NCBI GenBank assembly: GCA_013360195.1 | Contig: JABWCQ010000007.1 | Location: 1 to 64,000 of the forward strand | From: a bacterium | Lineage (GTDB): Bacteria; Electryoneota; RPQS01 | Direction: 5' to 3' | DNA length: 64,000 nt | Shown: positions 1 through 64,000 of the stretch, one piece after another | How the letters are laid out: every line of letters begins with the position of its first letter | Position numbering within the stretch: position 1 is the stretch's first letter | Position numbers and translations under genes: made by a program | The notes under the pieces: model-generated | Told to the model about the DNA's origin: nothing | The model's database searches: none | Seen by the model: only the letters and a program-made list of their open reading frames with translations

Positions 1-535
1 TCCAGCCGCCGGAAGCCGTAAGATCGTATTCATTCAATCCGTTGGCAATCGTAAGCGTGTCTGAAATCCACATGATCGAGTTGGCGTCGTCACAAACTCG
101 AAACCAGTATTTTGAAGGCTGAGGAGTCGTTGTCACAATCGTGAAAGCCGGGTCCGTAAAGAACGCACCCGCGCAGCCCAAATACCCTTCACCGTTCAAG
201 AGCAGGCTGTTGAAATTGCATTCTCCGAATCCTTCGCCAACCACCGGCTGAACGTCGTTCGGAGTTGGACCGTTATTATCCGCATCCCAGAAAATCTGAA
301 CGGTCCTCGTCCCGTCCGGATAACCCGTGCCGCCCACACAAGCGTCCGCCAGCTCGCAGCCCGTGTTGTAAATAATCGCATTGAATTGCGCAAATGATGA
401 CTGCGCTGAGCCAATAAAGGCGATTAACAAAATGGCTACTAGTCTTTTCATTTCGCGACCCCGCACACTGCTGATTGCCAATCTCTCTCTCACACTCGTA
501 GCCAGAAGAATCAACCAAAATAATGCTCGCTTCAT
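1..535 (-). CDS. Partial secreted protein, function unknown (runs off left edge)
   Basis: About 178 N-terminal residues are visible; the gene continues beyond position 1. Two in-frame ATGs are possible. The one at 535 follows a purine-rich GGGGAAGAAG and opens MKRALFWLILLATS. The one at 451 opens a cleaner signal peptide, MKRLVAILLIAFIGSAQSS, followed by FAQ, and could equally be the true start. The mature part is rich in Asn, Asp and Gly and has several Cys residues (GCELADACVGG, GECNF, LGCAG, RVCDD). I see no catalytic motif. The composition resembles beta-rich extracellular proteins of FCB bacteria that end in a Por-type sorting domain, but the C-terminus is outside the window, so this is inference. 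Confidence 0.6.
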   Translation of the reverse strand, partial: MKRALFWLILLATSVRERLAISSVRGREMKRLVAILLIAFIGSAQSSFAQFNAIIYNTGCELADACVGGTGYPDGTRTVQIFWDADNNGPTPNDVQPVVGEGFGECNFNSLLLNGEGYLGCAGAFFTDPAFTIVTTTPQPSKYWFRVCDDANSIMWISDTLTIANGLNEYDLTASGGW

Positions 536-945
536 CTTCTTCCCCTACCCTTCAATATGATTAACCGTATCAAACCAAAATCTAATCCCCCCGGACAATT
601 CCCGCAACCCCTCCCACCCCTCAAATTCCAAGTAACGGAGGGTCAATAGAATTCCTGTTTCAGTCCAATATGCCTCTCCAGAACGCCAAATATTGACTAA
701 CTGTAATTTGAACATGTGTTTATTAAGTTCAATAAAATGAAAAAATATGTTGACCTTGCCCCGTTTCTGTTGTAAATTATAGCCAGCTAACTGACCGAAG
801 TTCAACTCGCGAGGTATTCGGCGGCCTGATCAACCGTCCGGCCCGAACGGAAAATGGAGGAATGTCAGCACGCAACTTGCCGACTTGAGTAAATCACTCA
901 ACTACCTACGGGGAAAGAGATCACTACAACACCAGCCGGCACCAC
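536..945. other. Intergenic region and long leader of the left-edge gene
   Basis: No convincing gene. It carries the predicted promoter at 776-805 and an AT-rich leader of more than 200 bases before the ATG at 535. On the minus strand the leader can form a weak hairpin, TTGAAC pairing with GTTCAA (about 696-720). I recognise no riboswitch or T-box. An 86-codon minus-strand frame at 545-805 starts inside the promoter, has no ribosome-binding site and looks random. Confidence 0.4.
776..805 (-). promoter_or_regulatory. Sigma-70 type promoter for left-edge secreted gene
   Basis: On the minus strand a -35 TTGAAC (805-800) is followed by an 18-base spacer and a perfect -10 TATAAT (781-776). The start would be near 769, giving a leader of about 230 bases to the ATG at 535. 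Confidence 0.55.
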
Positions 946-977
946 AAAAAAAAGCCCCGGCACCACTGCCGAGGCTT
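946..977 (-). terminator. Rho-independent terminator of the sigma/membrane-partner operon
   Basis: Read on the minus strand, AAAGCC-T-CGG pairs with CCG-G-GGCTTT around a short loop, and the stem is followed directly by a run of eight T. It lies about 35 bases after the stop of the gene ending at 1012. Confidence 0.8.
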
Positions 978-1011
978 TACACCCCAAACCCAATTCTAAA
1001 CACAATGCAGC

Positions 1012-1521
1012 TTATCTGCCGCTCTTCGTACCAACCGTCTGATAATTCCCTTCCGGCAACGTGCCCGGCTTGGTCTTATCCTTCATCGAATCCGGCGTCG
1101 CCGCCAGCTGTTCCGATGACTTTTCCGGCGCCGTTACCGGTGCCGCTGTTTCAACTGATGTCTTCGCAATGTCAACCGGCTGCTCAATCTGAGTCCCGCC
1201 CGTCTTGACCTGCGAGGGAGTCCCCGTGATGTTCGCGGGATTCGTGCCCGGTACCGTCCCGAAATCAAACAGGAATACCGCCAGCACCATCGCCGTCGCG
1301 AAACCGACTCCAGCTCCCAACCAATTTATGCTCCAGCCGGAGCGTGTCCCGCCGACCGGCTTCCCTGCCAGTCTGCGCTCAAGTCGAAATTCAAATCCAA
1401 CCGGACAAGTTGCTTTGGGTAGAGTTTGCAACGCCTTCCGAACTCTCTGATGCTCCGCCGAACAATCAGACTCCATATTCTTTGCGTTGTTGTCGGGACT
1501 AATCACTTTCTGACTCCTCAT
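1012..1521 (-). CDS. Putative membrane anti-sigma factor / sigma-linked protein
   Basis: 169 residues. The first 65 are polar with two Cys (C20, C39) but no HxxxCxxC zinc anti-sigma motif. One hydrophobic helix (about residues 66-88) is followed by a Thr/Pro/Ala-rich tail of about 80 residues that would be outside the cytoplasm. It overlaps the 3' end of the ECF sigma gene by 23 bases. That is the usual sigma/anti-sigma arrangement with translational coupling, and it is the main basis for the call. An internal ATG at 1476 is an alternative start. The operon ends here at a clear terminator. No family could be recognised from sequence. Confidence 0.5.
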   Translation of the reverse strand: MRSQKVISPDNNAKNMESDCSAEHQRVRKALQTLPKATCPVGFEFRLERRLAGKPVGGTRSGWSINWLGAGVGFATAMVLAVFLFDFGTVPGTNPANITGTPSQVKTGGTQIEQPVDIAKTSVETAAPVTAPEKSSEQLAATPDSMKDKTKPGTLPEGNYQTVGTKSGR

Positions 1522-2098
1522 TCGCCAAAAACTTTAATACTTCTTGCAAGCGGGTTCTCCCTCTGTTAACCCGTGATTTGACGGTGCCCAGCGGCACCTG
1601 TAACACTTCTGATATTTCTTCGTACGAGAGATCCTGCACGTCTCTGAGCAAGACCGCTTCCCGGAAGTGGTAAGGAAGCTTTTCAATCTCCCGCAGAATT
1701 AACTCCGTGCGGACTCTTCCGTCAACTTCCTTCTCGACGTCCACGCCCTGATCCTGTATATCATAGTCGCGCTCGTCGTTGCCCTTGGAACTGATGGAAA
1801 AGAAATTACGAACCTTCCGCCGCCTGAGCTCAGTCTTCGCCAAATTCGACGCAATCGTATATATCCACGTCGAAAATTTCGCCACCTGATGATATCGATG
1901 CTTGTTCCGGTAAACCCGGACAAACGTCTCCTGAACAATGTCCTCGCTGAACAGGGTATCCCCTAACAGCCGGACCACAAAATTGTATAGTGGGTCACGA
2001 TAACGACGAACAATCTCGTCAAATGCCGCTGCGTTTTCCTGCTGAAATGCGGCTATAAGTTCTTCGTCGGTCTGCGACGCGATCGGCTTGTTGTTCAT
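1499..2098 (-). CDS. RNA polymerase ECF sigma factor (RpoE-like)
   Basis: 199 residues, normal for the ECF sigma-70 family. Region 2 is seen around residues 22-90, with LYNFVVRLLGDTLFSEDIVQ (the 2.1/2.2 helix) and KFSTWIYTIASNLAKTELRR (2.3/2.4). Region 4 is at about residues 135-190, with LSYEEISEVLQVPLGTVKSR as the helix-turn-helix that reads the -35 element. It directs RNA polymerase to an extracytoplasmic-stress regulon that cannot be named here. It starts three bases after the holA stop and overlaps its membrane partner, so it is the distal part of the glmS-LpoA-like-uppP-holA run. Confidence 0.93.
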   Translation of the reverse strand: MNNKPIASQTDEELIAAFQQENAAAFDEIVRRYRDPLYNFVVRLLGDTLFSEDIVQETFVRVYRNKHRYHQVAKFSTWIYTIASNLAKTELRRRKVRNFFSISSKGNDERDYDIQDQGVDVEKEVDGRVRTELILREIEKLPYHFREAVLLRDVQDLSYEEISEVLQVPLGTVKSRVNRGRTRLQEVLKFLANEESESD

Positions 2099-2101
2099 CG
2101 C

Positions 2102-3187
2102 CTACCTGACATACTCTCGCTGTTTAAACAAGGTTCCACCGTTCCCGGATTTTTTTCCGCCGCAAACCGTCCATAACCACTCGAAGATAAAAGACCTTAC
2201 CTCGGAAGATTTTGACTTAGCATGCAACTCAATTTGAAGCAAACTTAAAAGTGCGTCCTGGATAGCAACATTGCCAAGTCGTCGCGCCGCATGAATAAAT
2301 TCAGGTTTCTTAAATGCTTGACCCCCAAGCACTTTCCGAAAGTCATCATCAGGTGCTTGGCGGGCAGCCAAACCGCCACTCTGCCATACTTTGCTCATCA
2401 AAGCACGCAGCCGACCCAGCAAGGCCAGCTCCTCCAAGCCCTTGTCCAATAGTTCACGAGCCTCTCGCAATACTCGAGAGGCATCACCAGCCAAAATGGC
2501 GTCCTCAAACTTGAACAGATCCACCTCTGCCGTAATCCCGGTTGCCCGCATGGCCATCTCGGCCGTAATCTCCGCGGCATCACCGGCATACAGAATCAAA
2601 TGCTCAAGCTTCGCTTTAAGGTCGCGCAGCTGCGATGTTGAATTCTCAACCAAATACTCCACCGCGCGCGGTTCGATCTTCTTCTTGTGCAATGCGGCGA
2701 AACTGGTGACAAACTTCGACAACTCACTGACTTTCAACTCAAAGAACCAGTAGCTGTCCGGAGTCTTTGTCAAACGATCCATTTCGAACTTATTCGGCTT
2801 GCGCTCCAAAGCCTGAACTAAAATCAGACTCGTCGTCGGTGACGGTTTTGCCTGATACCGCTTCAACAAGTTCGCTTTGGCTTCATCCTTCCCGAATTCG
2901 TCCGCGTCGTTCAACACAACGACACGTCGCGGGCTGAACATCGGCATGGTCATCAGCTGCTCGTTCAAATCCGCGGCCGTCAAGGATGAGGCGTCCGCTT
3001 CAAAAAAATCGAAATCCTCCGCCGCATCCTTCATCAAATGACGAACCAGCAGTTCTCGTGCTTCGGAAATCGCATACTCCTCCGTTCCGCCGATCGCCAC
3101 CACCGGAAACGTGCTGCCGCTCGCAACCGCCTTTTGCAGATTGCGGAACGAGGGGATGGACTCAGCCAACCAGTTCGAGCTGCTCAC
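2102..3187 (-). CDS. holA: DNA polymerase III subunit delta
   Basis: 361 residues, close to the usual 330-350. The delta subunit opens the sliding clamp as part of the gamma/tau clamp loader. The N-terminal AAA-like domain shows FPVVAIGGTEEYAISEAREL (about 27-46) and RRVVVLNDADEFGKDEAKAN, the typical degenerate Walker-type text of delta. The C-terminal part is an all-helical collar domain. The start is GTG at 3187, inside the end of the upstream amidotransferase gene (26-base overlap), so translation is probably coupled. Confidence 0.9.
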   Translation of the reverse strand: MSSSNWLAESIPSFRNLQKAVASGSTFPVVAIGGTEEYAISEARELLVRHLMKDAAEDFDFFEADASSLTAADLNEQLMTMPMFSPRRVVVLNDADEFGKDEAKANLLKRYQAKPSPTTSLILVQALERKPNKFEMDRLTKTPDSYWFFELKVSELSKFVTSFAALHKKKIEPRAVEYLVENSTSQLRDLKAKLEHLILYAGDAAEITAEMAMRATGITAEVDLFKFEDAILAGDASRVLREARELLDKGLEELALLGRLRALMSKVWQSGGLAARQAPDDDFRKVLGGQAFKKPEFIHAARRLGNVAIQDALLSLLQIELHAKSKSSEVRSFIFEWLWTVCGGKKSGNGGTLFKQREYVR

Positions 3188-3947
3188 GGCCGCAAGCCTT
3201 CACAAAATCTTTGAATAGCAACTGTTGCTGCGAAAAACTCCGCATTCGTTCAGGATGCCATTGCACGGACAGTAAGTAGGGATGAGAATCGTGCTCAAAC
3301 ACTTCAATGATTCCCTCTTCCGACCAGCCGACAGCTTTCAAACCCGTGCCCAGTTCGTCTATGGCCTGATGGTGAAAACTGTTGACATCCACGAGAGTTG
3401 ATCCAAGAATCCGCTCAGCAAGGCAACCCTCCTCGAGTTTGACTTGATGAGCGACATTCGTCGAACCCGGAGTCTGCAGGTGGTGAACGGAACCCAGAGA
3501 AGAGGGAATATCCTGAATTAATGTGCCGCCGAAGTAGACGTTTAACGCTTGAAATCCGCGACATATCCCGAAGATCGGCTTTTCGCGCTTGATGAACACA
3601 TCAAGCAACGCGAATTCGAATTCGTCACGCTCTGGAACAGGAATCTGTTCAGTTTCGCGCATTTCCTGTCCATAGCGGCTCGCATGAATATCAACTCCAC
3701 CAATCAGAATCAACCCGTCAACATGCTCTGCAAATCGCTCAAGCTGCTCTTTATCGCTTGAAAATGTCACCAGAAGCGGCAATCCGCCCGCGTTCTCGAC
3801 ACATTCTATATAGTTCATGTCACAAAAGACAATACGGCCCGCCGGCGCAAAACTGCGAGCAGGATCCGGACCGGCATAGCCCGGTGAAATACCAATTATT
3901 GGACGCGAATTCCCGGAAAGTCTAAGCATCTCGTTCTTATTGTCCAT
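3162..3947 (-). CDS. Class-I glutamine amidotransferase-like hydrolase (peptidase C26, PuuD-like)
   Basis: 261 residues. The catalytic triad is present: the nucleophile elbow GICRGFQALN with C129, and VQWHPE with H231 and E233. The RPIIGISPGY start and LIGGVDIHASRYG (oxyanion region) are typical of gamma-glutamyl-gamma-aminobutyrate hydrolase / peptidase C26 enzymes, which cleave gamma-glutamyl bonds. The natural substrate cannot be told from sequence. It sits in a cell-envelope context between uppP and holA, overlapping both, so it could act on a gamma-glutamyl-linked envelope peptide; that is inference. Confidence 0.85.
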   Translation of the reverse strand: MDNKNEMLRLSGNSRPIIGISPGYAGPDPARSFAPAGRIVFCDMNYIECVENAGGLPLLVTFSSDKEQLERFAEHVDGLILIGGVDIHASRYGQEMRETEQIPVPERDEFEFALLDVFIKREKPIFGICRGFQALNVYFGGTLIQDIPSSLGSVHHLQTPGSTNVAHQVKLEEGCLAERILGSTLVDVNSFHHQAIDELGTGLKAVGWSEEGIIEVFEHDSHPYLLSVQWHPERMRSFSQQQLLFKDFVKACGREQLELVG

Positions 3948-4734
3948 TCACAGTTAATACACCAAATATCACCAGGGCAGCCGTAATGCAATAGTAGCCA
4001 AACGGTTTCAAATTGCCCGTATTCAAAAGTTTCAATAGAAAGGCTATCGCTCCCAGACCGACCAAGAATGCGGCGGCTCCACCGGAAAGCATCACCGGGT
4101 CTGTCCACAATCCGCGCTGATCAACATCCTTGAGCTGCAGCACGGCTGCGCCCGCGATAGCCGGGATTGCCATAAGAAATGAAAAGCGCGCGGCCTCGAC
4201 GGGAGCAAGTCCGCGAGCCATCCCGGTTATTATCGTCGTTCCGGATCTGGATATTCCGGGCAGAAGGGCGAAGACCTGTGCGGTGCCAATCAGCAGCGAA
4301 TCCATTGCAGTCAGCTTTGCCATTCTTCCCGTCCGCCCGCTGAAGCGCGCGCTCCACACCAGCAGGACTCCCATGATTAACCACATGGAAGCGGCGATCC
4401 ACGCGCTGCCGAACGTCTCTTCGATCTTATGCTTAAGAAGCAGCCCGACAATTACCGCCGGTATTGTAGCCACAACCACCATCGCGACAAGTTTGAGGCT
4501 TTCTGCACGGCGACTCACATCGAAGAGCCCCGTGATATAGTGCAGCAGCAGCTTACGAAAGTAGATGAAGACAGCCGCCAGAGTACCCAGATGGATAAAG
4601 ATGTCAAAAGTCAACATCGGCTCGGTCATACCGAGCAGGTTTTGCACAATCACCAAGTGTCCATCGCTCGAGACAGGCAGGAATTCAGTTATTCCCTGCA
4701 CTATCCCGAGCAGGATCGCTTCCCAGATTTCCAC
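3937..4734 (-). CDS. uppP: Undecaprenyl-diphosphatase (BacA/UppP family)
   Basis: 265 residues with several hydrophobic helices. It removes a phosphate from undecaprenyl pyrophosphate outside the membrane to recycle the lipid carrier for peptidoglycan and other glycans. Both signature motifs are visible: EFLPVSSDGH (17-26; most homologues have T where this has D24) and PGISRSGTT (159-167). It begins with GTG at 4734, overlapping the stop of the upstream LpoA-like gene (TAGTG). The two neighbours upstream are also cell-wall genes. Confidence 0.93.
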   Translation of the reverse strand: MEIWEAILLGIVQGITEFLPVSSDGHLVIVQNLLGMTEPMLTFDIFIHLGTLAAVFIYFRKLLLHYITGLFDVSRRAESLKLVAMVVVATIPAVIVGLLLKHKIEETFGSAWIAASMWLIMGVLLVWSARFSGRTGRMAKLTAMDSLLIGTAQVFALLPGISRSGTTIITGMARGLAPVEAARFSFLMAIPAIAGAAVLQLKDVDQRGLWTDPVMLSGGAAAFLVGLGAIAFLLKLLNTGNLKPFGYYCITAALVIFGVLTVNGQ

Positions 4735-6341
4735 TACTTCACTACCCTCAATTCCTCGCCATCAAAACGAATAATCCGAGCGAGTCTGTTCTCGCCGGTT
4801 GCTGAAATCTCAACTTCAACCGCGGCACCCGAGAAATGATTCATATCCCGCGCAGCATCAACAAACTCCGCCCCGCTGCCAATTTGGTTTGCCAGTACTG
4901 CTGAGACAAAGTCTGCAGCGTCGGCACCGAGTAACTGCCAGGGAGTGACGTCGAACTCTTCATGCTCGCGCAATGCGGCGAGAGTCTCGGTTTCCCTGTC
5001 AGCAAACGGCAGAAGCGGTGCGACAATATACATATCACGAGTAATACCGGACTGATTTATCAGCGCGCGCTCATCGAGCCACGAGCTGTTTCCAATGAGT
5101 GTCATTCCATCGGGCAGTCGCCCGAGCTGAGTGCAGAAGTTTATTATCTGGTCTGCGGAGAGCGAAAAGAACATTGCCTCTGCGCCTGCGTCCGACTCTG
5201 GCAATGGGGGAAGACTCGTTTCTCCTTGATTGCCCGAACCAAACAGTTTCTCGCGTTCTTCGCGGGACAGCACTGCTTGGGCAACTTCGCCGCCTCTTGC
5301 CAACCGGTCCGGTGACGACATCAAGTCATACAGCTCGGTACGGATACTCCCGGCATCCGGCGGATAGGAGACGCTTCCATCAAGCCGCAGTCCGAAATCT
5401 GAACAGCGCTCAAATCCGTCTTTGTGGGCTCGCCCCATGTCTGACTCCGGAGCAATCAGGAGTCCGTGCTTCAGTTCCAACTCCATTCCCGCGTAACGGG
5501 CACCAACTAAAGCCTGTGTTTCCTGACTGGGAAGAAACTCAACCATGCCCATGGAGAATTGAGCCAGCGGCCGGGGAGTGCTGGTCAGCTTGAGAATCGG
5601 GAATTCAAGATTAGCATTCGCCAATGCTATTGCCGTTGCTGATCCTTCGTCACCCGCGAAAACAACCAAGTCAAAGCCGTCGCGTGCCGCCCGGTCCAGC
5701 TCTTTTACCGAAGCATACGCACTTGCCACCCGGGAAACTTCGACATCAAACCTGTCGAGCACTGAGGAGGCAAAAACAAACGATTCTCGCAACTGCTCCG
5801 CGGCCGGATCCCGCTGGTCAGGAAATGAGAGCAGCAAGAGAACGCGAGGGCGATGCTCGGAGCCAAACGCTTCCCGATTCGCTTCGGCACGATTCTGCGG
5901 AAAGAGATATTCTTCAAAGTCAAATGCCGAATTCTCATCGAGAATCGCTTTGGCGCGCTTCGACAAACGGCCATCTCCGGCGCTGTCGGCGCACCACTGC
6001 AAGTCGTCACGCGAGTCATCGGTGTTTCCCATCAGGAACGCGCTTTCGGCGCGGGCAAAGCGCGCATATTCATAATATGCCCCGTTCGGAAACGCGCTCA
6101 TCAATCGCTCCGCTCCGCGCCACGCCCGTTCGGCCTGTTTGGTGGCGAGGTTGACACGCACAAGCAAATAAAGGGCTGCCTCCAACTCGTCCCCGCGACC
6201 GGAAAGCAGGACGTTTTCCGCCGATCTCCGCGCGCCTTCGAAATCCTTGACTTCAAAGCTCGCCAGAGCCTGTCTCAATTCAACTGACATTGACGCGAAT
6301 GCCAAGTTCGCGCACAGAACGGCAAGCAGCAAGACGCGCAT
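4734..6341 (-). CDS. LpoA-like lipoprotein/periplasmic protein: TPR region plus type-1 periplasmic-binding fold
   Basis: 535 residues. Signal peptide MRVLLLAVLCANLAFAS, then an Ala-rich helical region with tetratricopeptide-like repeats (about 20-145). From about 165 there is a Leu/Ile/Val-binding-protein-type fold: PRVLLLLSFPDQRDP, FDLVVFAGDEGSATAIALAN, GLLIAPESDMGRAHKDGFER. TPR plus a type-1 binding fold is the architecture of E. coli LpoA, the outer-membrane activator of PBP1A. There is a Cys in the signal region (CANLAFAS), but it is not a clear lipobox. It lies between glmS (cell-wall precursor) and uppP (carrier recycling) with no spacing, which favours a peptidoglycan role. A solute-binding protein of an ABC transporter is the alternative, but no permease is nearby. 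Confidence 0.55.
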   Translation of the reverse strand: MRVLLLAVLCANLAFASMSVELRQALASFEVKDFEGARRSAENVLLSGRGDELEAALYLLVRVNLATKQAERAWRGAERLMSAFPNGAYYEYARFARAESAFLMGNTDDSRDDLQWCADSAGDGRLSKRAKAILDENSAFDFEEYLFPQNRAEANREAFGSEHRPRVLLLLSFPDQRDPAAEQLRESFVFASSVLDRFDVEVSRVASAYASVKELDRAARDGFDLVVFAGDEGSATAIALANANLEFPILKLTSTPRPLAQFSMGMVEFLPSQETQALVGARYAGMELELKHGLLIAPESDMGRAHKDGFERCSDFGLRLDGSVSYPPDAGSIRTELYDLMSSPDRLARGGEVAQAVLSREEREKLFGSGNQGETSLPPLPESDAGAEAMFFSLSADQIINFCTQLGRLPDGMTLIGNSSWLDERALINQSGITRDMYIVAPLLPFADRETETLAALREHEEFDVTPWQLLGADAADFVSAVLANQIGSGAEFVDAARDMNHFSGAAVEVEISATGENRLARIIRFDGEELRVVK

Positions 6342-8165
6342 CTATTCCACCGTCACACTTTTCGCGAGATTGCGAGGCTGATCCACGTCACATCCGCGAT
6401 GCACAGCCATATAATACGAGAGAAGCTGCAACGGAACAACCGTCAGCAACGGTGTCAACAGCGGGTCTGTTTCCGGAACATACAAGACTTCTGTTGCGCG
6501 CTCGGCGACTTCCGTATCACCTTCTGTTGCGATAACCAGCACTTGTCCGCCGCGGGCGCGCACCTCCTCAATGTTCGAGAGCACTTTCTCGTATGTACCG
6601 TCCTTCGTGGCTACGAAAACGACCGGCATATTCTGATCAATCAAGGCGATCGGACCGTGCTTCATCTCGGCTGCCGGATAGCCTTCCGCATGAACGTAGG
6701 ATATCTCCTTGAGTTTCAGCGCTCCTTCCAATGCAACCGGGAAGTTCAGTCCCCGACCGAGATAAAGGAAATTCCGGCTGCTCTTGTAGCGATGTGCGAT
6801 GGTCTCAATGCGCTCACGAGATGCCAGGATGCGGGAAATTTTCTGAGGAATCTCTTTCAGCTCCTGCACCAGTTCCCTGCCGCGCCCCGCGCCGACTCTG
6901 CGGCTTCTGCCCATCTGCAGCGCGAGCATGAACAGCACAGTGATTTGCGATGTGAATGCCTTGGTTGACGCCACTCCGATTTCCGGACCGGCATGCAAAA
7001 AGACTCCGGCATCCGTTTCGCGGGCAATTGAGGAACCCACAACATTGCAGATGCCAAAGACTGGAGTTCCGTGCCGTTTGGCTTCTCGAATCGCGGCCAA
7101 TGTATCGGCAGTTTCTCCCGACTGCGAGATCGCAAAGCAGATTGTTCCCGGTTCGAGAATGGGAGAACGATAGCGAAACTCGGACGCATACTCTACTTCG
7201 GCCGGAATACCGGCAAGCTCTTCAAAGAGATACTCTCCGACCAGGCCCGCGTGCCAACTCGTTCCGCAGCCAAGAAAAACCACTCGCTTTGCGTTTTGAA
7301 GAGTCTGACTTGCGGCAGCCATGCCGCCGAACTTCACCGTTCCCTCATCGAGAAGCAGTCGTCCACGCATGGAGTCGGCGACAGTCTGCGGCTGTTCGCA
7401 AATCTCTTTCAGCATGAAGTGCGCATAACCGCCCTTCTCAATCGCGGCGATGTCGAAGGTAATCTGCTCAAGATCCTTGTCAACCGGCTCATCCGCGAGA
7501 TTGCGATACTCGACGCGGTCCGAAGTTATGATGGCGACTTCACCGTCCTCAAGATAGGTCACGTCGCGAGTGAAGTGCAAGAACGCCGCGGGATCGGAGG
7601 CAACAAAATTCTCTCCTTGACCGTGCCCAATCACCATCGGCGAACCCATGCGCGCCGCGATAATCGTCCCCGGGTGATGTCTGCTGACGATGGCAAGTCC
7701 ATACGTGCCCTTGACGAGCCGAAGAGCCTTTGTGACAGCCAAGGCGAGGTCGCCGTCATAAAATTCCTCGATAAGGTGGGCGACCGTTTCGGTGTCAGTT
7801 TCGGTTGAGAATTTGTGACCGGACTTTGCAAGCTCATGCCGGAGCGCGCTGTAGTTTTCGATGATGCCGTTATGGACGAGCGCAATTGTGTTGCTTTCGT
7901 CGGAATGCGGATGCGCGTTAACTTGATTCGGCGCGCCATGAGTCGCCCAGCGAGTGTGACCGATTCCTGAGTTTCCTTTCAACGCGGACTCGCGAACGAG
8001 CTGTTCGAGGTTTGAGACTTTGCCGGCGTCCTTGACGATGCTCAGCTTACCGTTCAGAACCGCCACACCGGCTGAATCGTAGCCACGATACTCCATGCGC
8101 TTTAGTGCGCCGATGAGTATTGGCGTTACGTCGCGCTGACCGGTATAGCCGATAATTCCACACAT
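6342..8165 (-). CDS. glmS: Glutamine-fructose-6-phosphate transaminase (isomerizing)
   Basis: 607 residues, standard length. It makes glucosamine-6-phosphate from fructose-6-phosphate and glutamine, the first step to UDP-GlcNAc. The N-terminal Ntn amidotransferase starts MCGIIGYTG, so C2 becomes the catalytic nucleophile; IGHTRWATHG and YRGYDSAG are conserved. Two SIS domains follow (about 285-420 and 455-600), with FLGCGTSWHAG, AISQSGETADTL and the C-terminal LAKSVTVE. GGAG seven bases upstream is a good ribosome-binding site. Only 54 bases separate it from guaA, too short for a glmS ribozyme. Confidence 0.97.
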   Translation of the reverse strand: MCGIIGYTGQRDVTPILIGALKRMEYRGYDSAGVAVLNGKLSIVKDAGKVSNLEQLVRESALKGNSGIGHTRWATHGAPNQVNAHPHSDESNTIALVHNGIIENYSALRHELAKSGHKFSTETDTETVAHLIEEFYDGDLALAVTKALRLVKGTYGLAIVSRHHPGTIIAARMGSPMVIGHGQGENFVASDPAAFLHFTRDVTYLEDGEVAIITSDRVEYRNLADEPVDKDLEQITFDIAAIEKGGYAHFMLKEICEQPQTVADSMRGRLLLDEGTVKFGGMAAASQTLQNAKRVVFLGCGTSWHAGLVGEYLFEELAGIPAEVEYASEFRYRSPILEPGTICFAISQSGETADTLAAIREAKRHGTPVFGICNVVGSSIARETDAGVFLHAGPEIGVASTKAFTSQITVLFMLALQMGRSRRVGAGRGRELVQELKEIPQKISRILASRERIETIAHRYKSSRNFLYLGRGLNFPVALEGALKLKEISYVHAEGYPAAEMKHGPIALIDQNMPVVFVATKDGTYEKVLSNIEEVRARGGQVLVIATEGDTEVAERATEVLYVPETDPLLTPLLTVVPLQLLSYYMAVHRGCDVDQPRNLAKSVTVE

Positions 8166-8219
8166 AGTGTTACTCCATTACGTTCCGTGTAACTTGGCGA
8201 AACAAGGTCACAAGGTTCG

Positions 8220-9761
8220 CTATTCCCACTCCACAGTTGCAGGCGGTTTTGTACTGATGTCATATGCGACGCGGTTGATGCCGCGAACTTCATTGATGAT
8301 GCGCGACGCTGAGCGGCTCAGAAGTTCATACGGTAAACGAGTGAAATCCGCCGTCATGAAATCATCCGTATTGACAGCTCGAAGGACGCATACGCTTTCA
8401 TAGGTGCGCTCATCGCCCATGACACCGACGGATTTTACCGGCAGCAGCACGGCAAAGGCCTGCCGAGTCTGTTCGTACCAATTGGCGTCGCGGAGTTCCT
8501 GCATGAAAATCGCATCGGCTTGCCGAAGAATATCACAACGCTCCTTGGTGACTTCGCCCAGCACTCGCACGGCTAGGCCGGGTCCCGGGAAGGGATGCCG
8601 ATGCGTGATGGTGCGCGGCAATCCCAGGAGCACGCCCAGATTGCGTGCCTCATCCTTGAAGAGTTCGCGAAGAGGCTCAATTAATTTCAGATGCAGTGTA
8701 TCGGGAAGACCGCCGACGTTATGGTGAGACTTTATCGTCGCCGAGGGACCTTTTACCGAAACGCTCTCGATAACATCGGGATACAGAGTGCCTTGTGCGA
8801 GAAATGTTACTTCCCTATGCCGCGCGGCTTCTTCCTGAAACACTTCAATGAAAAGCCGGCCAATGGTTTTGCGTTTCTGTTCGGGTTCAGTGATGCCCTT
8901 CAGCCCCTCGTAGAAGCGCTGGGCGGCGTCAACCACTTCGAGTTCGATATGGCCATGTTCACGAAAGGTCTCGACAATCTGTTCTCTTTCGCCCAATCTA
9001 CCGAGACCTGTGTCAACGTAAAAACAGAGAACCTGCCCGGGAATGGCACGATTCAGCAGCATCGCAGTCACCGCCGAATCGAGGCCGCCTGACAGCGCGC
9101 ACAAAACACGTTGTCCGCCGACGGTTGCGCGGATATCTGCAACGGCCTGATCGATGAAGGATTCCATGTTCCACCCGCCCTTGCAGCCGCAGATGTTGAA
9201 GGCGAAGTTACGCAGCAACGCGGAGCCTTGCGGCGTGTGAGTCACCTCGGGATGGAACTGCACACCGAAGGCATTCGTGCCGCGGTTGCAGACCGCGGCA
9301 ACAACACCGTGTGTACTCTTGCCCATTAGCTGCAGCGGTGCGCGCACCTCTTCGAGATGATCACCATGATTCATCCAGACCTGCATCGGGAGCTCTATGC
9401 CTTGCAGAAGTGCGTTGGTTTCGACGTATTCCACTTCGGCCGGACCAAATTCTCCGGCTCTGCCCTTTACCACGGCGGTTCCGAAGTGTTTGCCAATAAG
9501 CTGCATCCCATAACAGATTCCGAGAATCGGCAAGCCAAGGTCATAGACTGATTCGTCGGGGAACGGCGCTCCGTCAGCATGCACGCTTGCCGGCCCCCCT
9601 GACATCACGATTCCACGCGTCTCTTCGGTCGCAATTTCCGAGACGGGCACATTGAAAGGAAGAATCTCGCAGTATACTCCGTGCTCGCGCAATCGGCGGG
9701 CGATGAGCTGCGTAGTTTGACCGCCAAAGTCGAGAATGACAATGCGTTCTGAGTGCTTCAT
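8220..9761 (-). CDS. guaA: GMP synthase (glutamine-hydrolysing)
   Basis: 513 residues, full length. It converts XMP to GMP with ATP and glutamine. The N-terminal class-I amidotransferase has C83 in LGICYGMQ and H170/E172 in FHPE. The ATP-pyrophosphatase domain has the P-loop ALSGGLDSAV (224-229). The C-terminal dimerisation domain has HRHPFPGPGLAVR and ends DISTKPPATVEWE, which is diagnostic. The start overlaps the end of surE by four bases, so the two are co-translated. Confidence 0.97.
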   Translation of the reverse strand: MKHSERIVILDFGGQTTQLIARRLREHGVYCEILPFNVPVSEIATEETRGIVMSGGPASVHADGAPFPDESVYDLGLPILGICYGMQLIGKHFGTAVVKGRAGEFGPAEVEYVETNALLQGIELPMQVWMNHGDHLEEVRAPLQLMGKSTHGVVAAVCNRGTNAFGVQFHPEVTHTPQGSALLRNFAFNICGCKGGWNMESFIDQAVADIRATVGGQRVLCALSGGLDSAVTAMLLNRAIPGQVLCFYVDTGLGRLGEREQIVETFREHGHIELEVVDAAQRFYEGLKGITEPEQKRKTIGRLFIEVFQEEAARHREVTFLAQGTLYPDVIESVSVKGPSATIKSHHNVGGLPDTLHLKLIEPLRELFKDEARNLGVLLGLPRTITHRHPFPGPGLAVRVLGEVTKERCDILRQADAIFMQELRDANWYEQTRQAFAVLLPVKSVGVMGDERTYESVCVLRAVNTDDFMTADFTRLPYELLSRSASRIINEVRGINRVAYDISTKPPATVEWE

Positions 9762-10531
9762 GAATTAGACAGAGGATGCAATGCGTCCGCCCAAGTATTA
9801 ATCTGGGAAAGCACAGCGTGATGAGTAAGATCGAAGTGAATGGGAGTAACGGCAACATAGCCTTCATTCAAAGCCGTCCCGTCGGTATCCACTTCATTTA
9901 ACGGAAGTTTGTGGCCGTCCATCCAATAGTAAGTCCGGCCGCGCGGATCGTTCCGCTTGAGGAAGGTTTCTTTGAACCGTCCACGACCCTGCCGAATGAT
10001 TTTCACTCCGAGAATCCGGTCGCTCGGCAATGCGGGAACGTTTACATTCAGCAGAGTGCCCTCCGGCAGGCCTTCGCTTAGAATCTGCTGAGCAGCACGG
10101 CGGGCTACGAGTGAGGCAGGTCCGAAGTCTTCATGAGTGAACGAATCAAGCGACACCGCCATCGCGGGAATACCGTTTATTGCGCCCTCGGTCGCAGCAG
10201 ATACAGTACCTGAATATATAATGGAGATTCCGGTGTTTTCCCCTCGATTGATTCCGGATATGACCAATTCCGGTTGCTCGGGCAGGAGTTCTGAAAGTGC
10301 AAGTTTCACACAATCCGCCGGACTTCCGCTCACCGAAAATGAGCGGTACGCGCCGCCAACCTTGTAGTCCATGATGCGAATCGGTTCTGCAATCGTGATG
10401 GAATGGCCGACGGCAGACTGTTCGCGGTCAGGCGCAACCACCCACACCTGTCCTAAATCCGCAACGGCCCGCACAAGTGCGTGCAGGCCCGGGGAAAGAA
10501 TGCCGTCATCATTTGAAATCAGAATTATCAC
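9758..10531 (-). CDS. surE: 5'/3'-nucleotidase SurE
   Basis: 257 residues. It dephosphorylates nucleoside monophosphates in a metal-dependent way and is a stationary-phase survival factor in E. coli. The metal site LISNDDGILSPGL (D8, D9), the SGSPADCVKLAL motif and SGINRGENTG are all present. It overlaps accD by four bases upstream and guaA by four downstream. Its position next to guaA fits a purine-nucleotide theme, but the operon is mixed. Confidence 0.96.
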   Translation of the reverse strand: MIILISNDDGILSPGLHALVRAVADLGQVWVVAPDREQSAVGHSITIAEPIRIMDYKVGGAYRSFSVSGSPADCVKLALSELLPEQPELVISGINRGENTGISIIYSGTVSAATEGAINGIPAMAVSLDSFTHEDFGPASLVARRAAQQILSEGLPEGTLLNVNVPALPSDRILGVKIIRQGRGRFKETFLKRNDPRGRTYYWMDGHKLPLNEVDTDGTALNEGYVAVTPIHFDLTHHAVLSQINTWADALHPLSNS

Positions 10532-11391
10532 GAACTCTTCACCGAATCATTCATGAATGCCTTTAAGAAATGCGTGATGGTCGACTTTAGTTCCTGCCTG
10601 TTGACTATTCTGTCAAGAAAGCCCTTCTCAAGGAGGAATTCGCTGCGCTGGAAACCGGGCGGGAGGTCCTGTCCTATCGTCTGCTTGATGACTCGCGGTC
10701 CGGCAAATCCAATCAGTGCGCCGGGCTCGGCAATGATGATGTCCCCGAGCATAGAAAAGCTCGCCGTCGTGCCGCCCGTCGTGGGATTCGTAATCACTGA
10801 AATATACGGCAAGCCGGCCTCGTCAAGTTGTGTAAGTTTCACGCTCGTCTTAGCCATTTGCATCAGTGACACCATTCCCTCCTGCATGCGCATTCCGCCG
10901 GAACGGGAGACCAGGATCAGGGCACGTCGCTCAGCAATGGCACGATCAACGGCACGTGCTATTTTCTCGCCCACAACACTGCCGACACTTCCACCCATGA
11001 AGGAGAATTCCATGATTCCCAATTCAACCGGAAATCCGTTTATCCGGCACGAGCCGATGGTAATCGCGTCGTTTTTTCCCGTGGCTTTGATTGACGCTGT
11101 CACCCGTTCGCTGTACTTCTTGGAGTCTTTGAATGACAAGGGGTCAAGCGGCTTCAGGGAGTGATCGCTCTCCTGCCAAGTGCCGCTGTCAGCAAGCAGG
11201 TCAATATACGCTTCGGCGGGCATCGCGAAATGAAATGCACACTTCGGGCATACCAGCTGCAGTTTCTCAAGTTCCTTCTTGAAGACAATTTCTCCGCAAT
11301 TGTCACACTTCACCCAAAGCGTGTCTTGCGTCGTCTTCTTCTGTTCGGGAGAAATTACACTTCGTTCGCGGCGAAACCACTCGAGTGCCAT
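10528..11391 (-). CDS. accD: Acetyl-CoA carboxylase carboxyltransferase subunit beta
   Basis: 287 residues from the chosen start. It transfers the carboxyl group from biotin to acetyl-CoA to form malonyl-CoA in fatty-acid synthesis. The N-terminal four-Cys zinc ribbon has CDNCGE and CPKC, and the crotonase-like core shows SRSGGMRMQEG, TNPTTGGTTASF and GFAGPRVIKQT. I chose ATG at 11391 (MALEWFRRERS) because GGAGAG sits just before it. A frame extension upstream to 11436 lies inside rimI and is unlikely. The partner accA is not in the window. Confidence 0.95.
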   Translation of the reverse strand: MALEWFRRERSVISPEQKKTTQDTLWVKCDNCGEIVFKKELEKLQLVCPKCAFHFAMPAEAYIDLLADSGTWQESDHSLKPLDPLSFKDSKKYSERVTASIKATGKNDAITIGSCRINGFPVELGIMEFSFMGGSVGSVVGEKIARAVDRAIAERRALILVSRSGGMRMQEGMVSLMQMAKTSVKLTQLDEAGLPYISVITNPTTGGTTASFSMLGDIIIAEPGALIGFAGPRVIKQTIGQDLPPGFQRSEFLLEKGFLDRIVNRQELKSTITHFLKAFMNDSVKSS

Positions 11392-11392
11392 T

Positions 11393-11872
11393 TTACTCTC
11401 CTTCTGCCTCTTCCGGGCGTTCGGTTTTTCGGACACGCCGGTGCATCACCAGCGCATTCTCTCCATCATGATAGTAACTCTTGCGGATTCCAAGTTCAGC
11501 GAAGCCATAGCGGCGGTAAAGCGCCTTCGCCGATTCATTGGATTCGCGGACTTCCAAATATACGTCCGCCATTCTCTGCCGAACGGCTCTTTCAAAAAGG
11601 AAGTCCAGCAAGAAGGACGCGACTCCGTTTCTTCGCATCGATTTGTCTGTCGCCAGATTGAGTATATGCACTTCGTCCAGCACCCACTGCGTCACAAGGT
11701 AACCCGCGACCTTCTTGTCAAGCAGCGCAACCCAACTCGTTCTATAGAGAACTATGAAATTGCGAAAAGCAGAAAGCGACCAAGGATCAGCGAATGAGTC
11801 CCGCTCAATGTGCAACACGTCGTGCAGATGATCAGCAGTTAGTTCGGCAAACGCGAGATTATCGGAGGGCAT
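11393..11872 (-). CDS. rimI: Ribosomal-protein-alanine N-acetyltransferase RimI-like
   Basis: About 159 residues. GNAT fold with the acetyl-CoA loop in the middle (LATDKSMRRNGVASFLLDFL), the strand LEVRESNESAKALYRRYGF, and the RimI-type ending GIRKSYYHDGENALVMHRRV. RimI acetylates the N-terminus of ribosomal protein S18; other N-terminal substrates are possible. The start at 11872 follows GGAG and lies inside the folP 3' end (14-base overlap). A longer start at 11896 is less likely. Its stop abuts the accD ribosome-binding site. Confidence 0.88.
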   Translation of the reverse strand: MPSDNLAFAELTADHLHDVLHIERDSFADPWSLSAFRNFIVLYRTSWVALLDKKVAGYLVTQWVLDEVHILNLATDKSMRRNGVASFLLDFLFERAVRQRMADVYLEVRESNESAKALYRRYGFAELGIRKSYYHDGENALVMHRRVRKTERPEEAEGE

Positions 11873-12725
11873 CGCCAAGCTCCATATAGCGATCACAGAT
11901 GTCGATGACCTGTTTCATTTGGGAAACATCGTGTACACGTACGACATCCGCTCCGTTCAGTACGCAAATGGCCACTGCGGCGGCAGTCGAAAACTGCCGG
12001 TCCGAAGGCGGAAGTCCCGAGTATTGCCCTGTAAATGCTTTTCTCGAAGGACCGACGAGCACTCCTGCCGCGAGGCTGCCAAAGTTAGCAAGCTGCCTCA
12101 TTAGCTGATAGTTGTGCTCGAACGTCTTGCCAAACCCAAGTCCGGGGTCAACCAGCACGAAGTCACGCGGGACGCCGTGATGCTCTGCAATTGCCACCGA
12201 CTCGCCCAGTGACTGTGCAACCTCACTCACTACGTTGGAGAAGTGAATATCCTGCTGCATTGTTTCGGGGGTCCCGCGCATGTGCATGAGTACAAGTCCT
12301 GAGCGGTATTCCGCGCACGTCTGCGCCAATCGCTCGTCGTTCCTTAGCCCGGATATGTCATTAACAACATCTGCACCCACAGACAGGCAGAATCTGGCAA
12401 CAGCAGACGATGTCGTATCAATAGAGATGACGAGATCGGTTTCCGTTCGCAATTGCTCAAGGACCGGCAGGAGTCTGCTCAACTGCTCATCGGCCGACAC
12501 CGGTTTGCTGCCCGGACGGGTAGACTCCGCACCGATGTCCAATATGTCTGCTCCGCTTGAAGCGAGTATCAGCGCATGCTCTACTGCACGACCGGCTTCA
12601 ATAAACTTGCCACCGTCTGAAAAGGAATCGGGAGTAACATTCACGATGCCCATGAGCCGGGTTTTTCGTCCCAGTTCAAGCACACCGCGGCGATGCCGAA
12701 ATATTCTTATTTCAGGCTTTTCCAT
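11859..12725 (-). CDS. folP: Dihydropteroate synthase
   Basis: 288 residues from ATG at 12725. It joins para-aminobenzoate to 6-hydroxymethyl-dihydropterin pyrophosphate, the sulfonamide target. Signatures: LMGIVNVTPDSFSDGG, DIGAESTRPGS, DVVNDISG, LMHMRGTP, VDPGLGFGKT and GPSRKAF. The upstream frame extension to 12818 overlaps folE too deeply and lacks conserved sequence. It is preceded directly by folE, so two folate-pathway steps are coupled here; folB and folK are not seen. Confidence 0.95.
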   Translation of the reverse strand: MEKPEIRIFRHRRGVLELGRKTRLMGIVNVTPDSFSDGGKFIEAGRAVEHALILASSGADILDIGAESTRPGSKPVSADEQLSRLLPVLEQLRTETDLVISIDTTSSAVARFCLSVGADVVNDISGLRNDERLAQTCAEYRSGLVLMHMRGTPETMQQDIHFSNVVSEVAQSLGESVAIAEHHGVPRDFVLVDPGLGFGKTFEHNYQLMRQLANFGSLAAGVLVGPSRKAFTGQYSGLPPSDRQFSTAAAVAICVLNGADVVRVHDVSQMKQVIDICDRYMELGDALR

Positions 12726-13272
12726 CCATGAGCAGCAGGGCTTCCATGCGCGTGGCCTGTTTTGAGAGAGCTCCGCGGACGGCAGATGTAACCGTCCAAC
12801 TGCCGTGAACCTTTTCACCGCGCATCATCAGACACAAATGCTGAGCGCGAATTACTACAAAGGCACCCATCGGCTGAACTTTCTCCATAATGGAATCGGC
12901 AATGGCCGTGGTCATGCTCTCCTGCAATTGCGGACGCTGCGAGAGAACGCGCACGACGCGGGCAAGGGACGAGAATCCGGTTACGTGCGAATCCGCGGGA
13001 ATGTAGGCAATCGAGACAAATCCCCAGAACGGCAGCAGATGGTGCTCGCACATGGAGTAAAACGGAATGTCCCGATGAATAATCATCTCGGTGGCATTCT
13101 CAGCAGGATAAAGCGACAGCTTTTCTTCAGGATCCGCGCCGATTCCCGCGAAGATTTCCGCATACATCTCAGCGACGCGATGCGGAGTCCCCTTTAGCCC
13201 CGCACGGTCAGGATTCTCTCCGACAGCCAGCAGAATCTCACGTACCGCCGCCTCAATTCTGGCTTTGTCCAT
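12712..13272 (-). CDS. folE: GTP cyclohydrolase I
   Basis: 186 residues, standard. It converts GTP to 7,8-dihydroneopterin triphosphate, the first step of folate (and pteridine/queuosine precursor) synthesis. Zinc ligands are visible in SMCEHHLLPFWG and in AQHLCLMMRG; GLKGTPHRVAEMY and VARVVRVLSQRPQLQE are also typical. It overlaps the PEGA gene upstream by 20 bases and folP downstream by 14. Confidence 0.96.
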   Translation of the reverse strand: MDKARIEAAVREILLAVGENPDRAGLKGTPHRVAEMYAEIFAGIGADPEEKLSLYPAENATEMIIHRDIPFYSMCEHHLLPFWGFVSIAYIPADSHVTGFSSLARVVRVLSQRPQLQESMTTAIADSIMEKVQPMGAFVVIRAQHLCLMMRGEKVHGSWTVTSAVRGALSKQATRMEALLLMDGKA

Positions 13273-13878
13273 TGAAGCGCCTTTCCTTTGGTTCCAATTG
13301 AAAGACCAGCACTTCCTCTCCGGCCGCTTTCAGCTCGACGCGGCGCGCCACATCGCCGACAACTCCAAAACCTTCCTTCTCGACGGAAACTATGTGAACA
13401 CCGGGTGCGAGGTCCTTCAAGATGTTATCCGTGCGGAATTCGGTCGGCATTCCGTTCAGAATGATTGTCGCACCTTCGACATTGGACAGCACTTGAATCG
13501 TTCCATGCCTTTGTCCAAGGGCGTATATCATCAGAGCAACACCCGCAAAGACCAATAGAGCGATGAGCAGAATGTTGTTACGGACTTTGCGCTGACCTTC
13601 TTCGAGCTCTTCGATGTCAACGGGAATCTGCCGTTCACGGTCGGCGGCTTCCTGTGCCGTCACCCATTCCAGTTCCCCATCTTCATTGGTAATCTGCTTG
13701 TAATCCCCCCGCGCCGCATAGAATCGCTGGATTTCATCTTCGATTATCCGCTTGCGCTCGAGTTCGTCAATCGTTGTTAGCTTGATTTCGCCAGCCTTGT
13801 CCCTGGAACGCAGCTCCTCACGTGCTTCAAGCTCTTTGCGAACGAGGTCGCGCAGCCGTTGTTCTTCGTTATGATCAA

Positions 13879-13882
<4 letters not shown>
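13253..13882 (-). CDS. Single-pass membrane protein with PEGA domain
   Basis: 209 residues. The N-terminal 100 are highly charged and predicted to be helical or coiled coil (RLRDLVRKELEAREELRS). A transmembrane helix at about 102-122 (ILLIALLVFAGVALMIYALG) follows. The last 80 residues form a PEGA-like beta domain (GTIQVLSNVEGATIILNG, LAPGVHIVSVEKEGFG), a fold found in surface-layer-associated and extracytoplasmic regions of many bacteria. It starts at the ftsH stop (ATGA overlap) and runs into folE. Its function is unknown; being tied to the membrane protease gene, it could be an FtsH cofactor, but that is only context. Confidence 0.8.
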
Positions 13883-15758
<1,876 letters not shown>

Positions 15759-15762
<4 letters not shown>

Positions 15763-16328
15763 GATTGTACTGTTTCGTCGAGTACGTAAAGGTCGGGAAG
15801 ATGGCGTCCTGAACCGGCATAGTCGAGTCCGTAACCGATGACAAATTCATCCGGCAAATCCATGGAGATGAAATCCACTTGCACACCGGCCTGAATCGAC
15901 TTCGGTTTGCGAAAGCAGGCCGCCATACTGAGACTTGCCGGATGTCTGACCATCAGATAGCCTCTAAGAAAGTCCCACGAATTACCTGTGTCAACAATGT
16001 CATCCACGAGAATGACATGTCGATCGCGGATTTCTATATCAATATCCTTGATAAGCTTAATCCGGCCCGATTCCATCCCATCGCGGTAACTCGAGAGCTT
16101 GATGAAATCAACTGTGCACGGCAAGTTGGTTTCGCGAACAATGTCCGCCATATACATGAAACAACCGGTCAGAACGCCGACGAAGACAGGATTTTTGCCG
16201 CGGAAACGATCGTGAATCTCCGCGGCGGTTCGCTGAACTGCGCTTTGAATCTCGTCTTCCGATATGAACTTGCGAAAGGCGCGCGGCGGAGTTCCTGTCG
16301 TAATGCGTTCAGGATATTTGCTGGTCAC
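15759..16328 (-). CDS. hpt: Hypoxanthine phosphoribosyltransferase
   Basis: 189 residues. It salvages hypoxanthine and guanine to IMP and GMP with PRPP. The PRPP-binding loop VILVDDIVDTG is at 105-115, and the pyrophosphate loop GVLTGCFMYMADIVRE is at 51-66. Flanked by tilS (20-base overlap) and ftsH (4-base overlap) as in many bacteria. Confidence 0.95.
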
Positions 16329-17634
16329 GTAACGAAACTGCTTTCCAATGGATTTTCATAAGTGGAACACCGGGACGCGGCGCGACGGATTCGCACACGC
16401 CAAGTCCGGGAATCGCGACAATTCGGTCGCCGACACATAGAACCGGCCAGTGACGGCGAATTCCCGGATGCACGCCGGCTTCTGAGAGCCAGTCCGAAAC
16501 GTTGCGTGTCCGCCGAGACTTTGGCTTGAATTTCTCTCCATGCCGCCACGGTCGAGTCAACAAAGGTGTATCACTGTCAAGCGATAACGCGAGACTGCCC
16601 GCATTTGAATTCTGAAACGCGCCGGGTGTCAAGATGACCTGTTGCTGTTGCCGCGAATGCGGAGATGCCTCAACTCTTGTTGATTGCAGCCAGATATGCT
16701 TGCCGGACCTGACCAGATTCAAATCATTCGGCAAGGGGAAAATTGAGAATCCGTTGTCTGAGCGAATGAACTTGTTTACTTGCCGACGCAGTGGAGCTTT
16801 GAGTCGTGATTGGGGGGCACCGCTGAGGGTCGCCCAAGCGGACTCGACGGAAAGAAAGTCTAAGTCTTCAAGATACAAGTTTTTCGGTAAACTCTCAAGA
16901 CAGTCGGGGTCAGAAAAATTATAGTCTATATGATTAATTTTTCTATGTTTAGTAAGTCTTGATGTCAACGAGATTAGCGCTTGAACGGCTTGACCATGAT
17001 TTGCCAGATTGTGAGGAAGCGAAGGATGAGTAAAAACTGCCGCTCCGAGTTGATTTCGGGCTGTGACTCGCATGAAACGGACATCCCCGTTCATCGGGTC
17101 ATGGTCAACAAAATCCTGCGAAACAAGCAGAGAATGAAGTTGGCTGCGGCGAATGCGCAAAAAGGGTCGCAGGATGTTCGCTCTGACCTGAGGGATTCCA
17201 GTGCATTCATACCAGGAGGAACGCAGGTTTAACTTCATCAGAACAGTCTCAGCATCGTCATCAAGCGTATGTGCGGTCACGATGAACCGACAGGAGCACA
17301 ATTCTCTGACATTCTCGAGCGCCGCATAGCGAAGCCGACGGGCACAGGATTCAATGGAATGGGACTTTCGCTTGAGTTCGGCTCGAACATCTACAGATAC
17401 GGCAGTAAAAGGAACTCCAAGAGATGCTGCTTGCCAGCGAGCCAAGTCCTCAACGGCGTTTGCATCCGCCCTGAGATTGTGATTAACGTGACAGGCGGCT
17501 ACCCGTGACTTCCACTCATGTCGAGAAGATAGCCACTTTATTGCAGCAAAAGAGTCTGCTCCACCGGACAATGCGACGAGCAGTTTGTCCTGCGGACCAA
17601 TCTGCCGGAGCATGTTCTCAGCGCTTTCAAACAT
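16309..17634 (-). CDS. tilS: tRNA(Ile)-lysidine synthase
   Basis: 441 residues. It converts C34 of tRNA-Ile(CAU) to lysidine so that it reads AUA. The N-type ATP-pyrophosphatase P-loop ALSGGADSF (SGGADS 23-28) is clear, as are ACHVNHNLR, VTAHTLDDDAETVLM and the C-terminal TilS tRNA-binding module (LLTRPWRHGEKFKPKSRR, then a short substrate-binding domain). It overlaps the methyltransferase gene upstream by eight bases. Confidence 0.94.
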   Translation of the reverse strand: MFESAENMLRQIGPQDKLLVALSGGADSFAAIKWLSSRHEWKSRVAACHVNHNLRADANAVEDLARWQAASLGVPFTAVSVDVRAELKRKSHSIESCARRLRYAALENVRELCSCRFIVTAHTLDDDAETVLMKLNLRSSWYECTGIPQVRANILRPFLRIRRSQLHSLLVSQDFVDHDPMNGDVRFMRVTARNQLGAAVFTHPSLPHNLANHGQAVQALISLTSRLTKHRKINHIDYNFSDPDCLESLPKNLYLEDLDFLSVESAWATLSGAPQSRLKAPLRRQVNKFIRSDNGFSIFPLPNDLNLVRSGKHIWLQSTRVEASPHSRQQQQVILTPGAFQNSNAGSLALSLDSDTPLLTRPWRHGEKFKPKSRRTRNVSDWLSEAGVHPGIRRHWPVLCVGDRIVAIPGLGVCESVAPRPGVPLMKIHWKAVSLRDQQIS

Positions 17635-18484
17635 CAGGTTTTACCGCTCTGAACAAGAGTGAACCCGCGAAACCAAGTCTGACGCGGTCAGGGACAGTTC
17701 TGCCTTTCAAGTTATAGGCCGCCTTCCATAAAGCCATGCCTACCAGGTATCGAAACCGGCGCCACGGGCGGGTCAATTTGTTGATCACCTTTACATTGTT
17801 CCAAATCCAGAAGCGACCATTCAGCGATTCGACGAAAGACCATCCGGGATGAAGTTCGATTTCGGCAAATCCCGCACGCTTGAAAACTTCAGTCAAGCCG
17901 AGGTGGCTCATGTGAAAATACGAGTTGGCATGGTACGCTTCCAGAAAGGCAGCAGAACCGACTAATGCACCGCCGGGTTTCAGGACACGGGCGATTTCCT
18001 TGGCTGCCTGAAACGGATTGTAAAGGTGCTCAAAGACGGCGGTCGATACAACAATGTCAAATTGGGCATCCGAAAAAGGCAATTCATGACCGTCACAGAC
18101 GATATCGGTGAACGGCCCGGGGTAGATATCGAAGCAAACAAGCTCGTAACCTGCCTGCTCAAGCCATTGTCTGTCTCCACCGTCACCGCTCCCGAAGCTC
18201 AGAACGCGCTTGCCAGATGTCTTGTCCAACATTTTGCGCAGCGGACCGGTATTCCAATGGCTGTTGGCGACATCAAGGTCAAGATTGGACTCCTTGATTG
18301 CATGCGACATGATTTCCTCAGTGACCAGAGGTGAGCGAGAACTGACGATTACCGGCACCCCGGATTCCTTGTGGAATTGATACTGCTTTCCACAGGCAGA
18401 ACAGAACAGGCCATTCTCATGGGTGCTGAGAGAGGCGGCATGGCATTCGACGCAGATGAGCGATGACCAGTCTTGGAATTTCAT
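17627..18484 (-). CDS. SAM-dependent methyltransferase with N-terminal zinc ribbon
   Basis: 285 residues. An N-terminal Trm112/RlmA-type zinc ribbon has C11, C14, C28 and C31. The class-I Rossmann methyltransferase domain follows: glycine loop LSFGSGDGGD (about 95-104), acidic strand LVCFDIYPG, DGHELPFSDAQFDIVVSTAV and HLYNPFQAAKEIARVLKPGG. The substrate is unknown; a wall, lipid or cofactor glycan target is possible. The tilS overlap suggests co-transcription. The nearest upstream promoter is that of tRNA-Met, with a terminator in between, so it may depend on read-through or an unseen promoter. Confidence 0.82.
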   Translation of the reverse strand: MKFQDWSSLICVECHAASLSTHENGLFCSACGKQYQFHKESGVPVIVSSRSPLVTEEIMSHAIKESNLDLDVANSHWNTGPLRKMLDKTSGKRVLSFGSGDGGDRQWLEQAGYELVCFDIYPGPFTDIVCDGHELPFSDAQFDIVVSTAVFEHLYNPFQAAKEIARVLKPGGALVGSAAFLEAYHANSYFHMSHLGLTEVFKRAGFAEIELHPGWSFVESLNGRFWIWNNVKVINKLTRPWRRFRYLVGMALWKAAYNLKGRTVPDRVRLGFAGSLLFRAVKPDV

Positions 18485-18507
18485 TCGTTCGTTTCGGTGG
18501 ACAGATT

Positions 18508-18544
18508 TTGAAAACGAAAAGCCGCCGGAAAAATCCCGGCGGCT
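18508..18544 (-). terminator. Rho-independent terminator after tRNA-Met
   Basis: Minus-strand AGCCGCCGG / CCGGCGGCT nine-base-pair stem (18520-18544) followed by TTTTCGTTTTC. It lies 14 bases past the tRNA end and before the methyltransferase gene. Confidence 0.85.
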
Positions 18545-18557
18545 CAGGGCGCTCGTG

Positions 18558-18631
18558 TAGCGGAGGAGGGACTTGAACCCCCGACACCAGGATTATGATT
18601 CCCGTGCTCTAACCAACTGAGCTACTCCGCC
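18558..18631 (-). tRNA. tRNA-Met (CAT), elongator type
   Basis: Full cloverleaf of 74 bases with discriminator A73 and no encoded CCA. Anticodon stem CGGGA/TCCTG encloses loop ATCATAA, giving CAT. The body is closest to the elongator methionine form (TCATAA loop, AGCTCAGTTGGTTAGAGC D-arm), not the initiator. The first acceptor pair reads G1-U72, a wobble rather than a Watson-Crick pair. Confidence 0.9.
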
Positions 18632-18671
18632 CCAGAGGACGGCAGATTCAGGCGACCGTCCAGAATCAATA

Positions 18672-18700
18672 AATTTACAACCATCTGTCCTATTTGTCAA
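18672..18700 (-). promoter_or_regulatory. Promoter of tRNA-Met
   Basis: Minus-strand consensus -35 TTGACA (18700-18695), 17-base spacer, -10 TAAATT (18677-18672). The start would be about 34 bases before the mature tRNA. Confidence 0.75.
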
Positions 18701-18821
18701 GTTTCGAGAGAAATCGAACAATACGTGCAAATCAACTTAAAACATTGAAATTGTTTTATTTATGAAATCTATTCGTGTGAGCGCAGAATTCGTTTGCAAT
18801 AAATGGAGAAATCCCCCTATC

Positions 18822-18850
18822 TTGCGTTGGCCTTGAGCTTGCACTTTAAT
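18822..18850 (+). promoter_or_regulatory. Possible promoter of the epimerase gene
   Basis: TTGCGT (18822-18827), 17-base spacer, TTTAAT (18845-18850). The -10 overlaps the earlier possible ATG at 18849. If this promoter is used, the functional start must be the ATG at 18870. Confidence 0.4.
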
Positions 18851-18869
18851 GCGGTACAGAGCAACTATC

Positions 18870-19838
18870 ATGAGTAGAATACTTGTCACCGGCGGTGCCG
18901 GATTCATCGGGTCTCACTTGTGTGAGAACCTTCTAAGCAATGGGCATACTGTTGTTTGTTATGACAGCTTTGATGAGTTTTATCCCAGAAAGCTGAAGGA
19001 ACAGAATATATCCAACTGTTCGCTGAATCCGGAATTCACACTTGTTGAAGGAGATATCCGGGACCGGGCTCTCCTGGACGAAGTCTTTACTCACCATGGC
19101 TTCGACTCGGTTGTGCATTTGGCAGCTCGCGCAGGTGTCAGACCTTCGCTCGAACAGCCGGAACTTTATGCGGAGGTCAACGTCGCCGCGACCATCGGAT
19201 TATTTGAGATATGCCGCAGGTCGAATGTTAAGCAAATCGTGTTCGCATCAAGTTCTTCAGTGTATGGTGACAGGGACGACGGGCCGTTTCGTGAGTCTGA
19301 TAACACCGACCATCCCCTGAGTCCATATGGTTCCACCAAAAAGGCGGGAGAGGTCATCGCGCATGTCTATTCCCATCTATACGGAATCTCGATCGCTTGC
19401 CTACGGTTTTTCACAGTCTACGGGCCTCGGCAGCGTCCAGACCTTGCGATCCGCAAGTTCGTGAAACGCGCACTTTCCGGAGAACCCATTCCGGTATTCG
19501 GCGACGGGAGTTCACGACGTGATTACACTCATATCAATGACATTATCGGCGGGATTTCAGGCGCGTTGCGCTGGGTCGCATCCAAGGAAGGCAGATACGG
19601 GATTTTCAATCTCGGTTCTCACGCACCTGTTGAACTTCGTCTGCTGCTGCAATGGATAGAAGAGGATACGGGCAAACCGCTGAACATTGATCGGATGCCT
19701 CCCCAGCCCGGAGATGTCTTTCAGACGTTTGCGGACACAACGCAGGCGGAACAGGAACTCGGATTCCGGCACGACGTTCAGTTCCGTGACGGGATCAAGG
19801 ACTTCATCGAATGGATGAGGAAATACGACTTGAGTTAG
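18870..19838 (+). CDS. NAD-dependent epimerase/dehydratase (UDP-glucuronate 4-epimerase-like SDR)
   Basis: 322 residues from ATG at 18870 (a start at 18849 would add seven residues). Extended short-chain dehydrogenase: NAD-binding GGAGFIG (8-14), SSSSVYGD, catalytic Y153 and K157 in PYGSTKKAG, and RFFTVYGPRQRPDLAIRKFV. The last motif is typical of UDP-glucuronate/UDP-galacturonate 4-epimerases and related nucleotide-sugar enzymes; the exact sugar is not certain. It is one of few plus-strand genes. Its 3' end overlaps the convergent amidohydrolase gene by 35 bases with no terminator. Confidence 0.9.
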   Translation: MSRILVTGGAGFIGSHLCENLLSNGHTVVCYDSFDEFYPRKLKEQNISNCSLNPEFTLVEGDIRDRALLDEVFTHHGFDSVVHLAARAGVRPSLEQPELYAEVNVAATIGLFEICRRSNVKQIVFASSSSVYGDRDDGPFRESDNTDHPLSPYGSTKKAGEVIAHVYSHLYGISIACLRFFTVYGPRQRPDLAIRKFVKRALSGEPIPVFGDGSSRRDYTHINDIIGGISGALRWVASKEGRYGIFNLGSHAPVELRLLLQWIEEDTGKPLNIDRMPPQPGDVFQTFADTTQAEQELGFRHDVQFRDGIKDFIEWMRKYDLS

Positions 19839-21396
19839 GCGACGAATAGACCGACTGTCCGTTTACAATTGTCCGTGTGACTTGAATTCTATGAAGGTCG
19901 CACGGATTTATTTTGAACGGATTTTCGTCCAATACACAAAAGTCCGCGAGATATCCCTCGGCGATTTTCCCAATCTGTTCCTCCCAACCGGCCGCGAAGG
20001 CAGCGCCTTGCGAATAAGCCAGCAGCGCGTCCTGCACGGTGATTGTTTGCTCAGCATGCCAACCTCCTTGCGGAAAGCCGTCAGGCCGGGTGCGATTGAC
20101 AGCGGCATGCAGTCCCAAGATGGGATTCATGCTTTCGATTGGCCAATCGCTTCCAAACGCCAGAACCGCTCCCGCGTCCTTCAAACTCTTCCAAGCGTAT
20201 GATGTTGATTCCCGTTCCTCCCCCAATCGCGGCCGGACAAAGTTCATATCCGCTGTGCAGTGGACAGGTTGCATGCTGGCAACAACTCCCAGTTTCGCAA
20301 AACGCTCAATATCGCGCGGACGGAGATGCTGGCAATGCTCAATTCGAGGACGCAGTTCCGGACCGATGCCATTTGAGCCCGCCATTTCGATCGCGTCCAA
20401 CACAACACTATTGGCACGGTCACCGATGGCGTGCATGGCGATTTGATAGCCTTCACGATGAGCACTGCGAATGAAGCGGGCAAGCGGACCTTCGCGAATC
20501 AGCAACTCACCGGAGTTGCCGGGGTCGTCACTGTAGGGCTGCCAGAAGGAAGCGGTGCGCGAACCCAATGCCCCGTCCGTAAACCCCTTGAAACAAACGT
20601 AGCGAAACTTCTTCGAGTTCCGCTTCTCGAATCTGTCGGCCTCGAAGTCGAATGTCGTGGAAACTTTCCACATGTTCAGGCGCAGAACCTGGTCGGAAGA
20701 ATCGGCAAGATTGAGATATGCGTTTAACAGTCCGTGGCGGACACTCGCACTGGCGCAAGTGATACCGAGCGACAACGCATGTTCCTGCGCACGAAGGAAG
20801 CTGGCGTGCAACTCATCGGGCGATGGCTCAGGTATCTGATCGGCTACATAGATAGCCGCCTTCTCACGTAGCACGCCGTTCAACTTGCCGTCGCGGCCAC
20901 GCTCGAACACTCCGCCAACAGGGTTTCTGATAGCTCCGTCAATGCGGGCTTGAATCAGAGCACTCGAATTAGAGACGGCGGAATGCAGGTCATGGGTCCA
21001 AGCAAAGAACGGGTTATCAGGACAGACACGGTCAAGGTCGGTGCGGGTGACCGAAACTTCAGTTTGCTCGATGCCATGTCCCTGAATCCATTGCCCGCGT
21101 TCCGGTTTGTTTGTGGATATGTAAGCGGAGATGCGCTCGAGGATTTCGTCCACCGTGGTTGCGCCGCCGAAGTCAATTTGCGCCATTTGCAGTCCACCGG
21201 TGATGAGATGCAAGTGCGCGTCGTGAAAGCCCGGCAACAGCACTTCATTTGGCGACAACGCCAAGTGAGTCTCCGACTGCGGCACAAATACGCCTGTCTC
21301 TATGCGGGCAATGTGCGATTCATTGAGATGAATACGCACAGGTTCTACCTGTGCGCCGCCGAGCCATGCATTTCCAATAATCGCTTCAAGTCTCAT
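19804..21396 (-). CDS. Amidohydrolase family protein (YtcJ/AepA-like, Amidohydro_3)
   Basis: 530 residues. Metal-dependent TIM-barrel hydrolase. The HxH metal motif is in LLPGFHDAHLHL (H61, H63). FKGFTDGALGSRTASF, MHAIGDRANSVVLDAIE, EHCQHLRPRDIERF and LAFGSDWPIESMNP are characteristic of the YtcJ-type group. Typical substrates are cyclic amides or formyl/imine bonds, but the physiological substrate is unknown. No signal peptide. It is tightly coupled to the ymdB-like gene (ATGA overlap). Confidence 0.9.
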   Translation of the reverse strand: MRLEAIIGNAWLGGAQVEPVRIHLNESHIARIETGVFVPQSETHLALSPNEVLLPGFHDAHLHLITGGLQMAQIDFGGATTVDEILERISAYISTNKPERGQWIQGHGIEQTEVSVTRTDLDRVCPDNPFFAWTHDLHSAVSNSSALIQARIDGAIRNPVGGVFERGRDGKLNGVLREKAAIYVADQIPEPSPDELHASFLRAQEHALSLGITCASASVRHGLLNAYLNLADSSDQVLRLNMWKVSTTFDFEADRFEKRNSKKFRYVCFKGFTDGALGSRTASFWQPYSDDPGNSGELLIREGPLARFIRSAHREGYQIAMHAIGDRANSVVLDAIEMAGSNGIGPELRPRIEHCQHLRPRDIERFAKLGVVASMQPVHCTADMNFVRPRLGEERESTSYAWKSLKDAGAVLAFGSDWPIESMNPILGLHAAVNRTRPDGFPQGGWHAEQTITVQDALLAYSQGAAFAAGWEEQIGKIAEGYLADFCVLDENPFKINPCDLHRIQVTRTIVNGQSVYSSPNSSRISSSIR

Positions 21397-22217
21397 TTTA
21401 CAAGATCGCGTCTGATTCTGAATATAGACCGCGCCTTTCCGGTCGCGGTGTCCGCATCCACAACAGCTGCATGCAAACGAATTTCGTCTTTGGCTACACC
21501 GGATTTGCCGCCACCCATGGGATGCAGGAAACGATGCAGTGCGCTGGCCGTATCCATTCCGATTACACCCGAATGCGGCCCTGTCATGCCGACATCGGTC
21601 AGATAGGCTGTCCCGCCGAGAAGAATCTGCTCATCGGCCGTTTGCACATGCGTATGAGTGCCAATCACCGCTGTTACCTGTCCATCCATGAACCGCGCAA
21701 AGGCAAGTTTTTCGGCAGTTGCTTCGGCGTGAAAGTCAACAAAAATCAAGTTTGTTTCGCCGCGCAATGTGTCAACAAGCTGTTTCGCCAACCTAAACGG
21801 GTCATCGGAGGGCGGCAGAAGTGCGCGTCCCATTAAATTCACTACTGCCCAGCGAATCATGGGAGATACTTCGAAGAGGGTCCAGCCGCGGCCGGGAGTG
21901 TCACCAGGAAAATTCAAGGGGCGAAGCACACGTGGATTTTCCTGAATAGCAGAATGTGCCTTGTCGCGATAGAGAGTGTGATTGCCGCCGGACAAGACGT
22001 CCGCTCCGGCATCAAAGCACTTCCGGATGATCGCCGGAGAGAGACCTTTGCCGCCGTCGGCATTTTCCGCGTTAACAACACAAATGTCAGCGGAAATTTC
22101 ACGAATAAGCCCGGGCAACAATGCGGTAATCGCCTGCTGACCGGGCTCTCCATATACATCACCGACAAATAGCAGACGACTTGCGCCTGCAGTCTTACTT
22201 GGCAAGGCCTGAAGCAA
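21393..22217 (-). CDS. YmdB-family metallophosphoesterase (2',3'-cyclic-nucleotide phosphodiesterase)
   Basis: About 270 residues, normal for TIGR00282/YmdB. The dinuclear-metal motifs are seen as LFVGDVYGEPG, VNAENADGGKG, SGGNHTLYRDK, FVDFHAEATAEKLAF and GTHTHVQTAD. In Bacillus YmdB is a cyclic-nucleotide phosphodiesterase that affects biofilm and motility. The start is TTG at 22217 or 22205, both inside the end of rny. The rny-ymdB pairing is widely conserved. Confidence 0.92.
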   Translation of the reverse strand: MLQALPSKTAGASRLLFVGDVYGEPGQQAITALLPGLIREISADICVVNAENADGGKGLSPAIIRKCFDAGADVLSGGNHTLYRDKAHSAIQENPRVLRPLNFPGDTPGRGWTLFEVSPMIRWAVVNLMGRALLPPSDDPFRLAKQLVDTLRGETNLIFVDFHAEATAEKLAFARFMDGQVTAVIGTHTHVQTADEQILLGGTAYLTDVGMTGPHSGVIGMDTASALHRFLHPMGGGKSGVAKDEIRLHAAVVDADTATGKARSIFRIRRDLVK

Positions 22218-23763
22218 TGAATTCTCTCAGTACCGTGACTTTGATCTGACCCGGGTACTCCAATTCAGATTCCACCTTCTTCGCGATTTCGGTCGCAAGC
22301 ATCTCGGCCATCGAATCAGTGACTTTTTGGGGTTCGACGATGATACGAATCTCGCGGCCCGCCTGAATTGCGAAGGTCTTTTGAACGCCCTTGAAGCTGG
22401 ACGCGATTTCCTCAAGCTGCTGCAATCGCTTTACATACAGCTCAAGCGTTTCACGCCGTGCACCGGGTCTTGCCCCGGAGATCGCGTCTGCGGCTTGAAC
22501 GAGCACTCCAATCGGTGAAATGAACTCGGTATCGTTGTGATGAGCGGCAATCGTGTTGATCACGATTTTCGGTTCACGATATTTTTTCGCCAGCTCGACA
22601 CCAATTTCGACATGCGTGCCTTCAGTGTACCGGTCAATTGCCTTGCCGATATCATGCAGCAGGCCTGCACGACGTCCCATTTTGGCGTCGAATCCAAGCT
22701 GAGCACACATCAGCGCGGCAAGATGAGCGACTTCGATCGAGTGATGAAGAATATTTTGGCCGTAGCTCGTCCGGTATTTCAACCTTCCGACCAGCTTGAC
22801 CAGTTCGCGATGCAATCCCGTGACTCCCGCCTCAAGGCAGGCGGCCTCACCGATTTGCATCAGCTTCTCTTCCATCTCTTTTTCGATTTTCTTGACCAGT
22901 TCCTCGATGCGCTGAGGATGAATCCGGCCGTCCGCCATTAGCTGTTCAAGTGCTAATCGGGCAATCTCCCTGCGATAGGGATCGAATCCGCTAACGACCA
23001 CGGTTTCCGGAGTATCATCCACAATAATGTCAACTCCGGTCGCCTGTTCAAATGCACGGATGTTGCGACCTTCACGGCCGATGATTCGGCCTTTAATTTC
23101 GTCGTTGGGAATGTGAACTGCAGAAACAGTGCTTTCCACGCTGTGGTCGGCGGCAGATCGCTGAATCGCAGATACAATGACTTCGCGGGCTTCCCGATTG
23201 GCCGTCGCCTTCGCCTCGTCACGCATGTTCTTGATGAGCTCTGCGGTCGCATTTTGAGCCTCAGCCAGGAGCGATTCCTTTAGCTGCTCCAAAGCCTCAT
23301 CTTTTGAAAGTCCCGCGGCACGCTCAAGTTCCGCTTGAGCACGTTTCAAGGTCTCTTCAAGCTCCGCCTCAGTCTCCGCCAATTTCTTTTCCTTCTGGGT
23401 GTTCTGTCCCAGCAGGCGGTCAACTTCCTTGCGTTTCTTCTCGATCTCTTCGCGCTGATTTCTCAGATTTGCGTCGCGGTCCTTGATCGAACGCTCTTGA
23501 CGTGCCAATTCGTCCTTGGCCTGCCGCATCTCGTCTTCAAGGGCGGTGCGAAGCTTCAACTGCTCAGCGCCCAACTCCAGCATTTTCTCCTTGTACATCG
23601 TCTCCGCCTCTTTCTGAGCATCGGCGACGATGCGCTCGGCCTCCTGCCGAGACGTTTCCATTCTTTCACGGGAAATGGAGCGGCTCAGAAACCAACCAAT
23701 CAGGAACGCTGCGATGCCTGAGCCTGCGGCTAACGCAACGACTAAGAAAATGTTGTCCATCAA
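22195..23763 (-). CDS. rny: Ribonuclease Y
   Basis: 522 residues, standard. Membrane-anchored endoribonuclease that starts mRNA decay. N-terminal transmembrane helix (5-26), long coiled coil (about 30-200), KH domain with IKGRIIGREGRNIRAFE (223-239), and HD domain with LLHDIGKAID (H370/D371) and H340/H341. The start ATGATG is followed by typical RNase Y text. It is downstream of the 6S RNA candidate. Confidence 0.97.
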   Translation of the reverse strand: MMDNIFLVVALAAGSGIAAFLIGWFLSRSISRERMETSRQEAERIVADAQKEAETMYKEKMLELGAEQLKLRTALEDEMRQAKDELARQERSIKDRDANLRNQREEIEKKRKEVDRLLGQNTQKEKKLAETEAELEETLKRAQAELERAAGLSKDEALEQLKESLLAEAQNATAELIKNMRDEAKATANREAREVIVSAIQRSAADHSVESTVSAVHIPNDEIKGRIIGREGRNIRAFEQATGVDIIVDDTPETVVVSGFDPYRREIARLALEQLMADGRIHPQRIEELVKKIEKEMEEKLMQIGEAACLEAGVTGLHRELVKLVGRLKYRTSYGQNILHHSIEVAHLAALMCAQLGFDAKMGRRAGLLHDIGKAIDRYTEGTHVEIGVELAKKYREPKIVINTIAAHHNDTEFISPIGVLVQAADAISGARPGARRETLELYVKRLQQLEEIASSFKGVQKTFAIQAGREIRIIVEPQKVTDSMAEMLATEIAKKVESELEYPGQIKVTVLREFIASGLAK

Positions 23764-23790
23764 CGGGAATCTCCGCTGTATATATAAAAA

Positions 23791-24000
23791 GAATCCCTGA
23801 ATGGCAGACGTGGTACCAAGAACCTGGTACTACACGGCGGGAATTCACCTGCACGGTTCTTGCTTCCTCTATCCGCGACCGGAATGCTCCGGAAGAGAAC
23901 CCGGTTTCCCGGGCTTAGGCTTGCAATAGACGCCAGAGTCGAACTCCCTATTCTTTGACTATTGGTTCTTGAATCAAGAATCTGCCAAAACAGGGATCAA
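23791..24000 (-). ncRNA. ssrS: Putative 6S RNA
   Basis: A 210-base non-coding segment on the minus strand. Its ends form a long closing stem: GATCCCTG pairs with CAGGGATTC and GGCAGA with TCTGCC, separated by a small internal loop. Inside are a 5' hairpin (TTCTTGATTCAAGAA), GC-rich apical hairpins (CCCGGGAAACCGGG; CCGG/CCGG) and a 3' hairpin GTACCAGGTTCTTGGTAC. This is the long-rod-with-open-centre shape of 6S RNA, which binds and traps sigma-70 RNA polymerase. It follows zapA, the usual neighbour of ssrS in proteobacteria. T-rich sequence follows the 3' end. Confidence 0.7.
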
Positions 24001-24006
24001 AATCCT

Positions 24007-24012
24007 ATTGTA
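24007..24012 (-). promoter_or_regulatory. -10 element of the 6S RNA candidate
   Basis: Minus-strand TACAAT, one mismatch from TATAAT, lies seven bases before the first base of the closing stem at about 24000. No good -35 box is visible; AAGTCA or AACGGA lie at about the right distance. Confidence 0.5.
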
Positions 24013-24076
24013 ATAATTGACTTCCGTTTACCCTTACTCCGTCCTCCGTCATATCGTCGGCTTCGGCGGGAGCTCT

Positions 24077-24397
24077 CTACGCACCCAGTTCCCGAAGTTT
24101 TTCGTCCAAGCTTCGCTCCAAGTCGCGCGCCCGCTGGTTAATCCTGCTCTCAAGCTGAGTGCGCTCACTCTGTGCTTCCGCCAGTTCATGCGCCAGTTGC
24201 AGGGCGGCCAGCACGGCCAAGTCACCCGCCGGGCGAGTACGATCGGCACCGTGCACTAACTTCATTCGTTCGTCAACAATTCCTGCAACTTTCTTCAGAT
24301 AGATCGGATCGGCAGTCCGTCGCAGCCGATATGCCCTGTCGAAGATGGTGACTTCAACGGCATCGTCCTGAGTACTCTCTTGAAGAAGGTCGCTCAT
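24077..24397 (-). CDS. zapA: Cell division protein ZapA
   Basis: 106 residues from ATG at 24397. The N-terminal ZapA domain (VEVTIFDRAYRLRRTADPIY, VAGIVDERMKLV) is followed by LAVLAALQLAHELAEAQSER and a C-terminal coiled coil. ZapA cross-links FtsZ filaments at the division ring. A TTG at 24436 would extend it into the zapB stop region and is less likely. It follows a short coiled-coil gene, as zapA does in many genomes, and precedes the 6S RNA candidate. Confidence 0.9.
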   Translation of the reverse strand: MSDLLQESTQDDAVEVTIFDRAYRLRRTADPIYLKKVAGIVDERMKLVHGADRTRPAGDLAVLAALQLAHELAEAQSERTQLESRINQRARDLERSLDEKLRELGA

Positions 24398-24413
24398 CGT
24401 TCGAAAAAAATTC

Positions 24414-24671
24414 CTAAGCGGCTTCGAGCTTCTCAAGTAAAGCGGAAATGCGGGAGCGAATCAATTCTTCGGTCTGCGGATCGCGCTGGTTTTCCAATAG
24501 CTTCTCACACTTGCGCTTGGTCTCATCAAGTTCCTTAGCCGCTGTTTCATGCTGCTGGCGAAGGGTAGTAATCTCTCCGTTCAGTTTCCGGTTTTCGTCC
24601 TGAAGCTCGGAGAGTTTGGTCAAAAGTCTGGCAATTTTCTGGTCGAGCGCATCAAGCGTCTTAATGTCCAT
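24414..24671 (-). CDS. Small coiled-coil protein, probable ZapB-type division factor
   Basis: 85 residues from ATG at 24671 (MDIKTLDALDQKIARLL). Almost the whole protein is a heptad-patterned coiled coil (IARLLTKLSELQDENRKLNG, then a Lys/Glu-rich stretch). It resembles ZapB, which joins ZapA at the Z-ring. The call rests on coiled-coil character and adjacency to zapA, not on a firm family match. It lies 36 bases after pheT. Confidence 0.7.
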   Translation of the reverse strand: MDIKTLDALDQKIARLLTKLSELQDENRKLNGEITTLRQQHETAAKELDETKRKCEKLLENQRDPQTEELIRSRISALLEKLEAA

Positions 24672-24707
24672 TCGTGATGTATTGCAAAATTTAGGTTGAA
24701 CGAACAC

Positions 24708-27092
24708 TCAGCGTAACACGGCCGAGTGTTTTTGCTGCAAACTTGTAATAATGTTCTGTATGAAACTATCCACCTCGGAAGCATCGAGGCTGCGTTCGGG
24801 ATGGAGAAACTCGAGCCTGACGGCAACGGACTTCTTCCCCGGCCCCAATTTGTCACTGACAAAGACATCAAAGGGCCAAAGCCCGGACAGAAGGCTCCCG
24901 GCTGATTGGCGTATCGTGGCCGACAGGTCGGCAAAACTGATGTCACTATTCACAACGACTGCAAGGTCGCGCCAAGCGATCGGGAACTTCGGTAATGGTC
25001 GGAATTGCAGGTCGGGCCTGATGTGGTTTTGCAGAATCTCGAGATCAAGTTCGAACCATGCTACATCCGCATCAATATCCAACGGTGCGCAAACTGACTT
25101 TGGCCAAATACCAAAATTGCCAATCTTTTGTCCGCCCGCCAGCAGTTCTCCGGCCAGAAGCCCCGAAGTATCAAGAGCATAGCAATTAATATGATAATTG
25201 TCAAGAGAAAGCCGGGTGGCCAGAATTTCCAAAACTGACTTCAAGTCGAAATAGTCAATTGAATCTCTTGAGGGCTGCCAGCCCACCGGATACCTCCGCC
25301 CCGTCATGAGCCCCGCTGCTACCCTGGTTTCCCAGGTTCGAGGGTCGTCAGGCTCCCCGGAGTGGAAGGTTCGGGTAGTTTCGAACAGGCGAATGTCGCG
25401 GTCGCCTCGCTCGAAGTTCGCTGCAGCCGCCCGAAAGAGTGGAGGCAGGACGCTGCCCTGCAAGAACTTCATTTCGTCCGTCACGGGGTTCCCGACCAAC
25501 ACTCCTGGCGGCATTCCGGGAGGGTCCAAACGGGGTTCGGGATTCCACATGGACAACGACATGGCCTGCAGGAAGCCCTGGCCGACGAGTATGTCCTCCA
25601 CCTGCCTGCGTAGAATATGTCCCGGATCGTCCTGGCCGACAAGCACGACTTTGCCGGTGACTGAACTGGGGATGATATCGTAGCCATCCACTCGGACAAC
25701 TTCCTCGATGAGGTCCACCTCCCTCTCCAAATCAGGCCGGTGAGTAGGCGCTTTTACCTGCCAAGGCACAGAAGAGGCAAGAACCTCGCAGCCCAGCCGC
25801 GTCAAAATTTCGCTGATTTCCCTATCGTCGTACTCAACACCAATCAGCTCTGAAGCACGTTTCGGCCGGAAGTCTATGGTCACCGGGATAATGGGTTTCG
25901 GATATGCATCAACTGCACCGTTCAGTACCTCTCCTCCACCCCATTTCTGCATCAGGGAAATAGCGGCATTTGCCGCATACGGAACTTGGTTAGGATCGCA
26001 CCCTCTTTCAAAGCGGCGCGATGAATCAGTGGACATGCCGAGCGATTTTGCGGTGCGGCGGACATGCACCGGATCGAAGTATGCGCATTCGAGAACGACA
26101 TCCGTCGTGTCGTCACGAATCTCACTGTTTTGACCGCCCATTACCCCTGCCAGTGCAACACCGTGCCTGGAGTCAGCTATGAGCAAGTCGCTTGCTGTCA
26201 GCTTATGTTCCTTGCCATCTAATGTTGTGAATCGCTCGTCCGGGGAACCGTAACGGACTCTGATTTTGCGTCCCGTGAGAAAACGAGCATCGAACGCATG
26301 CAGCGGCTGACCGGTTTCCAACATCACGTAGTTCGTGACGTCCACAATATTACAGATCGGCCGTATGCCACAGCGCAGGAGCCGGATGGCGACTTCAAAC
26401 GGTGACGGAGCTATTTTCACACCGGAAATCACTCGTGCCAGATAGCGCGGGCAGGCCTCAGGCGCTTCGAGACTCACTTTGATGAAATCCGATGCTGGAC
26501 GCGCCGATTCAACAACGGAGTAGTGTTTGCGTTGCCACGGAAGCTTGAACTTGGCTGCAATATCACGTGCAACGCCAATGTGCGAGAGGAAATCCGGCCG
26601 GTTGGGAGTAATCTCAACATCATATACCGTATCCTGGAAATCCAGATAGCGGGCAGCCGGTGTGCCGACCTCCCATGAAAGCGGCAATTCGATTATTCCA
26701 GCGTGGGACGGAGCAAGACCAAGCTCCTCCTCAGAGGCCAGCATGCCATTTGATTCGTGACCGCGCAGCTTGGCTTTCTTGATCACCATGCCTCCCGCAG
26801 TCTTTGCACCGGCGAGCATTACCGCGACTTTGAGACCGACGCGAACATTAGGAGCGCCGCATACAATCGACAATTGTGCGTCACCGACATTCACTGTAGT
26901 GATGGACAGATGGTCGGTACCCTCTATCCTGGCGCACGCCGCAACCTCACCGATAACCACGTTTTCGAGCGAAGGCTTGTAAACTTCGGTGGACTCGATC
27001 TCAAGACCGAGCCACGTCAGTACCTCTCCCAGCTCTTGAGGCGGAACGGGCAGTTCGACGAATTCGGAAAGCCAATTGTAGCTTAGTAACAT
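24708..27092 (-). CDS. pheT: Phenylalanine-tRNA ligase beta subunit
   Basis: 794 residues, standard. Domains in order: N-terminal core (MLLSYNWLSEFVELPVPPQE), EMAP/tRNA-binding OB fold (about 40-150, with ITTVNVGDAQLSIVCGAPNV), B3/B4 editing domain (about 210-380), B5 (about 400-470, RPKRASELIGVEYDDREISE), the catalytic-like core, and a C-terminal FDX-ACB anticodon-binding domain (LPKFPIAWRDLAVVVN onward). It pairs with pheS five bases upstream as the alpha2-beta2 enzyme. Confidence 0.97.
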   Translation of the reverse strand: MLLSYNWLSEFVELPVPPQELGEVLTWLGLEIESTEVYKPSLENVVIGEVAACARIEGTDHLSITTVNVGDAQLSIVCGAPNVRVGLKVAVMLAGAKTAGGMVIKKAKLRGHESNGMLASEEELGLAPSHAGIIELPLSWEVGTPAARYLDFQDTVYDVEITPNRPDFLSHIGVARDIAAKFKLPWQRKHYSVVESARPASDFIKVSLEAPEACPRYLARVISGVKIAPSPFEVAIRLLRCGIRPICNIVDVTNYVMLETGQPLHAFDARFLTGRKIRVRYGSPDERFTTLDGKEHKLTASDLLIADSRHGVALAGVMGGQNSEIRDDTTDVVLECAYFDPVHVRRTAKSLGMSTDSSRRFERGCDPNQVPYAANAAISLMQKWGGGEVLNGAVDAYPKPIIPVTIDFRPKRASELIGVEYDDREISEILTRLGCEVLASSVPWQVKAPTHRPDLEREVDLIEEVVRVDGYDIIPSSVTGKVVLVGQDDPGHILRRQVEDILVGQGFLQAMSLSMWNPEPRLDPPGMPPGVLVGNPVTDEMKFLQGSVLPPLFRAAAANFERGDRDIRLFETTRTFHSGEPDDPRTWETRVAAGLMTGRRYPVGWQPSRDSIDYFDLKSVLEILATRLSLDNYHINCYALDTSGLLAGELLAGGQKIGNFGIWPKSVCAPLDIDADVAWFELDLEILQNHIRPDLQFRPLPKFPIAWRDLAVVVNSDISFADLSATIRQSAGSLLSGLWPFDVFVSDKLGPGKKSVAVRLEFLHPERSLDASEVDSFIQNIITSLQQKHSAVLR

Positions 27093-27096
27093 GATT

Positions 27097-28119
27097 TTAG
27101 CGTGGAGTAATACCGACGAATTGTTTCAGAAAACGCACGTCGCTGTCTGTCAGCAGGCGAATGTTCTGAATACCAAAGCGAAGCATGGCAATGCGGTCAA
27201 TACCCAATCCGAAGGCAAAGCCGGTGTAAACTTCCGTGTCGTAGCCCACTCCGGCGAGGACATTGGGATCCACCATTCCACAGCCACCCATCTCAAGCCA
27301 TCCGGTACTCTTGCAGATGCGACAACCCTCACCTTTGCAGAACGGACAGGTAACGTCCACCTCGGCGGATGGTTCAGTGAAAGGAAAGAAGTGAGGCCGG
27401 AAGCGAAGTTTGGTCTGTTGGCCGAAGAGTTGACGATAAAATGAGAGAAGAGTGCCTTTCAACTCTGCCATGGTCACGCCTTTGTCCACGTACAAACCTT
27501 CACACTGATGGAACATCGGGGAATGCGTTGCATCGGGCCGATCGCGGCGATAGACCCTTCCGGGCGAAATAATGCGAACCGGAGGATCCTGCTTCTCCAT
27601 TGTGCGGACTTGCACCGGCGAAGTTTCAGTGCGGACGACAAATCCATTCGGAAGGTAGATCGTATCACTCTCGTCTCGTGACGGATGCCAAGCGGGAGTG
27701 TTGAGCATATCAAAATTATACTTGACCAGCTCAATCTCGGGACCATCGGCGACCCGGAAACCCATGCTGCGAAAGATGTCCGTAATCTCGCGCATCACCA
27801 GAGTTAACGGATGATAGCCGCCAATCCATTGCGGCCTACCGGGAAGGGTTGTGTCAATAGATGGACCCTCGCTGCGCGGAGTCAAAGCAGTTTTACGTGC
27901 GGACTCGAGCAGCTCGAGCTCCGATTTCAGTTCATTCAGCGCTTGCCCTAAAGCCGGACGCTCGTCTGCCGAAGCCTGCCCGAGAAGTTTGAACAGGCCG
28001 GCTACCGCACCCTTGCGTGAAAGGTACTTTATAGATGCCTGTTCAAGTGAAGCCAAATCGGAAGCACGATTAAGTGCTTCGATAGCTTCCTGCCTTAACT
28101 GTTCGAGTTGTTCGCGCAT
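27097..28119 (-). CDS. pheS: Phenylalanine-tRNA ligase alpha subunit
   Basis: 340 residues. N-terminal coiled-coil arm (about 1-90) and class-II aminoacyl-tRNA synthetase core: HPLTLVMREITDIFRSMGF (motif 1 region), TSPVQVRTM, RVYRRDRPDATHSPMFHQCE (motif 2) and GFAFGLGIDRIAMLRFGI (motif 3). It also carries CPFCKGEGCRIC, a four-Cys knuckle often present in bacterial PheS. A stem followed by T-rich sequence sits between rplT and this gene. Confidence 0.97.
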   Translation of the reverse strand: MREQLEQLRQEAIEALNRASDLASLEQASIKYLSRKGAVAGLFKLLGQASADERPALGQALNELKSELELLESARKTALTPRSEGPSIDTTLPGRPQWIGGYHPLTLVMREITDIFRSMGFRVADGPEIELVKYNFDMLNTPAWHPSRDESDTIYLPNGFVVRTETSPVQVRTMEKQDPPVRIISPGRVYRRDRPDATHSPMFHQCEGLYVDKGVTMAELKGTLLSFYRQLFGQQTKLRFRPHFFPFTEPSAEVDVTCPFCKGEGCRICKSTGWLEMGGCGMVDPNVLAGVGYDTEVYTGFAFGLGIDRIAMLRFGIQNIRLLTDSDVRFLKQFVGITPR

Positions 28120-28127
28120 GTTTTGAT

Positions 28128-28168
28128 TGCAAAAATGAAAAGGCGACCCCTGCGGTGCAAGGATCGCC
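28128..28168 (-). terminator. Terminator or attenuator between rplT and pheS
   Basis: Minus-strand GGCGATCC pairs with GGGTCGCC (one bulge) around an inner CCTTGC..GCAGG element, followed by TTTTCATTTTTG. It lies 42 bases after the rplT stop and just before the pheS start. It may end the ribosomal-protein transcript partly or attenuate pheST. Confidence 0.65.
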
Positions 28169-28209
28169 CGTCAACTAAGAACACAAGATTGGCCGAACGA
28201 AGACTTCGG

Positions 28210-28560
28210 TTAAGCAGCCTTGACCAATTGGGTCAATTGCTGGAAACCTTGCGGGTCGTTCACGGCCAATTCGGCGAGCTGACGACGGTCGAGGGCGATT
28301 CCCTGCTGCTTCAGCCCGCTGATAAATCGCGAATAGCTCAGGCCATGCTCGCGCGCGGCCGCGTTGATGCGAACGACCCAGATATTCCGATAGAGGCTCT
28401 TCTTCTTGCGGCGGTCGCCAAAGCTGCGCGCCCACGCTTTCTCAACGGTCTCAGTCGCGGCGCGAATCAATGTGCCGCGGCGGCCAATATAACCCTTCGC
28501 CGCTTTGAAGACCTTATTCTTCCGGCGGCGTGTCGCCGGATTGTTAGTAGCTCTTGGCAT
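28210..28560 (-). CDS. rplT: 50S ribosomal protein L20
   Basis: 116 residues. Very basic; starts MPRATNNPATRRRKNKVFKA and continues KGYIGRRGTLIRAATETVEK, with LYRNIWVVRINAAAREHGLS typical of L20. It binds 23S rRNA early in 50S assembly and represses its own operon in several bacteria. It follows rpmI after 87 bases in the conserved infC-rpmI-rplT order. Confidence 0.98.
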   Translation of the reverse strand: MPRATNNPATRRRKNKVFKAAKGYIGRRGTLIRAATETVEKAWARSFGDRRKKKSLYRNIWVVRINAAAREHGLSYSRFISGLKQQGIALDRRQLAELAVNDPQGFQQLTQLVKAA

Positions 28561-28647
28561 TGTATTTACCTACAAATCTGTAAATCTAATTGTGTGGTGT
28601 TCTGATTGCGAACAGCTGGTCTCAATCTGACAGTTCACGAACTGAAC

Positions 28648-28845
28648 CTACGACAGCGCCATCATCGCTTTGACCTTGGCCAATTCACCTCCAACAATTT
28701 CCTGCGCGCCGGTCAGACGATTCTTGTGGGCGGTCGTCTTGTGCGTGAGCTTGTGGCGGCGGCGCGTCTTGAAAAAGACGATCTTCCCCGTCCCTGTCAC
28801 TTTGCAGCGCTTCGCCATCGAGCGCTTCGTCTTCATCTTCGGCAT
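28648..28845 (-). CDS. rpmI: 50S ribosomal protein L35
   Basis: 65 residues. MPKMKTKRSMAKRCKVTGTG and the HKLTHKTTAHKNRL region are diagnostic. Small basic 50S component. It sits 22 bases after infC. Confidence 0.97.
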   Translation of the reverse strand: MPKMKTKRSMAKRCKVTGTGKIVFFKTRRRHKLTHKTTAHKNRLTGAQEIVGGELAKVKAMMALS

Positions 28846-28867
28846 CTTCTTGCCTCTGTATTCAAGG

Positions 28868-29401
28868 TTATTTTCGAATCAACATCATGATCATCTGATT
28901 GTGCCCTTCCATTTTGGGCGGGGCTTCAGCCTTGGCAACGTCCGCAACTTCCTGCGAAATTCGCTCCATCATACGCACACCAAATTCCTGGTGCGTAATC
29001 ATTCGGCCGCGAAACCAGATGCTAACTTTCACTTTCGATCCTTCCTCAATGAACTTGCGCGCCATTCTTGCCTTGGTCAGCAAGTCGTGTTCATCCGTGG
29101 AGGGAGAAAGCCTGATCGTTTTCAATGTCGAACTCGCAGATTTCTTGCGCGAGCTCTTGTCTTTCTTGGCAACGCTGTACTTAAATTTACCAAAGTCCAT
29201 TATCCGGACTACGGGCGGCGTTGCCGTTGCCGCAATTTCGACCAAATCAAGATCCTCCGCCCGCGCCAATTCCAGCGCCTTGGAGGGATGCATTACTCCT
29301 ATCTGCTCTCCATCACTTCCAATCACCCGCACTTCAGGTGCAATGATTTTCTCATTAATGCGGGTTGAATTTGCCTTTGTCGCAGGCGGTGGTGTGCGCA
29401 G
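28868..29401 (-). CDS. infC: Translation initiation factor IF-3 (non-ATG start)
   Basis: 177 residues if started at CTG 29401. IF-3 prevents 50S joining and checks the initiator tRNA. The N-domain RINEKI..VRVIGSDGEQIGVM, the linker and the C-domain (LDLVEIAATATPPVVRIMDF, KVKVSIWFRGRM) are complete. No ATG or GTG precedes the essential RINEKI segment in frame. The only good ribosome-binding site, GGAGGA at 29405-29410, is followed immediately by ATT (29404) and CTG (29401). A GTG at 29332 would delete the conserved start. Rare start codons are a known autoregulation feature of infC in E. coli (ATT). Confidence 0.93.
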   Translation of the reverse strand: MRTPPPATKANSTRINEKIIAPEVRVIGSDGEQIGVMHPSKALELARAEDLDLVEIAATATPPVVRIMDFGKFKYSVAKKDKSSRKKSASSTLKTIRLSPSTDEHDLLTKARMARKFIEEGSKVKVSIWFRGRMITHQEFGVRMMERISQEVADVAKAEAPPKMEGHNQMIMMLIRK

Positions 29402-29404
29402 AAT

Positions 29405-29410
29405 TCCTCC
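29405..29410 (-). promoter_or_regulatory. Ribosome-binding site of infC
   Basis: Minus-strand GGAGGA, five bases after the thrS stop. Spacing favours the CTG at 29401 over the ATT at 29404. Confidence 0.75.
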
Positions 29411-29414
29411 GGAG

Positions 29415-31328
29415 TTAGTGCGTAGTGCGATTCTTGATCTCGTTCAGCAGTCGATCTGCTGTTTCATTGATGGAAAGGCTGCCAAGGTCTCCTTCCTTGC
29501 GGCGTCGCAGCGAAACTTGCTCTGCCTCCGCCTCTTTCGGACCAATGACCGCCATATAGGGTATCTTGTGCAATTCGCCGTCCCGAATCTTAAAACCGAG
29601 TTTCTCGTTCCGGTCATCGAGCGTGGCGCGAATTCCGCGCGAAAGCAGGTCGTCGGTCACTCTCTTCGCGTATTCAATGGTTTTATCGGATACCGGAAGC
29701 ACTCGGATTTGCTCGGGCGAAAGCCAAAGCGGAAGATCGCCGGCGTAGTGTTCAATCAGAATTCCGATGAACCGTTCCATCGAACCGAGCAAGGCACGGT
29801 GAATCATCACCGGAGTGTGCCGCATCCCGTCCGCGCCGACATATTCGAGCTCGAATCGAGCCGGCATGGAGAAGTCGCACTGCACCGTTCCGCACTGCCA
29901 GGTCCTTCCAATTGCATCCTTGATATGGAAGTCAATCTTCGGGCCGTAGAAAGCACCGTCGCCGGGATTCAACTTGTACTCAATGCCTAACAGCTTCAGC
30001 GCGTTTGCGAGAGCAGTCTCAGCTTGATCCCAGACTTCATCGGAACCAACGCGAGACTCCGGTCTCGTGGAAAGCTCCACTCGAAAGTCATCAAAACCGA
30101 AATCCCGGTACATTTCAAAGATGAATCGCACTACCTTTGCAACTTCGTCCTCGATCTGTTCGGGTGTCACATAGATGTGTGCGTCGTCCTGTGTGAACAC
30201 CCTGACGCGGAACAGACCGTGAAGCACACCGCTCTTTTCGTAGCGATGAACGGTACCCAACTCGCAGAGCTTCAGCGGCAGATCACGGTATGAAACTTGA
30301 TGAGTTCCATAGACAAGGCAGTGACCCGGACAGTTCATGGGTTTTAGAGCATAGGACTGTTCATCCACCTCCGTGAAGTACATATTCTCACGGTAATGCT
30401 CATAGTGACCTGACTTGTGCCACAACTCTTCGTTCATGACGAAGGGTGTGCGAACCTCCCGATATCCTGCAGCAAAGTGTTTCGCTCTCCAGTAACGAGT
30501 TATCTCGTCCCAGACAATCTGGCCGCGCGGATGAAAGAACACCGCACCGGGGGATTCCTGATGAAAGCTGAAAAGATCAAGCTGCCTTCCAAGCTTCCGG
30601 TGATCCCGCTTTGCAGCCTCCTCAATTCGATGAAGGTGTTCTTCAAGCTGCTCCTTGGTGGGATACGCCGTTGCATACAGCCGCTGCAGCATCTTGTTCT
30701 TTTCGTCACCACGCCAATAGGCTCCGGCAACCGATAGAATCTTGAAATGCTTGATACGGCTGGTGCGATCAACGTGCGGCCCGCGGCAAAGATCAACGAA
30801 ATTCCCCTGTTCGTAAACAGTAAGGTCTTCGTGCAAGTCATTGATGAGTTCGATTTTGTAATTCTCACCCATCTGCTTGAACAGAGCAAGCGCATCCTGT
30901 TCGTTCAAGTCCTTTCGAACGAGAGGCAAGTTGCGTTTGGCAATTTCCCGCATCTTCTCCTCGATGACAGGAAAATCCTCCTGCGTGAAGACATGCGGTG
31001 AATCAATATCGTAATAAAACCCGTCGGCAATCGGCGGACCTATTGCAAGTTGTGACTCAGGCCACAGCTCTTTAATCGCATGTGCCATCAAGTGGGCAGC
31101 CGAATGCCAGTAAACAAACCGGCCTTCAGGATGCTCGAACTTGACGAATCTTAGCTTGCCTCCGCGAGCGAGGGGGCGATGCAAATCCCAGATATCTTCG
31201 TCCAGCACCGAGGTCAGCACACCCTGTGCACCAACTTCCACTCCTGACGGGAGAAAGTCAATCGGCTTTTGACCGGGCTGTGCGTTGACGGATTTGCCGT
31301 CTTCGAGAACGAGAATTAGATCAGACAC
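29415..31328 (-). CDS. thrS: Threonine-tRNA ligase
   Basis: About 637 residues from GTG at 31328, chosen because GAGGTG lies six bases before it; the GTG at 31337 lies inside that ribosome-binding site. N-terminal TGS domain (residues 1-60), editing domain with HSAAHLMAHAIKEL, class-II catalytic core (RGQIVWDEITRYWR, PMNCPGHCLVYGTH with the zinc Cys, HRYEKSGVLHGLFRVR) and anticodon-binding domain (QIRVLPVSDKTIEYAKRV). It heads the thrS-infC-rpmI-rplT block. Confidence 0.97.
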   Translation of the reverse strand: MSDLILVLEDGKSVNAQPGQKPIDFLPSGVEVGAQGVLTSVLDEDIWDLHRPLARGGKLRFVKFEHPEGRFVYWHSAAHLMAHAIKELWPESQLAIGPPIADGFYYDIDSPHVFTQEDFPVIEEKMREIAKRNLPLVRKDLNEQDALALFKQMGENYKIELINDLHEDLTVYEQGNFVDLCRGPHVDRTSRIKHFKILSVAGAYWRGDEKNKMLQRLYATAYPTKEQLEEHLHRIEEAAKRDHRKLGRQLDLFSFHQESPGAVFFHPRGQIVWDEITRYWRAKHFAAGYREVRTPFVMNEELWHKSGHYEHYRENMYFTEVDEQSYALKPMNCPGHCLVYGTHQVSYRDLPLKLCELGTVHRYEKSGVLHGLFRVRVFTQDDAHIYVTPEQIEDEVAKVVRFIFEMYRDFGFDDFRVELSTRPESRVGSDEVWDQAETALANALKLLGIEYKLNPGDGAFYGPKIDFHIKDAIGRTWQCGTVQCDFSMPARFELEYVGADGMRHTPVMIHRALLGSMERFIGILIEHYAGDLPLWLSPEQIRVLPVSDKTIEYAKRVTDDLLSRGIRATLDDRNEKLGFKIRDGELHKIPYMAVIGPKEAEAEQVSLRRRKEGDLGSLSINETADRLLNEIKNRTTH

Positions 31329-31406
31329 GGTGAGCACCTCTACGAACGGTAACTTCGATGTTAAGAACCATCCCGATTTGAGAATATCCGGATGATTTCA
31401 ATCATG

Positions 31407-31423
31407 CGACAGCGCGTGTCGCT
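31407..31423 (-). terminator. Hairpin after the tRNA operon
   Basis: GCGACA/TGTCGC six-base-pair stem directly after tRNA-Val, followed by a second small stem ATGATT/AATCAT. No T-run follows, so it may be a processing or pause element rather than a full terminator before thrS. Confidence 0.4.
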
Positions 31424-31424
31424 G

Positions 31425-31498
31425 TGGGCGATACTAGATTCGAACTAGTGACCTCTTGCATGTCACGCAAGCGCTCTAACCAACTGAGCTAATCGCCC
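31425..31498 (-). tRNA. tRNA-Val (GAC)
   Basis: Last gene of the five-tRNA operon. Acceptor GGGCGAT/ATCGCCC, anticodon stem CTTGC/GCAAG, loop GTGACAT, anticodon GAC; discriminator A; CCA not encoded. Confidence 0.93.
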
Positions 31499-31578
31499 GC
31501 AAAAACAAAGCAACCGGCACAAGCCGGTAGTACGACCGCAGGGCAGACCATCTTCATCGGAAGGGTAAGATGGGGTTG

Positions 31579-31664
31579 TGCCGGGAGCCGGACTCGAACC
31601 GGCACGGGAATTTTGTTCCCTGGGGATTTTAAGTCCCCTGTGTCTACCATTTCACCATCCCGGC
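31579..31664 (-). tRNA. tRNA-Leu (TAA)
   Basis: 86 bases with a long variable arm, as expected for a class-II tRNA. Acceptor GCCGGGA/TCCCGGC, anticodon loop CTTAAAA giving TAA; discriminator A; no CCA. Confidence 0.93.
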
Positions 31665-31703
31665 GTGCCGCTGATGGCCTAAACCGGTGGGTTTGCGGCT
31701 TTG

Positions 31704-31775
31704 AGGCGCCGAGCGGATTCGAACCGCTGAATAGAGGTTTTGCAGACCTCCGCCTTACCACTTGGCTACGGCGCC
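31704..31775 (-). tRNA. tRNA-Cys (GCA)
   Basis: Acceptor GGCGCCG/CGGCGCC, anticodon loop CTGCAAA giving GCA; discriminator U73, the identity base of tRNA-Cys; no CCA. Confidence 0.93.
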
Positions 31776-31861
31776 GTGCGTCTCTTAAGGCCGCTTGCTA
31801 AGCGGTATTTGCGCTGGCGCAGCAACACTGCAACAAAGGCGCAGCCTTCAAACATATCTTG

Positions 31862-31933
31862 AGCGGGAGACGGGATTCGAACCCGCGACAGCCACGTTGG
31901 CAACGTGGAACTCTACCACTGAGTTACTCCCGC
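31862..31933 (-). tRNA. tRNA-Gly (GCC)
   Basis: Acceptor GCGGGAG/CTCCCGC, anticodon stem CCACG/CGTGG, loop TTGCCAA giving GCC; discriminator U; no CCA. Confidence 0.93.
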
Positions 31934-31972
31934 AAGAAAGAACAGCCCGACTACAAGATCGGGAGCGTTTTG

Positions 31973-32045
<73 letters not shown>

Positions 32046-32067
32046 GCATTATTGTGTGCGAACCCGA

Positions 32068-32096
32068 AATATACGGAACGGCTGCCTGCCTGTCAA
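32068..32096 (-). promoter_or_regulatory. Strong promoter of the five-tRNA operon
   Basis: Minus-strand -35 TTGACA (32096-32091), 17-base spacer, -10 TATATT (32073-32068). Only one base departs from consensus. The start lies about 15-20 bases before tRNA-Ala. Confidence 0.85.
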
Positions 32097-32192
32097 GCCA
32101 AAACGCAGCATAGAGTGCCCGAGATTGCCATGTTATCAAGCGACCAACGCTTTTATTAACAAATATTTGAAGTTAAGTGCTAATAAAATCAA

Positions 32193-32220
32193 GAGGCCGC
32201 ACCCTTTTGGGTGCGGCCTC
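32193..32220 (-). terminator. Terminator of the Cys-rich repeat gene
   Basis: Perfect twelve-base-pair stem GAGGCCGCACCC / GGGTGCGGCCTC with a four-base loop, 22 bases after the stop codon; TTGATTTTATT follows on the minus strand. Confidence 0.8.
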
Positions 32221-32241
32221 CATAAACAGTACCGGTATTTC

Positions 32242-33318
32242 TTAGATACCCATGAAATTATTCGCACAGCCTTCGCCGCAGAAGTAAGTCTTCTGGCCGT
32301 CCATGACGACCGCAGGCGTGGCGTTGGTCACTTCAAACGAGTGTCCGGACATTTCGCAGGTCGCGATCTTCTTGCCGTTCTCAACTTTGACGTTCTTTTC
32401 ATTCGTCGCGAGCACGGCGGCTTCATGCGTAATGTTCTTCGCCATCGACGCCATCTTGTCCGAGCATTTTACGGCACACGCATCGTCCGCGAAGTAGTAG
32501 CGTGCATTACCAACCTGCTTGTACGGGGTCTTGTCATTCACGACAAACTTCTTGCCATCCGCAACAGCGTACATCATGCCATTCTCAACCTTGTAAACGT
32601 TGGCATTGAAGTAGCCCTTGTCACCGCAGGCATTCTTGGCGGCGGACGAAGCGCAAGTCATCGAGGCATTCGTCGCACCTTTGCTCATGCAGCAGGACGA
32701 CCCTGAAGAAGCCATGGAGGCACCCTTGGTCGCATCGCAAGAGCCGGCAGATGTCATCGAAGCATTCTTCGACGAGCTGCAGCTTGAGCTGCAACCGCTG
32801 CCGGACGTAAGGACGGCGCCCTTGGTTGCATCACAGCTGCCACTGGTCATTGCGGCATTGCTGGTTGAGGAGCACTTGGAAACATCGCAAGTGCCGGAAG
32901 CCTTCACAGCATTCGTGGTGCTGCAGGAAGAACCGCTCGCCATGGATGCATTCTTCGATGAACTGCAGGATGAGCTGCAGCCGCTTCCTGACGTGAGGAC
33001 AGCGCTCTTGGTCGCATCACAGCTGCCACTGGTCATCGCGGCATTGCTGGTCGAGGAGCACTTGGAAACGTCGCATGTGCCAGAGGCCTTCTGAACAGAA
33101 GCCTTGGAGGCATCACAGCTGGTCGCACATGCGGCCTTATCGCCGGTCGAGGTCAGGCTTGCATTGCATGCTGCCTGTTCAGTTGCGGATTTGTTTGACG
33201 CCTTGCTGGCCTTCTTTGACGAACAGGCGCTGTCACAAGCGTAGCTGTAGCCACCGGCCATTACCAGGGCCACCACGGCCATCGAGCCGAGAATAAGTCC
33301 AATCTTCTTCACATTCAT
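32242..33318 (-). CDS. Secreted Cys/Ser/Ala-rich repetitive protein with C-terminal YHS/TRASH-like metal-binding modules
   Basis: 358 residues. Signal peptide MNVKKIGLILGSMAVVALVM then AGGYSYACDS. Residues 30-230 are low-complexity and built from Cys, Ser, Ala, Thr, Lys and Asp (GTCDVSKCSSTSNAAM, GSCDATK, GSGCSSSCSSSKNASM), with a 62-residue unit present twice. I count 26 Cys in the whole protein. The C-terminus has two related modules. The last, ATCEMSGHSFEV..TPAVVMDGQKTYFCGEGC, has the spacing of a YHS/TRASH domain; the first (YYFADDACAVKC) is a degenerate copy. It is probably an exported metal-binding or metallochaperone-like protein; which metal is unknown. AGGAG precedes the ATG; a strong terminator follows. 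Confidence 0.75.
   Translation of the reverse strand: MNVKKIGLILGSMAVVALVMAGGYSYACDSACSSKKASKASNKSATEQAACNASLTSTGDKAACATSCDASKASVQKASGTCDVSKCSSTSNAAMTSGSCDATKSAVLTSGSGCSSSCSSSKNASMASGSSCSTTNAVKASGTCDVSKCSSTSNAAMTSGSCDATKGAVLTSGSGCSSSCSSSKNASMTSAGSCDATKGASMASSGSSCCMSKGATNASMTCASSAAKNACGDKGYFNANVYKVENGMMYAVADGKKFVVNDKTPYKQVGNARYYFADDACAVKCSDKMASMAKNITHEAAVLATNEKNVKVENGKKIATCEMSGHSFEVTNATPAVVMDGQKTYFCGEGCANNFMGI
32762..32905 (-). repeat. Tandem coding repeat, copy A
   Basis: 144-base conserved part of a 186-base (62-codon) unit inside the Cys-rich gene; copy B begins exactly 186 bases further on. Differences are mostly at third codon positions, so the repeat is under protein-level constraint or is an older duplication. 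Confidence 0.85.
32948..33091 (-). repeat. Tandem coding repeat, copy B
   Basis: Second copy of the 62-codon unit. A shorter, diverged third unit (GSCDATKGASM) follows copy A towards the C-terminus. Confidence 0.85.
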
Positions 33319-33379
33319 CTCCTGTGGTTTTTCCTCTGCGGATTTCTCGCAATCTACAAAAATTCCAGATAACTTTCAG

Positions 33380-33403
33380 CATCCGATCAAAGAAAATCGG
33401 ATG
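33380..33403. other. Eight-base-pair inverted repeat between divergent genes
   Basis: CATCCGAT (33380-33387) pairs with ATCGGATG (33396-33403) around an eight-base A-rich loop. It lies in the shared upstream region of the Cys-rich gene (minus) and the GNAT gene (plus), so it could be an operator or an mRNA leader hairpin. Confidence 0.45.
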
Positions 33404-33430
33404 AAATTGCTCCTATTTCAGTTGAAACAA

Positions 33431-33451
33431 AACAAGGGTTTAAACCTTGTT
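33431..33451. other. Second inverted repeat between divergent genes
   Basis: AACAAGG (33431-33437) and CCTTGTT (33445-33451) around GTTTAAA, 28 bases before the chosen GNAT start. It has the size and symmetry of a repressor operator. Confidence 0.4.
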
Positions 33452-33478
33452 GATAATCCTAAGCCTAAAATTTTCAAT

Positions 33479-33976
33479 ATGAAAGACAGAATTGTTGATT
33501 TAGGTACAATCCACCTTCGTCCGATGCAATCAGCGGACCTCGATACGTTTCTTCAACTTGGAAGCAGGACATGTGGTTCCCTACATGGTCGGCCAAGTCT
33601 TTCATTTTCAGAACTGAACAAGCGATTTCAGAGCTTTGTTAAAGAGTTCGCATTCAGGCCAGAAAGTGAGATTTGGGTTGCCTCTATGAAAGAATTCGAT
33701 TATGCCGGCCACTTGTGGCTCTACCAGACAACCAATAGGTTCAATGGAAACAACGAATTATGGATTTGGGATGTGACCGTCCGTGAAGAGTGCAGAAGAG
33801 CCGGAGTTGGCAAAAAGTTGATGCAATTCGCCTCCAATCGGTCAAAAGAGCTTCGCTGTTCGGAGCTTTGGTTGATGGTTGCGGAGGATAATTCAATCGC
33901 CCGAAGGCTCTATGCCTCTTGCGGTTTTCAGCCTAAGGCCCAAATGCTCGCAATTGAGACAGGTGACGAAGAGTGA
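33479..33976 (+). CDS. GNAT-family N-acetyltransferase
   Basis: About 165 residues from ATG at 33479 (MKDRIVDLGTIHLRPMQSAD), because the GNAT fold begins there; an ATG at 33401 would add 26 residues of unrelated AT-rich sequence. Acetyl-CoA motif VTVREECRRAGVGKKLMQFA, then LWLMVAEDNSIARRLYASCGFQ, are typical of GNAT enzymes. The substrate is unknown. It stands alone on the plus strand, more AT-rich than its neighbours, and ends at a convergent hairpin. Confidence 0.85.
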   Translation: MKDRIVDLGTIHLRPMQSADLDTFLQLGSRTCGSLHGRPSLSFSELNKRFQSFVKEFAFRPESEIWVASMKEFDYAGHLWLYQTTNRFNGNNELWIWDVTVREECRRAGVGKKLMQFASNRSKELRCSELWLMVAEDNSIARRLYASCGFQPKAQMLAIETGDEE

Positions 33977-33978
33977 AT

Positions 33979-34001
33979 AGGGGTGCCGCTAGGGCACCCC
34001 T
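33979..34001. terminator. Bidirectional terminator between GNAT and glgP genes
   Basis: AGGGGTGCC / GGGCACCCCT stem between convergent genes, three bases after the GNAT stop. No long T-run on either strand, so termination strength is uncertain. Confidence 0.55.
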
Positions 34002-34021
34002 TGGTCAATCATTTGAAAACG

Positions 34022-36592
34022 TCAGTGGTGCCCAGTTGAAGCCCATCGTACGATTCCCATGCGTAGCGGATTACCCAAAAACGGATGGCTCGGGACAATT
34101 CTCACTGTAAACCCATAGACTCCGTTTTCCGGTGCCGTCCAACTTCCAGTGTACACGTGAGTAGTTCCATCAGAAGAGTGCTCCAGTCGGGAGTAGCCGG
34201 ACAGAGATAGTTCGCCTTTGCCCTGGTCCTCACCATAACAAATCTGAACTTCGACATCGTCAGGAAGCAGCCCACCCAGTGCGACCTCCGCTCTGACTTT
34301 CACTGAACTTCCGGGATGCAAGTTGAAAGCTGGCTCGGTTTCGACGTTTAGCACTCTAACCTCGTGCCAATGACTTTCGACGTGCCTCTTCCATCTGGCG
34401 AGTTCGCGGGCACCGGCGGCATTGTCCAATTCCATCATTGCACAACGTTCAAGCGCCCGTGAATAGAAATCCTCCCAGTACTCTTTGACCATGCGACGGG
34501 CGGCAAAACGCGGAACAAGTCCTGCTATGGAAGACTTGACTTTTTGCATCCAAGCCGATGGAATTCCATTTTCGTCGCGTCGATAATAGAGTGGAACGAT
34601 CTGGTGCTCAAGCACATCAAACAGCATGCGCGCATCGCTTTCGTCCTGCTGTGAGTCGTTCCCGAACTGCAACGCCCCCCCTATTGCCCAGCCATTGTCC
34701 GGCAGGTATGCCTCATCCCACCATCCGTCCAGAATCGAGAAATTCAGTCCACCGTTTATCAAGACTTTCATCCCACTGGTACCACTGGCTTCAAGAGGGC
34801 GGCGCGGGTTGTTTAACCACACGTCGACACCCTGGACCAAGTGCTCGGCCACATGCATGTCGTAGTTTTCGAGAAACAACATCCGGTGCTCAACCTTGTT
34901 GTCGCGCGCGAACCGGATAAGCTCTGCAATCAGGTCCTTGCCCATGACGTCCTGCGGGTGAGCCTTTCCAGCGAAGATGAACTGCACCGGATGCTCATCA
35001 TTGCGCAACAGAGCCAGTAATCGATCGGGATGTGAAAGCAAAAGTGTTGCCCGTTTGTAGGTGGCAAAGCGACGGGCAAAGCCGATTGTCAAGACGTCCG
35101 GTGCGAGAATCTCTTCAAGTTCGTCTGCAAGCGGAATGAAGCCGCTCACTCGCTGACGATACTGGGCAAATCTCCCGCGAGCAAAGTCTATCAGACGGAG
35201 TTTTCCAAGATTGTGGGTCTCCCAGATTTCGTTGTCGGGAATCTTGTCAACTTGAGACCACAGCCGTTTGTCGTCGGGGCCGTTGTACCAATCATAGTCG
35301 AAATGACGATGATACAGCTTAGACATTTCGGGTGACACCCATGTCGCGTGATGAACGCCATTGGTGACGAAGTCAATCGGCACTTCTTCATGAGTAAGAC
35401 TCGGCCAGCTCTCCTGCCACATTCTCCTTGAAACATCGGCATGCAGCCGGCTCACGCCATTCGTATAGTCCGAAGTCCTCAACGCACATATCGCCATGTT
35501 GAATGGTTGACCGGGTGCGCCGGGCCGGACGCTTCCCAGTCCGAGCACTTCATCTCGACTAATTCCATAGCGGTCATAGATCTGTCCAAAGTACTTATCC
35601 ATGAGCTCGGTTGAGAATTCATCTATTCCCGCAGGCACTGGAGTGTGCGTCGTGAATAGAGTTCCGGCCGACACAAGCTGCAGGGCTTCGTACCACGACA
35701 GTCCCTGATCGGCGGCCGCATGCAGGATGCGTGCAATTTGAACAAATGCAGAATGCCCTTCATTCATGTGGCAAACGGACATTTTGATGCCCAGCTTGCG
35801 AAGCAATTCGATACCGCCAAATCCGAGGACAATCTCCTGCTGGATTCGAGTTTCCCGGTCGCCGCCATAAAGTGTATGTGTAATCGACCTGTCGGCGGGT
35901 GTGTTCTCAGGCAGGTCGGTATCCAGCACATAAAGGGGCACTCGACCAACCGTCACGAGCCATGCGCCGACGGTGAGCTGTCGATTCTGAAAGGGAATCT
36001 GAATGGTAAGACGGTGACCGTGCTCATCGAGTAACGGTTGCATCGGCATGATGTCAAAGTCATTCTGCGGGTAGAGTTCGCTTTGGCGGCCATGTGCATC
36101 CAATCGCTGCTGAAAATAGCCTTGACGATAAGCGAGACCAACGCCGACAACCGGCAGACCTAAGTCTGACGCAGCTTTCAAGTAGTCGCCACTCAATACT
36201 CCCAGACCGCCGCTATACAGGGTCAGGCATTCGGCAAGACCATACTCCATGGAAAAGAAGACTATCCGGCCATTCTGCTGAGTGTTGTGCACCTGCTGAT
36301 ACCACGATTCGCCGTTCAAATAGGAATCCAAGAGGTGCAGGCAATGATTATAGTGCTCTTTGAATTCGGAACTACTGGCTGCACGCGTCAATTTCCACTG
36401 GGGCACGTCCATCAGCAATCTTACGGGATTATGATGACATTGCTCCCACATCTCAGGGTCGAGCCGGTGAAACAATTCGACCATTTCAGGCCGCCATGAC
36501 CAGTAGAAATTGTACGCAAGTTCCGTCAATCTGGACAGTGATTCAGGCAGATTCGGTGTAAATCGGTAGCTTGATATCGAAGTGATTCTCAT
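34022..36592 (-). CDS. glgP: Alpha-glucan (glycogen/maltodextrin) phosphorylase with DUF3417 domain
   Basis: 856 residues. It cleaves alpha-1,4-glucan with phosphate to release glucose-1-phosphate. The N-terminal DUF3417 domain (about 1-115, LPESLSRLTELAYNFYWSWR) marks the short bacterial/archaeal GlgP type. Catalytic elements include VGVGLAYRQGYFQQRL, FTTHTPVPAGIDEF, VIFAGKAHP-like FIFAGKAHPQDVMG, and the pyridoxal-phosphate lysine in RPLEASGTSGMKVLINGG. The terminal 100 residues form a beta domain. Transcribed alone, from upstream of 36592 to the convergent terminator at 34001. Confidence 0.95.
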   Translation of the reverse strand: MRITSISSYRFTPNLPESLSRLTELAYNFYWSWRPEMVELFHRLDPEMWEQCHHNPVRLLMDVPQWKLTRAASSSEFKEHYNHCLHLLDSYLNGESWYQQVHNTQQNGRIVFFSMEYGLAECLTLYSGGLGVLSGDYLKAASDLGLPVVGVGLAYRQGYFQQRLDAHGRQSELYPQNDFDIMPMQPLLDEHGHRLTIQIPFQNRQLTVGAWLVTVGRVPLYVLDTDLPENTPADRSITHTLYGGDRETRIQQEIVLGFGGIELLRKLGIKMSVCHMNEGHSAFVQIARILHAAADQGLSWYEALQLVSAGTLFTTHTPVPAGIDEFSTELMDKYFGQIYDRYGISRDEVLGLGSVRPGAPGQPFNMAICALRTSDYTNGVSRLHADVSRRMWQESWPSLTHEEVPIDFVTNGVHHATWVSPEMSKLYHRHFDYDWYNGPDDKRLWSQVDKIPDNEIWETHNLGKLRLIDFARGRFAQYRQRVSGFIPLADELEEILAPDVLTIGFARRFATYKRATLLLSHPDRLLALLRNDEHPVQFIFAGKAHPQDVMGKDLIAELIRFARDNKVEHRMLFLENYDMHVAEHLVQGVDVWLNNPRRPLEASGTSGMKVLINGGLNFSILDGWWDEAYLPDNGWAIGGALQFGNDSQQDESDARMLFDVLEHQIVPLYYRRDENGIPSAWMQKVKSSIAGLVPRFAARRMVKEYWEDFYSRALERCAMMELDNAAGARELARWKRHVESHWHEVRVLNVETEPAFNLHPGSSVKVRAEVALGGLLPDDVEVQICYGEDQGKGELSLSGYSRLEHSSDGTTHVYTGSWTAPENGVYGFTVRIVPSHPFLGNPLRMGIVRWASTGHH

Positions 36593-36640
36593 TTAGCAAA
36601 CAGGTCTCCAAATTGTAATTGCACGATGCCTTGCACATAA

Positions 36641-36665
36641 GCAGAGGGGCCAGAGGCCCCTCTGC
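36641..36665 (-). terminator. Terminator after the subtilase gene
   Basis: Perfect eleven-base-pair stem GCAGAGGGGCC / GGCCCCTCTGC with a three-base loop, about 20 bases after the stop codon. The T-run is weak. Confidence 0.65.
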
Positions 36666-36686
36666 CAGCGCAAACTTGCATCGCGA

Positions 36687-39600
36687 TTAACGTAGCAACA
36701 TCATTTTGCGAATGAGTTCAGTTTGACCGGTAGTCAAGCGATAGAAGTAGACTCCGCTTCCCATACCGGTGGCATCAAACTCAACCCGATGGTGTCCCGC
36801 AGTCATCCTGGCATTCACGAGTGAACGCACCTCTCTTCCCGTGACGTCGAACACGTTGAGAGAAACGAAGGACTCACCGGGCAAACCAAACTCTATACTA
36901 GTCGTGGGATTGAACGGATTCGGATAGTTTTGCGCCAAATACAGCTCCGCCGGTATCGGCAGGTCCTCCGCCGGAGAAACGATGAACTGCACCATGTTCG
37001 AACTGTCCGATACTCCTCCGTCATAATTGGCAATCACCCACATTCGATAAATTCCCTGACCGGGAGGAGCATAAACCAAGAATGTGTCTGCAATTCCTGT
37101 GACAGGTTGACGGCCTCCGATGAGTACCGTGTAACTTGAAAGTGCATCCAGACTTCCTGCGCCATGGTCGCGCAGTCCCGCTTCCCATGACGGCGGTGTC
37201 CAATTCAGACGAATCACTCCTGCTTCCGAATCAAACTCCCCTGCAAGATTTACCGGGGGATCGAGGCGGTAGGCCGTCAGGTCCACATTTACCGTGCCGC
37301 CTACCGGAATTGTGAATTGCTCGGACTCCAGATTCTCGTAGCCAGCAAACTCGAACTCAAGGCGGAACTGCCCGGCTGATATGCCTGCAATCGAGAATGA
37401 TCCGTCAGATTCAGGTGAAAACGCAGTTGCGCCGATTCGCAGAGTGGCTGACGACAAGTCGGTCGCCGGTATGGCCGTTATCTGTCCGGTCACTGTTCCG
37501 GTACCAAGAATTGGCCCAGTCGTATATCGCAGTGAATATGGCGCGGCGATCGGATACTGATTCGGGTCTGAACCTCCCTCGAAATACACCATTAAACCTT
37601 CCGTGCCGGTCGAATTCTCGATGCCAAGAGTGGCATCCATGTCGGTATCTGGACCGTCATAGTCAAAGCGGTTGTAGTGAATTTCAAACTCGCTGTCACC
37701 CGTCGTCGTCTGTCTTGCATTCAAAGAATAGAGCACGAATTGAGCCGTGACTTTGAAGGTGTCCGGAGCAAAATGAGGTACTTCGTAATACTCGACGATG
37801 AAGCGGTCATTCACCGTGTCATGGTAATAGGCTATTTGACCGCCCTGTGTCGGATTGTAGGGATAGAGATCGTCCCAGAACACATACACGCAGTTATTGG
37901 GCGTGGCTGTGCTGGGAATGAATCCGTTGCGGTAGGGTGATGTGCCGGGTGTGACCGTACCGAAGCCGATCCAGCCGTCGGCAGAAACCGTTAAACCACC
38001 GGTCAGTGTGCCATAGAATCTGGCGTTGAAGGGAAGGGCAACTGTCTGAGTCCAATCGTTACCGGTTCCGGGGCCAATAAGGGTTCCCGGGCCACCAGCC
38101 TCAGGTGCTATTGAAGTGTATTCAAACTCGGGAGCGTAGCCCGTATCTGCGGATTCGTAACAGTAGTATCCGTTTGCATCAGGTCCGACCGGAGAGCGCC
38201 GGGTATCATTCAGCACTATCGTCACATCGTGCACGCCGCCCGCGTCAACCGAAAGTGTCTGGCTGGCAGTAAGACCGCCAAGCGTCGCTGTAAGGACGTA
38301 GTCATTGCTGCCGGGTAAAGTACGAGTGAAAGTTCCCTGCTCATTAGATATGTCAGTTGAGATATCAGCATTCGGGAAGTAATAGGAAATCGTCGCCGCT
38401 TCGACAGGATCGCCGTTTGGTGTTTCCACAACTCCGTTTATCAATCCATTTCCCGGTGCGGCAAGCACGGCAAAGTTCTGCGTGACTTCCGCGGAGTTTG
38501 CGTTTACCGTCAGAGTCTGCGGAATGAAGCCGAAGGTACGTGCATGCAGCTGATAAGAGTCATTGCGAGGAACGTGTATTGCATAATTGCCTTCGTCATC
38601 TGTCAGCGCGCGGATTCCTTCCGCATCAATACTGACTTCGCCGGGAAGCCCTTGAGTCGGATCAGACGTCGGGAAGATCCGGCCGGAGATTTCACACCAC
38701 AATGCAACCAGTGGAATGTTGGACGCCAATGCAAAAGTCTGCGATTCACCCATGTTGATCTCACCCGAAACACGTACCGTCCAGGTTCCCGCTATTGGCG
38801 ACGCGACACGAACTTTTTCGCAAACGTTTACGCTGTCATCGCCTGTTGCAGCAGGTGTGCCGGGTGAAGAAGGGTTCAATACAAAAGGTTGAAACTCGGT
38901 ACCGTTCGGGTCGAACAAGCGAACGTCAAGATCATTGACCAGCGTTGGCGTGACGTTGCCGACCGCCGGGACATCCGTCCATGCGAGACTGACTTCAAGT
39001 GTCGGACTGTTCGCAGGGACCGTAAATGTTCTTTCGAACGTCTCATCAGAAGTGAGATTCCCCTGCAGGACGCCTCCTGCGCGAAGATGGTCAATGGCAC
39101 GCAGGGCATTCACGAGTCCAAACCCTGACTGAAAATCCGGCCCAAGGTTACCCAAGTCATTCGCTGAATTAATCAAGAGAGCCTTAAGCGCTTCGGGGAG
39201 TGGATCGGGCGAGCCCGGGTAGAGCAGGTGCCATTGTTCAAGTATCAAGCAAGCGACTCCCGCCGTTGCTGGTGTCGACATGGACGTTCCGGACATGGAT
39301 TGATAGCCACCGCCGGGCGCACACGAGGACACGTTCACACCGGTCGCGACGACCTCAGGCTTGATACGTCCGTCATCAGTAGGCCCGAACGATGAAAAGG
39401 ATGCAAGTGCATCGGCGGATGTCGTCGCTCCGACCGTAATGATGTTCTTTGCAGAGGCCGGTATGGACATGCACCGATATGAACTATTGTTGCATCCCGG
39501 ATCGCCGCGTTCGTTGCCGGCCGCCCAAAACATCGGCAAGGGTCTGTCAACTGTATGCGCCACCATACCGTCCAACAATCGCGAGGTCAGTTCATAGTCG

Positions 39601-40619
39601 CCAAACCATGCACACGGGTAGGCATTGGGGCTGACATTTGCGCCCATTGAGTTGGTCGTCAGCTCGATACCATATGTCTCCCGGGCAAAAACATAATCGC
39701 CGCTGAGGTCATTCGGACTATTGTAAAAGCAGAACGGCGTGCATTCATCGTACTCGCCGCTGATAATATTGACTTGCGGCGCCATCCCGCGCTGGTTTCC
39801 GCCAGAGTTTGTTCCATCGCCGCCGACGGTGCCCGCCACATGCGTTGGATGGTCGGCAACGGCACCATCCTCCATTGCTGTTACGCGTCCGGAAAAATCG
39901 GGGTGAGTGCCATCGACGAGGCCACCGTCGTAGACGAGAATTGTCACACCGTCGCCAGACAGATTATAGGGTGCTGCTTGAACTTCATTGACATGCAAGC
40001 GTGTGCGCACAGTCGCATTCAAGTTCTCGAGCGGCGGCGACACTTCGTTTACAAACAGAACTTCGTCAAGTCGTGCAAGGTCAATCACTTTTGAAGGATC
40101 GGCCGCCACGACGAGTGAGTGCGTCGCGTCGATGTGGTCACCGACCAAGAAGCCCTGACCTTCAATGGATTTGGCGGCGGCAGAAAGCTCTACATCTGAA
40201 AAAATGTCCACGTTGAACATGCGCTTGCCTCCTTCGAATTCGCTCCAAGGCCCGAAATCTCCCTCCGTGAGTCTCGGGTGAATTTTGTATTCAGGAGCAA
40301 ATGGAAGCAGAGCGCGGATGTTAAGAGAAGAAAGCTCCAGGTCGGTAAGATGGCGCGAAACCTTTGCGGCAAAGGCCAATTCAGGCAGGTAGGCAAGAAG
40401 TTCAATGCCGCTTTCCCTGAGCAGAGCGCGATCCGATGCGCGCGGCGGTTCACGGAATTGGACAACAACATGGCCCGACATGTTTTCAGGCAGGCGATAG
40501 TCTGAATCGTCGGGCTGTATTGTTCCGCTTTGGAAGTAGATTTCATAGCCGGCGTACGCTGAAACCGCGTAAAGCAGCAGGCCGATAATCATGACAAATT
40601 TGTTTGAACGCAGTCTCAT
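36687..40619 (-). CDS. Secreted subtilisin-family serine protease (S8) with Por-type sorting domain
   Basis: 1310 residues from ATG at 40619, chosen because GGAG lies just before it. Signal peptide, then a prodomain to about 200. The S8 catalytic domain has the triad D (ILVYDGG, about 231), H (DHPTHVAGT, about 260) and S (SGTSMSTP, about 446), plus the oxyanion Asn in FWAAGNERG. Pre-peptidase/proprotein-convertase-like beta domain, two carboxypeptidase-regulatory-like repeats, a nidogen-like region and one Fn3-like domain follow. The C-terminus NYPNPFNPTTSIEF..GVYFYRLTTGQ is a Por-type sorting signal. It follows the Rieske gene by 49 bases and may share the sdh-operon transcript. Confidence 0.93.
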   Translation of the reverse strand: MRLRSNKFVMIIGLLLYAVSAYAGYEIYFQSGTIQPDDSDYRLPENMSGHVVVQFREPPRASDRALLRESGIELLAYLPELAFAAKVSRHLTDLELSSLNIRALLPFAPEYKIHPRLTEGDFGPWSEFEGGKRMFNVDIFSDVELSAAAKSIEGQGFLVGDHIDATHSLVVAADPSKVIDLARLDEVLFVNEVSPPLENLNATVRTRLHVNEVQAAPYNLSGDGVTILVYDGGLVDGTHPDFSGRVTAMEDGAVADHPTHVAGTVGGDGTNSGGNQRGMAPQVNIISGEYDECTPFCFYNSPNDLSGDYVFARETYGIELTTNSMGANVSPNAYPCAWFGDYELTSRLLDGMVAHTVDRPLPMFWAAGNERGDPGCNNSSYRCMSIPASAKNIITVGATTSADALASFSSFGPTDDGRIKPEVVATGVNVSSCAPGGGYQSMSGTSMSTPATAGVACLILEQWHLLYPGSPDPLPEALKALLINSANDLGNLGPDFQSGFGLVNALRAIDHLRAGGVLQGNLTSDETFERTFTVPANSPTLEVSLAWTDVPAVGNVTPTLVNDLDVRLFDPNGTEFQPFVLNPSSPGTPAATGDDSVNVCEKVRVASPIAGTWTVRVSGEINMGESQTFALASNIPLVALWCEISGRIFPTSDPTQGLPGEVSIDAEGIRALTDDEGNYAIHVPRNDSYQLHARTFGFIPQTLTVNANSAEVTQNFAVLAAPGNGLINGVVETPNGDPVEAATISYYFPNADISTDISNEQGTFTRTLPGSNDYVLTATLGGLTASQTLSVDAGGVHDVTIVLNDTRRSPVGPDANGYYCYESADTGYAPEFEYTSIAPEAGGPGTLIGPGTGNDWTQTVALPFNARFYGTLTGGLTVSADGWIGFGTVTPGTSPYRNGFIPSTATPNNCVYVFWDDLYPYNPTQGGQIAYYHDTVNDRFIVEYYEVPHFAPDTFKVTAQFVLYSLNARQTTTGDSEFEIHYNRFDYDGPDTDMDATLGIENSTGTEGLMVYFEGGSDPNQYPIAAPYSLRYTTGPILGTGTVTGQITAIPATDLSSATLRIGATAFSPESDGSFSIAGISAGQFRLEFEFAGYENLESEQFTIPVGGTVNVDLTAYRLDPPVNLAGEFDSEAGVIRLNWTPPSWEAGLRDHGAGSLDALSSYTVLIGGRQPVTGIADTFLVYAPPGQGIYRMWVIANYDGGVSDSSNMVQFIVSPAEDLPIPAELYLAQNYPNPFNPTTSIEFGLPGESFVSLNVFDVTGREVRSLVNARMTAGHHRVEFDATGMGSGVYFYRLTTGQTELIRKMMLLR

Positions 40620-40668
40620 ACTTTTCTCCATATCGGAAAGGGTTTTCCCGGACCCTGTTATTACATTG

Positions 40669-40995
40669 CTAAATACTCTCGGGCCAGTCTACTGAGATGT
40701 AAATGTATCCATCCTCTATCTTCACATCGCGCGAAATCGTGTCATATCCCTCCTGGGTCAAACACCTGCCGTTTGTGATGTCGTATTGCCATTGATGCAT
40801 GAAGCAGGTTACAACTGTCCCTTGGAGACTTCCGGACGCGAGATTTGCGCGCATATGCCTGCAGGCTGCGTCCAGTCCGAAGAGCTCACCGGAGACCGAA
40901 AACACGGCGTATGGCTTGCCAAGTATCGTTATGCTGCGTGCCGAACCGTCTTTAAGCTCTGTCTGTTTGCAGACTTTGAACCAGCGCTCAGCCAT
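40669..40995 (-). CDS. Stand-alone Rieske [2Fe-2S] ferredoxin
   Basis: 108 residues with no signal peptide or membrane helix. The cluster ligands are complete: CRH (C45, H47) and CFMH (C64, H67), 16 residues apart, with AACRHMRANLASGSLQG and HQWQYDITNGRC. This is the ferredoxin type that serves aromatic-ring dioxygenases or nitrite reductase (NirD-like), acting as a soluble electron carrier. No oxygenase subunit is nearby. It overlaps the flavoprotein gene upstream by eight bases, so that reductase may be its electron donor. Confidence 0.92.
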   Translation of the reverse strand: MAERWFKVCKQTELKDGSARSITILGKPYAVFSVSGELFGLDAACRHMRANLASGSLQGTVVTCFMHQWQYDITNGRCLTQEGYDTISRDVKIEDGYIYISVDWPESI

Positions 40996-41971
40996 TCAAG
41001 AATTTATTGGCAAAGTCATTGATGATCATGTCACCATGAAATCTGCTGTTCTCTATGAACACGCGCGAAGTTTCCCGACCTGCCAGCAGCACGCCGGCCA
41101 AATAGATACCCTCAACGTTGGACTCGAGCGTTGCCGGATTATGCACAGGGAGTTCGGCTTGACCCTCAAACTCGATTCCCTGCCCTCGCAGCCACGCATA
41201 GTCAGGATTGTAACCTGTCAGTAAAAAGACCGCGTCCGCCGGAACTTGGAATCTTCCGCCTTCATTCTCCACCGTTACGCTATTGTGTTCGATCCTGCGC
41301 AAGACCGTGGAAAGATGCAGCTTGATCCCCCCGTCGCGAATACGGTTTTCCAAGTCCGGCTTAATCCAGTACTTGATTGACGAGGACATTGCGTCCCGGC
41401 GATGTATAATCGTAACTCGTGCTCCGCTTCGATACAGCTCCAATGCGGCCTCGGCAGCCGAGTTCTTGCCTCCGACCACAACAGTTTGCAGACCAATGCA
41501 AGGGTGAGCAGCATGAAAGTAGTGAGACACGTGCGGCAGCTCCTCACCTTCGATTCCAAGCATGTTCGGATGATCGTAGGATCCAGTTGCAAGTACCACC
41601 GCATGGGCTCGGAATTCACCGCGCGAACTTACGACAATCTTCTGCACCCCGTCACTTCGCATGTCTGCAACTCGGGTATGAGTTACGAACGGCAATTTGT
41701 TTACCAAGACAAGTCGCGTGAAATAGTCAAGTACCTCGCGCTTGGTCGGCTTGCTGCCAAGTGAAACCAGCGGAATTCCGCTGAATTCGAGGAGTTCCGA
41801 AGTTGAAAAGAACTGCATTCGTTCAGGGAAATCAAAAATGGTGTTGCACAAACTCCCCTTTTCGACGATGAGCGCGTCAATGCCACGACGCTTCGCCGCC
41901 AGCGCGACTGAAATGCCCGCAGGTCCGCTTCCGACAATGACAAGCGGCCAATCCCGCCGCAGTGCCGACAT
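40988..41971 (-). CDS. YpdA/Bdr-like FAD-dependent pyridine nucleotide oxidoreductase
   Basis: 327 residues. FAD-binding VIVGSGPAGISVALAAKRRG (about 11-30) and NAD(P)-binding VVVGGKNSAAEAALELYRSG (about 165-184), plus ATGSYDHPN and GIYLAGVLLAGRETSRVFIE. This matches the YpdA family, called bacillithiol-disulfide reductases in Firmicutes. No redox CxxC motif is present, as in that family. Adjacency to the Rieske gene suggests a ferredoxin reductase role instead or as well. It lies five bases after yjbQ. Confidence 0.88.
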   Translation of the reverse strand: MSALRRDWPLVIVGSGPAGISVALAAKRRGIDALIVEKGSLCNTIFDFPERMQFFSTSELLEFSGIPLVSLGSKPTKREVLDYFTRLVLVNKLPFVTHTRVADMRSDGVQKIVVSSRGEFRAHAVVLATGSYDHPNMLGIEGEELPHVSHYFHAAHPCIGLQTVVVGGKNSAAEAALELYRSGARVTIIHRRDAMSSSIKYWIKPDLENRIRDGGIKLHLSTVLRRIEHNSVTVENEGGRFQVPADAVFLLTGYNPDYAWLRGQGIEFEGQAELPVHNPATLESNVEGIYLAGVLLAGRETSRVFIENSRFHGDMIINDFANKFLNG

Positions 41972-41976
41972 CAGCG

Positions 41977-42387
41977 CTACTCGCCTAATACTTTGATGAC
42001 AACTCGTTTCCGGCGCTGGCCATCAAACTCTGCATAATATACTTGCTGCCACGGCCCAAGGTCGAGCAGTCCGTTTGTAACCGGAAGAATCACCTGATGA
42101 TGCAGTATCAAATTCTTCAAGTGGGCGCTGCCATTGTCTTCACCTGTCCGGTGATGCCGATAGTCCTTGTCAGGCGCAAGACTTCGCAGCCACTCTTTGA
42201 TATCTTCTATTAATCCATCCTCAGCATCGTTCACATACACGGCGGCAGTTATGTGCATTGCAGAGACAAGCACCATGCCTTCGCGAACGCCGGACTTCTT
42301 CACCGCTGCTTCGACCTGACCGGTGATTAGAACAAACTCTTCGCGCTTAGCGGTCTGAAAAGACAAATACTCGGTATGAGACTTCAT
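41977..42387 (-). CDS. yjbQ: YjbQ-family protein (secondary thiamine-phosphate synthase activity)
   Basis: 136 residues, standard for UPF0047/YjbQ. Conserved H and E residues are seen in [33 protein letters not shown], and the C-terminal [20 protein letters not shown]. Members form trimers with a metal-binding pocket. Weak thiamine-phosphate synthase activity was reported for the E. coli protein; its true role is unclear. It overlaps sdhB by four bases. Confidence 0.93.
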
Positions 42388-43127
42388 TTTCCGCCAAGAA
42401 CACGAAAGAGCATCTGAATCGGGTCATAGTAGCGATCAGCAACACGCTCCTTCAATGGAATAATTGCATTGTCTGTAATGTGAATATGCTCGGGACAGAC
42501 TTCCGTGCAACATTTCGTGATATTGCAAAAACCGACTCCGGCGATTTCCTTTGTAAAAGGAATACGGTCTTCGTCATCTAACGGGTGCATTTCAAGGGAC
42601 GCAAGCCGGGCCATGAATCGCGGACCTGCGAACTCTTCATGCTTACCATGGTTGCGCAGAACGTGGCACACCGTCTGACAGAGATAGCATTCAATGCACT
42701 TCCTGAATTCCTGTACACGATCAACTTCATACTGATACATCCGCTGCTTGCCGTCGGCGTCTTTGGGTCGGGGTTTGAACGGCTTAATTTTCTTGTTCAC
42801 CGTGTAATTCCAAGAAACATCGGTCACAAGATCGCGCACGTGCGGAAAAGTCTTAAGAGGCTCTATTGTTATCGGCTTTTCGGTGTTCAACGTGTCCATT
42901 CGTGTCATGCACATCAAGCTTGGCTTGCCGTTCACTTCTGCACTGCATGAACCGCATTTGCCCGCCTTGCAGTTCCAGCGGCAGGCAAGATCCGGCGCTT
43001 GTGTCGCCTGAATACGATGAATGACATCGAGCACGACCATTCCGTCGTCAATGTGGACATTGTAATCGTGGAGTTGACCTGCATCCTTTTCGCCGCGATA
43101 AACTCTCATCTTAACAGTGCGGGACAT
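42384..43127 (-). CDS. sdhB: Succinate dehydrogenase/fumarate reductase iron-sulfur subunit
   Basis: 247 residues from ATG at 43127 ([12 protein letters not shown]). Carries electrons from the flavin subunit to quinone. The [2Fe-2S] ligands are C49, C53, C58, C61 and C73 ([13 protein letters not shown]). The [4Fe-4S]/[3Fe-4S] ligands are in [11 protein letters not shown] (144-154) and [14 protein letters not shown] (201-211). A longer frame to 43217 is buried in sdhA and unlikely. GAGGAA precedes the start, which overlaps the sdhA stop. Confidence 0.95.
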
Positions 43128-43128
43128 C

Positions 43129-44937
43129 CTATGCTTCCTCCACGAATTTCTTAAGTTCGGCAGGTACCTCAGGCAATGGGTCGGCCCGAAGCACCATCTT
43201 ACCGTTTGCATTTGCAATAACGTGATTTATCTTGGCAAACGACTTGTCATAATCAGGATAATCAATGCGGGAATGTCCGCCGCGGCTTTCACGACGCTCA
43301 AGCGCGGCCATGGCGATTGCCCTGGACACCACAACCATGCTGCGCAGGTCCATGGCAAGGTTCCAGCCGGGATTATAAGCTCGTGCACCTGTTACAGACA
43401 ACTTGTTCACTCGTTCTTCGAATTTGTCAAGTGCGCTAAGTGCCGCCTTCAGCTCCTCTTCAGTTCGCACGATTCCAACATGATCCTGCATCATGTCCTG
43501 AAGGTCCTTGTGAACCAAATAGGGATTCTCTCCCTCCTTCCGTTCGAGACACGCAAGATTTTCGGCAATCGCTTGTGCCACTTCTTCCTCAGACGGCTTC
43601 CCTGTAGATTCCCTTTTGGCATACTCCGCGGCACCCCACCCTGCTCGTCTTCCAAAAACCACAAGGTCAGATAACGAGTTTCCGCCCAACCTGTTGGCGC
43701 CGTGCAATCCAGCTGCGACTTCGCCTGCCGCGAACAGACCGGGCAAGGTGGTCATTGCAGTCTCAGCCTCGACTTTGATACCGCCCATCATATAGTGGCA
43801 CGTCGGTCCGACTTCCATCGGTTCCTTTGTTATATCAACGTTGGCAAGCTGCTTAAACTGATGATACATTGACGGCAGCTTACGCTTAATATCATCGGCA
43901 GATCTGCGCGTTGCAATGTCGAGAAAGGCACCGCCGTGAGGACTGCCGCGTCCCGCCTGAACCTCTGCCCGAATAGATCTTGCCACCACATCGCGTGTCA
44001 AAAGCTCCGGTGGACGTCGCACCGTTGCGCGTTTACCTGCCGCAACTTCTGCAACCCACTGGTTTGCCTCTTGCTCTGTTGACGCCACATCATTCTTAAA
44101 AGCTTCAGGAATGTAGTCAAACATGAATCGACGGCCATCCTTGTTCAGAAGCACTCCGCCTTCTCCCCGGACACCTTCTGTTACAAGTGTCCCGCGTACA
44201 GAAAGCGGCCACACCATTCCCGTCGGGTGGAACTGAACAAATTCCATATCCAGAAGTTCCGCGCCGGCACGCCATGCAAGAGCCTGCCCGTCACCGCTGT
44301 ATTCCCAGGAATTTGACGTTATCGCGAAAGACTTGCCGCCGCCGCCCGTTGCCAGCACTATTGCTTTGGCTCGAAATAAGTGAAACTCTCCAGATACTCG
44401 AGAATACGCCAAAGCTCCGGTAATGCGGCCATTGCTCTTGAAAAGGTGGGTGACCGTCGTCTCCATGAGAATCTCTACATTCTCCATATGGACAATTTTG
44501 TCCTGAAGAGTGCGAATCATTTCCAGTCCGGTGCGATCCCCGACATGCGCCAGGCGTGGATACGTGTGACCGCCGAAATTGCGCTGATTGATCAATCCAT
44601 CGGGCGTTCGGTCAAACACAGCCCCCCAGTCTTCAAGCTCCTGTATTCTGTCCGGAGCCTCCTTGGCATGAAGTTCCGCCATGCGGTAGTAGTTCAGCTG
44701 CTTACCGCCCTTCATGGTATCACGAAAGTGAACTTGCCAGGAATCACGGTCATCGGCATTCCTCATCGCGGCCGCCGCACCTCCTTCTGCCATAACGGTA
44801 TGGGCTTTCCCGAGGAGCGACTTCATCACAATCGCTGTTTTGGCACCGAGTGCGGCTGACTCAATCGCCGCGCGAAGTCCGGCGCCACCGGCGCCTACGA
44901 CCAGAACGTCAAATTCGTGGGTAGTATATTGTGCCAT
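43129..44937 (-). CDS. sdhA: Succinate dehydrogenase/fumarate reductase flavoprotein subunit
   Basis: 602 residues from ATG at 44937. FAD-binding VLVVGAGGAGLRAAIESAAL; H46 in GKAHTVMAEGG is the expected covalent FAD attachment position. FVQFHPTGM, TEGVRGEGG and GGNSLSDLVVFGRRAG are conserved catalytic and FAD elements. The start overlaps the sdhC stop (TAATG), and a 28-residue longer start inside sdhC is unlikely. It forms the sdhCAB unit with a single membrane subunit. Confidence 0.96.
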   Translation of the reverse strand: MAQYTTHEFDVLVVGAGGAGLRAAIESAALGAKTAIVMKSLLGKAHTVMAEGGAAAAMRNADDRDSWQVHFRDTMKGGKQLNYYRMAELHAKEAPDRIQELEDWGAVFDRTPDGLINQRNFGGHTYPRLAHVGDRTGLEMIRTLQDKIVHMENVEILMETTVTHLFKSNGRITGALAYSRVSGEFHLFRAKAIVLATGGGGKSFAITSNSWEYSGDGQALAWRAGAELLDMEFVQFHPTGMVWPLSVRGTLVTEGVRGEGGVLLNKDGRRFMFDYIPEAFKNDVASTEQEANQWVAEVAAGKRATVRRPPELLTRDVVARSIRAEVQAGRGSPHGGAFLDIATRRSADDIKRKLPSMYHQFKQLANVDITKEPMEVGPTCHYMMGGIKVEAETAMTTLPGLFAAGEVAAGLHGANRLGGNSLSDLVVFGRRAGWGAAEYAKRESTGKPSEEEVAQAIAENLACLERKEGENPYLVHKDLQDMMQDHVGIVRTEEELKAALSALDKFEERVNKLSVTGARAYNPGWNLAMDLRSMVVVSRAIAMAALERRESRGGHSRIDYPDYDKSFAKINHVIANANGKMVLRADPLPEVPAELKKFVEEA

Positions 44938-45692
44938 TAGAAGAACCTCACATCCGACCAGATTCCCATCGCACACATACGCACGTACACGTCGGCGAAT
45001 CCGACCGTAAACAGACTGCACCAGAAATAGACATTGTGCAGATTATTCAAACTTGAAACGCCGCTCCAAATCTTGTGTCTCGTCACTCCGGCCGCTGCGC
45101 AGGAATAGCAATCAATCTTGCCGCCCACAAGGTGTCTAAGTGAGTGGCAACTGAACACGTAAAGACTGAGAAAGATTGTATCAGCGGCTATGACGACATT
45201 GCCTAGCCCCATTCCCCACCCGTCTTCAAACCGGAACGCATCAAAGAAATGAATCCAATGAAACACTACCAGGACTGTTACAAGGTAGAGGAAGTACCGA
45301 TGCAGATTGTTCAGAATCCACGGCAGCGCCCGCTCGCCTTTGTAGTCACGATCACCCTTTCCGACTGCACAGGCCGTCGGGGACATAGTCAGTGAACGAT
45401 AATACGCCTTGCGGCCGTAGTAGCAAGTCAATCTGAAGCCTGCAGGCACCCACAGAATCAGCAGTGCGGGGGACCATGTGAAGCCCGGTATGAATTTGGT
45501 CAAGTCAGGTGAAAAAAACGGCGAAATATAGGGGCCGAACTTGCTGTATTCAACGGGCTGAAAGGCAGCCCAGCTTGCGTACGCTATAAAGACGATAAAT
45601 GTTGTTGCCATTGCCAGCGGCACAACCCACCAAGCGTCTTGGCGGCGTGTAGCAAGAAATGGCTCACGTGTTCCTGGGACAGGATAGGCCAT
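44937..45692 (-). CDS. sdhC: Succinate dehydrogenase cytochrome b subunit
   Basis: 251 residues with five hydrophobic helices (about 22-46, 72-92, 133-150, 163-185, 220-240). One long five-helix anchor, instead of separate SdhC and SdhD, is typical of type-B di-haem enzymes of succinate:menaquinone type. Candidate haem His are in LHRYFLYLVTVLVVFHWIHF, CHSLRHLVGG and NLHNVYF. A Cys pair (DCYSCAA) is unusual. It heads the operon, 28 bases after the divergent macrodomain gene. Confidence 0.85.
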   Translation of the reverse strand: MAYPVPGTREPFLATRRQDAWWVVPLAMATTFIVFIAYASWAAFQPVEYSKFGPYISPFFSPDLTKFIPGFTWSPALLILWVPAGFRLTCYYGRKAYYRSLTMSPTACAVGKGDRDYKGERALPWILNNLHRYFLYLVTVLVVFHWIHFFDAFRFEDGWGMGLGNVVIAADTIFLSLYVFSCHSLRHLVGGKIDCYSCAAAGVTRHKIWSGVSSLNNLHNVYFWCSLFTVGFADVYVRMCAMGIWSDVRFF

Positions 45693-45720
45693 TGTAGTTT
45701 CTGTTCGAGATTAATTATGG

Positions 45721-46266
45721 TTAGATATTTCTGGTAGGATCTTCACCAAGCAGCATTCGTTCAAGTTCCGATTTGAAAACGCCGTGAACATAGTCTGTCG
45801 GGACGACGAGTACGATTCGGTTCGGATGCCGTGCACGCTGCAGGTGAATAAACGAAGTTTCGACGATTGCTTTTGCAGCAATTGTCGTCGGAATTTCGCC
45901 AGGCTCGATAAACAAAGCGGGAATGGAAACGGACCGCATCTTCTGATGAAATCCGTATGTAAGGCCTTTTCCAAGTGACTCCCGAAGCGACTCTGCTGTC
46001 GGAAGCCGCGATAGAGTGGACGCCGCAAGGTGAATGATGGTCTTGAATCGCAGGGTTCCCGCGGTGGTCACGCAAAAATGTCCCAAGGCAGGGGGTTCAA
46101 GCAATCGCAATTCGCGCTCTACTTCAGGTCCGGCCCGGCGAATCAAATCCGTCGCAATCGGGCCTGCAGGATGTAACTCGCAATGTATAGCGGATACCAC
46201 TCCTTCAGTTGCCAAGTCCCAGACCTCACCGACGAAAGTGTCAATTTCACCGTAACCACATCGCAT
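45721..46266 (-). CDS. Divergent macrodomain (ADP-ribose-binding) protein
   Basis: 181 residues. The overall order of a macrodomain is visible: an early strand/helix (SAIHCELHPAGPIATDLIRR), AGPEVERELRLL, then TTAGTLRFKTIIHLAA, and SVSIPALFIEPGEIPTTIAA. The usual NAAN-type loop and the GGGVDGAI glycine loop are both replaced, so ADP-ribose binding or hydrolysis cannot be assumed. It lies between the HIT gene and sdhC with short gaps. The alternative is an unrelated alpha/beta protein; I am moderately sure of the fold, not the function. Confidence 0.55.
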   Translation of the reverse strand: MRCGYGEIDTFVGEVWDLATEGVVSAIHCELHPAGPIATDLIRRAGPEVERELRLLEPPALGHFCVTTAGTLRFKTIIHLAASTLSRLPTAESLRESLGKGLTYGFHQKMRSVSIPALFIEPGEIPTTIAAKAIVETSFIHLQRARHPNRIVLVVPTDYVHGVFKSELERMLLGEDPTRNI

Positions 46267-46287
46267 GCTGTCGCGCTCCGAAGTGTC

Positions 46288-46788
46288 TTATAACGGGAAG
46301 CGATCCATTGACCTCTTTAGACGCGAATAGCTCTCGGAAAGACTCTCCGAGAGCACTTTTGTTTCGCCAACAGCGGACATGAAGTTCGAGTCACCGTTCC
46401 ACCGCGGAACGATATGATAGTGCAGATGGTCAAGTATTCCGGCGCCAGCGGCCCTTCCAATATTCATGCCGATATTGTAGCCATGGGGAGTAAAACACTC
46501 CTCGAGTGCTTTTCGGCAAATCTCCAACAATCTCCCAAGCTCGACATGTTCGTCACCAGTCAGCGATCCGTAATCACCGGTATGCCGGTTCGGAATCACC
46601 ATGAGGTGTCCGCTATTGTACGGATACAGATTCATCACCACGAAACCGTGCTTTTCGCGCCTGAGAATCAGATTCCTGGAATCGTCCGATTCTCCAATCA
46701 TGCGGCAAAACACACAGGCATCAGGCTGCTCTTGCTTGACCGTCTCCAAGATATAACTCATCCGCCATGGAGCCCACAGGCGTTCCAC
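46288..46788 (-). CDS. HIT-family nucleotide hydrolase/transferase
   Basis: 166 residues. The histidine triad HLHYHIVPRW (H121, H123, H125) and GYNIGMNIGRAAGAGILDHL are diagnostic. The N-terminus WAPWRMSYI and a CVFC knuckle (C25, C28) match the bacterial Ap4A-phosphorylase-like HIT subgroup. The substrate is a dinucleoside polyphosphate or AMP-conjugate; the exact one is unknown. It lies six bases after the EF-G-like gene. Confidence 0.92.
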   Translation of the reverse strand: MERLWAPWRMSYILETVKQEQPDACVFCRMIGESDDSRNLILRREKHGFVVMNLYPYNSGHLMVIPNRHTGDYGSLTGDEHVELGRLLEICRKALEECFTPHGYNIGMNIGRAAGAGILDHLHYHIVPRWNGDSNFMSAVGETKVLSESLSESYSRLKRSMDRFPL

Positions 46789-46794
46789 GGCTCG

Positions 46795-48879
46795 CTAATC
46801 CTCTTCCTGCTCTTCAACATATTCTGCGACGATCTTCTCCTGAATTTCGGGCGGTAGAATCTCGTAGTGCGAGAATGCCTGGCTGTGCATGCCGCGACCC
46901 TGTGTCATGGAGCGAAGTGTCGTCGAATATCTGTAGAGCTCTTTTTGAGGAACTTTCGCCTTGATAACCTGGTAACGTCCTTCGCCTTCCATGCCCTGAA
47001 TCTTGCCTCGACGGCCGGACAAGTCGCCCATCACGTCACCCATGAACTCCTCGGGAACTCGAACGATCAAGTCATATATCGGCTCAAGCAGCAGCGGTTT
47101 GCACTTCCTGAAGGCCTCTTTGAATCCATTGCGTCCCGCGATCTTGAAAGCGAGTTCCGATGAGTCCACATCATGGTACTTGCCGTCAAAGACGGTTACC
47201 TTCACATCCACGACCGGATAACCGGCAATAACTCCGCGAATCATCGTCTCTTGAATGCCCTTGTCAATGGCAGGAATGAATTTGCCCGGTATTGCACCTC
47301 CGACAATCGCGTCAACAAACTCATAACCTTCGCCGCGAGGCTTCGCTTCCAACCGCAAATTGCAGACGCCATACTGACCTCGGCCGCCCGACTGTTTCTT
47401 GTGTTTCCCCTCCGCCTCTGCTGATCCGCGAATTGTCTCACGATAGGCAACCCGCGGTTCGACAAGTTCAGCATCCACATGGAAACGGTCCTTCAGGCGA
47501 GATAGAATACTCGAAAGCTGAAGGTCCCCGTGACCCCGGAGAATCAACTGGCCAAGCTCAGGAATCTGCTCAACTTGAAAAGACGGATCCTCAATATGCA
47601 GTTGGTGCAGCCCCGAGGCGACCTTGTCCTCTTCACCCTTGGTCTTGGGAACCACTGCCATTTCGAGAACAGGAGGCGGGAACTCAATGCGGGGGAGTTT
47701 GTATGCCTTGGATTTGTCGGATAGCGTGTCGCCCGTGTGAGTTGCCTTAAGCTTAACCATCGCACCGAGGTCACCCGCGACAAGCTTCGTCGTTGCTTCG
47801 CGCGCCTTTCCGTCCACATGAAACAACTGGCCGATTTTCTCAATCTGTCCAGTATGCGTGTTGAGAAGTTCTCCGCCCTGCTCAATTTTGCCGGCAAACA
47901 CTCTGACATAGCAAAGGTCACCAACGTGAGGCTCAGTGACGGTCTTGTAAACAAGTGCGCAAGTCGGTTCTTTCTCATCCTCATGGATCTCCACGATCTT
48001 GCCGTCGCCGGTTTCTGCCGTAATCGATGTCCGTTCGTGGGGATCGGGTCCCTCAACGATAAGGAAGTCAAGCAATCTACTCACTCCTATGTTCTGAGTC
48101 CCCGAACCTGCCAGGACGGGAATCAGCTTGCCTGCCGCAAAACCCTTGCGCAACCCCTGTACAAGCTGTTCCTCTGTCAGCTCTCCTTTTTCAAAGTAAA
48201 TCTCTATCAGATCATCGTCAGATTCGGCGGCGACTTCCATCAGTTTTGCGCGCAGCTCCAGCGCCTTCTTCAAGTTCTCACCCTCAAGAGGCACTTCCTT
48301 CCACTTGCCGGTGAAATCCTTTGCATATTGAAACGCCTTTAGCGTCAAGCCGCTGGCGATAGTGTCAAAATCGGGGCCCGGGTTGACCGGGAAATGAATT
48401 GGCTGAACTTTTTTTCCGAAATCCTCTGTCAGGTTTTCGACTACCTCGTCCCACTTGGTGTGTTCCTTGTCAAGCTTTGTGATAAAAAACATCCGTGGCA
48501 ACCCGAATCTTTCGCCAGCCTCGAAAGCAATCGTGTGTCCTATATCATGTCCTTGGGTGCCGTCCACCGGCAGAAGAGCAATATCAACTGCTCTTAGTGC
48601 GGAAACCATGTCACCCTGGAAATCGGCAAACCCCGGTGCATCCACTATATTAAAGAAATGTCCATCGTACTCGCCTTGCATAAGGCTTACCTGCATGGAC
48701 ATCTGACGCTCGATCTCGTCTTTTGTATAGTCTGAGACTGTCGTTCCGGCCTCTACGCTGCCCATTCTGTGGATCACGCCCATGTTCAATAACATTGCCT
48801 CCGCCAGCATTGTCTTGCCACAATGGCCGTGACCAAACAAACCAATGTTGCGAATCTTCTCCGTGCTTACCTGTGCCAC
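46795..48879 (-). CDS. Elongation factor G-like GTPase (EF-G2 type)
   Basis: 694 residues from GTG at 48879, chosen because GGAGG lies five bases before it. Translational GTPase with P-loop GHGHCGKT (16-23), switch II DAPGFADFQG and NKxD as TKLDKEHT. EF-G domains II-V follow, with AEGKHKKQSGGRGQYGVCNL and PEEFMGDVMGDLSGRRGKIQ. The P-loop GHGHCGKT departs from the GHIDAGKTT of main EF-G, which marks the paralogous EF-G2 group. Its role may be partial (recycling or a stress-specific function); the main fusA should be elsewhere. Confidence 0.9.
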   Translation of the reverse strand: MAQVSTEKIRNIGLFGHGHCGKTMLAEAMLLNMGVIHRMGSVEAGTTVSDYTKDEIERQMSMQVSLMQGEYDGHFFNIVDAPGFADFQGDMVSALRAVDIALLPVDGTQGHDIGHTIAFEAGERFGLPRMFFITKLDKEHTKWDEVVENLTEDFGKKVQPIHFPVNPGPDFDTIASGLTLKAFQYAKDFTGKWKEVPLEGENLKKALELRAKLMEVAAESDDDLIEIYFEKGELTEEQLVQGLRKGFAAGKLIPVLAGSGTQNIGVSRLLDFLIVEGPDPHERTSITAETGDGKIVEIHEDEKEPTCALVYKTVTEPHVGDLCYVRVFAGKIEQGGELLNTHTGQIEKIGQLFHVDGKAREATTKLVAGDLGAMVKLKATHTGDTLSDKSKAYKLPRIEFPPPVLEMAVVPKTKGEEDKVASGLHQLHIEDPSFQVEQIPELGQLILRGHGDLQLSSILSRLKDRFHVDAELVEPRVAYRETIRGSAEAEGKHKKQSGGRGQYGVCNLRLEAKPRGEGYEFVDAIVGGAIPGKFIPAIDKGIQETMIRGVIAGYPVVDVKVTVFDGKYHDVDSSELAFKIAGRNGFKEAFRKCKPLLLEPIYDLIVRVPEEFMGDVMGDLSGRRGKIQGMEGEGRYQVIKAKVPQKELYRYSTTLRSMTQGRGMHSQAFSHYEILPPEIQEKIVAEYVEEQEED

Positions 48880-48884
48880 TGAGG

Positions 48885-48889
48885 CCTCC
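48885..48889 (-). promoter_or_regulatory. Ribosome-binding site of the EF-G-like gene
   Basis: Minus-strand GGAGG, five bases before GTG at 48879. It decides against the TTG at 48891, which precedes it. Confidence 0.7.
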
Positions 48890-48927
48890 AATCCAATCGA
48901 AAGTAAGGTTAAGTTCTATAATAATAT

Positions 48928-48947
48928 AGGCTCCCATTAAGGAGCCT
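48928..48947 (-). other. Leader hairpin of the EF-G-like gene
   Basis: AGGCTCC / GGAGCCT seven-base-pair stem that begins essentially at the predicted transcription start. It could be a 5' stabiliser or the terminator of the upstream glycosyltransferase transcript; the sequence after it, ATATTATTAT, is only moderately T-rich. Confidence 0.45.
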
Positions 48948-48952
48948 GTTAG

Positions 48953-48981
48953 AAAATACATTATCCCGCCAAAATTGTCAA
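48953..48981 (-). promoter_or_regulatory. Promoter of the EF-G-like/HIT/macrodomain operon
   Basis: Minus-strand -35 TTGACA (48981-48976), 17-base spacer, -10 TATTTT (48958-48953). Predicted start near 48946. Confidence 0.7.
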
Positions 48982-49010
48982 GGGAACTGAAGTTTTTTCT
49001 GTACTTGCGG

Positions 49011-50000
49011 TCAACTAATCAGACCAGACTCGGAATGTTTTGTGAGTTTGGAGAGTCTAACTGCGGCTAATTCAAGCTCCTGAGAGCGTCGTTTCCAATT
49101 TTCTCGCATTTCACCTCCCCACCACGCCCTCAAACTGCAAAGCAGCGCACGTACCTTCAGAAGTATCTGGGCCATCCTGACAAACCGGGCAGACTGTCTG
49201 CGGCTGCCATGCTTCTCAAAAAGTATGGCAAGCCCGGTAAGGCGCCAACCTAACACCGGTTCAGACGGCAATCGATTCACTTTGAATCCTGTGGACAAGG
49301 CTTCAAGATGGAGCACCTGTGCATCCGGAGCAATGACCACCTTCCAGCCCAGCTTTTGGACACGCAAGCAAAAATCAACCTCTTCGTGGTACACAAAAAA
49401 GCGCTCATCCAACCCGCCCGCGTCCTTGTAAGCCACGGACCTGACGAGCATTGCCCCACCTGAAACGGCCGGCACCTCGATGATTTCGCCCCGCCTCCGC
49501 TCTCTACTGCGCAGAAGAATTTGCTTGATAAATGGCGGCAACAGAACAGCCTTAAGCTCTGGAAACAGATTTAGAAACTCCTTTGCGAGGTTTGGTCTCG
49601 CCAGGACGGATTGCAGCGTGTCTCCCCGAAAACTCGTCAATTGTGCCCCGACGACACCAATCTTCGGGTCACGTTCTGCCATTTCAACTAAGCGAACGAC
49701 AGCGTTTTTGGCTACCCAGGTGTCTGGATTCAGCATCAGGAAAAAGTCCGAAGTACAGGACACAAACGCCTGATTAATCGCGCGCGCAAATCCAACATTC
49801 TCGCGATTGGCCAAAACTGTTAAATCGTGAAACTCACTTTCTAACATTGCCAACGACCCGTCGGAGGACGCATTATCAACGACGATAATTGTCATATTGA
49901 CTTCATTGAGAACTCTTCTCAAACTTGAAAGGCAGTTTCGCAATGCCTCACGAGTATTGTAGTTCACAATGGCAACGGTGACAGAAGGCACATATGTCAT
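49011..50000 (-). CDS. Family 2 glycosyltransferase
   Basis: 329 residues. GT-A fold: VTVAIVNYNTREALRNCL at the start, VVDNASSDGS, ANRENVGFARAINQAF and LMLNPDTWVAKNA with the DxD-like acid. The ERFFVYHEEVDFCLRVQKLG segment is typical of rhamnosyl- and related transferases (WbbL group) in O-antigen or capsule assembly. A basic C-terminal tail may contact the membrane. Isolated from other sugar genes; the donor sugar is unknown. Confidence 0.9.
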   Translation of the reverse strand: MTYVPSVTVAIVNYNTREALRNCLSSLRRVLNEVNMTIIVVDNASSDGSLAMLESEFHDLTVLANRENVGFARAINQAFVSCTSDFFLMLNPDTWVAKNAVVRLVEMAERDPKIGVVGAQLTSFRGDTLQSVLARPNLAKEFLNLFPELKAVLLPPFIKQILLRSRERRRGEIIEVPAVSGGAMLVRSVAYKDAGGLDERFFVYHEEVDFCLRVQKLGWKVVIAPDAQVLHLEALSTGFKVNRLPSEPVLGWRLTGLAILFEKHGSRRQSARFVRMAQILLKVRALLCSLRAWWGGEMRENWKRRSQELELAAVRLSKLTKHSESGLIS

Positions 50001-50033
50001 ACTGAAATCGCCTGATTAGAAAGCTGTGAATCA

Positions 50034-50057
50034 ACAAAAAAAGCTCCGAAGAGCTTT
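50034..50057 (-). terminator. Rho-independent terminator with UUCG loop
   Basis: Minus-strand AAAGCTC-TTCG-GAGCTTT followed by TTTT: a seven-base-pair stem closed by a stable UUCG tetraloop. It lies six bases after the Spy-like gene and ends the sigma-factor cassette. Confidence 0.88.
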
Positions 50058-50062
50058 CTCAA

Positions 50063-50635
50063 CTATCTGGTTCTTCGACGCTTCTGATGTTCAATGCCAC
50101 GCTCTCGGTCACCCTGATGAGGGGGACCGCCACGGTCTTCCATGAACTGACGGATTCGCCGTGGAAGCTCATCCAACAGAATTGAACAGCGAGAGACTTG
50201 CTGCGGCGAAAGGAAATCGGCAAGATCGGTCAGCAGCAGTTCACGTTTCGTCAGAATCTCGGTCTGCAGGGCGTTTGATTTGGCGATTAACGCCTTCAGT
50301 TCGTCCTTACTCATACCGCCTTCAGACAACCTTGTCACCGCAATGCCGCCCTGCGACTTCCGCCCTTCGCTTTCACCAGACCTCGAAAGTTCATCGATCC
50401 GCTGCTGAGTCGCAGCAAACTCACGCTGCAAAGGCTCTGTCTCAGTTCTGAATTGTCTCAATCGCGGATAGAACTTCTCCGCCTCGAGAGGGGTCAACTC
50501 CAGCTCATCGGCAAATTTGCCAATGATGACTGTTTCAACTCTCTCTCTCCGCTGTTCCGGGGACATTCTTCTATCTTGCGCTCGAAGAAGTCCGACCGAA
50601 AGCAGGAGCAGCAATATGTATGAAACAAGTCTCAT
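50063..50635 (-). CDS. Periplasmic Spy/CpxP-like protein
   Basis: 190 residues. Signal peptide MRLVSYILLLLLSVGLLRAQ, then a mostly helical, charged region: EQRRERVETVIIGKFADELE, TPLEAEKFYPRLRQFRTETE, and LLTDLADFLSPQQVSRCSIL. LTP..E.F / LTTDLADFLS.EQ motifs are the LTxxQ pattern of the Spy/CpxP/zinc-resistance group of periplasmic sensors and chaperones. Gly/Pro/Arg-rich tail. It is the last gene of the sigma cassette, so it may be its signal sensor or regulated target. The helical Spy-like nature is clear; the exact role is inferred. Confidence 0.7.
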   Translation of the reverse strand: MRLVSYILLLLLSVGLLRAQDRRMSPEQRRERVETVIIGKFADELELTPLEAEKFYPRLRQFRTETEPLQREFAATQQRIDELSRSGESEGRKSQGGIAVTRLSEGGMSKDELKALIAKSNALQTEILTKRELLLTDLADFLSPQQVSRCSILLDELPRRIRQFMEDRGGPPHQGDRERGIEHQKRRRTR

Positions 50636-50640
50636 TTATC

Positions 50641-51132
50641 TTAGAAAAACACAGTTTCGTCTAACTCGGAAAGCACTAACTCGAGTTCAGAGTCATCAAG
50701 CTTGAGCAGTTCGTCGGAAGACACATCAAACACCGGCTCCACGCTCTGTTCTGACGCGGTGCCGGTATTAATATCCGAATCCACGGAACTTGTGTCGGAG
50801 ACCTCCGGGATTCCAAGAAACTCGGCAAACTCGGCGGGATCGGCTTCGAACACTACAAGCTCATTAACACTCTCTTCAATTGGCGCCGAAATGTCAACCA
50901 GTTGAACATTCACGACTGCCGTTGGAACCGACATGGCAATCAGAAAGACGAGCAACGAAGCTCCACACAATGCCAGAATCGCCTGTCTTGTACCTATCCA
51001 AATGATTCTATCGCGCGAATGAAGCCGATTGCGCAAACTGACAATAAAAGCCGCGTCACTCGTTGGCATGGCACCAAAGAGTCGCTCCTCATTCAAAATA
51101 AGTTCGCTGCCGGTTTTGTGAGTTGACTTCAT
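50641..51132 (-). CDS. Membrane partner of ECF sigma factor (putative anti-sigma), acidic extracytoplasmic tail
   Basis: 163 residues. About 47 cytoplasmic residues with a basic patch (LRNRLHSRDRIIWIG) precede one transmembrane helix (about 50-70, QAILALCGASLLVFLIAMSV). The outer part is strongly acidic and ends in an Asp/Glu/Ser/Leu-rich repeat-like stretch (SSDELLKLDDSELELVLSEL). No zinc anti-sigma motif. Position directly after the sigma gene suggests it holds the sigma factor at the membrane. Not a recognised family. Confidence 0.55.
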   Translation of the reverse strand: MKSTHKTGSELILNEERLFGAMPTSDAAFIVSLRNRLHSRDRIIWIGTRQAILALCGASLLVFLIAMSVPTAVVNVQLVDISAPIEESVNELVVFEADPAEFAEFLGIPEVSDTSSVDSDINTGTASEQSVEPVFDVSSDELLKLDDSELELVLSELDETVFF

Positions 51133-51172
51133 CTTCGTTCAAATTCTATCTATTTTGCCGATAATCGGATAT

Positions 51173-51742
51173 TTAACTATCCTCACCTCTAATGTAATCA
51201 CCAAGTTCAGCTTTAAGTTTCCTAATGGCCTGATGATAATTTGCCTTAACTGTCCCTACATCCCTGTCCATTATCTCGGCGATCTCGGCGTGCGGTAATT
51301 CCTTAAAATACCGTAATATAAATACCGCTCTCTGTTTGTCCGGCAGCCTCGCGATAGCCATCCTCGCCTTGTGCATGAACTCTGCTTCCTCTGCTGGCAA
51401 GTCCGCCGATTCGGCAGCGGGAAGGGTCAGGTCTTCGCTATCTATTCTCAAGAATGATCTAATCTTCCGGCTGCGAAGCTTGTTCAGGCAAAGATTGACG
51501 CAAATTCGATACAACCATGTGTAAAACGATGAGTTGGATCTGAATCCCCCGAGATTCTCGTATGCCCTGATGAAGGCATCTTGGCAAATGTCATCGGCAT
51601 CGTCAGCATTTCCAAGAAGCCCAACCGCTATGTGGAACAAAGCCTTACGATGTCTGAGAACCAGCGTATTGAAAGCTTCGTCTTTGCCGGCTTGGGCAGC
51701 AAGCACAAGCTCGCGGTCATCGCGTTCGTCCGATTCCCTCAC
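51173..51742 (-). CDS. RNA polymerase ECF sigma factor
   Basis: 189 residues. Region 2: LVLRHRKALFHIAVGLLGNA, ADDICQDAFIRAYENLGGFR and SFYTWLYRICVNLCLNKLRS. Region 4: RLPDKQRAVFILRYFKELPH and AEIAEIMDRDVGTVKANYHQ as helix-turn-helix. It starts with GTG at 51742 (a start codon often weak in expression). The next two genes encode a membrane partner and a Spy-like protein, so it is probably an envelope-stress sigma factor. Second ECF pair of the window. Confidence 0.93.
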   Translation of the reverse strand: MRESDERDDRELVLAAQAGKDEAFNTLVLRHRKALFHIAVGLLGNADDADDICQDAFIRAYENLGGFRSNSSFYTWLYRICVNLCLNKLRSRKIRSFLRIDSEDLTLPAAESADLPAEEAEFMHKARMAIARLPDKQRAVFILRYFKELPHAEIAEIMDRDVGTVKANYHQAIRKLKAELGDYIRGEDS

Positions 51743-51785
51743 GCCTATCTGTTTGACACCTTGTCAGCCAAGAGGTTTATTCTTC

Positions 51786-52703
51786 CTAAATTGAGGTCCC
51801 GACCGTGAACCTATTCAAGTATCCTATTTCGCCGTGTGAGGTCAGAGCGTAGTCGAAAGTAAGCTGCTTGATGCGGAAACCAATTCCACCGGAAAAGCCG
51901 GCGAAGGCGTCTGAAGATAGTCCCGATCGCTGATCTACTCCAATCGTGGAATAGCCTAATCGACCCACCAACTGCTGTGCAAAACTGATTTCCAGCCCTC
52001 CCCGACCTTCCACACCTTCCTCCTTTACGTAAGCCCCCACCACACTGAACTTTATGGGCAAATGCTCGAGTGGCACGGCAAACCCAAGCTCGTATGAAGT
52101 TGGGAGGTCATCTTTTTCTGACAAGAATGCGCTCGTGGCGGTTCCAATGGATTTGATTGCCGCCGCAACTGTCCAATCATTGAATCCTGTGTCATATTGC
52201 AGACCCGCATCAACAGCAATCGCTGAAGCTCCAATTCCGTCAATATCACGGTACTGATACTTTAACACAGCTCCAATGCGCAAGTCCGGCTTAAGTGACT
52301 GTGCCATGGCACCCCGGAACTGAAAATCTGAAGCAGTGAATTCACCGTTTTTGAAGCCGTTTTCGTCAGCTCTGTCGAACGTTCCGTAACTTAAGTAGTC
52401 CACTGCCCCAGCAAGGACGTATCCATTGCTGAGTCTTCTTGAATATGCCAGCGTCCCCTGGTTGATATCCAAGACATGCTTCGTGAAACTCGCGGAAATG
52501 TCCGACCGGGCGATAGTTGCCAGACCGGCCACGTTACTTTGGAGGGCGGATAAGTCACCGTGCTGGGCTACAGAACTGCCTGCCAGTCCAGCCGACCTGG
52601 CAAATCCGTCAGTCCGAAACAGCTCATAGCCGGTGGTTCCTGCCGCGCCAAACGCAAGCAAGTTGCTAAGGAGAAGTGGTATCGCGATGCTAATCAAGCG
52701 CAC
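51786..52703 (-). CDS. PorV/PorQ-family outer-membrane protein
   Basis: 305 residues with a signal peptide (MRLISIAIPLLLSNLLAF). Start of the mature part GYELFRTDGFARSAGLAGSS and LSALQSNVAGLATIARSDIS match the PorV/UPF0164 barrel family. The remainder alternates short amphipathic strands (VLAGAVDYLSYGTFD, LRIGAVLKYQYRDI, PIKFSVVGAYVKEEG), and it ends in a terminal aromatic-poor strand. In Bacteroidetes PorV is the type IX partner that hands cargo to the attachment machinery. In related phyla the family is present without a full T9SS. Confidence 0.85.
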   Translation of the reverse strand: MRLISIAIPLLLSNLLAFGAAGTTGYELFRTDGFARSAGLAGSSVAQHGDLSALQSNVAGLATIARSDISASFTKHVLDINQGTLAYSRRLSNGYVLAGAVDYLSYGTFDRADENGFKNGEFTASDFQFRGAMAQSLKPDLRIGAVLKYQYRDIDGIGASAIAVDAGLQYDTGFNDWTVAAAIKSIGTATSAFLSEKDDLPTSYELGFAVPLEHLPIKFSVVGAYVKEEGVEGRGGLEISFAQQLVGRLGYSTIGVDQRSGLSSDAFAGFSGGIGFRIKQLTFDYALTSHGEIGYLNRFTVGTSI

Positions 52704-52718
52704 GTGTTACTCCGGTCT

Positions 52719-53753
52719 TCAGTTTCCTGGTAAAGGTCGGTCAAATGGAGGTTTATCTTGCCCATCCTCGGATTCCGCTCTGTCTTCCTGCCGCGAACGA
52801 ATCAGGGTGTAGTTTATTGTATATGGGACGTCACGGGTTCCCAAACTTATGTCTGGATGAGTCTCCGCATGCCACTTTGCAATCGTCTTCTTGCGCCGAA
52901 AGTATGCAAATGTGCCTGCTGAAAGTACAAGAATAACAAACAAAACCGAAATCCACAACTCTCCGTCAGTCCAAAGTGAACCGCCGTACTGACTTCGAAG
53001 TCCTGCCCGGTACTCTTGCTCAAATTCCCCGTACGACAAGCCATAAAGTTTCGGGAATGCGGCTTCAATCTCTGTCCCCCGTCGCAGTTCATGCACAAGA
53101 TTCGCCAAACCGGAATCGCCAAAACGACGCCAAAGTTCTTGCGTTGCCGCCAAAGACTGAGCGTAGCCTTGACGAGCATCTATGGCATTCATACCCATCA
53201 GACCTTGAATGTCCCAGAAGGTCATGAGGCGACCCGAAGCTGCGGCTCGTCCGAGAACATGCACGTCCAAATACTCCTGCTGCCCCGCAAAGAGCTGCGA
53301 CAGCCCCTCATCAAGCCATCTCGGCAATTCTGAATTGGGCGCGCCGGAGTCGAGTAAAAGGTGAACAAGCTCGTGCAACGCCGTCTCGGCAATCGGTCCA
53401 CCATTCGCGTTAAAACGAGGTGATTTAAGAACTGCAACGCCGTGTCTTGGATAGGCCACTCCGTTTGCCCAAAGAGGGCTTCCGGCAGTCACTCTACCCC
53501 ACTCTTCGGCTGTCGGCGTAATGACGAAGCGCGCAGAATCCGGCATCGGAAGCCTCAGTCTCGCGGCTATGACCGGCAACCTCTTTTCGAGCACGTTTGC
53601 AAGCGGTGTGGCCAGGGCTGAGTCTTCCGGACAATAGGTTATGGCGAACCGGCCATAGTCCCGGGTCATATAGTCCGACTCGCGCGAGGCAAGCAACGCC
53701 TCTGGATGCAGCAAAAGTATGAGACTAAACAGTGCTTGCAGGATCAACATCAA
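52719..53753 (-). CDS. Membrane-anchored gluzincin metallopeptidase (peptidase MA-like)
   Basis: 344 residues. Signal-like hydrophobic start, HELVH (127-131) with WLDEGLSQLF (E149) as the zinc motif of gluzincins, and a C-terminal membrane helix (ELWISVLFVILVLSAGTFAY) followed by a charged cytoplasmic tail. The peptidase domain faces the periplasm. This architecture fits the MA-like family of envelope peptidases whose substrates are unknown. Starts within the last bases of priA (29-base overlap). Confidence 0.85.
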   Translation of the reverse strand: MMLILQALFSLILLLHPEALLASRESDYMTRDYGRFAITYCPEDSALATPLANVLEKRLPVIAARLRLPMPDSARFVITPTAEEWGRVTAGSPLWANGVAYPRHGVAVLKSPRFNANGGPIAETALHELVHLLLDSGAPNSELPRWLDEGLSQLFAGQQEYLDVHVLGRAAASGRLMTFWDIQGLMGMNAIDARQGYAQSLAATQELWRRFGDSGLANLVHELRRGTEIEAAFPKLYGLSYGEFEQEYRAGLRSQYGGSLWTDGELWISVLFVILVLSAGTFAYFRRKKTIAKWHAETHPDISLGTRDVPYTINYTLIRSRQEDRAESEDGQDKPPFDRPLPGN

Positions 53754-56232
53754 TCTCCCATTGCACGCGCTTAAGCTCCTCCGAGTTTCCCCAGTTCAGG
53801 AATAGATTCTTCACCTTGTGCCGGAGCTGGGCGCCTGTCGGGTCAGTTGTGCGCGAAGACCGAACCAACAACTGGTACCGAATCCTGCCCTTTATCTTTG
53901 CAACCGCGCAAGGTGACGGTCCGAGTAATCCGATACCCGGTTCGTTCTCGAGTTCGCGCTTGGCCTTTAACATAGCTCTCGCCACAGCAGATTCGTCTGA
54001 GTTTTTTGCACGCAACAAGACAACTCTGTAATAGGGCGGGAATCCGCTTTTTTCACGATGCAATAGTTCCTCTTCAGCGAATTTCAGCCAATCTCCTTCT
54101 GTTGCCGCACGAATCGCAGGATGACTCTGTGCGCGAGTCTGAAGCAACACTCGCCCATCCTTCGAAGCGCGACCGGAACGGCCGCTCATCTGCAAAAGCA
54201 AACTTGCCCCACGCTCACTGGCTCGAAAGTCCGGATAAAACAGTTCAGAATCGGCATCCGCTACGACTGATAACTCGACATTAGGAAAGTCCAGACCTTT
54301 TGCCACCATCTGGGTCCCGACCAATATGTCGTAGTTCCCCTTGCCAAACTCTGACATCAGTTCACCATGCGATCCGATTCTTGCCATTGCATCCGAGTCC
54401 ATCCGGGCCACGCGTGCAGTCGGGAAGCAAGTAGTCAATTCCTCCGCAATCCTCTGTGTCCCGCTCCCGCACATGTTCAAATCGTCAGACCCGCACACCG
54501 GACACAAATCCGGTGCGTCGTCGCGGTGGTGACAGTAATGACACTTGAGAATCTTGCCCGGACGATGATAGGTTAGTGAAACTGAGCAGTTGGGACACTC
54601 GAACAGCTTGCCGCACGCGCGGCAAATCAAGAACGGCGCGAATCCGCGTCTGTTCTGCAAGACAATGACCTGCTTGCCTCGCGCGAGCGTGTTCTCGATC
54701 GCTTGCAACGACTGTCGCGACAGGATGTGCGGTACGTCAGGGACCGGTTCATGAGTGCCGTGTTCACTCTCCCGATCTTCCCCAGCGTTTTCTGGAGTGA
54801 CCATTTCAACACTCGGCATGGATGATCCAAAGATTCTTTCAGGAAGGGACAGAAGAGACATACGGCGCTGCTTCACCGCGTGTAATGACTCGAAAGATGG
54901 TGTAGCACTGCCAAGCAACGCAACCCCATTTGACTGCAAGGCACGATAAAGCCCTGCGTCCCGTGCCGAGTATCTCGGACTGCCTTCGGATTGCTTGTAT
55001 GAGGAATCGTGCTCCTCATCTACGACAATTAAACCCAGATTAGAGAGCGGCGCAAAAACCGCTGACCGCGCGCCTAACACGACACGATATGTTCCATTGG
55101 CTATTCCTCGCCAAAGGTCATAGCGCACGGACATCGGCTGCCCGCTATGCTGAATCGCGACTTCATCTCCAAACACAGCCCTGAATCGCCCCCACAACAC
55201 AGGAGTCAAGGAAATTTCCGGAACCAGAACAAGGGCAGTTCTTCCGAGTCGAAGTACGTGCTGAATGGCTTCAATATAAACTCGCGTCTTGCCTGAGCCC
55301 GTTACACCATAGAGCAAGAATGCGCTATATTTGTTCTCTTCGAGCGCGGCCGAAATTGCCGCAGTTGCCAGGGTTTGATGCGGTGTCAACGGCGAATCCG
55401 GCTCAACCGACAGCACGGGCAGTTCATCCGGCTTCCATCGTGAGATGACTTCTTTTCGAATTCTAACATACTCTTTGGCAAGCAATTCCTCAAGCGCAGC
55501 TCGTCTCTGCTTGCTTGCTCCCCTCATCAAGTGCCTCTTCGGCATTCCGTTCCCGGGACAATCCCGCAGCTCGCGAATCAGTCTTTGTCCACTTCGCGTT
55601 GTGATGAAGGTCCAAATCGTATCGTTTTCAATACCGGACAGTGCCTCCGATGTCAATTCCACTATCTGCTCAACCAGTTCACCCGTACGGGGACCTCGGA
55701 GAACGGGTTTGTAGACTATCCTTCCGCTTTGTTTCAGACGCTTGATTTCCGTGCCGTCGGGATTCAGGCCAAAACGTGTCTGTATCTGTCGAGCCGACAT
55801 TGGGCCTTCTTCTAGCGCCTCCAATAGCTCTGCGATCTCTTCGGAATAGGCCTCTGAACCTAAAGATAGTTGACTTTGGTCATGCTCTGCGAGGGCGAAT
55901 TTGAATTGATCTTCCGCATCCAATCCACTGGGCAGCGCCGCTCGCAATGCTTCTCCCCATGTGCAAAGATAGTAGTCCGACATCCAGCGCGTGAAATCCA
56001 ATAGGTCATTGCCAAGCTGAATCGAGTCACCCAAAACCTGATCAATAGTGCGCGTCGCCTCAGGAACACCTTGTTCGTGTGTCTGTATTACGAACCCCGT
56101 CGCTCTTCTGGATCGGAAGGGAACCAAGACAACTGTGCCGCGTCGAATTGCTGCTGACAACTCACGCGGCACGATATAGGAGAATGACCCTTCAACACCG
56201 GGAATTACAACCTCGGCGGACTGGACTCTCAT
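53725..56232 (-). CDS. priA: Primosomal protein N' (replication restart helicase PriA)
   Basis: 835 residues. The N-terminal DNA-binding domain (about 1-200) recognises forked DNA. Helicase motifs: FLLYGVTGSGKTRVYIEAIQ (Walker A), VDEEHDSSYKQSEGSPRYSA (DEEH, motif II) and VLVPEISLTPVLWGRF. A zinc cluster of eight Cys is seen in CRACGKLFECPNCSVSL and CHYCHHRDDAPDLCPVCG. It restarts stalled replication. It overlaps der by four bases and the peptidase gene by 29. Confidence 0.96.
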   Translation of the reverse strand: MRVQSAEVVIPGVEGSFSYIVPRELSAAIRRGTVVLVPFRSRRATGFVIQTHEQGVPEATRTIDQVLGDSIQLGNDLLDFTRWMSDYYLCTWGEALRAALPSGLDAEDQFKFALAEHDQSQLSLGSEAYSEEIAELLEALEEGPMSARQIQTRFGLNPDGTEIKRLKQSGRIVYKPVLRGPRTGELVEQIVELTSEALSGIENDTIWTFITTRSGQRLIRELRDCPGNGMPKRHLMRGASKQRRAALEELLAKEYVRIRKEVISRWKPDELPVLSVEPDSPLTPHQTLATAAISAALEENKYSAFLLYGVTGSGKTRVYIEAIQHVLRLGRTALVLVPEISLTPVLWGRFRAVFGDEVAIQHSGQPMSVRYDLWRGIANGTYRVVLGARSAVFAPLSNLGLIVVDEEHDSSYKQSEGSPRYSARDAGLYRALQSNGVALLGSATPSFESLHAVKQRRMSLLSLPERIFGSSMPSVEMVTPENAGEDRESEHGTHEPVPDVPHILSRQSLQAIENTLARGKQVIVLQNRRGFAPFLICRACGKLFECPNCSVSLTYHRPGKILKCHYCHHRDDAPDLCPVCGSDDLNMCGSGTQRIAEELTTCFPTARVARMDSDAMARIGSHGELMSEFGKGNYDILVGTQMVAKGLDFPNVELSVVADADSELFYPDFRASERGASLLLQMSGRSGRASKDGRVLLQTRAQSHPAIRAATEGDWLKFAEEELLHREKSGFPPYYRVVLLRAKNSDESAVARAMLKAKRELENEPGIGLLGPSPCAVAKIKGRIRYQLLVRSSRTTDPTGAQLRHKVKNLFLNWGNSEELKRVQWEIDVDPASTV

Positions 56233-57545
56233 TGCTTCTTGCCCCTAAAAAACAAACGAATCGGCACTCCTTGAAAGCCGTACTGTTCCCGTATTCGCCG
56301 TTCAAGAAACAGCTGGTAATTCTCCGGAATCAATTTTGCCCAACGAGAAAAGAGAATGAACGTCGGAGGTTCCGCTTCCGCCTGCGTCATGTACGTTAAC
56401 CTTAAATCACGGCCTTTGACCGCAGGAGGCGGCTGACGCTCCATCAGTTGTTCCAAGAATCTGTTCAATTCACCCGTGGAGATGCGCTTCTGCCGCTCCT
56501 CGTAAACACGCAGTGCGACCTCGAGCACCTTATGCACTCTTTGCATGTCCTTTGCTGAAATGAACAGCTTCTCGATAAAACTAATGCTTGAAAGACGCTC
56601 GTTCACTTCCTGCTCGATCAGACCTGCCGTCCGTTCATCCTTCTCCACAAGATCCCACTTGTTCAAACAGAGAATCACCGCTTTGCCATAGGTTACGGCT
56701 TCCTGCAAAATCTTCACGTCCTGTGATAGAAGACCTTCCTGCGCCTCAATCATGACAATCGCGACATCGCACTCCTTAAGAGCTTTCTGTGTTCGCACCG
56801 TCGTGTAGAATTCGAGTGCCTCTTTCACTTTTGACTTGCGGCGGAGACCTGCCGTGTCAATCAGCGTCATCGGTTGCTTGTAGTATCTCACAACGCTGTC
56901 AATGGAATCACGAGTGGTTCCGGCTATGTCAGTCACCATGTGCCGCTGCTCGCCCAGAAGTGCATTCACAAGCGAAGATTTTCCGACATTCGGTCTGCCT
57001 ATTACCGCAATCAAAGGACGTGGCCGTTCAATACTCTTATCACCACGCTCGGGAAGTGAGTCACAAATCTTTTCGAGTAGTTCACCAAATCCATAGCCCT
57101 GAACCGCGCTTATCGGGTTCGGCTCGCCAAGTCCGAGCTTGTAAAATTGCGGTACTTCAGCTTCTATATTGAAGTTGTCCGTCTTGTTCACAGCGACCAG
57201 AACCGGGCGTGATGATTTTTTCAGCATCTGCGCAATTTCGAGGTCGGAATCCGTCACCCCTGTTTGTGCATCGCCAACATAGAGCACAACGTCGCATTCC
57301 TCAAGCGCATATGACACCTGCTCTCGAATCGCGCTGTCGAAAAGCTCCTCTGAACGCGGCACCCAACCTCCGGTGTCCATGACAAGAAACTCCCGCCCTT
57401 CAAACTCCACCGATCCAACGTGACGATCGCGCGTCACGCCGGGCTCCGGCGCGGTAATGGCGCGGCCGGATTTAGTCATTCTGTTAAAGATGGTCGACTT
57501 TCCGACATTCGGCCTGCCGACAATTGCTACAACTGGAAAGCTCAC
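56229..57545 (-). CDS. der: Ribosome-biogenesis GTPase Der (EngA)
   Basis: 438 residues with two tandem GTPase domains: GRPNVGKST at 10-18 and again at about 184, with DTGGWVP and DTAGLRRKSKV as switch II segments and NKTD/NKWD. The C-terminal KH-like domain follows (about 350-438, LFSRWAKLIPENYQLFLERR). Needed for 50S maturation. Begins six bases after the endonuclease gene and overlaps priA by four bases. Confidence 0.97.
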   Translation of the reverse strand: MSFPVVAIVGRPNVGKSTIFNRMTKSGRAITAPEPGVTRDRHVGSVEFEGREFLVMDTGGWVPRSEELFDSAIREQVSYALEECDVVLYVGDAQTGVTDSDLEIAQMLKKSSRPVLVAVNKTDNFNIEAEVPQFYKLGLGEPNPISAVQGYGFGELLEKICDSLPERGDKSIERPRPLIAVIGRPNVGKSSLVNALLGEQRHMVTDIAGTTRDSIDSVVRYYKQPMTLIDTAGLRRKSKVKEALEFYTTVRTQKALKECDVAIVMIEAQEGLLSQDVKILQEAVTYGKAVILCLNKWDLVEKDERTAGLIEQEVNERLSSISFIEKLFISAKDMQRVHKVLEVALRVYEERQKRISTGELNRFLEQLMERQPPPAVKGRDLRLTYMTQAEAEPPTFILFSRWAKLIPENYQLFLERRIREQYGFQGVPIRLFFRGKKQ

Positions 57546-57551
57546 GAATTC

Positions 57552-58787
57552 CTATTTCTGTAATACGATTTTTGCAGTTGCCGATTCAGATCCCCGAAGC
57601 AAAACTGCGAAGTAAACTCCTGACGACAGACTCGCAAAATCATAATTGCGAATCTGCATGCCCGCGGTCGGCGCAACTTCTTCCCCGCTTACAAGTCTTC
57701 CAAGGACATCAAAGAACTTTAGCTCCCCAAACTGTGTCGACGGGCTAATCTCAATGCTAATCCGGGAGTTGAATGGATTTGGATAACAGTTGATCATCAT
57801 GTGCGAATTAGCTACAGGCAGATGTGGCGAAACCGGCGTTACGGTTGGCCGCAGGACGACATCCGCCACAACCGGCAAATGATCCGCGCAATTGTGAAGT
57901 GCGTCCGCTACGCTGTCAGGTACGGCTTGATTTGCACCGTCATTGATGGCATCATTGAAATGAAGCCCATCGTTTCCATATGCATGATAACTTGAAGGAA
58001 TCACATATGAGCCGCTGGTGTCCATCCATGCCGCGGAAGCCAGAATGAAATCAAACCGGTCGTCCATTCCGCCTGTTGATCCGCCACCAAATGATTGAGT
58101 ACGGGGTGACTGAGTGTGGATGTCCGCAAACGAGACGCTGTTGCTCCAGGCGCCGGGGCGATTGATTGGATCCAGAAGCCGCCCGTTGGGATTATCTCCC
58201 AGTGCCAGAAGTAATTGGTAGGCAGGTTCGAAAGAGCTGTACAAATTGAAGTCTCCGACAAACATGAAGTGCGACCCAGCCGGCAATTCATTGAGTTCGT
58301 TTCGAAGGACTTCTGCCTCGGCCCGCCTGCGCTCCTCATTGTCCGGACCAGAGCTCGCCTTCAAATGACCGGAATAAATCAGAAAATCCTCGTCAGGCAT
58401 TGCTTGACTCGAAAAAACGTACTCGCTGAAGTCCCTTAACGATGTCGAAATCTGACGTTGACTCACGAGTGAAACCCGGGATGACATGTAAAAGCATGCG
58501 TTGTCAGTATCCGGGCCGTTCACGAAATTTGCCGCCTGCCAGTCTGTGTCCAGTTGATGAAGCACCTGGTTCAGGATATTGTTCACTGCCGCTTGATCAA
58601 TGACCTCCTGATTGACCAGAATGTCCGGCCTGACGCTGCTGACAATCATCCGCAACTCGTCAAGCCGATCGGAGCTCGATCCGGAAAAATTCAAAATGTT
58701 GTACGTCATAATGCGCAGAGTGTCCTGCGCGGTCGCTGAAACGCCGTGTACTGAAAAAAACGCTGCGAAAAGGATGAGTCGAGTCAC
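57552..58787 (-). CDS. Secreted endonuclease/exonuclease/phosphatase-family protein with Por-type sorting domain
   Basis: 411 residues. Signal peptide MTRLILFAAFFSVHGVSATA. EEP motifs: RIMTYNILNFSG, LVNQEV (E61), FVGDFNLYSSF (D/N pair) and DHLPVVADVVL (H). The family hydrolyses nucleic-acid or phosphoester bonds, so an extracellular nuclease is likely. The C-terminal INCYPNPFNSRISIEI..GVYFAVLLRG is a Por-type sorting signal. It overlaps the BNR-repeat gene by four bases, so the two are made together. Confidence 0.9.
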   Translation of the reverse strand: MTRLILFAAFFSVHGVSATAQDTLRIMTYNILNFSGSSSDRLDELRMIVSSVRPDILVNQEVIDQAAVNNILNQVLHQLDTDWQAANFVNGPDTDNACFYMSSRVSLVSQRQISTSLRDFSEYVFSSQAMPDEDFLIYSGHLKASSGPDNEERRRAEAEVLRNELNELPAGSHFMFVGDFNLYSSFEPAYQLLLALGDNPNGRLLDPINRPGAWSNSVSFADIHTQSPRTQSFGGGSTGGMDDRFDFILASAAWMDTSGSYVIPSSYHAYGNDGLHFNDAINDGANQAVPDSVADALHNCADHLPVVADVVLRPTVTPVSPHLPVANSHMMINCYPNPFNSRISIEISPSTQFGELKFFDVLGRLVSGEEVAPTAGMQIRNYDFASLSSGVYFAVLLRGSESATAKIVLQK

Positions 58788-61576
58788 TTGATGAAGTGCA
58801 GTTTTGTTGATTCTGTAGAGGATTTGGATTTCAATCGAGCAAAGTATATTCCCGAACTTAACTCGCGAGGCGACCAGGAAATTTCATGCTCGCCTGCCTG
58901 CATGATTCCGTCAATGAGTACTTCTGCCTGACGGCCGTCTATAGTGTATATGTCAAGTTTTACGTGGTCAGTACGATGCAATATGAACGAAATCCGAGTC
59001 GCGCTATTGAACGGGTTGGGATACGCTTTCACTGAAATCTTGTCGGGAAGCAGAGATCGTTCAAGTGAACTCAGCACAACGTCAATCTCAAAGTGGGCCT
59101 GAGTGTGCAGAAACCCGTCGCTGACGTCAACTGACACGCAATCGGGTCCCAAAGTCCCGAAAGCCAGTATACAACTGTCCAAAATTGACAGAATCTCGCC
59201 GTGATAGCGCCACATATACCGTAACGAGTCACCGTCCGGATCTTCTGCTGCAATGCGAAATGTAACCGGAACATGCTGAGTCACGACAACGGGATCGCCT
59301 TCGGGAACTCGCGAAGTGATAATTGGTCTGCGGTTTATGCCAAGCGAATCAAGCGGAAGCGTCACAAATGATCGGCCATATGTCGCCGCAATCAACTTGC
59401 GATTCGAATTGTCCAGAATCATGTCCAGAGTCGGCACTGGAGGAAGTCCGCGCCCCAATGCAGCCCAGCTATCTCCGTAATTCTGACTCCAGAATATTCC
59501 GAAGTCGGAAGCGGCATATAGCACGTTGATTGCCTGCGGATCATAAAGGACGTCATTAAGCGGAACGTCCGGCAGGCTCGCACCGGCTTCAACCCAGGTT
59601 TCTCCCTGGTTCGTCGTGCGATACAAGTGAGCCTGTTGTTCATTATTTCGGTAACCCGAAATGGTTACCAACGCTTCATTTGCATCCGTTGGATGAGGAG
59701 TCACTCGAGTTATCCATCGACGAGGCAAACCGGTATTTCGCAACGTCCAATTCTCACCCCCATCCGTCGTCACCCAGACATTGGCGTCATCTGTTCCGAC
59801 ATAGATAACATTCGAATTCGCCGGCGAAATTCCGATCGTCGTGATCGTTCCAAACACGAGATTTCCTTGTCCCGGCCCGCTGGTCAAGTCCGGGCTGATT
59901 GCCATCCAGCTTTGTGCTCTGTTTGTACTTTTGTATAGCCGTTGTGCACCGTAGTACAGCGTGTTGGAATTTGCCGGATCAAATACCACGGGTGTTGACC
60001 AATTCCGACGCTCCGAATCATCAATTCCGTTCAGCGCCCATGAAAAGTCCTCGCCGCCATCCGTGCTCCGCCCCAAGCCGCCGTATTGATATTCGGCATA
60101 CACATAGTTGTTATTGTTCGGATCAACAAGCGTGTAGAACCCGTCGCCGCCGTATATTCGTTCGTACTCGTCAATCGCGCCGGTCATGCTTCGAAGAGTT
60201 CCGTTATCCTGAGTTCCGCCATAGAGTCTATGCGGTTGCGATGCGTCATACGTGCCGGCATAATACTGAACCGCAGGAAAGTTATTCAAGTCCTGAAAGC
60301 TGTTTCCGTTATTCAGGGTTCGGTAGAACCCGCCATCATTGCCGAGTAGGAACCGGAACGATTGCTGCGGATCAAACCAAAGCGCATGATGGTCAACATG
60401 AACGTCTTCACCTATCTCGTTCCAGCTCGCTCCGCCGTTCTCTGATCGGTGAAGCGTGACGCCAAGCACGAACACCATGTCTTCATTGTCCGGCCGAACT
60501 CGAATATTCCCGAAGTACCAGCCGAAATTCGAGTACATGTTGTCAAGGCCTGAATCATTTGTTCGTGTCCATGATTCACCGGCATCGGAAGACCGGAATA
60601 CTCCAAGAAAATAACCGGGGTCATCCGCGTAACACGCATATAAAACGTCGGGATTCGAGTGCGATATTGCCAAACCAATCCTACCGACATTCTCCCCGAT
60701 CGGAGGAAGACCGCTTGACAGCCGCGTCCAATTCTCGCCCCGATCAATGGTTTTGTAAATCCCTGACCACCGCCCTCCAACGCGCCGTACTTCTGGTGTG
60801 CGCACTCTCTGCCACATCGCAGCATAGACAATGTCAGGATTTGTCGGATGCAAAACAACATCGCTCGCGCCCGCCGAATCGTTGACAAAAAGTTTCTGCT
60901 GCCATGTATCCCCGCCGTTCTCACTGTAGAATATGCCTCGCTGACCGCCCGGCGCAAATAGTTCTCCCATCGCCGCCACCCATATCTGCTCCGGATTCTG
61001 CGGATGTATCGCTATGCGGGATATGTACCTGCTCTCTTCCAGCCCCTTGGGCTGCCACGTCTGGCCGCCATTGACACTTTTGTACACGCCAAACCCGAAA
61101 TAACTGAAACCCGCCGAATTCGCTTCACCCGTGCCGCAATAGACAATCTCCGGAGTCGTCGGATTTATCGCCAGCGCGCCGATGGATTGCGTTGGAAGGT
61201 CATCCGTGATGGCTGTGTAGTTTCGCCCACCATCTACCGTTTTAAATACTCCGCCCGATGCGCTTGCCACATAGTAGATACTGTCATTTGTCGGATGCCC
61301 TGCAATATCAGTGACTCGTCCACCGATATTCGTCGGCCCGCGCTGAACCCAAAACGGATCTTCATCAAGAGTGCTTCGGCGCATTCGTGCCGCATGTTCT
61401 GCGCCCTGCCGAACCCTGTCAGCATTCAAATGCGTTTCCGGCCAGGTCCGCTGAAGCATGAACCAGTCCGACGGAAATGGACCGGGCTCTCCGTCCTGCG
61501 GAAATCTATCCTTGTCCGCAAGATATGTCCAAGCGGCAACCAGCCCAACAAATACGATAATTATCCAACGATACAT
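58784..61576 (-). CDS. Secreted BNR/sortilin-like repeat protein with Por-type sorting domain
   Basis: 930 residues from ATG at 61576 (a TTG at 61597 is an alternative). A single N-terminal hydrophobic helix (about 2-18) serves as signal/anchor. Residues about 60-750 are a beta-propeller built from Asp-box/BNR repeats (GGRNYTAITDDLP, VNGGQTWQPKG, NGGDTWQQKL, TNQGETWVEAG, QNYGDSWAALG), as in sortilin and sialidase-like exo-enzymes. A cadherin-like segment follows (RIAAEDPDGDSLRY), then the sorting end VKAYPNPFNSATRISF..GIYFARLKSK. Probably a surface-bound glycan- or protein-binding protein; no catalytic triad is recognised. Confidence 0.9.
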   Translation of the reverse strand: MYRWIIIVFVGLVAAWTYLADKDRFPQDGEPGPFPSDWFMLQRTWPETHLNADRVRQGAEHAARMRRSTLDEDPFWVQRGPTNIGGRVTDIAGHPTNDSIYYVASASGGVFKTVDGGRNYTAITDDLPTQSIGALAINPTTPEIVYCGTGEANSAGFSYFGFGVYKSVNGGQTWQPKGLEESRYISRIAIHPQNPEQIWVAAMGELFAPGGQRGIFYSENGGDTWQQKLFVNDSAGASDVVLHPTNPDIVYAAMWQRVRTPEVRRVGGRWSGIYKTIDRGENWTRLSSGLPPIGENVGRIGLAISHSNPDVLYACYADDPGYFLGVFRSSDAGESWTRTNDSGLDNMYSNFGWYFGNIRVRPDNEDMVFVLGVTLHRSENGGASWNEIGEDVHVDHHALWFDPQQSFRFLLGNDGGFYRTLNNGNSFQDLNNFPAVQYYAGTYDASQPHRLYGGTQDNGTLRSMTGAIDEYERIYGGDGFYTLVDPNNNNYVYAEYQYGGLGRSTDGGEDFSWALNGIDDSERRNWSTPVVFDPANSNTLYYGAQRLYKSTNRAQSWMAISPDLTSGPGQGNLVFGTITTIGISPANSNVIYVGTDDANVWVTTDGGENWTLRNTGLPRRWITRVTPHPTDANEALVTISGYRNNEQQAHLYRTTNQGETWVEAGASLPDVPLNDVLYDPQAINVLYAASDFGIFWSQNYGDSWAALGRGLPPVPTLDMILDNSNRKLIAATYGRSFVTLPLDSLGINRRPIITSRVPEGDPVVVTQHVPVTFRIAAEDPDGDSLRYMWRYHGEILSILDSCILAFGTLGPDCVSVDVSDGFLHTQAHFEIDVVLSSLERSLLPDKISVKAYPNPFNSATRISFILHRTDHVKLDIYTIDGRQAEVLIDGIMQAGEHEISWSPRELSSGIYFARLKSKSSTESTKLHFIK

Positions 61577-61693
61577 GTTTGAATTACAGCCAACCAAACC
61601 GAATAGGATTCAACTTGGTGCCCTGTCTCATTGCATTTTTGTGTAAAAGCACGTAGATTCGATACGTTGATACTCATCCTTGGAGCAAATCGC

Positions 61694-62806
61694 TTGAAGC
61701 CCCGCGGCCTGTCCCTCAAACCCGACTTACTGGCTAATCTGGCCGCCCTCTCGAGCGGCCATGCGTTGTCGCACGTCGTCAAACGACCTCTCGTGTGGGG
61801 CTATCCCATCAGCATCATGATTGAGCCCATTAGCCGCTGCAATCTGCGTTGTCCATTGTGTCCAATCGGCGCCCGTGAACTGAAACGTGATCTCGGCGTG
61901 ATGACACTTGAGAATTTCAAGCTCATTCTCGATAACGTCGGCAGATATGTAAAAGTCATCGCATTGTGGAATCAAGGCGAGCCCACCATTAACGATCAGT
62001 TGCCCGAGATGATCGCCGAAGCGACCAAGCGCGGTATTTACACGATGGTTTCGACAAATGGTACGCTGCTGCACCGCCGGAACCTCATGACGCGACTGCT
62101 GGACGCGGGTCTTTCCGAGCTAGTGTTCTCGATTGACGGGTTGACTCCGGAAAGCTACAAAATCTATCGCATCGGCGGCGAGCTTGAAGTCGTCGTCGAG
62201 AATATGAAAGAGTTTCGGAAACTGCGCGATGCGCGCGGAAGCAAGTCTCCCAAGTTGATTATGCAGTGGCTTCCCATGAAGCACAACCAGCACGAGATAC
62301 CCTATCTGCGCGCCAAAGCCAAAGAATGGGGTGCGGACACCGTTGAAATCAAAACCGCGCAAGTGTACACGGATTATCAGGCCGCACAGTATCTGCCGGA
62401 CATGGAAGAGCTGCGCCGCTACGAGCGACAAGGTCAGCGCTGGGAAACCAAGCGGCGCTATCAATCCTGCAAGCGACTTTGGTTCTCGACGATGATTGAC
62501 TGGAACGGCAACGTCGTGCCCTGTTGCTTTGATAAAGACGAGCAATTCCTCATGGGAAATGCCTTGTCACAGGATTTCAAAACCATCTGGCACGGAGAAA
62601 AGTATAACTCGTTCCGCACGAAGTTGATTCGTCAAGGCCGCATCGAAGAGATGTGCCGCAACTGCACCGAAGGTTTAAAAAGCTACTACATCCCTCTGTC
62701 CAAGCTGGAGGCCCTTGCCCCGCCGGATATTCCGCCAGTACCACCTGAAAACATTCCCCTGAAGCTTGACTATTCGGACTTGTTCGATCTGCCAGTCAAA
62801 GAGTAA
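61694..62806 (+). CDS. Radical SAM/SPASM-domain protein
   Basis: About 370 residues from TTG at 61694, chosen because GGAG lies eight bases before it; TTG at 61631 would add 21 residues. The radical SAM cluster motif CNLRCPLC holds C49, C53 and C56. NQGEPTINDQLP, VSTNGTLLHR and VFSIDGLTPESYKIYR follow. The SPASM region carries CKRLWFSTMIDWNGNVVPCC and CRNCTEG, binding extra Fe-S clusters. Peptide- or sugar-modifying members are common; no peptide precursor is adjacent. The substrate is unknown. Confidence 0.9.
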   Translation: MKPRGLSLKPDLLANLAALSSGHALSHVVKRPLVWGYPISIMIEPISRCNLRCPLCPIGARELKRDLGVMTLENFKLILDNVGRYVKVIALWNQGEPTINDQLPEMIAEATKRGIYTMVSTNGTLLHRRNLMTRLLDAGLSELVFSIDGLTPESYKIYRIGGELEVVVENMKEFRKLRDARGSKSPKLIMQWLPMKHNQHEIPYLRAKAKEWGADTVEIKTAQVYTDYQAAQYLPDMEELRRYERQGQRWETKRRYQSCKRLWFSTMIDWNGNVVPCCFDKDEQFLMGNALSQDFKTIWHGEKYNSFRTKLIRQGRIEEMCRNCTEGLKSYYIPLSKLEALAPPDIPPVPPENIPLKLDYSDLFDLPVKE

Positions 62807-62815
62807 TCCTACAGT

Positions 62816-62858
62816 CGCCGAGCGGGGATTAAGCGAAGCGGTTCCCTGCCGGAATCCG
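62816..62858. repeat. Dispersed repeat, short copy (overlaps the end of the glycosylase gene)
   Basis: 43 bases starting CGCCGAGCGGGGATTAAG and ending CCGGAATCCG. It matches the copy at 63920-63980 apart from an 18-base central insertion there. The ends GCGGGGA and TTCCCTGC can pair. It contains the stop codon of the minus-strand glycosylase gene. Confidence 0.8.
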
Positions 62859-63422
62859 GTGTGCCGATGCGTTCAAAGCTTTCGATCCGCTAACGCACAA
62901 ACTACTCGGATCAAAAAATCTCCACGGCAACTCTTTGGCCTTTGATATCCCAATGCGAGTCGTGCAAGCTATCTGAGTTGCTTCACCGCGATAGACCTCA
63001 ATCTTGTCACCGATCATCGATTCGTTCAGTTCCAGGGTGACCCCCAGCGCACAGGTCAGGTTTCCCGGCCCACGGCAGAGCGCAGTGTCAGCAACCTGTC
63101 CTCGGCGCCTCCGCATCCGGCCGAGACCTTCAAGTGCTTCGGCCGAGCGAATCAACACCGCACCTGAGTTTTGTCTGTCCGTCGTGAAATTCATACAATA
63201 GTGCACACCGTAACTCCGATAGACATAGACATGCCCAAAGCTATCGTGCATGATGGCCGAGCGGGCGGATCGGCGGAATCCGTGCGATGCCTCGTCATTC
63301 GCATAGGCCTCAACCTCCACGATTCGAACGAGGCAGGAGCGGTAGCGCATGAGGCAGCCAACCAGCTCCGGGGCTACTTCCAGGGTCGGGCGGGCGAAAA
63401 ACTCGGGCGGGAGGGTCAGCAC
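62829..63422 (-). CDS. DNA-3-methyladenine glycosylase (AAG/MPG family)
   Basis: 197 residues. It removes 3-methyladenine and hypoxanthine-type bases from DNA. VGCLMRYRSCLVRIVEVEAY with the E of the active site, DEASHGFRRSARSAIMHDSF, GHVYVYRSYGVHYCMNFTTD and GPGNLTCALGVTLELNESM match the family. Homologues usually end shortly after the PWRFF..VS segment. Here about 20 extra residues follow (ending RIPAGNRFA), encoded by the dispersed repeat. The start is at 63422. Confidence 0.9.
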   Translation of the reverse strand: MLTLPPEFFARPTLEVAPELVGCLMRYRSCLVRIVEVEAYANDEASHGFRRSARSAIMHDSFGHVYVYRSYGVHYCMNFTTDRQNSGAVLIRSAEALEGLGRMRRRRGQVADTALCRGPGNLTCALGVTLELNESMIGDKIEVYRGEATQIACTTRIGISKAKELPWRFFDPSSLCVSGSKALNASAHRIPAGNRFA

Positions 63423-63428
63423 TGCCGC

Positions 63429-63457
63429 TTGACAAAAACCTTTGAATTTGGTATAGT
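63429..63457 (+). promoter_or_regulatory. Strong promoter of tRNA-Thr and tRNA-Arg
   Basis: -35 TTGACA (63429-63434), 17-base spacer, -10 TATAGT (63452-63457). It begins within a few bases of the divergent glycosylase start. Confidence 0.85.
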
Positions 63458-63479
63458 TGTGATTCCTCGAAACAGGCCC

Positions 63480-63552
63480 GCCGCTGTAGCTCAGTTGGTA
63501 GAGCAGCTGATTCGTAATCAGCAGGTCAACGGTTCAAGTCCGTTCAGCGGCT
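63480..63552 (+). tRNA. tRNA-Thr (CGT)
   Basis: Acceptor GCCGCTG/CAGCGGC, anticodon stem GCTGA/TCAGC, loop TTCGTAA giving CGT; discriminator T; CCA not encoded. Confidence 0.92.
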
Positions 63553-63615
63553 CATTGTAAAAGCAGGATTTACGTCCTGCTTTTCTGGTTCAATGGTCGG
63601 CCAGACGCCTGCCCC

Positions 63616-63689
<74 letters not shown>

Positions 63690-63790
63690 CAAGTCAATAT
63701 AGCCAAATTAGATAAGAGAGGAAAGCCGCCACCTTACCGTACGGTTCCTCACTTTCCAGCTTGGCGCTCCCGTCACCTGCCTTCTGTAGC

Positions 63791-63806
63791 GCCCAGCTTG
63801 CTGGGC
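63791..63806. repeat. Perfect palindrome
   Basis: GCCCAGC-TT-GCTGGGC, seven base pairs with a two-base centre, upstream of the tRNA terminator. Confidence 0.75.
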
Positions 63807-63821
63807 AAAATCCCCCAACAC

Positions 63822-63860
63822 AAGAAGGTCGTGCTCCCAAGCACGACCTTCTTTTTATTT
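63822..63860 (+). terminator. Strong rho-independent terminator of the tRNA-Thr/Arg transcript
   Basis: AAGAAGGTCGTGCT pairs with AGCACGACCTTCTT (14 base pairs, CCCA loop), then TTTATTTT. On the opposite strand the stem is preceded by A-rich sequence. Confidence 0.9.
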
Positions 63861-63919
63861 TCACCCTGTCGCCATCCTGAAGGACGCTGCGGCCTGAAGG
63901 ATCTCTCTGCTCACCACTA

Positions 63920-63980
63920 CGCCGAGCGGGGATTTAGCGAAGTGCTTGACAAGCACGTAGCGGTTCCCCGCCGGAATCCG
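63920..63980. repeat. Dispersed repeat, long copy
   Basis: 61 bases. Same ends as the copy at 62816-62858; an 18-base insert (TGCTTGACAAGCACGTAG) forms an inner hairpin GTGCTT-GAC-AAGCAC. The outer ends GCGGGGA and TTCCCCGC pair, so the whole element folds as a two-part stem. Confidence 0.8.
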
Positions 63981-64000
63981 AGGCGCCCCCCACACTAAGT

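Follow-up and report, generated by a model that had tools for sequence, protein, structure and literature searches.

The window, i.e. the whole 64,000-nucleotide stretch of DNA analysed here, from an uncultured bacterium, encodes on its minus strand a protein of 358 residues, in which a putative signal peptide is followed by a long Cys-rich, low-complexity spacer and by two modules derived from the YHS domain. We favour, with slightly better than even confidence, the interpretation of a thiol-rich protein of the tandem-YHS type that is exported to the periplasm or the surface, binds metal there and acts as a soft-metal buffer, most likely for Cu(I). We infer that the protein is exported and binds metal, and likewise which metal it binds, its buffering and any hand-over from the spacer to a module. 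The features on which the argument is built are the following:

32242..33318, minus strand: the gene, 358 aa with 26 Cys, comprising the spacer and two YHS-derived modules (ORF listing, sequence, orthologues)
33238..33318, minus strand: putative signal peptide, residues 1-27 (read from the sequence)
32617..33237, minus strand: Cys/Ser/Ala low-complexity spacer, residues 28-234, with 21 Cys (composition, AlphaFold, substitution pattern)
32905..33090, minus strand: repeat copy 1, residues 77-138 (repeat comparison)
32719..32904, minus strand: repeat copy 2, residues 139-200 (six Cys codons, all identical to those of copy 1)
32404..32616, minus strand: YHS-derived module 1, residues 235-305 (alignments, profile comparison)
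32245..32403, minus strand: YHS-derived module 2, residues 306-358 (Pfam YHS at E 0.036, alignments, profile comparison)
33351..33379, minus strand: probable promoter, CTGAAA-17-TAGATT (hexamers and spacing shared with a same-genus homologue)
32192..32221, minus strand: intrinsic terminator, with a 12-13 bp GC-rich stem and a T-rich tail (inverted repeat, hairpins of orthologues)

The C-terminus is a diverged pair of YHS modules, and the decisive evidence came from profile comparison. The direct check against Pfam models, proposed in the first-pass annotation for its YHS/TRASH assignment, did not bear the assignment out: the window protein scored 14.5 bits (E 0.036) with the YHS model (PF04945), below the cut-off of 30.3 bits, and the TRASH models (PF24273, PF08394) left it unmatched at E up to 10. 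The kinship itself proved right. A profile made from the aligned C-termini of eight orthologues retrieved, from other parts of the phylum, exported proteins of the tandem-YHS type, which match PF04945 at E-values reaching 3.5e-20, and hhalign of this alignment against eleven of these same-phylum proteins gave 99.2% (E 2.3e-19) over both modules. Because proteins with such strong PF04945 scores stand at the other end of the profile-profile match, the window protein is a diverged tandem-YHS protein. The AlphaFold model of the C-terminus was mediocre (pLDDT 69); a Foldseek search with it returned nothing of weight (best E 2e-3, TM ~0.2), and sequence searches of the PDB gave weak matches only, to repeat hairpins of the choline-binding and toxin types, L24e and zinc fingers.

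The ligand residues of the YHS domain are Asp/Cys, Cys, Cys and Cys (PMC4626032). The YHS-type Cys spacing claimed in the first-pass annotation is present in module 2, where C321, C347 and C351 occupy ligand positions 1, 3 and 4 of YHS/TRASH (PMC4626032) and position 2 is Ser, as in the C-P-V-S-G of the relatives; it does not extend to module 1, which lacks the early Cys/Asp ligand and possesses only a C-x3-C (C281, C285) that a few inserted residues have displaced. The alignment of orthologues contains 28 invariant columns, among them a single Cys, C321. The C-x3-C of module 2 is absent from four of the eight orthologues (G003, G007, G008, G009), and homologues without conserved Cys, which had been named as an argument against metal modules, thus exist in part. 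Some of the more distant tandem-YHS proteins (L058, L059, L060, L063) are also devoid of this pair; its loss is thus recurrent, and some lineages can dispense with the second site. The missing early ligand of module 1 and the missing C-x3-C of module 2 in half of the orthologues count against metal buffering as the best explanation; the decay of the YHS Cys as such fits equally well a core maintained for contacts and a core whose metal binding has been taken over by the spacer.

At the other end of the protein, residues 1-27 read by eye as the signal peptide that had been proposed earlier, with a charged start, a hydrophobic core and S-Y-A, followed by Cys28. The pattern [S/T/V]-[Y/F]-A followed by Cys closes this region in all orthologues except that of G005. 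Judging from the sequence, cleavage by signal peptidase I fits better than a lipobox, and a lipoprotein is the less fitting, still conceivable alternative.

The spacer is a text of Ser, Ala, Cys, Thr, Lys and Gly, in which 21 of 207 residues (10.1%) are Cys, against a background of 1.0%, the average for the remaining long ORFs of the window, of which the richest reaches 3.0%. AlphaFold models it almost without structure (pLDDT ~30), and it is predicted to be disordered. Its 62-residue unit forms a tandem pair identical in 53 of 62 residues and 146 of 186 nt; the repeat was detected separately as a 151-nt direct repeat, 87% identical and 186 nt apart, and a tandem-repeat finder reported no repeat in the gene region. 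The 26 Cys and the two copies of the unit, both noted in the first-pass annotation, were confirmed in the sequence. In the seven orthologues whose spacer is wholly readable, its length is 33, 41, 53, 57, 120, 151 and 207 aa, the number of Cys is odd or even, with a minimum of two, and the Cys content is between 6.1 and 11.3% in each; the spacers of the seven genomes are not alignable over their full length. The repeat unit also differs by genome, being 62 aa long in the window protein, 22 aa in G001, and different again elsewhere. The G001 array (L017, on G001:C1) of a SAGACDPAMCSTMSKSASAKNA-like, Cys-containing 22-aa unit is interrupted by exactly 100 N, which most likely mark a gap in the scaffold where the repeat was left unresolved; a frameshift considered for this homologue was dropped, as the break is this run of N. 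The spacer of the G005 orthologue (L024:2571-3476) contains twice the motif C-T-x-A-E-x-A-A-C-x-A-A-G-x-x-C, possibly a short helix.

Such wide variation of length among close genomes, the exchange of one unit for another and the degenerate Cys in several orthologues would all suit a functionless linker, grown by slippage in front of a decaying YHS relic. We consider this very unlikely, as it is largely contradicted by the substitution pattern. Between the window protein and that of a same-genus species, dN/dS is ~0.12 over the first 97 codons (0.131/1.107), ~0.10 over the first 70 residues of the spacer (0.164/1.638) and ~0.10 in the C-terminus (0.162/1.675), and between repeat copies 1 and 2 it is ~0.04 (dN 0.026, dS 0.72, 50 codons), with six of six Cys kept; these are NG86 estimates from short alignments with dS near or above one, so that the exact ratios are rough, with a clear direction. 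In the aligned first 70 spacer residues, five of seven Cys are common to the window protein and its sister species. The spacer is hence translated and under purifying selection, and not a neutral linker or filler. The linker also leaves unexplained why the Cys density stays at 6-11% across unrelated repeat units, and why orthologues persist in eight of eleven family genomes, at a constant site wherever the contig shows it.

These orthologues were found by a protein search of the eleven genomes at the level of the family (G000-G003, G005, G007-G009), and the three genomes without one include one that is 56% and one that is 80% complete. A scan of genome contigs with the single sequence revealed no relative, a scan with the alignment revealed three MAG loci, and viral contigs yielded no relative with either the single sequence or the alignment. 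The window gene is located between a GNAT gene and tRNA genes, adjoining translation genes, and its relatives are placed alike: G001, G007 and G008 have a divergent GNAT-like gene upstream, and G000, G001, G003, G005 and G008 a tRNA Ala-Gly-Cys-Leu-Val cluster downstream; the 19 kb examined around the orthologue of G002 contained no tRNA, and the contigs of G007 and G009 are short. Within the stretches read, no metal genes stand beside the window gene or its orthologues, which speaks against our preferred interpretation.

The first-pass annotation had also taken the flanking inverted repeats as a sign of regulation, a suggestion that was not sustained. The downstream one is the terminator, and wherever the 3' end of an orthologue is visible, its stop codon is followed by a terminator-like hairpin; the window gene is therefore probably transcribed alone. 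The upstream one (33380-33403, 8-bp arms) is absent from the same-genus homologue in G001, and its candidacy as an operator was dropped for want of this counterpart. From the sequence the gene appears to form a unit of its own behind a promoter of ordinary appearance, and nothing there shows metal control.

The architecture, unfamiliar to the first-pass annotation, is not confined to the window protein. A 241-aa protein from another family (L055:7379-8101, family f4) opens with a signal-like segment, followed by ~95 Cys-rich residues and two stretches matching YHS at the Pfam level (E 1.5e-16), and thus shares with the window protein the order of signal peptide (read by eye), Cys-rich low-complexity spacer and two YHS modules. 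In L056, L058, L063 and L078, the modules come after Cys-rich stretches that are shorter. Since Cys-rich spacers and YHS modules are joined repeatedly in the phylum, their combination is no accident. In other relatives the C-terminal tail is rich in Cys (L059, L064, L053) or in His/Met (L057, L054), an alternation that looks as if metal ligands were interchangeable. A search of plasmids with the canonical tandem-YHS region retrieved mostly heavy-metal P-type ATPases, which is consistent with the YHS assignment and says little on exported forms. The window's genome also encodes a tandem-YHS-like paralogue (L061:6830-8634, on G000:C4), to which Pfam at E 0.01 assigned no family, directly after genes for an apparent ECF-type sigma factor and an anti-sigma factor; these could form a metal-responsive unit.

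A metal function is supported, by gene neighbourhood, for the tandem-YHS class as a whole, through its linkage to CusA-type pumps, CopA and Csp1. In 39 genomes of the phylum, nine of 43 tandem-YHS places have, at a distance of up to 10 kb, a CusA-type pump scoring above the cut-off; they are distributed over seven genomes and represent seven independent loci, since two pairs among the nine share a locus. The number expected from pump number and genome size, in a model that ignores contig ends, is 0.49, and none of 200,000 simulations reached nine. This linkage speaks for the class and not directly for the window gene. A run of same-strand genes in G035 (L054:2231-11733, on G035:C1), likely to be a copper operon judging from its content, comprises CusA (TIGR00914, 1128 bits), a CusB-type adaptor bearing HMBD and an outer-membrane efflux protein, then a first tandem-YHS protein, a beta-propeller-like protein, a copper-storage protein of the Csp1 family and a second tandem-YHS protein. 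The Csp1-family protein was assigned by a Pfam DUF326 match above the cut-off and an NCBIfam match below it. In the window's own genome, a locus (L102:1087-13269, on G000:C10) contains CusA, a tandem-YHS protein whose tail is His-rich, a YHS-DUF2231 membrane protein, a probable kinase and response regulator, and a copper P-type ATPase that carries both YHS and HMBD. The linkage to CusA-type pumps and Csp1 across the phylum provides a concrete copper hypothesis for the whole tandem-YHS class, and the G035 run a context in which the class can be tested.

In three further loci (L103:2665-11757 on G000:C8, L060:5238-8416 and L058:5673-9025) a trio recurs, consisting of a small Cys-rich exported protein (no family match in the two scanned), a TonB-dependent receptor with a carboxypeptidase-regulatory domain (recognised by eye in L058) and a YHS protein. 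The trio of the window's genome is near CtaG/Cox11 and cytochrome oxidase subunit III. The recurring trio possibly represents an outer-membrane copper route.

The ligand, or the stress answered, might be other than copper, e.g. zinc, mercury, arsenic, silver, or reactive sulphur or oxygen species, which we regard as distinctly unlikely. TIGR00914 spans both CusA and CzcA, thiol-rich proteins bind many soft metals, and three genomes with an orthologue (G002, G007, G009) gave no copper-ATPase match at the limit used. In G035 and in the window's genome, however, tandem-YHS genes are accompanied by a Csp1-family protein, a copper P-type ATPase and an HMBD-bearing CusB, and the YHS domain tested in an adenylyl cyclase conferred specific activation by Cu2+, the other metals tried being inactive (PMC4626032).

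In an envelope that oxidises thiols, the Cys of the spacer could be engaged in disulphides instead of binding metal, and this is the main rival to metal buffering. The protein would then be a structural or cross-linking component of the envelope, held by intra- or intermolecular disulphides, with the YHS fold kept for contacts; we judge it unlikely. It would account for an exported location, for many Cys in a Ser/Ala low-complexity text, and for a YHS core that keeps its invariant columns and loses its metal-type Cys, and cytochrome c oxidase genes in the window's genome make an oxidising envelope possible. It leaves unexplained the linkage of the wider family to metal efflux and the alternation of Cys with His/Met tails, and it sits poorly with spacers in which the number of Cys is odd or even and goes down to two.

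Metal buffering therefore remains our preferred explanation, and by sequence the window protein is probably a soft-metal buffer or carrier outside the cytoplasm. After export to the periplasm or the surface, the disordered, Cys-studded spacer would serve as a flexible multi-site thiolate ligand, holding several soft-metal ions, probably Cu(I), and module 2 would contribute a defined site of three Cys or a face for docking. A bolder version, to which we attach only a low probability, pictures a secreted disordered thiol buffer selected for Cys density and not for sequence or length, expanded by species-specific repeats, in which the degenerate YHS module would dock the spacer to an efflux or delivery partner.

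Among known systems, the window protein is closest to the exported tandem-YHS proteins (PF04945), with which it shares two consecutive modules after a signal peptide, the hydrophobic and glycine pattern and, in module 2, the positions of the ligand Cys. It differs from them in its score below the gathering threshold, in the lost early ligand and displaced Cys pair of module 1, and in a Cys-rich spacer far longer than in the relatives read. In the literature searched we found no function assigned to exported tandem-YHS proteins, and no paper joining the terms YHS domain, periplasmic and cysteine-rich, which is weak evidence as most subscription journals were outside the scope. TRASH domains have the Cys spacing in common with YHS, and the phylum relatives match both, whereas the window protein itself has no TRASH match. 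With Csp1/Csp3 (DUF326, TIGR04401) it shares a multitude of Cys, used in Csp for bulk copper, and the Csp1-family gene joins tandem-YHS genes in G035; Csp, however, is a folded four-helix bundle with the Cys inside, while the spacer is predicted to be disordered and without such helices, and the Csp models of Pfam and NCBIfam left the window protein unmatched at E up to 10. Metallothioneins are low-complexity, Cys-rich proteins (~30% Cys) with little structure in the absence of metal. The spacer resembles them in being low-complexity and Cys-rich; the window protein differs in being apparently exported, fused to YHS, larger and of lower Cys density (~10%), and no metallothionein family of Pfam or NCBIfam matched it at E up to 10. 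Its parts, YHS and Cys-rich low-complexity text, are thus known, and what is new is their combination, together with the unusual case of a disordered Cys-rich region whose Cys density is constant while its sequence and length change.
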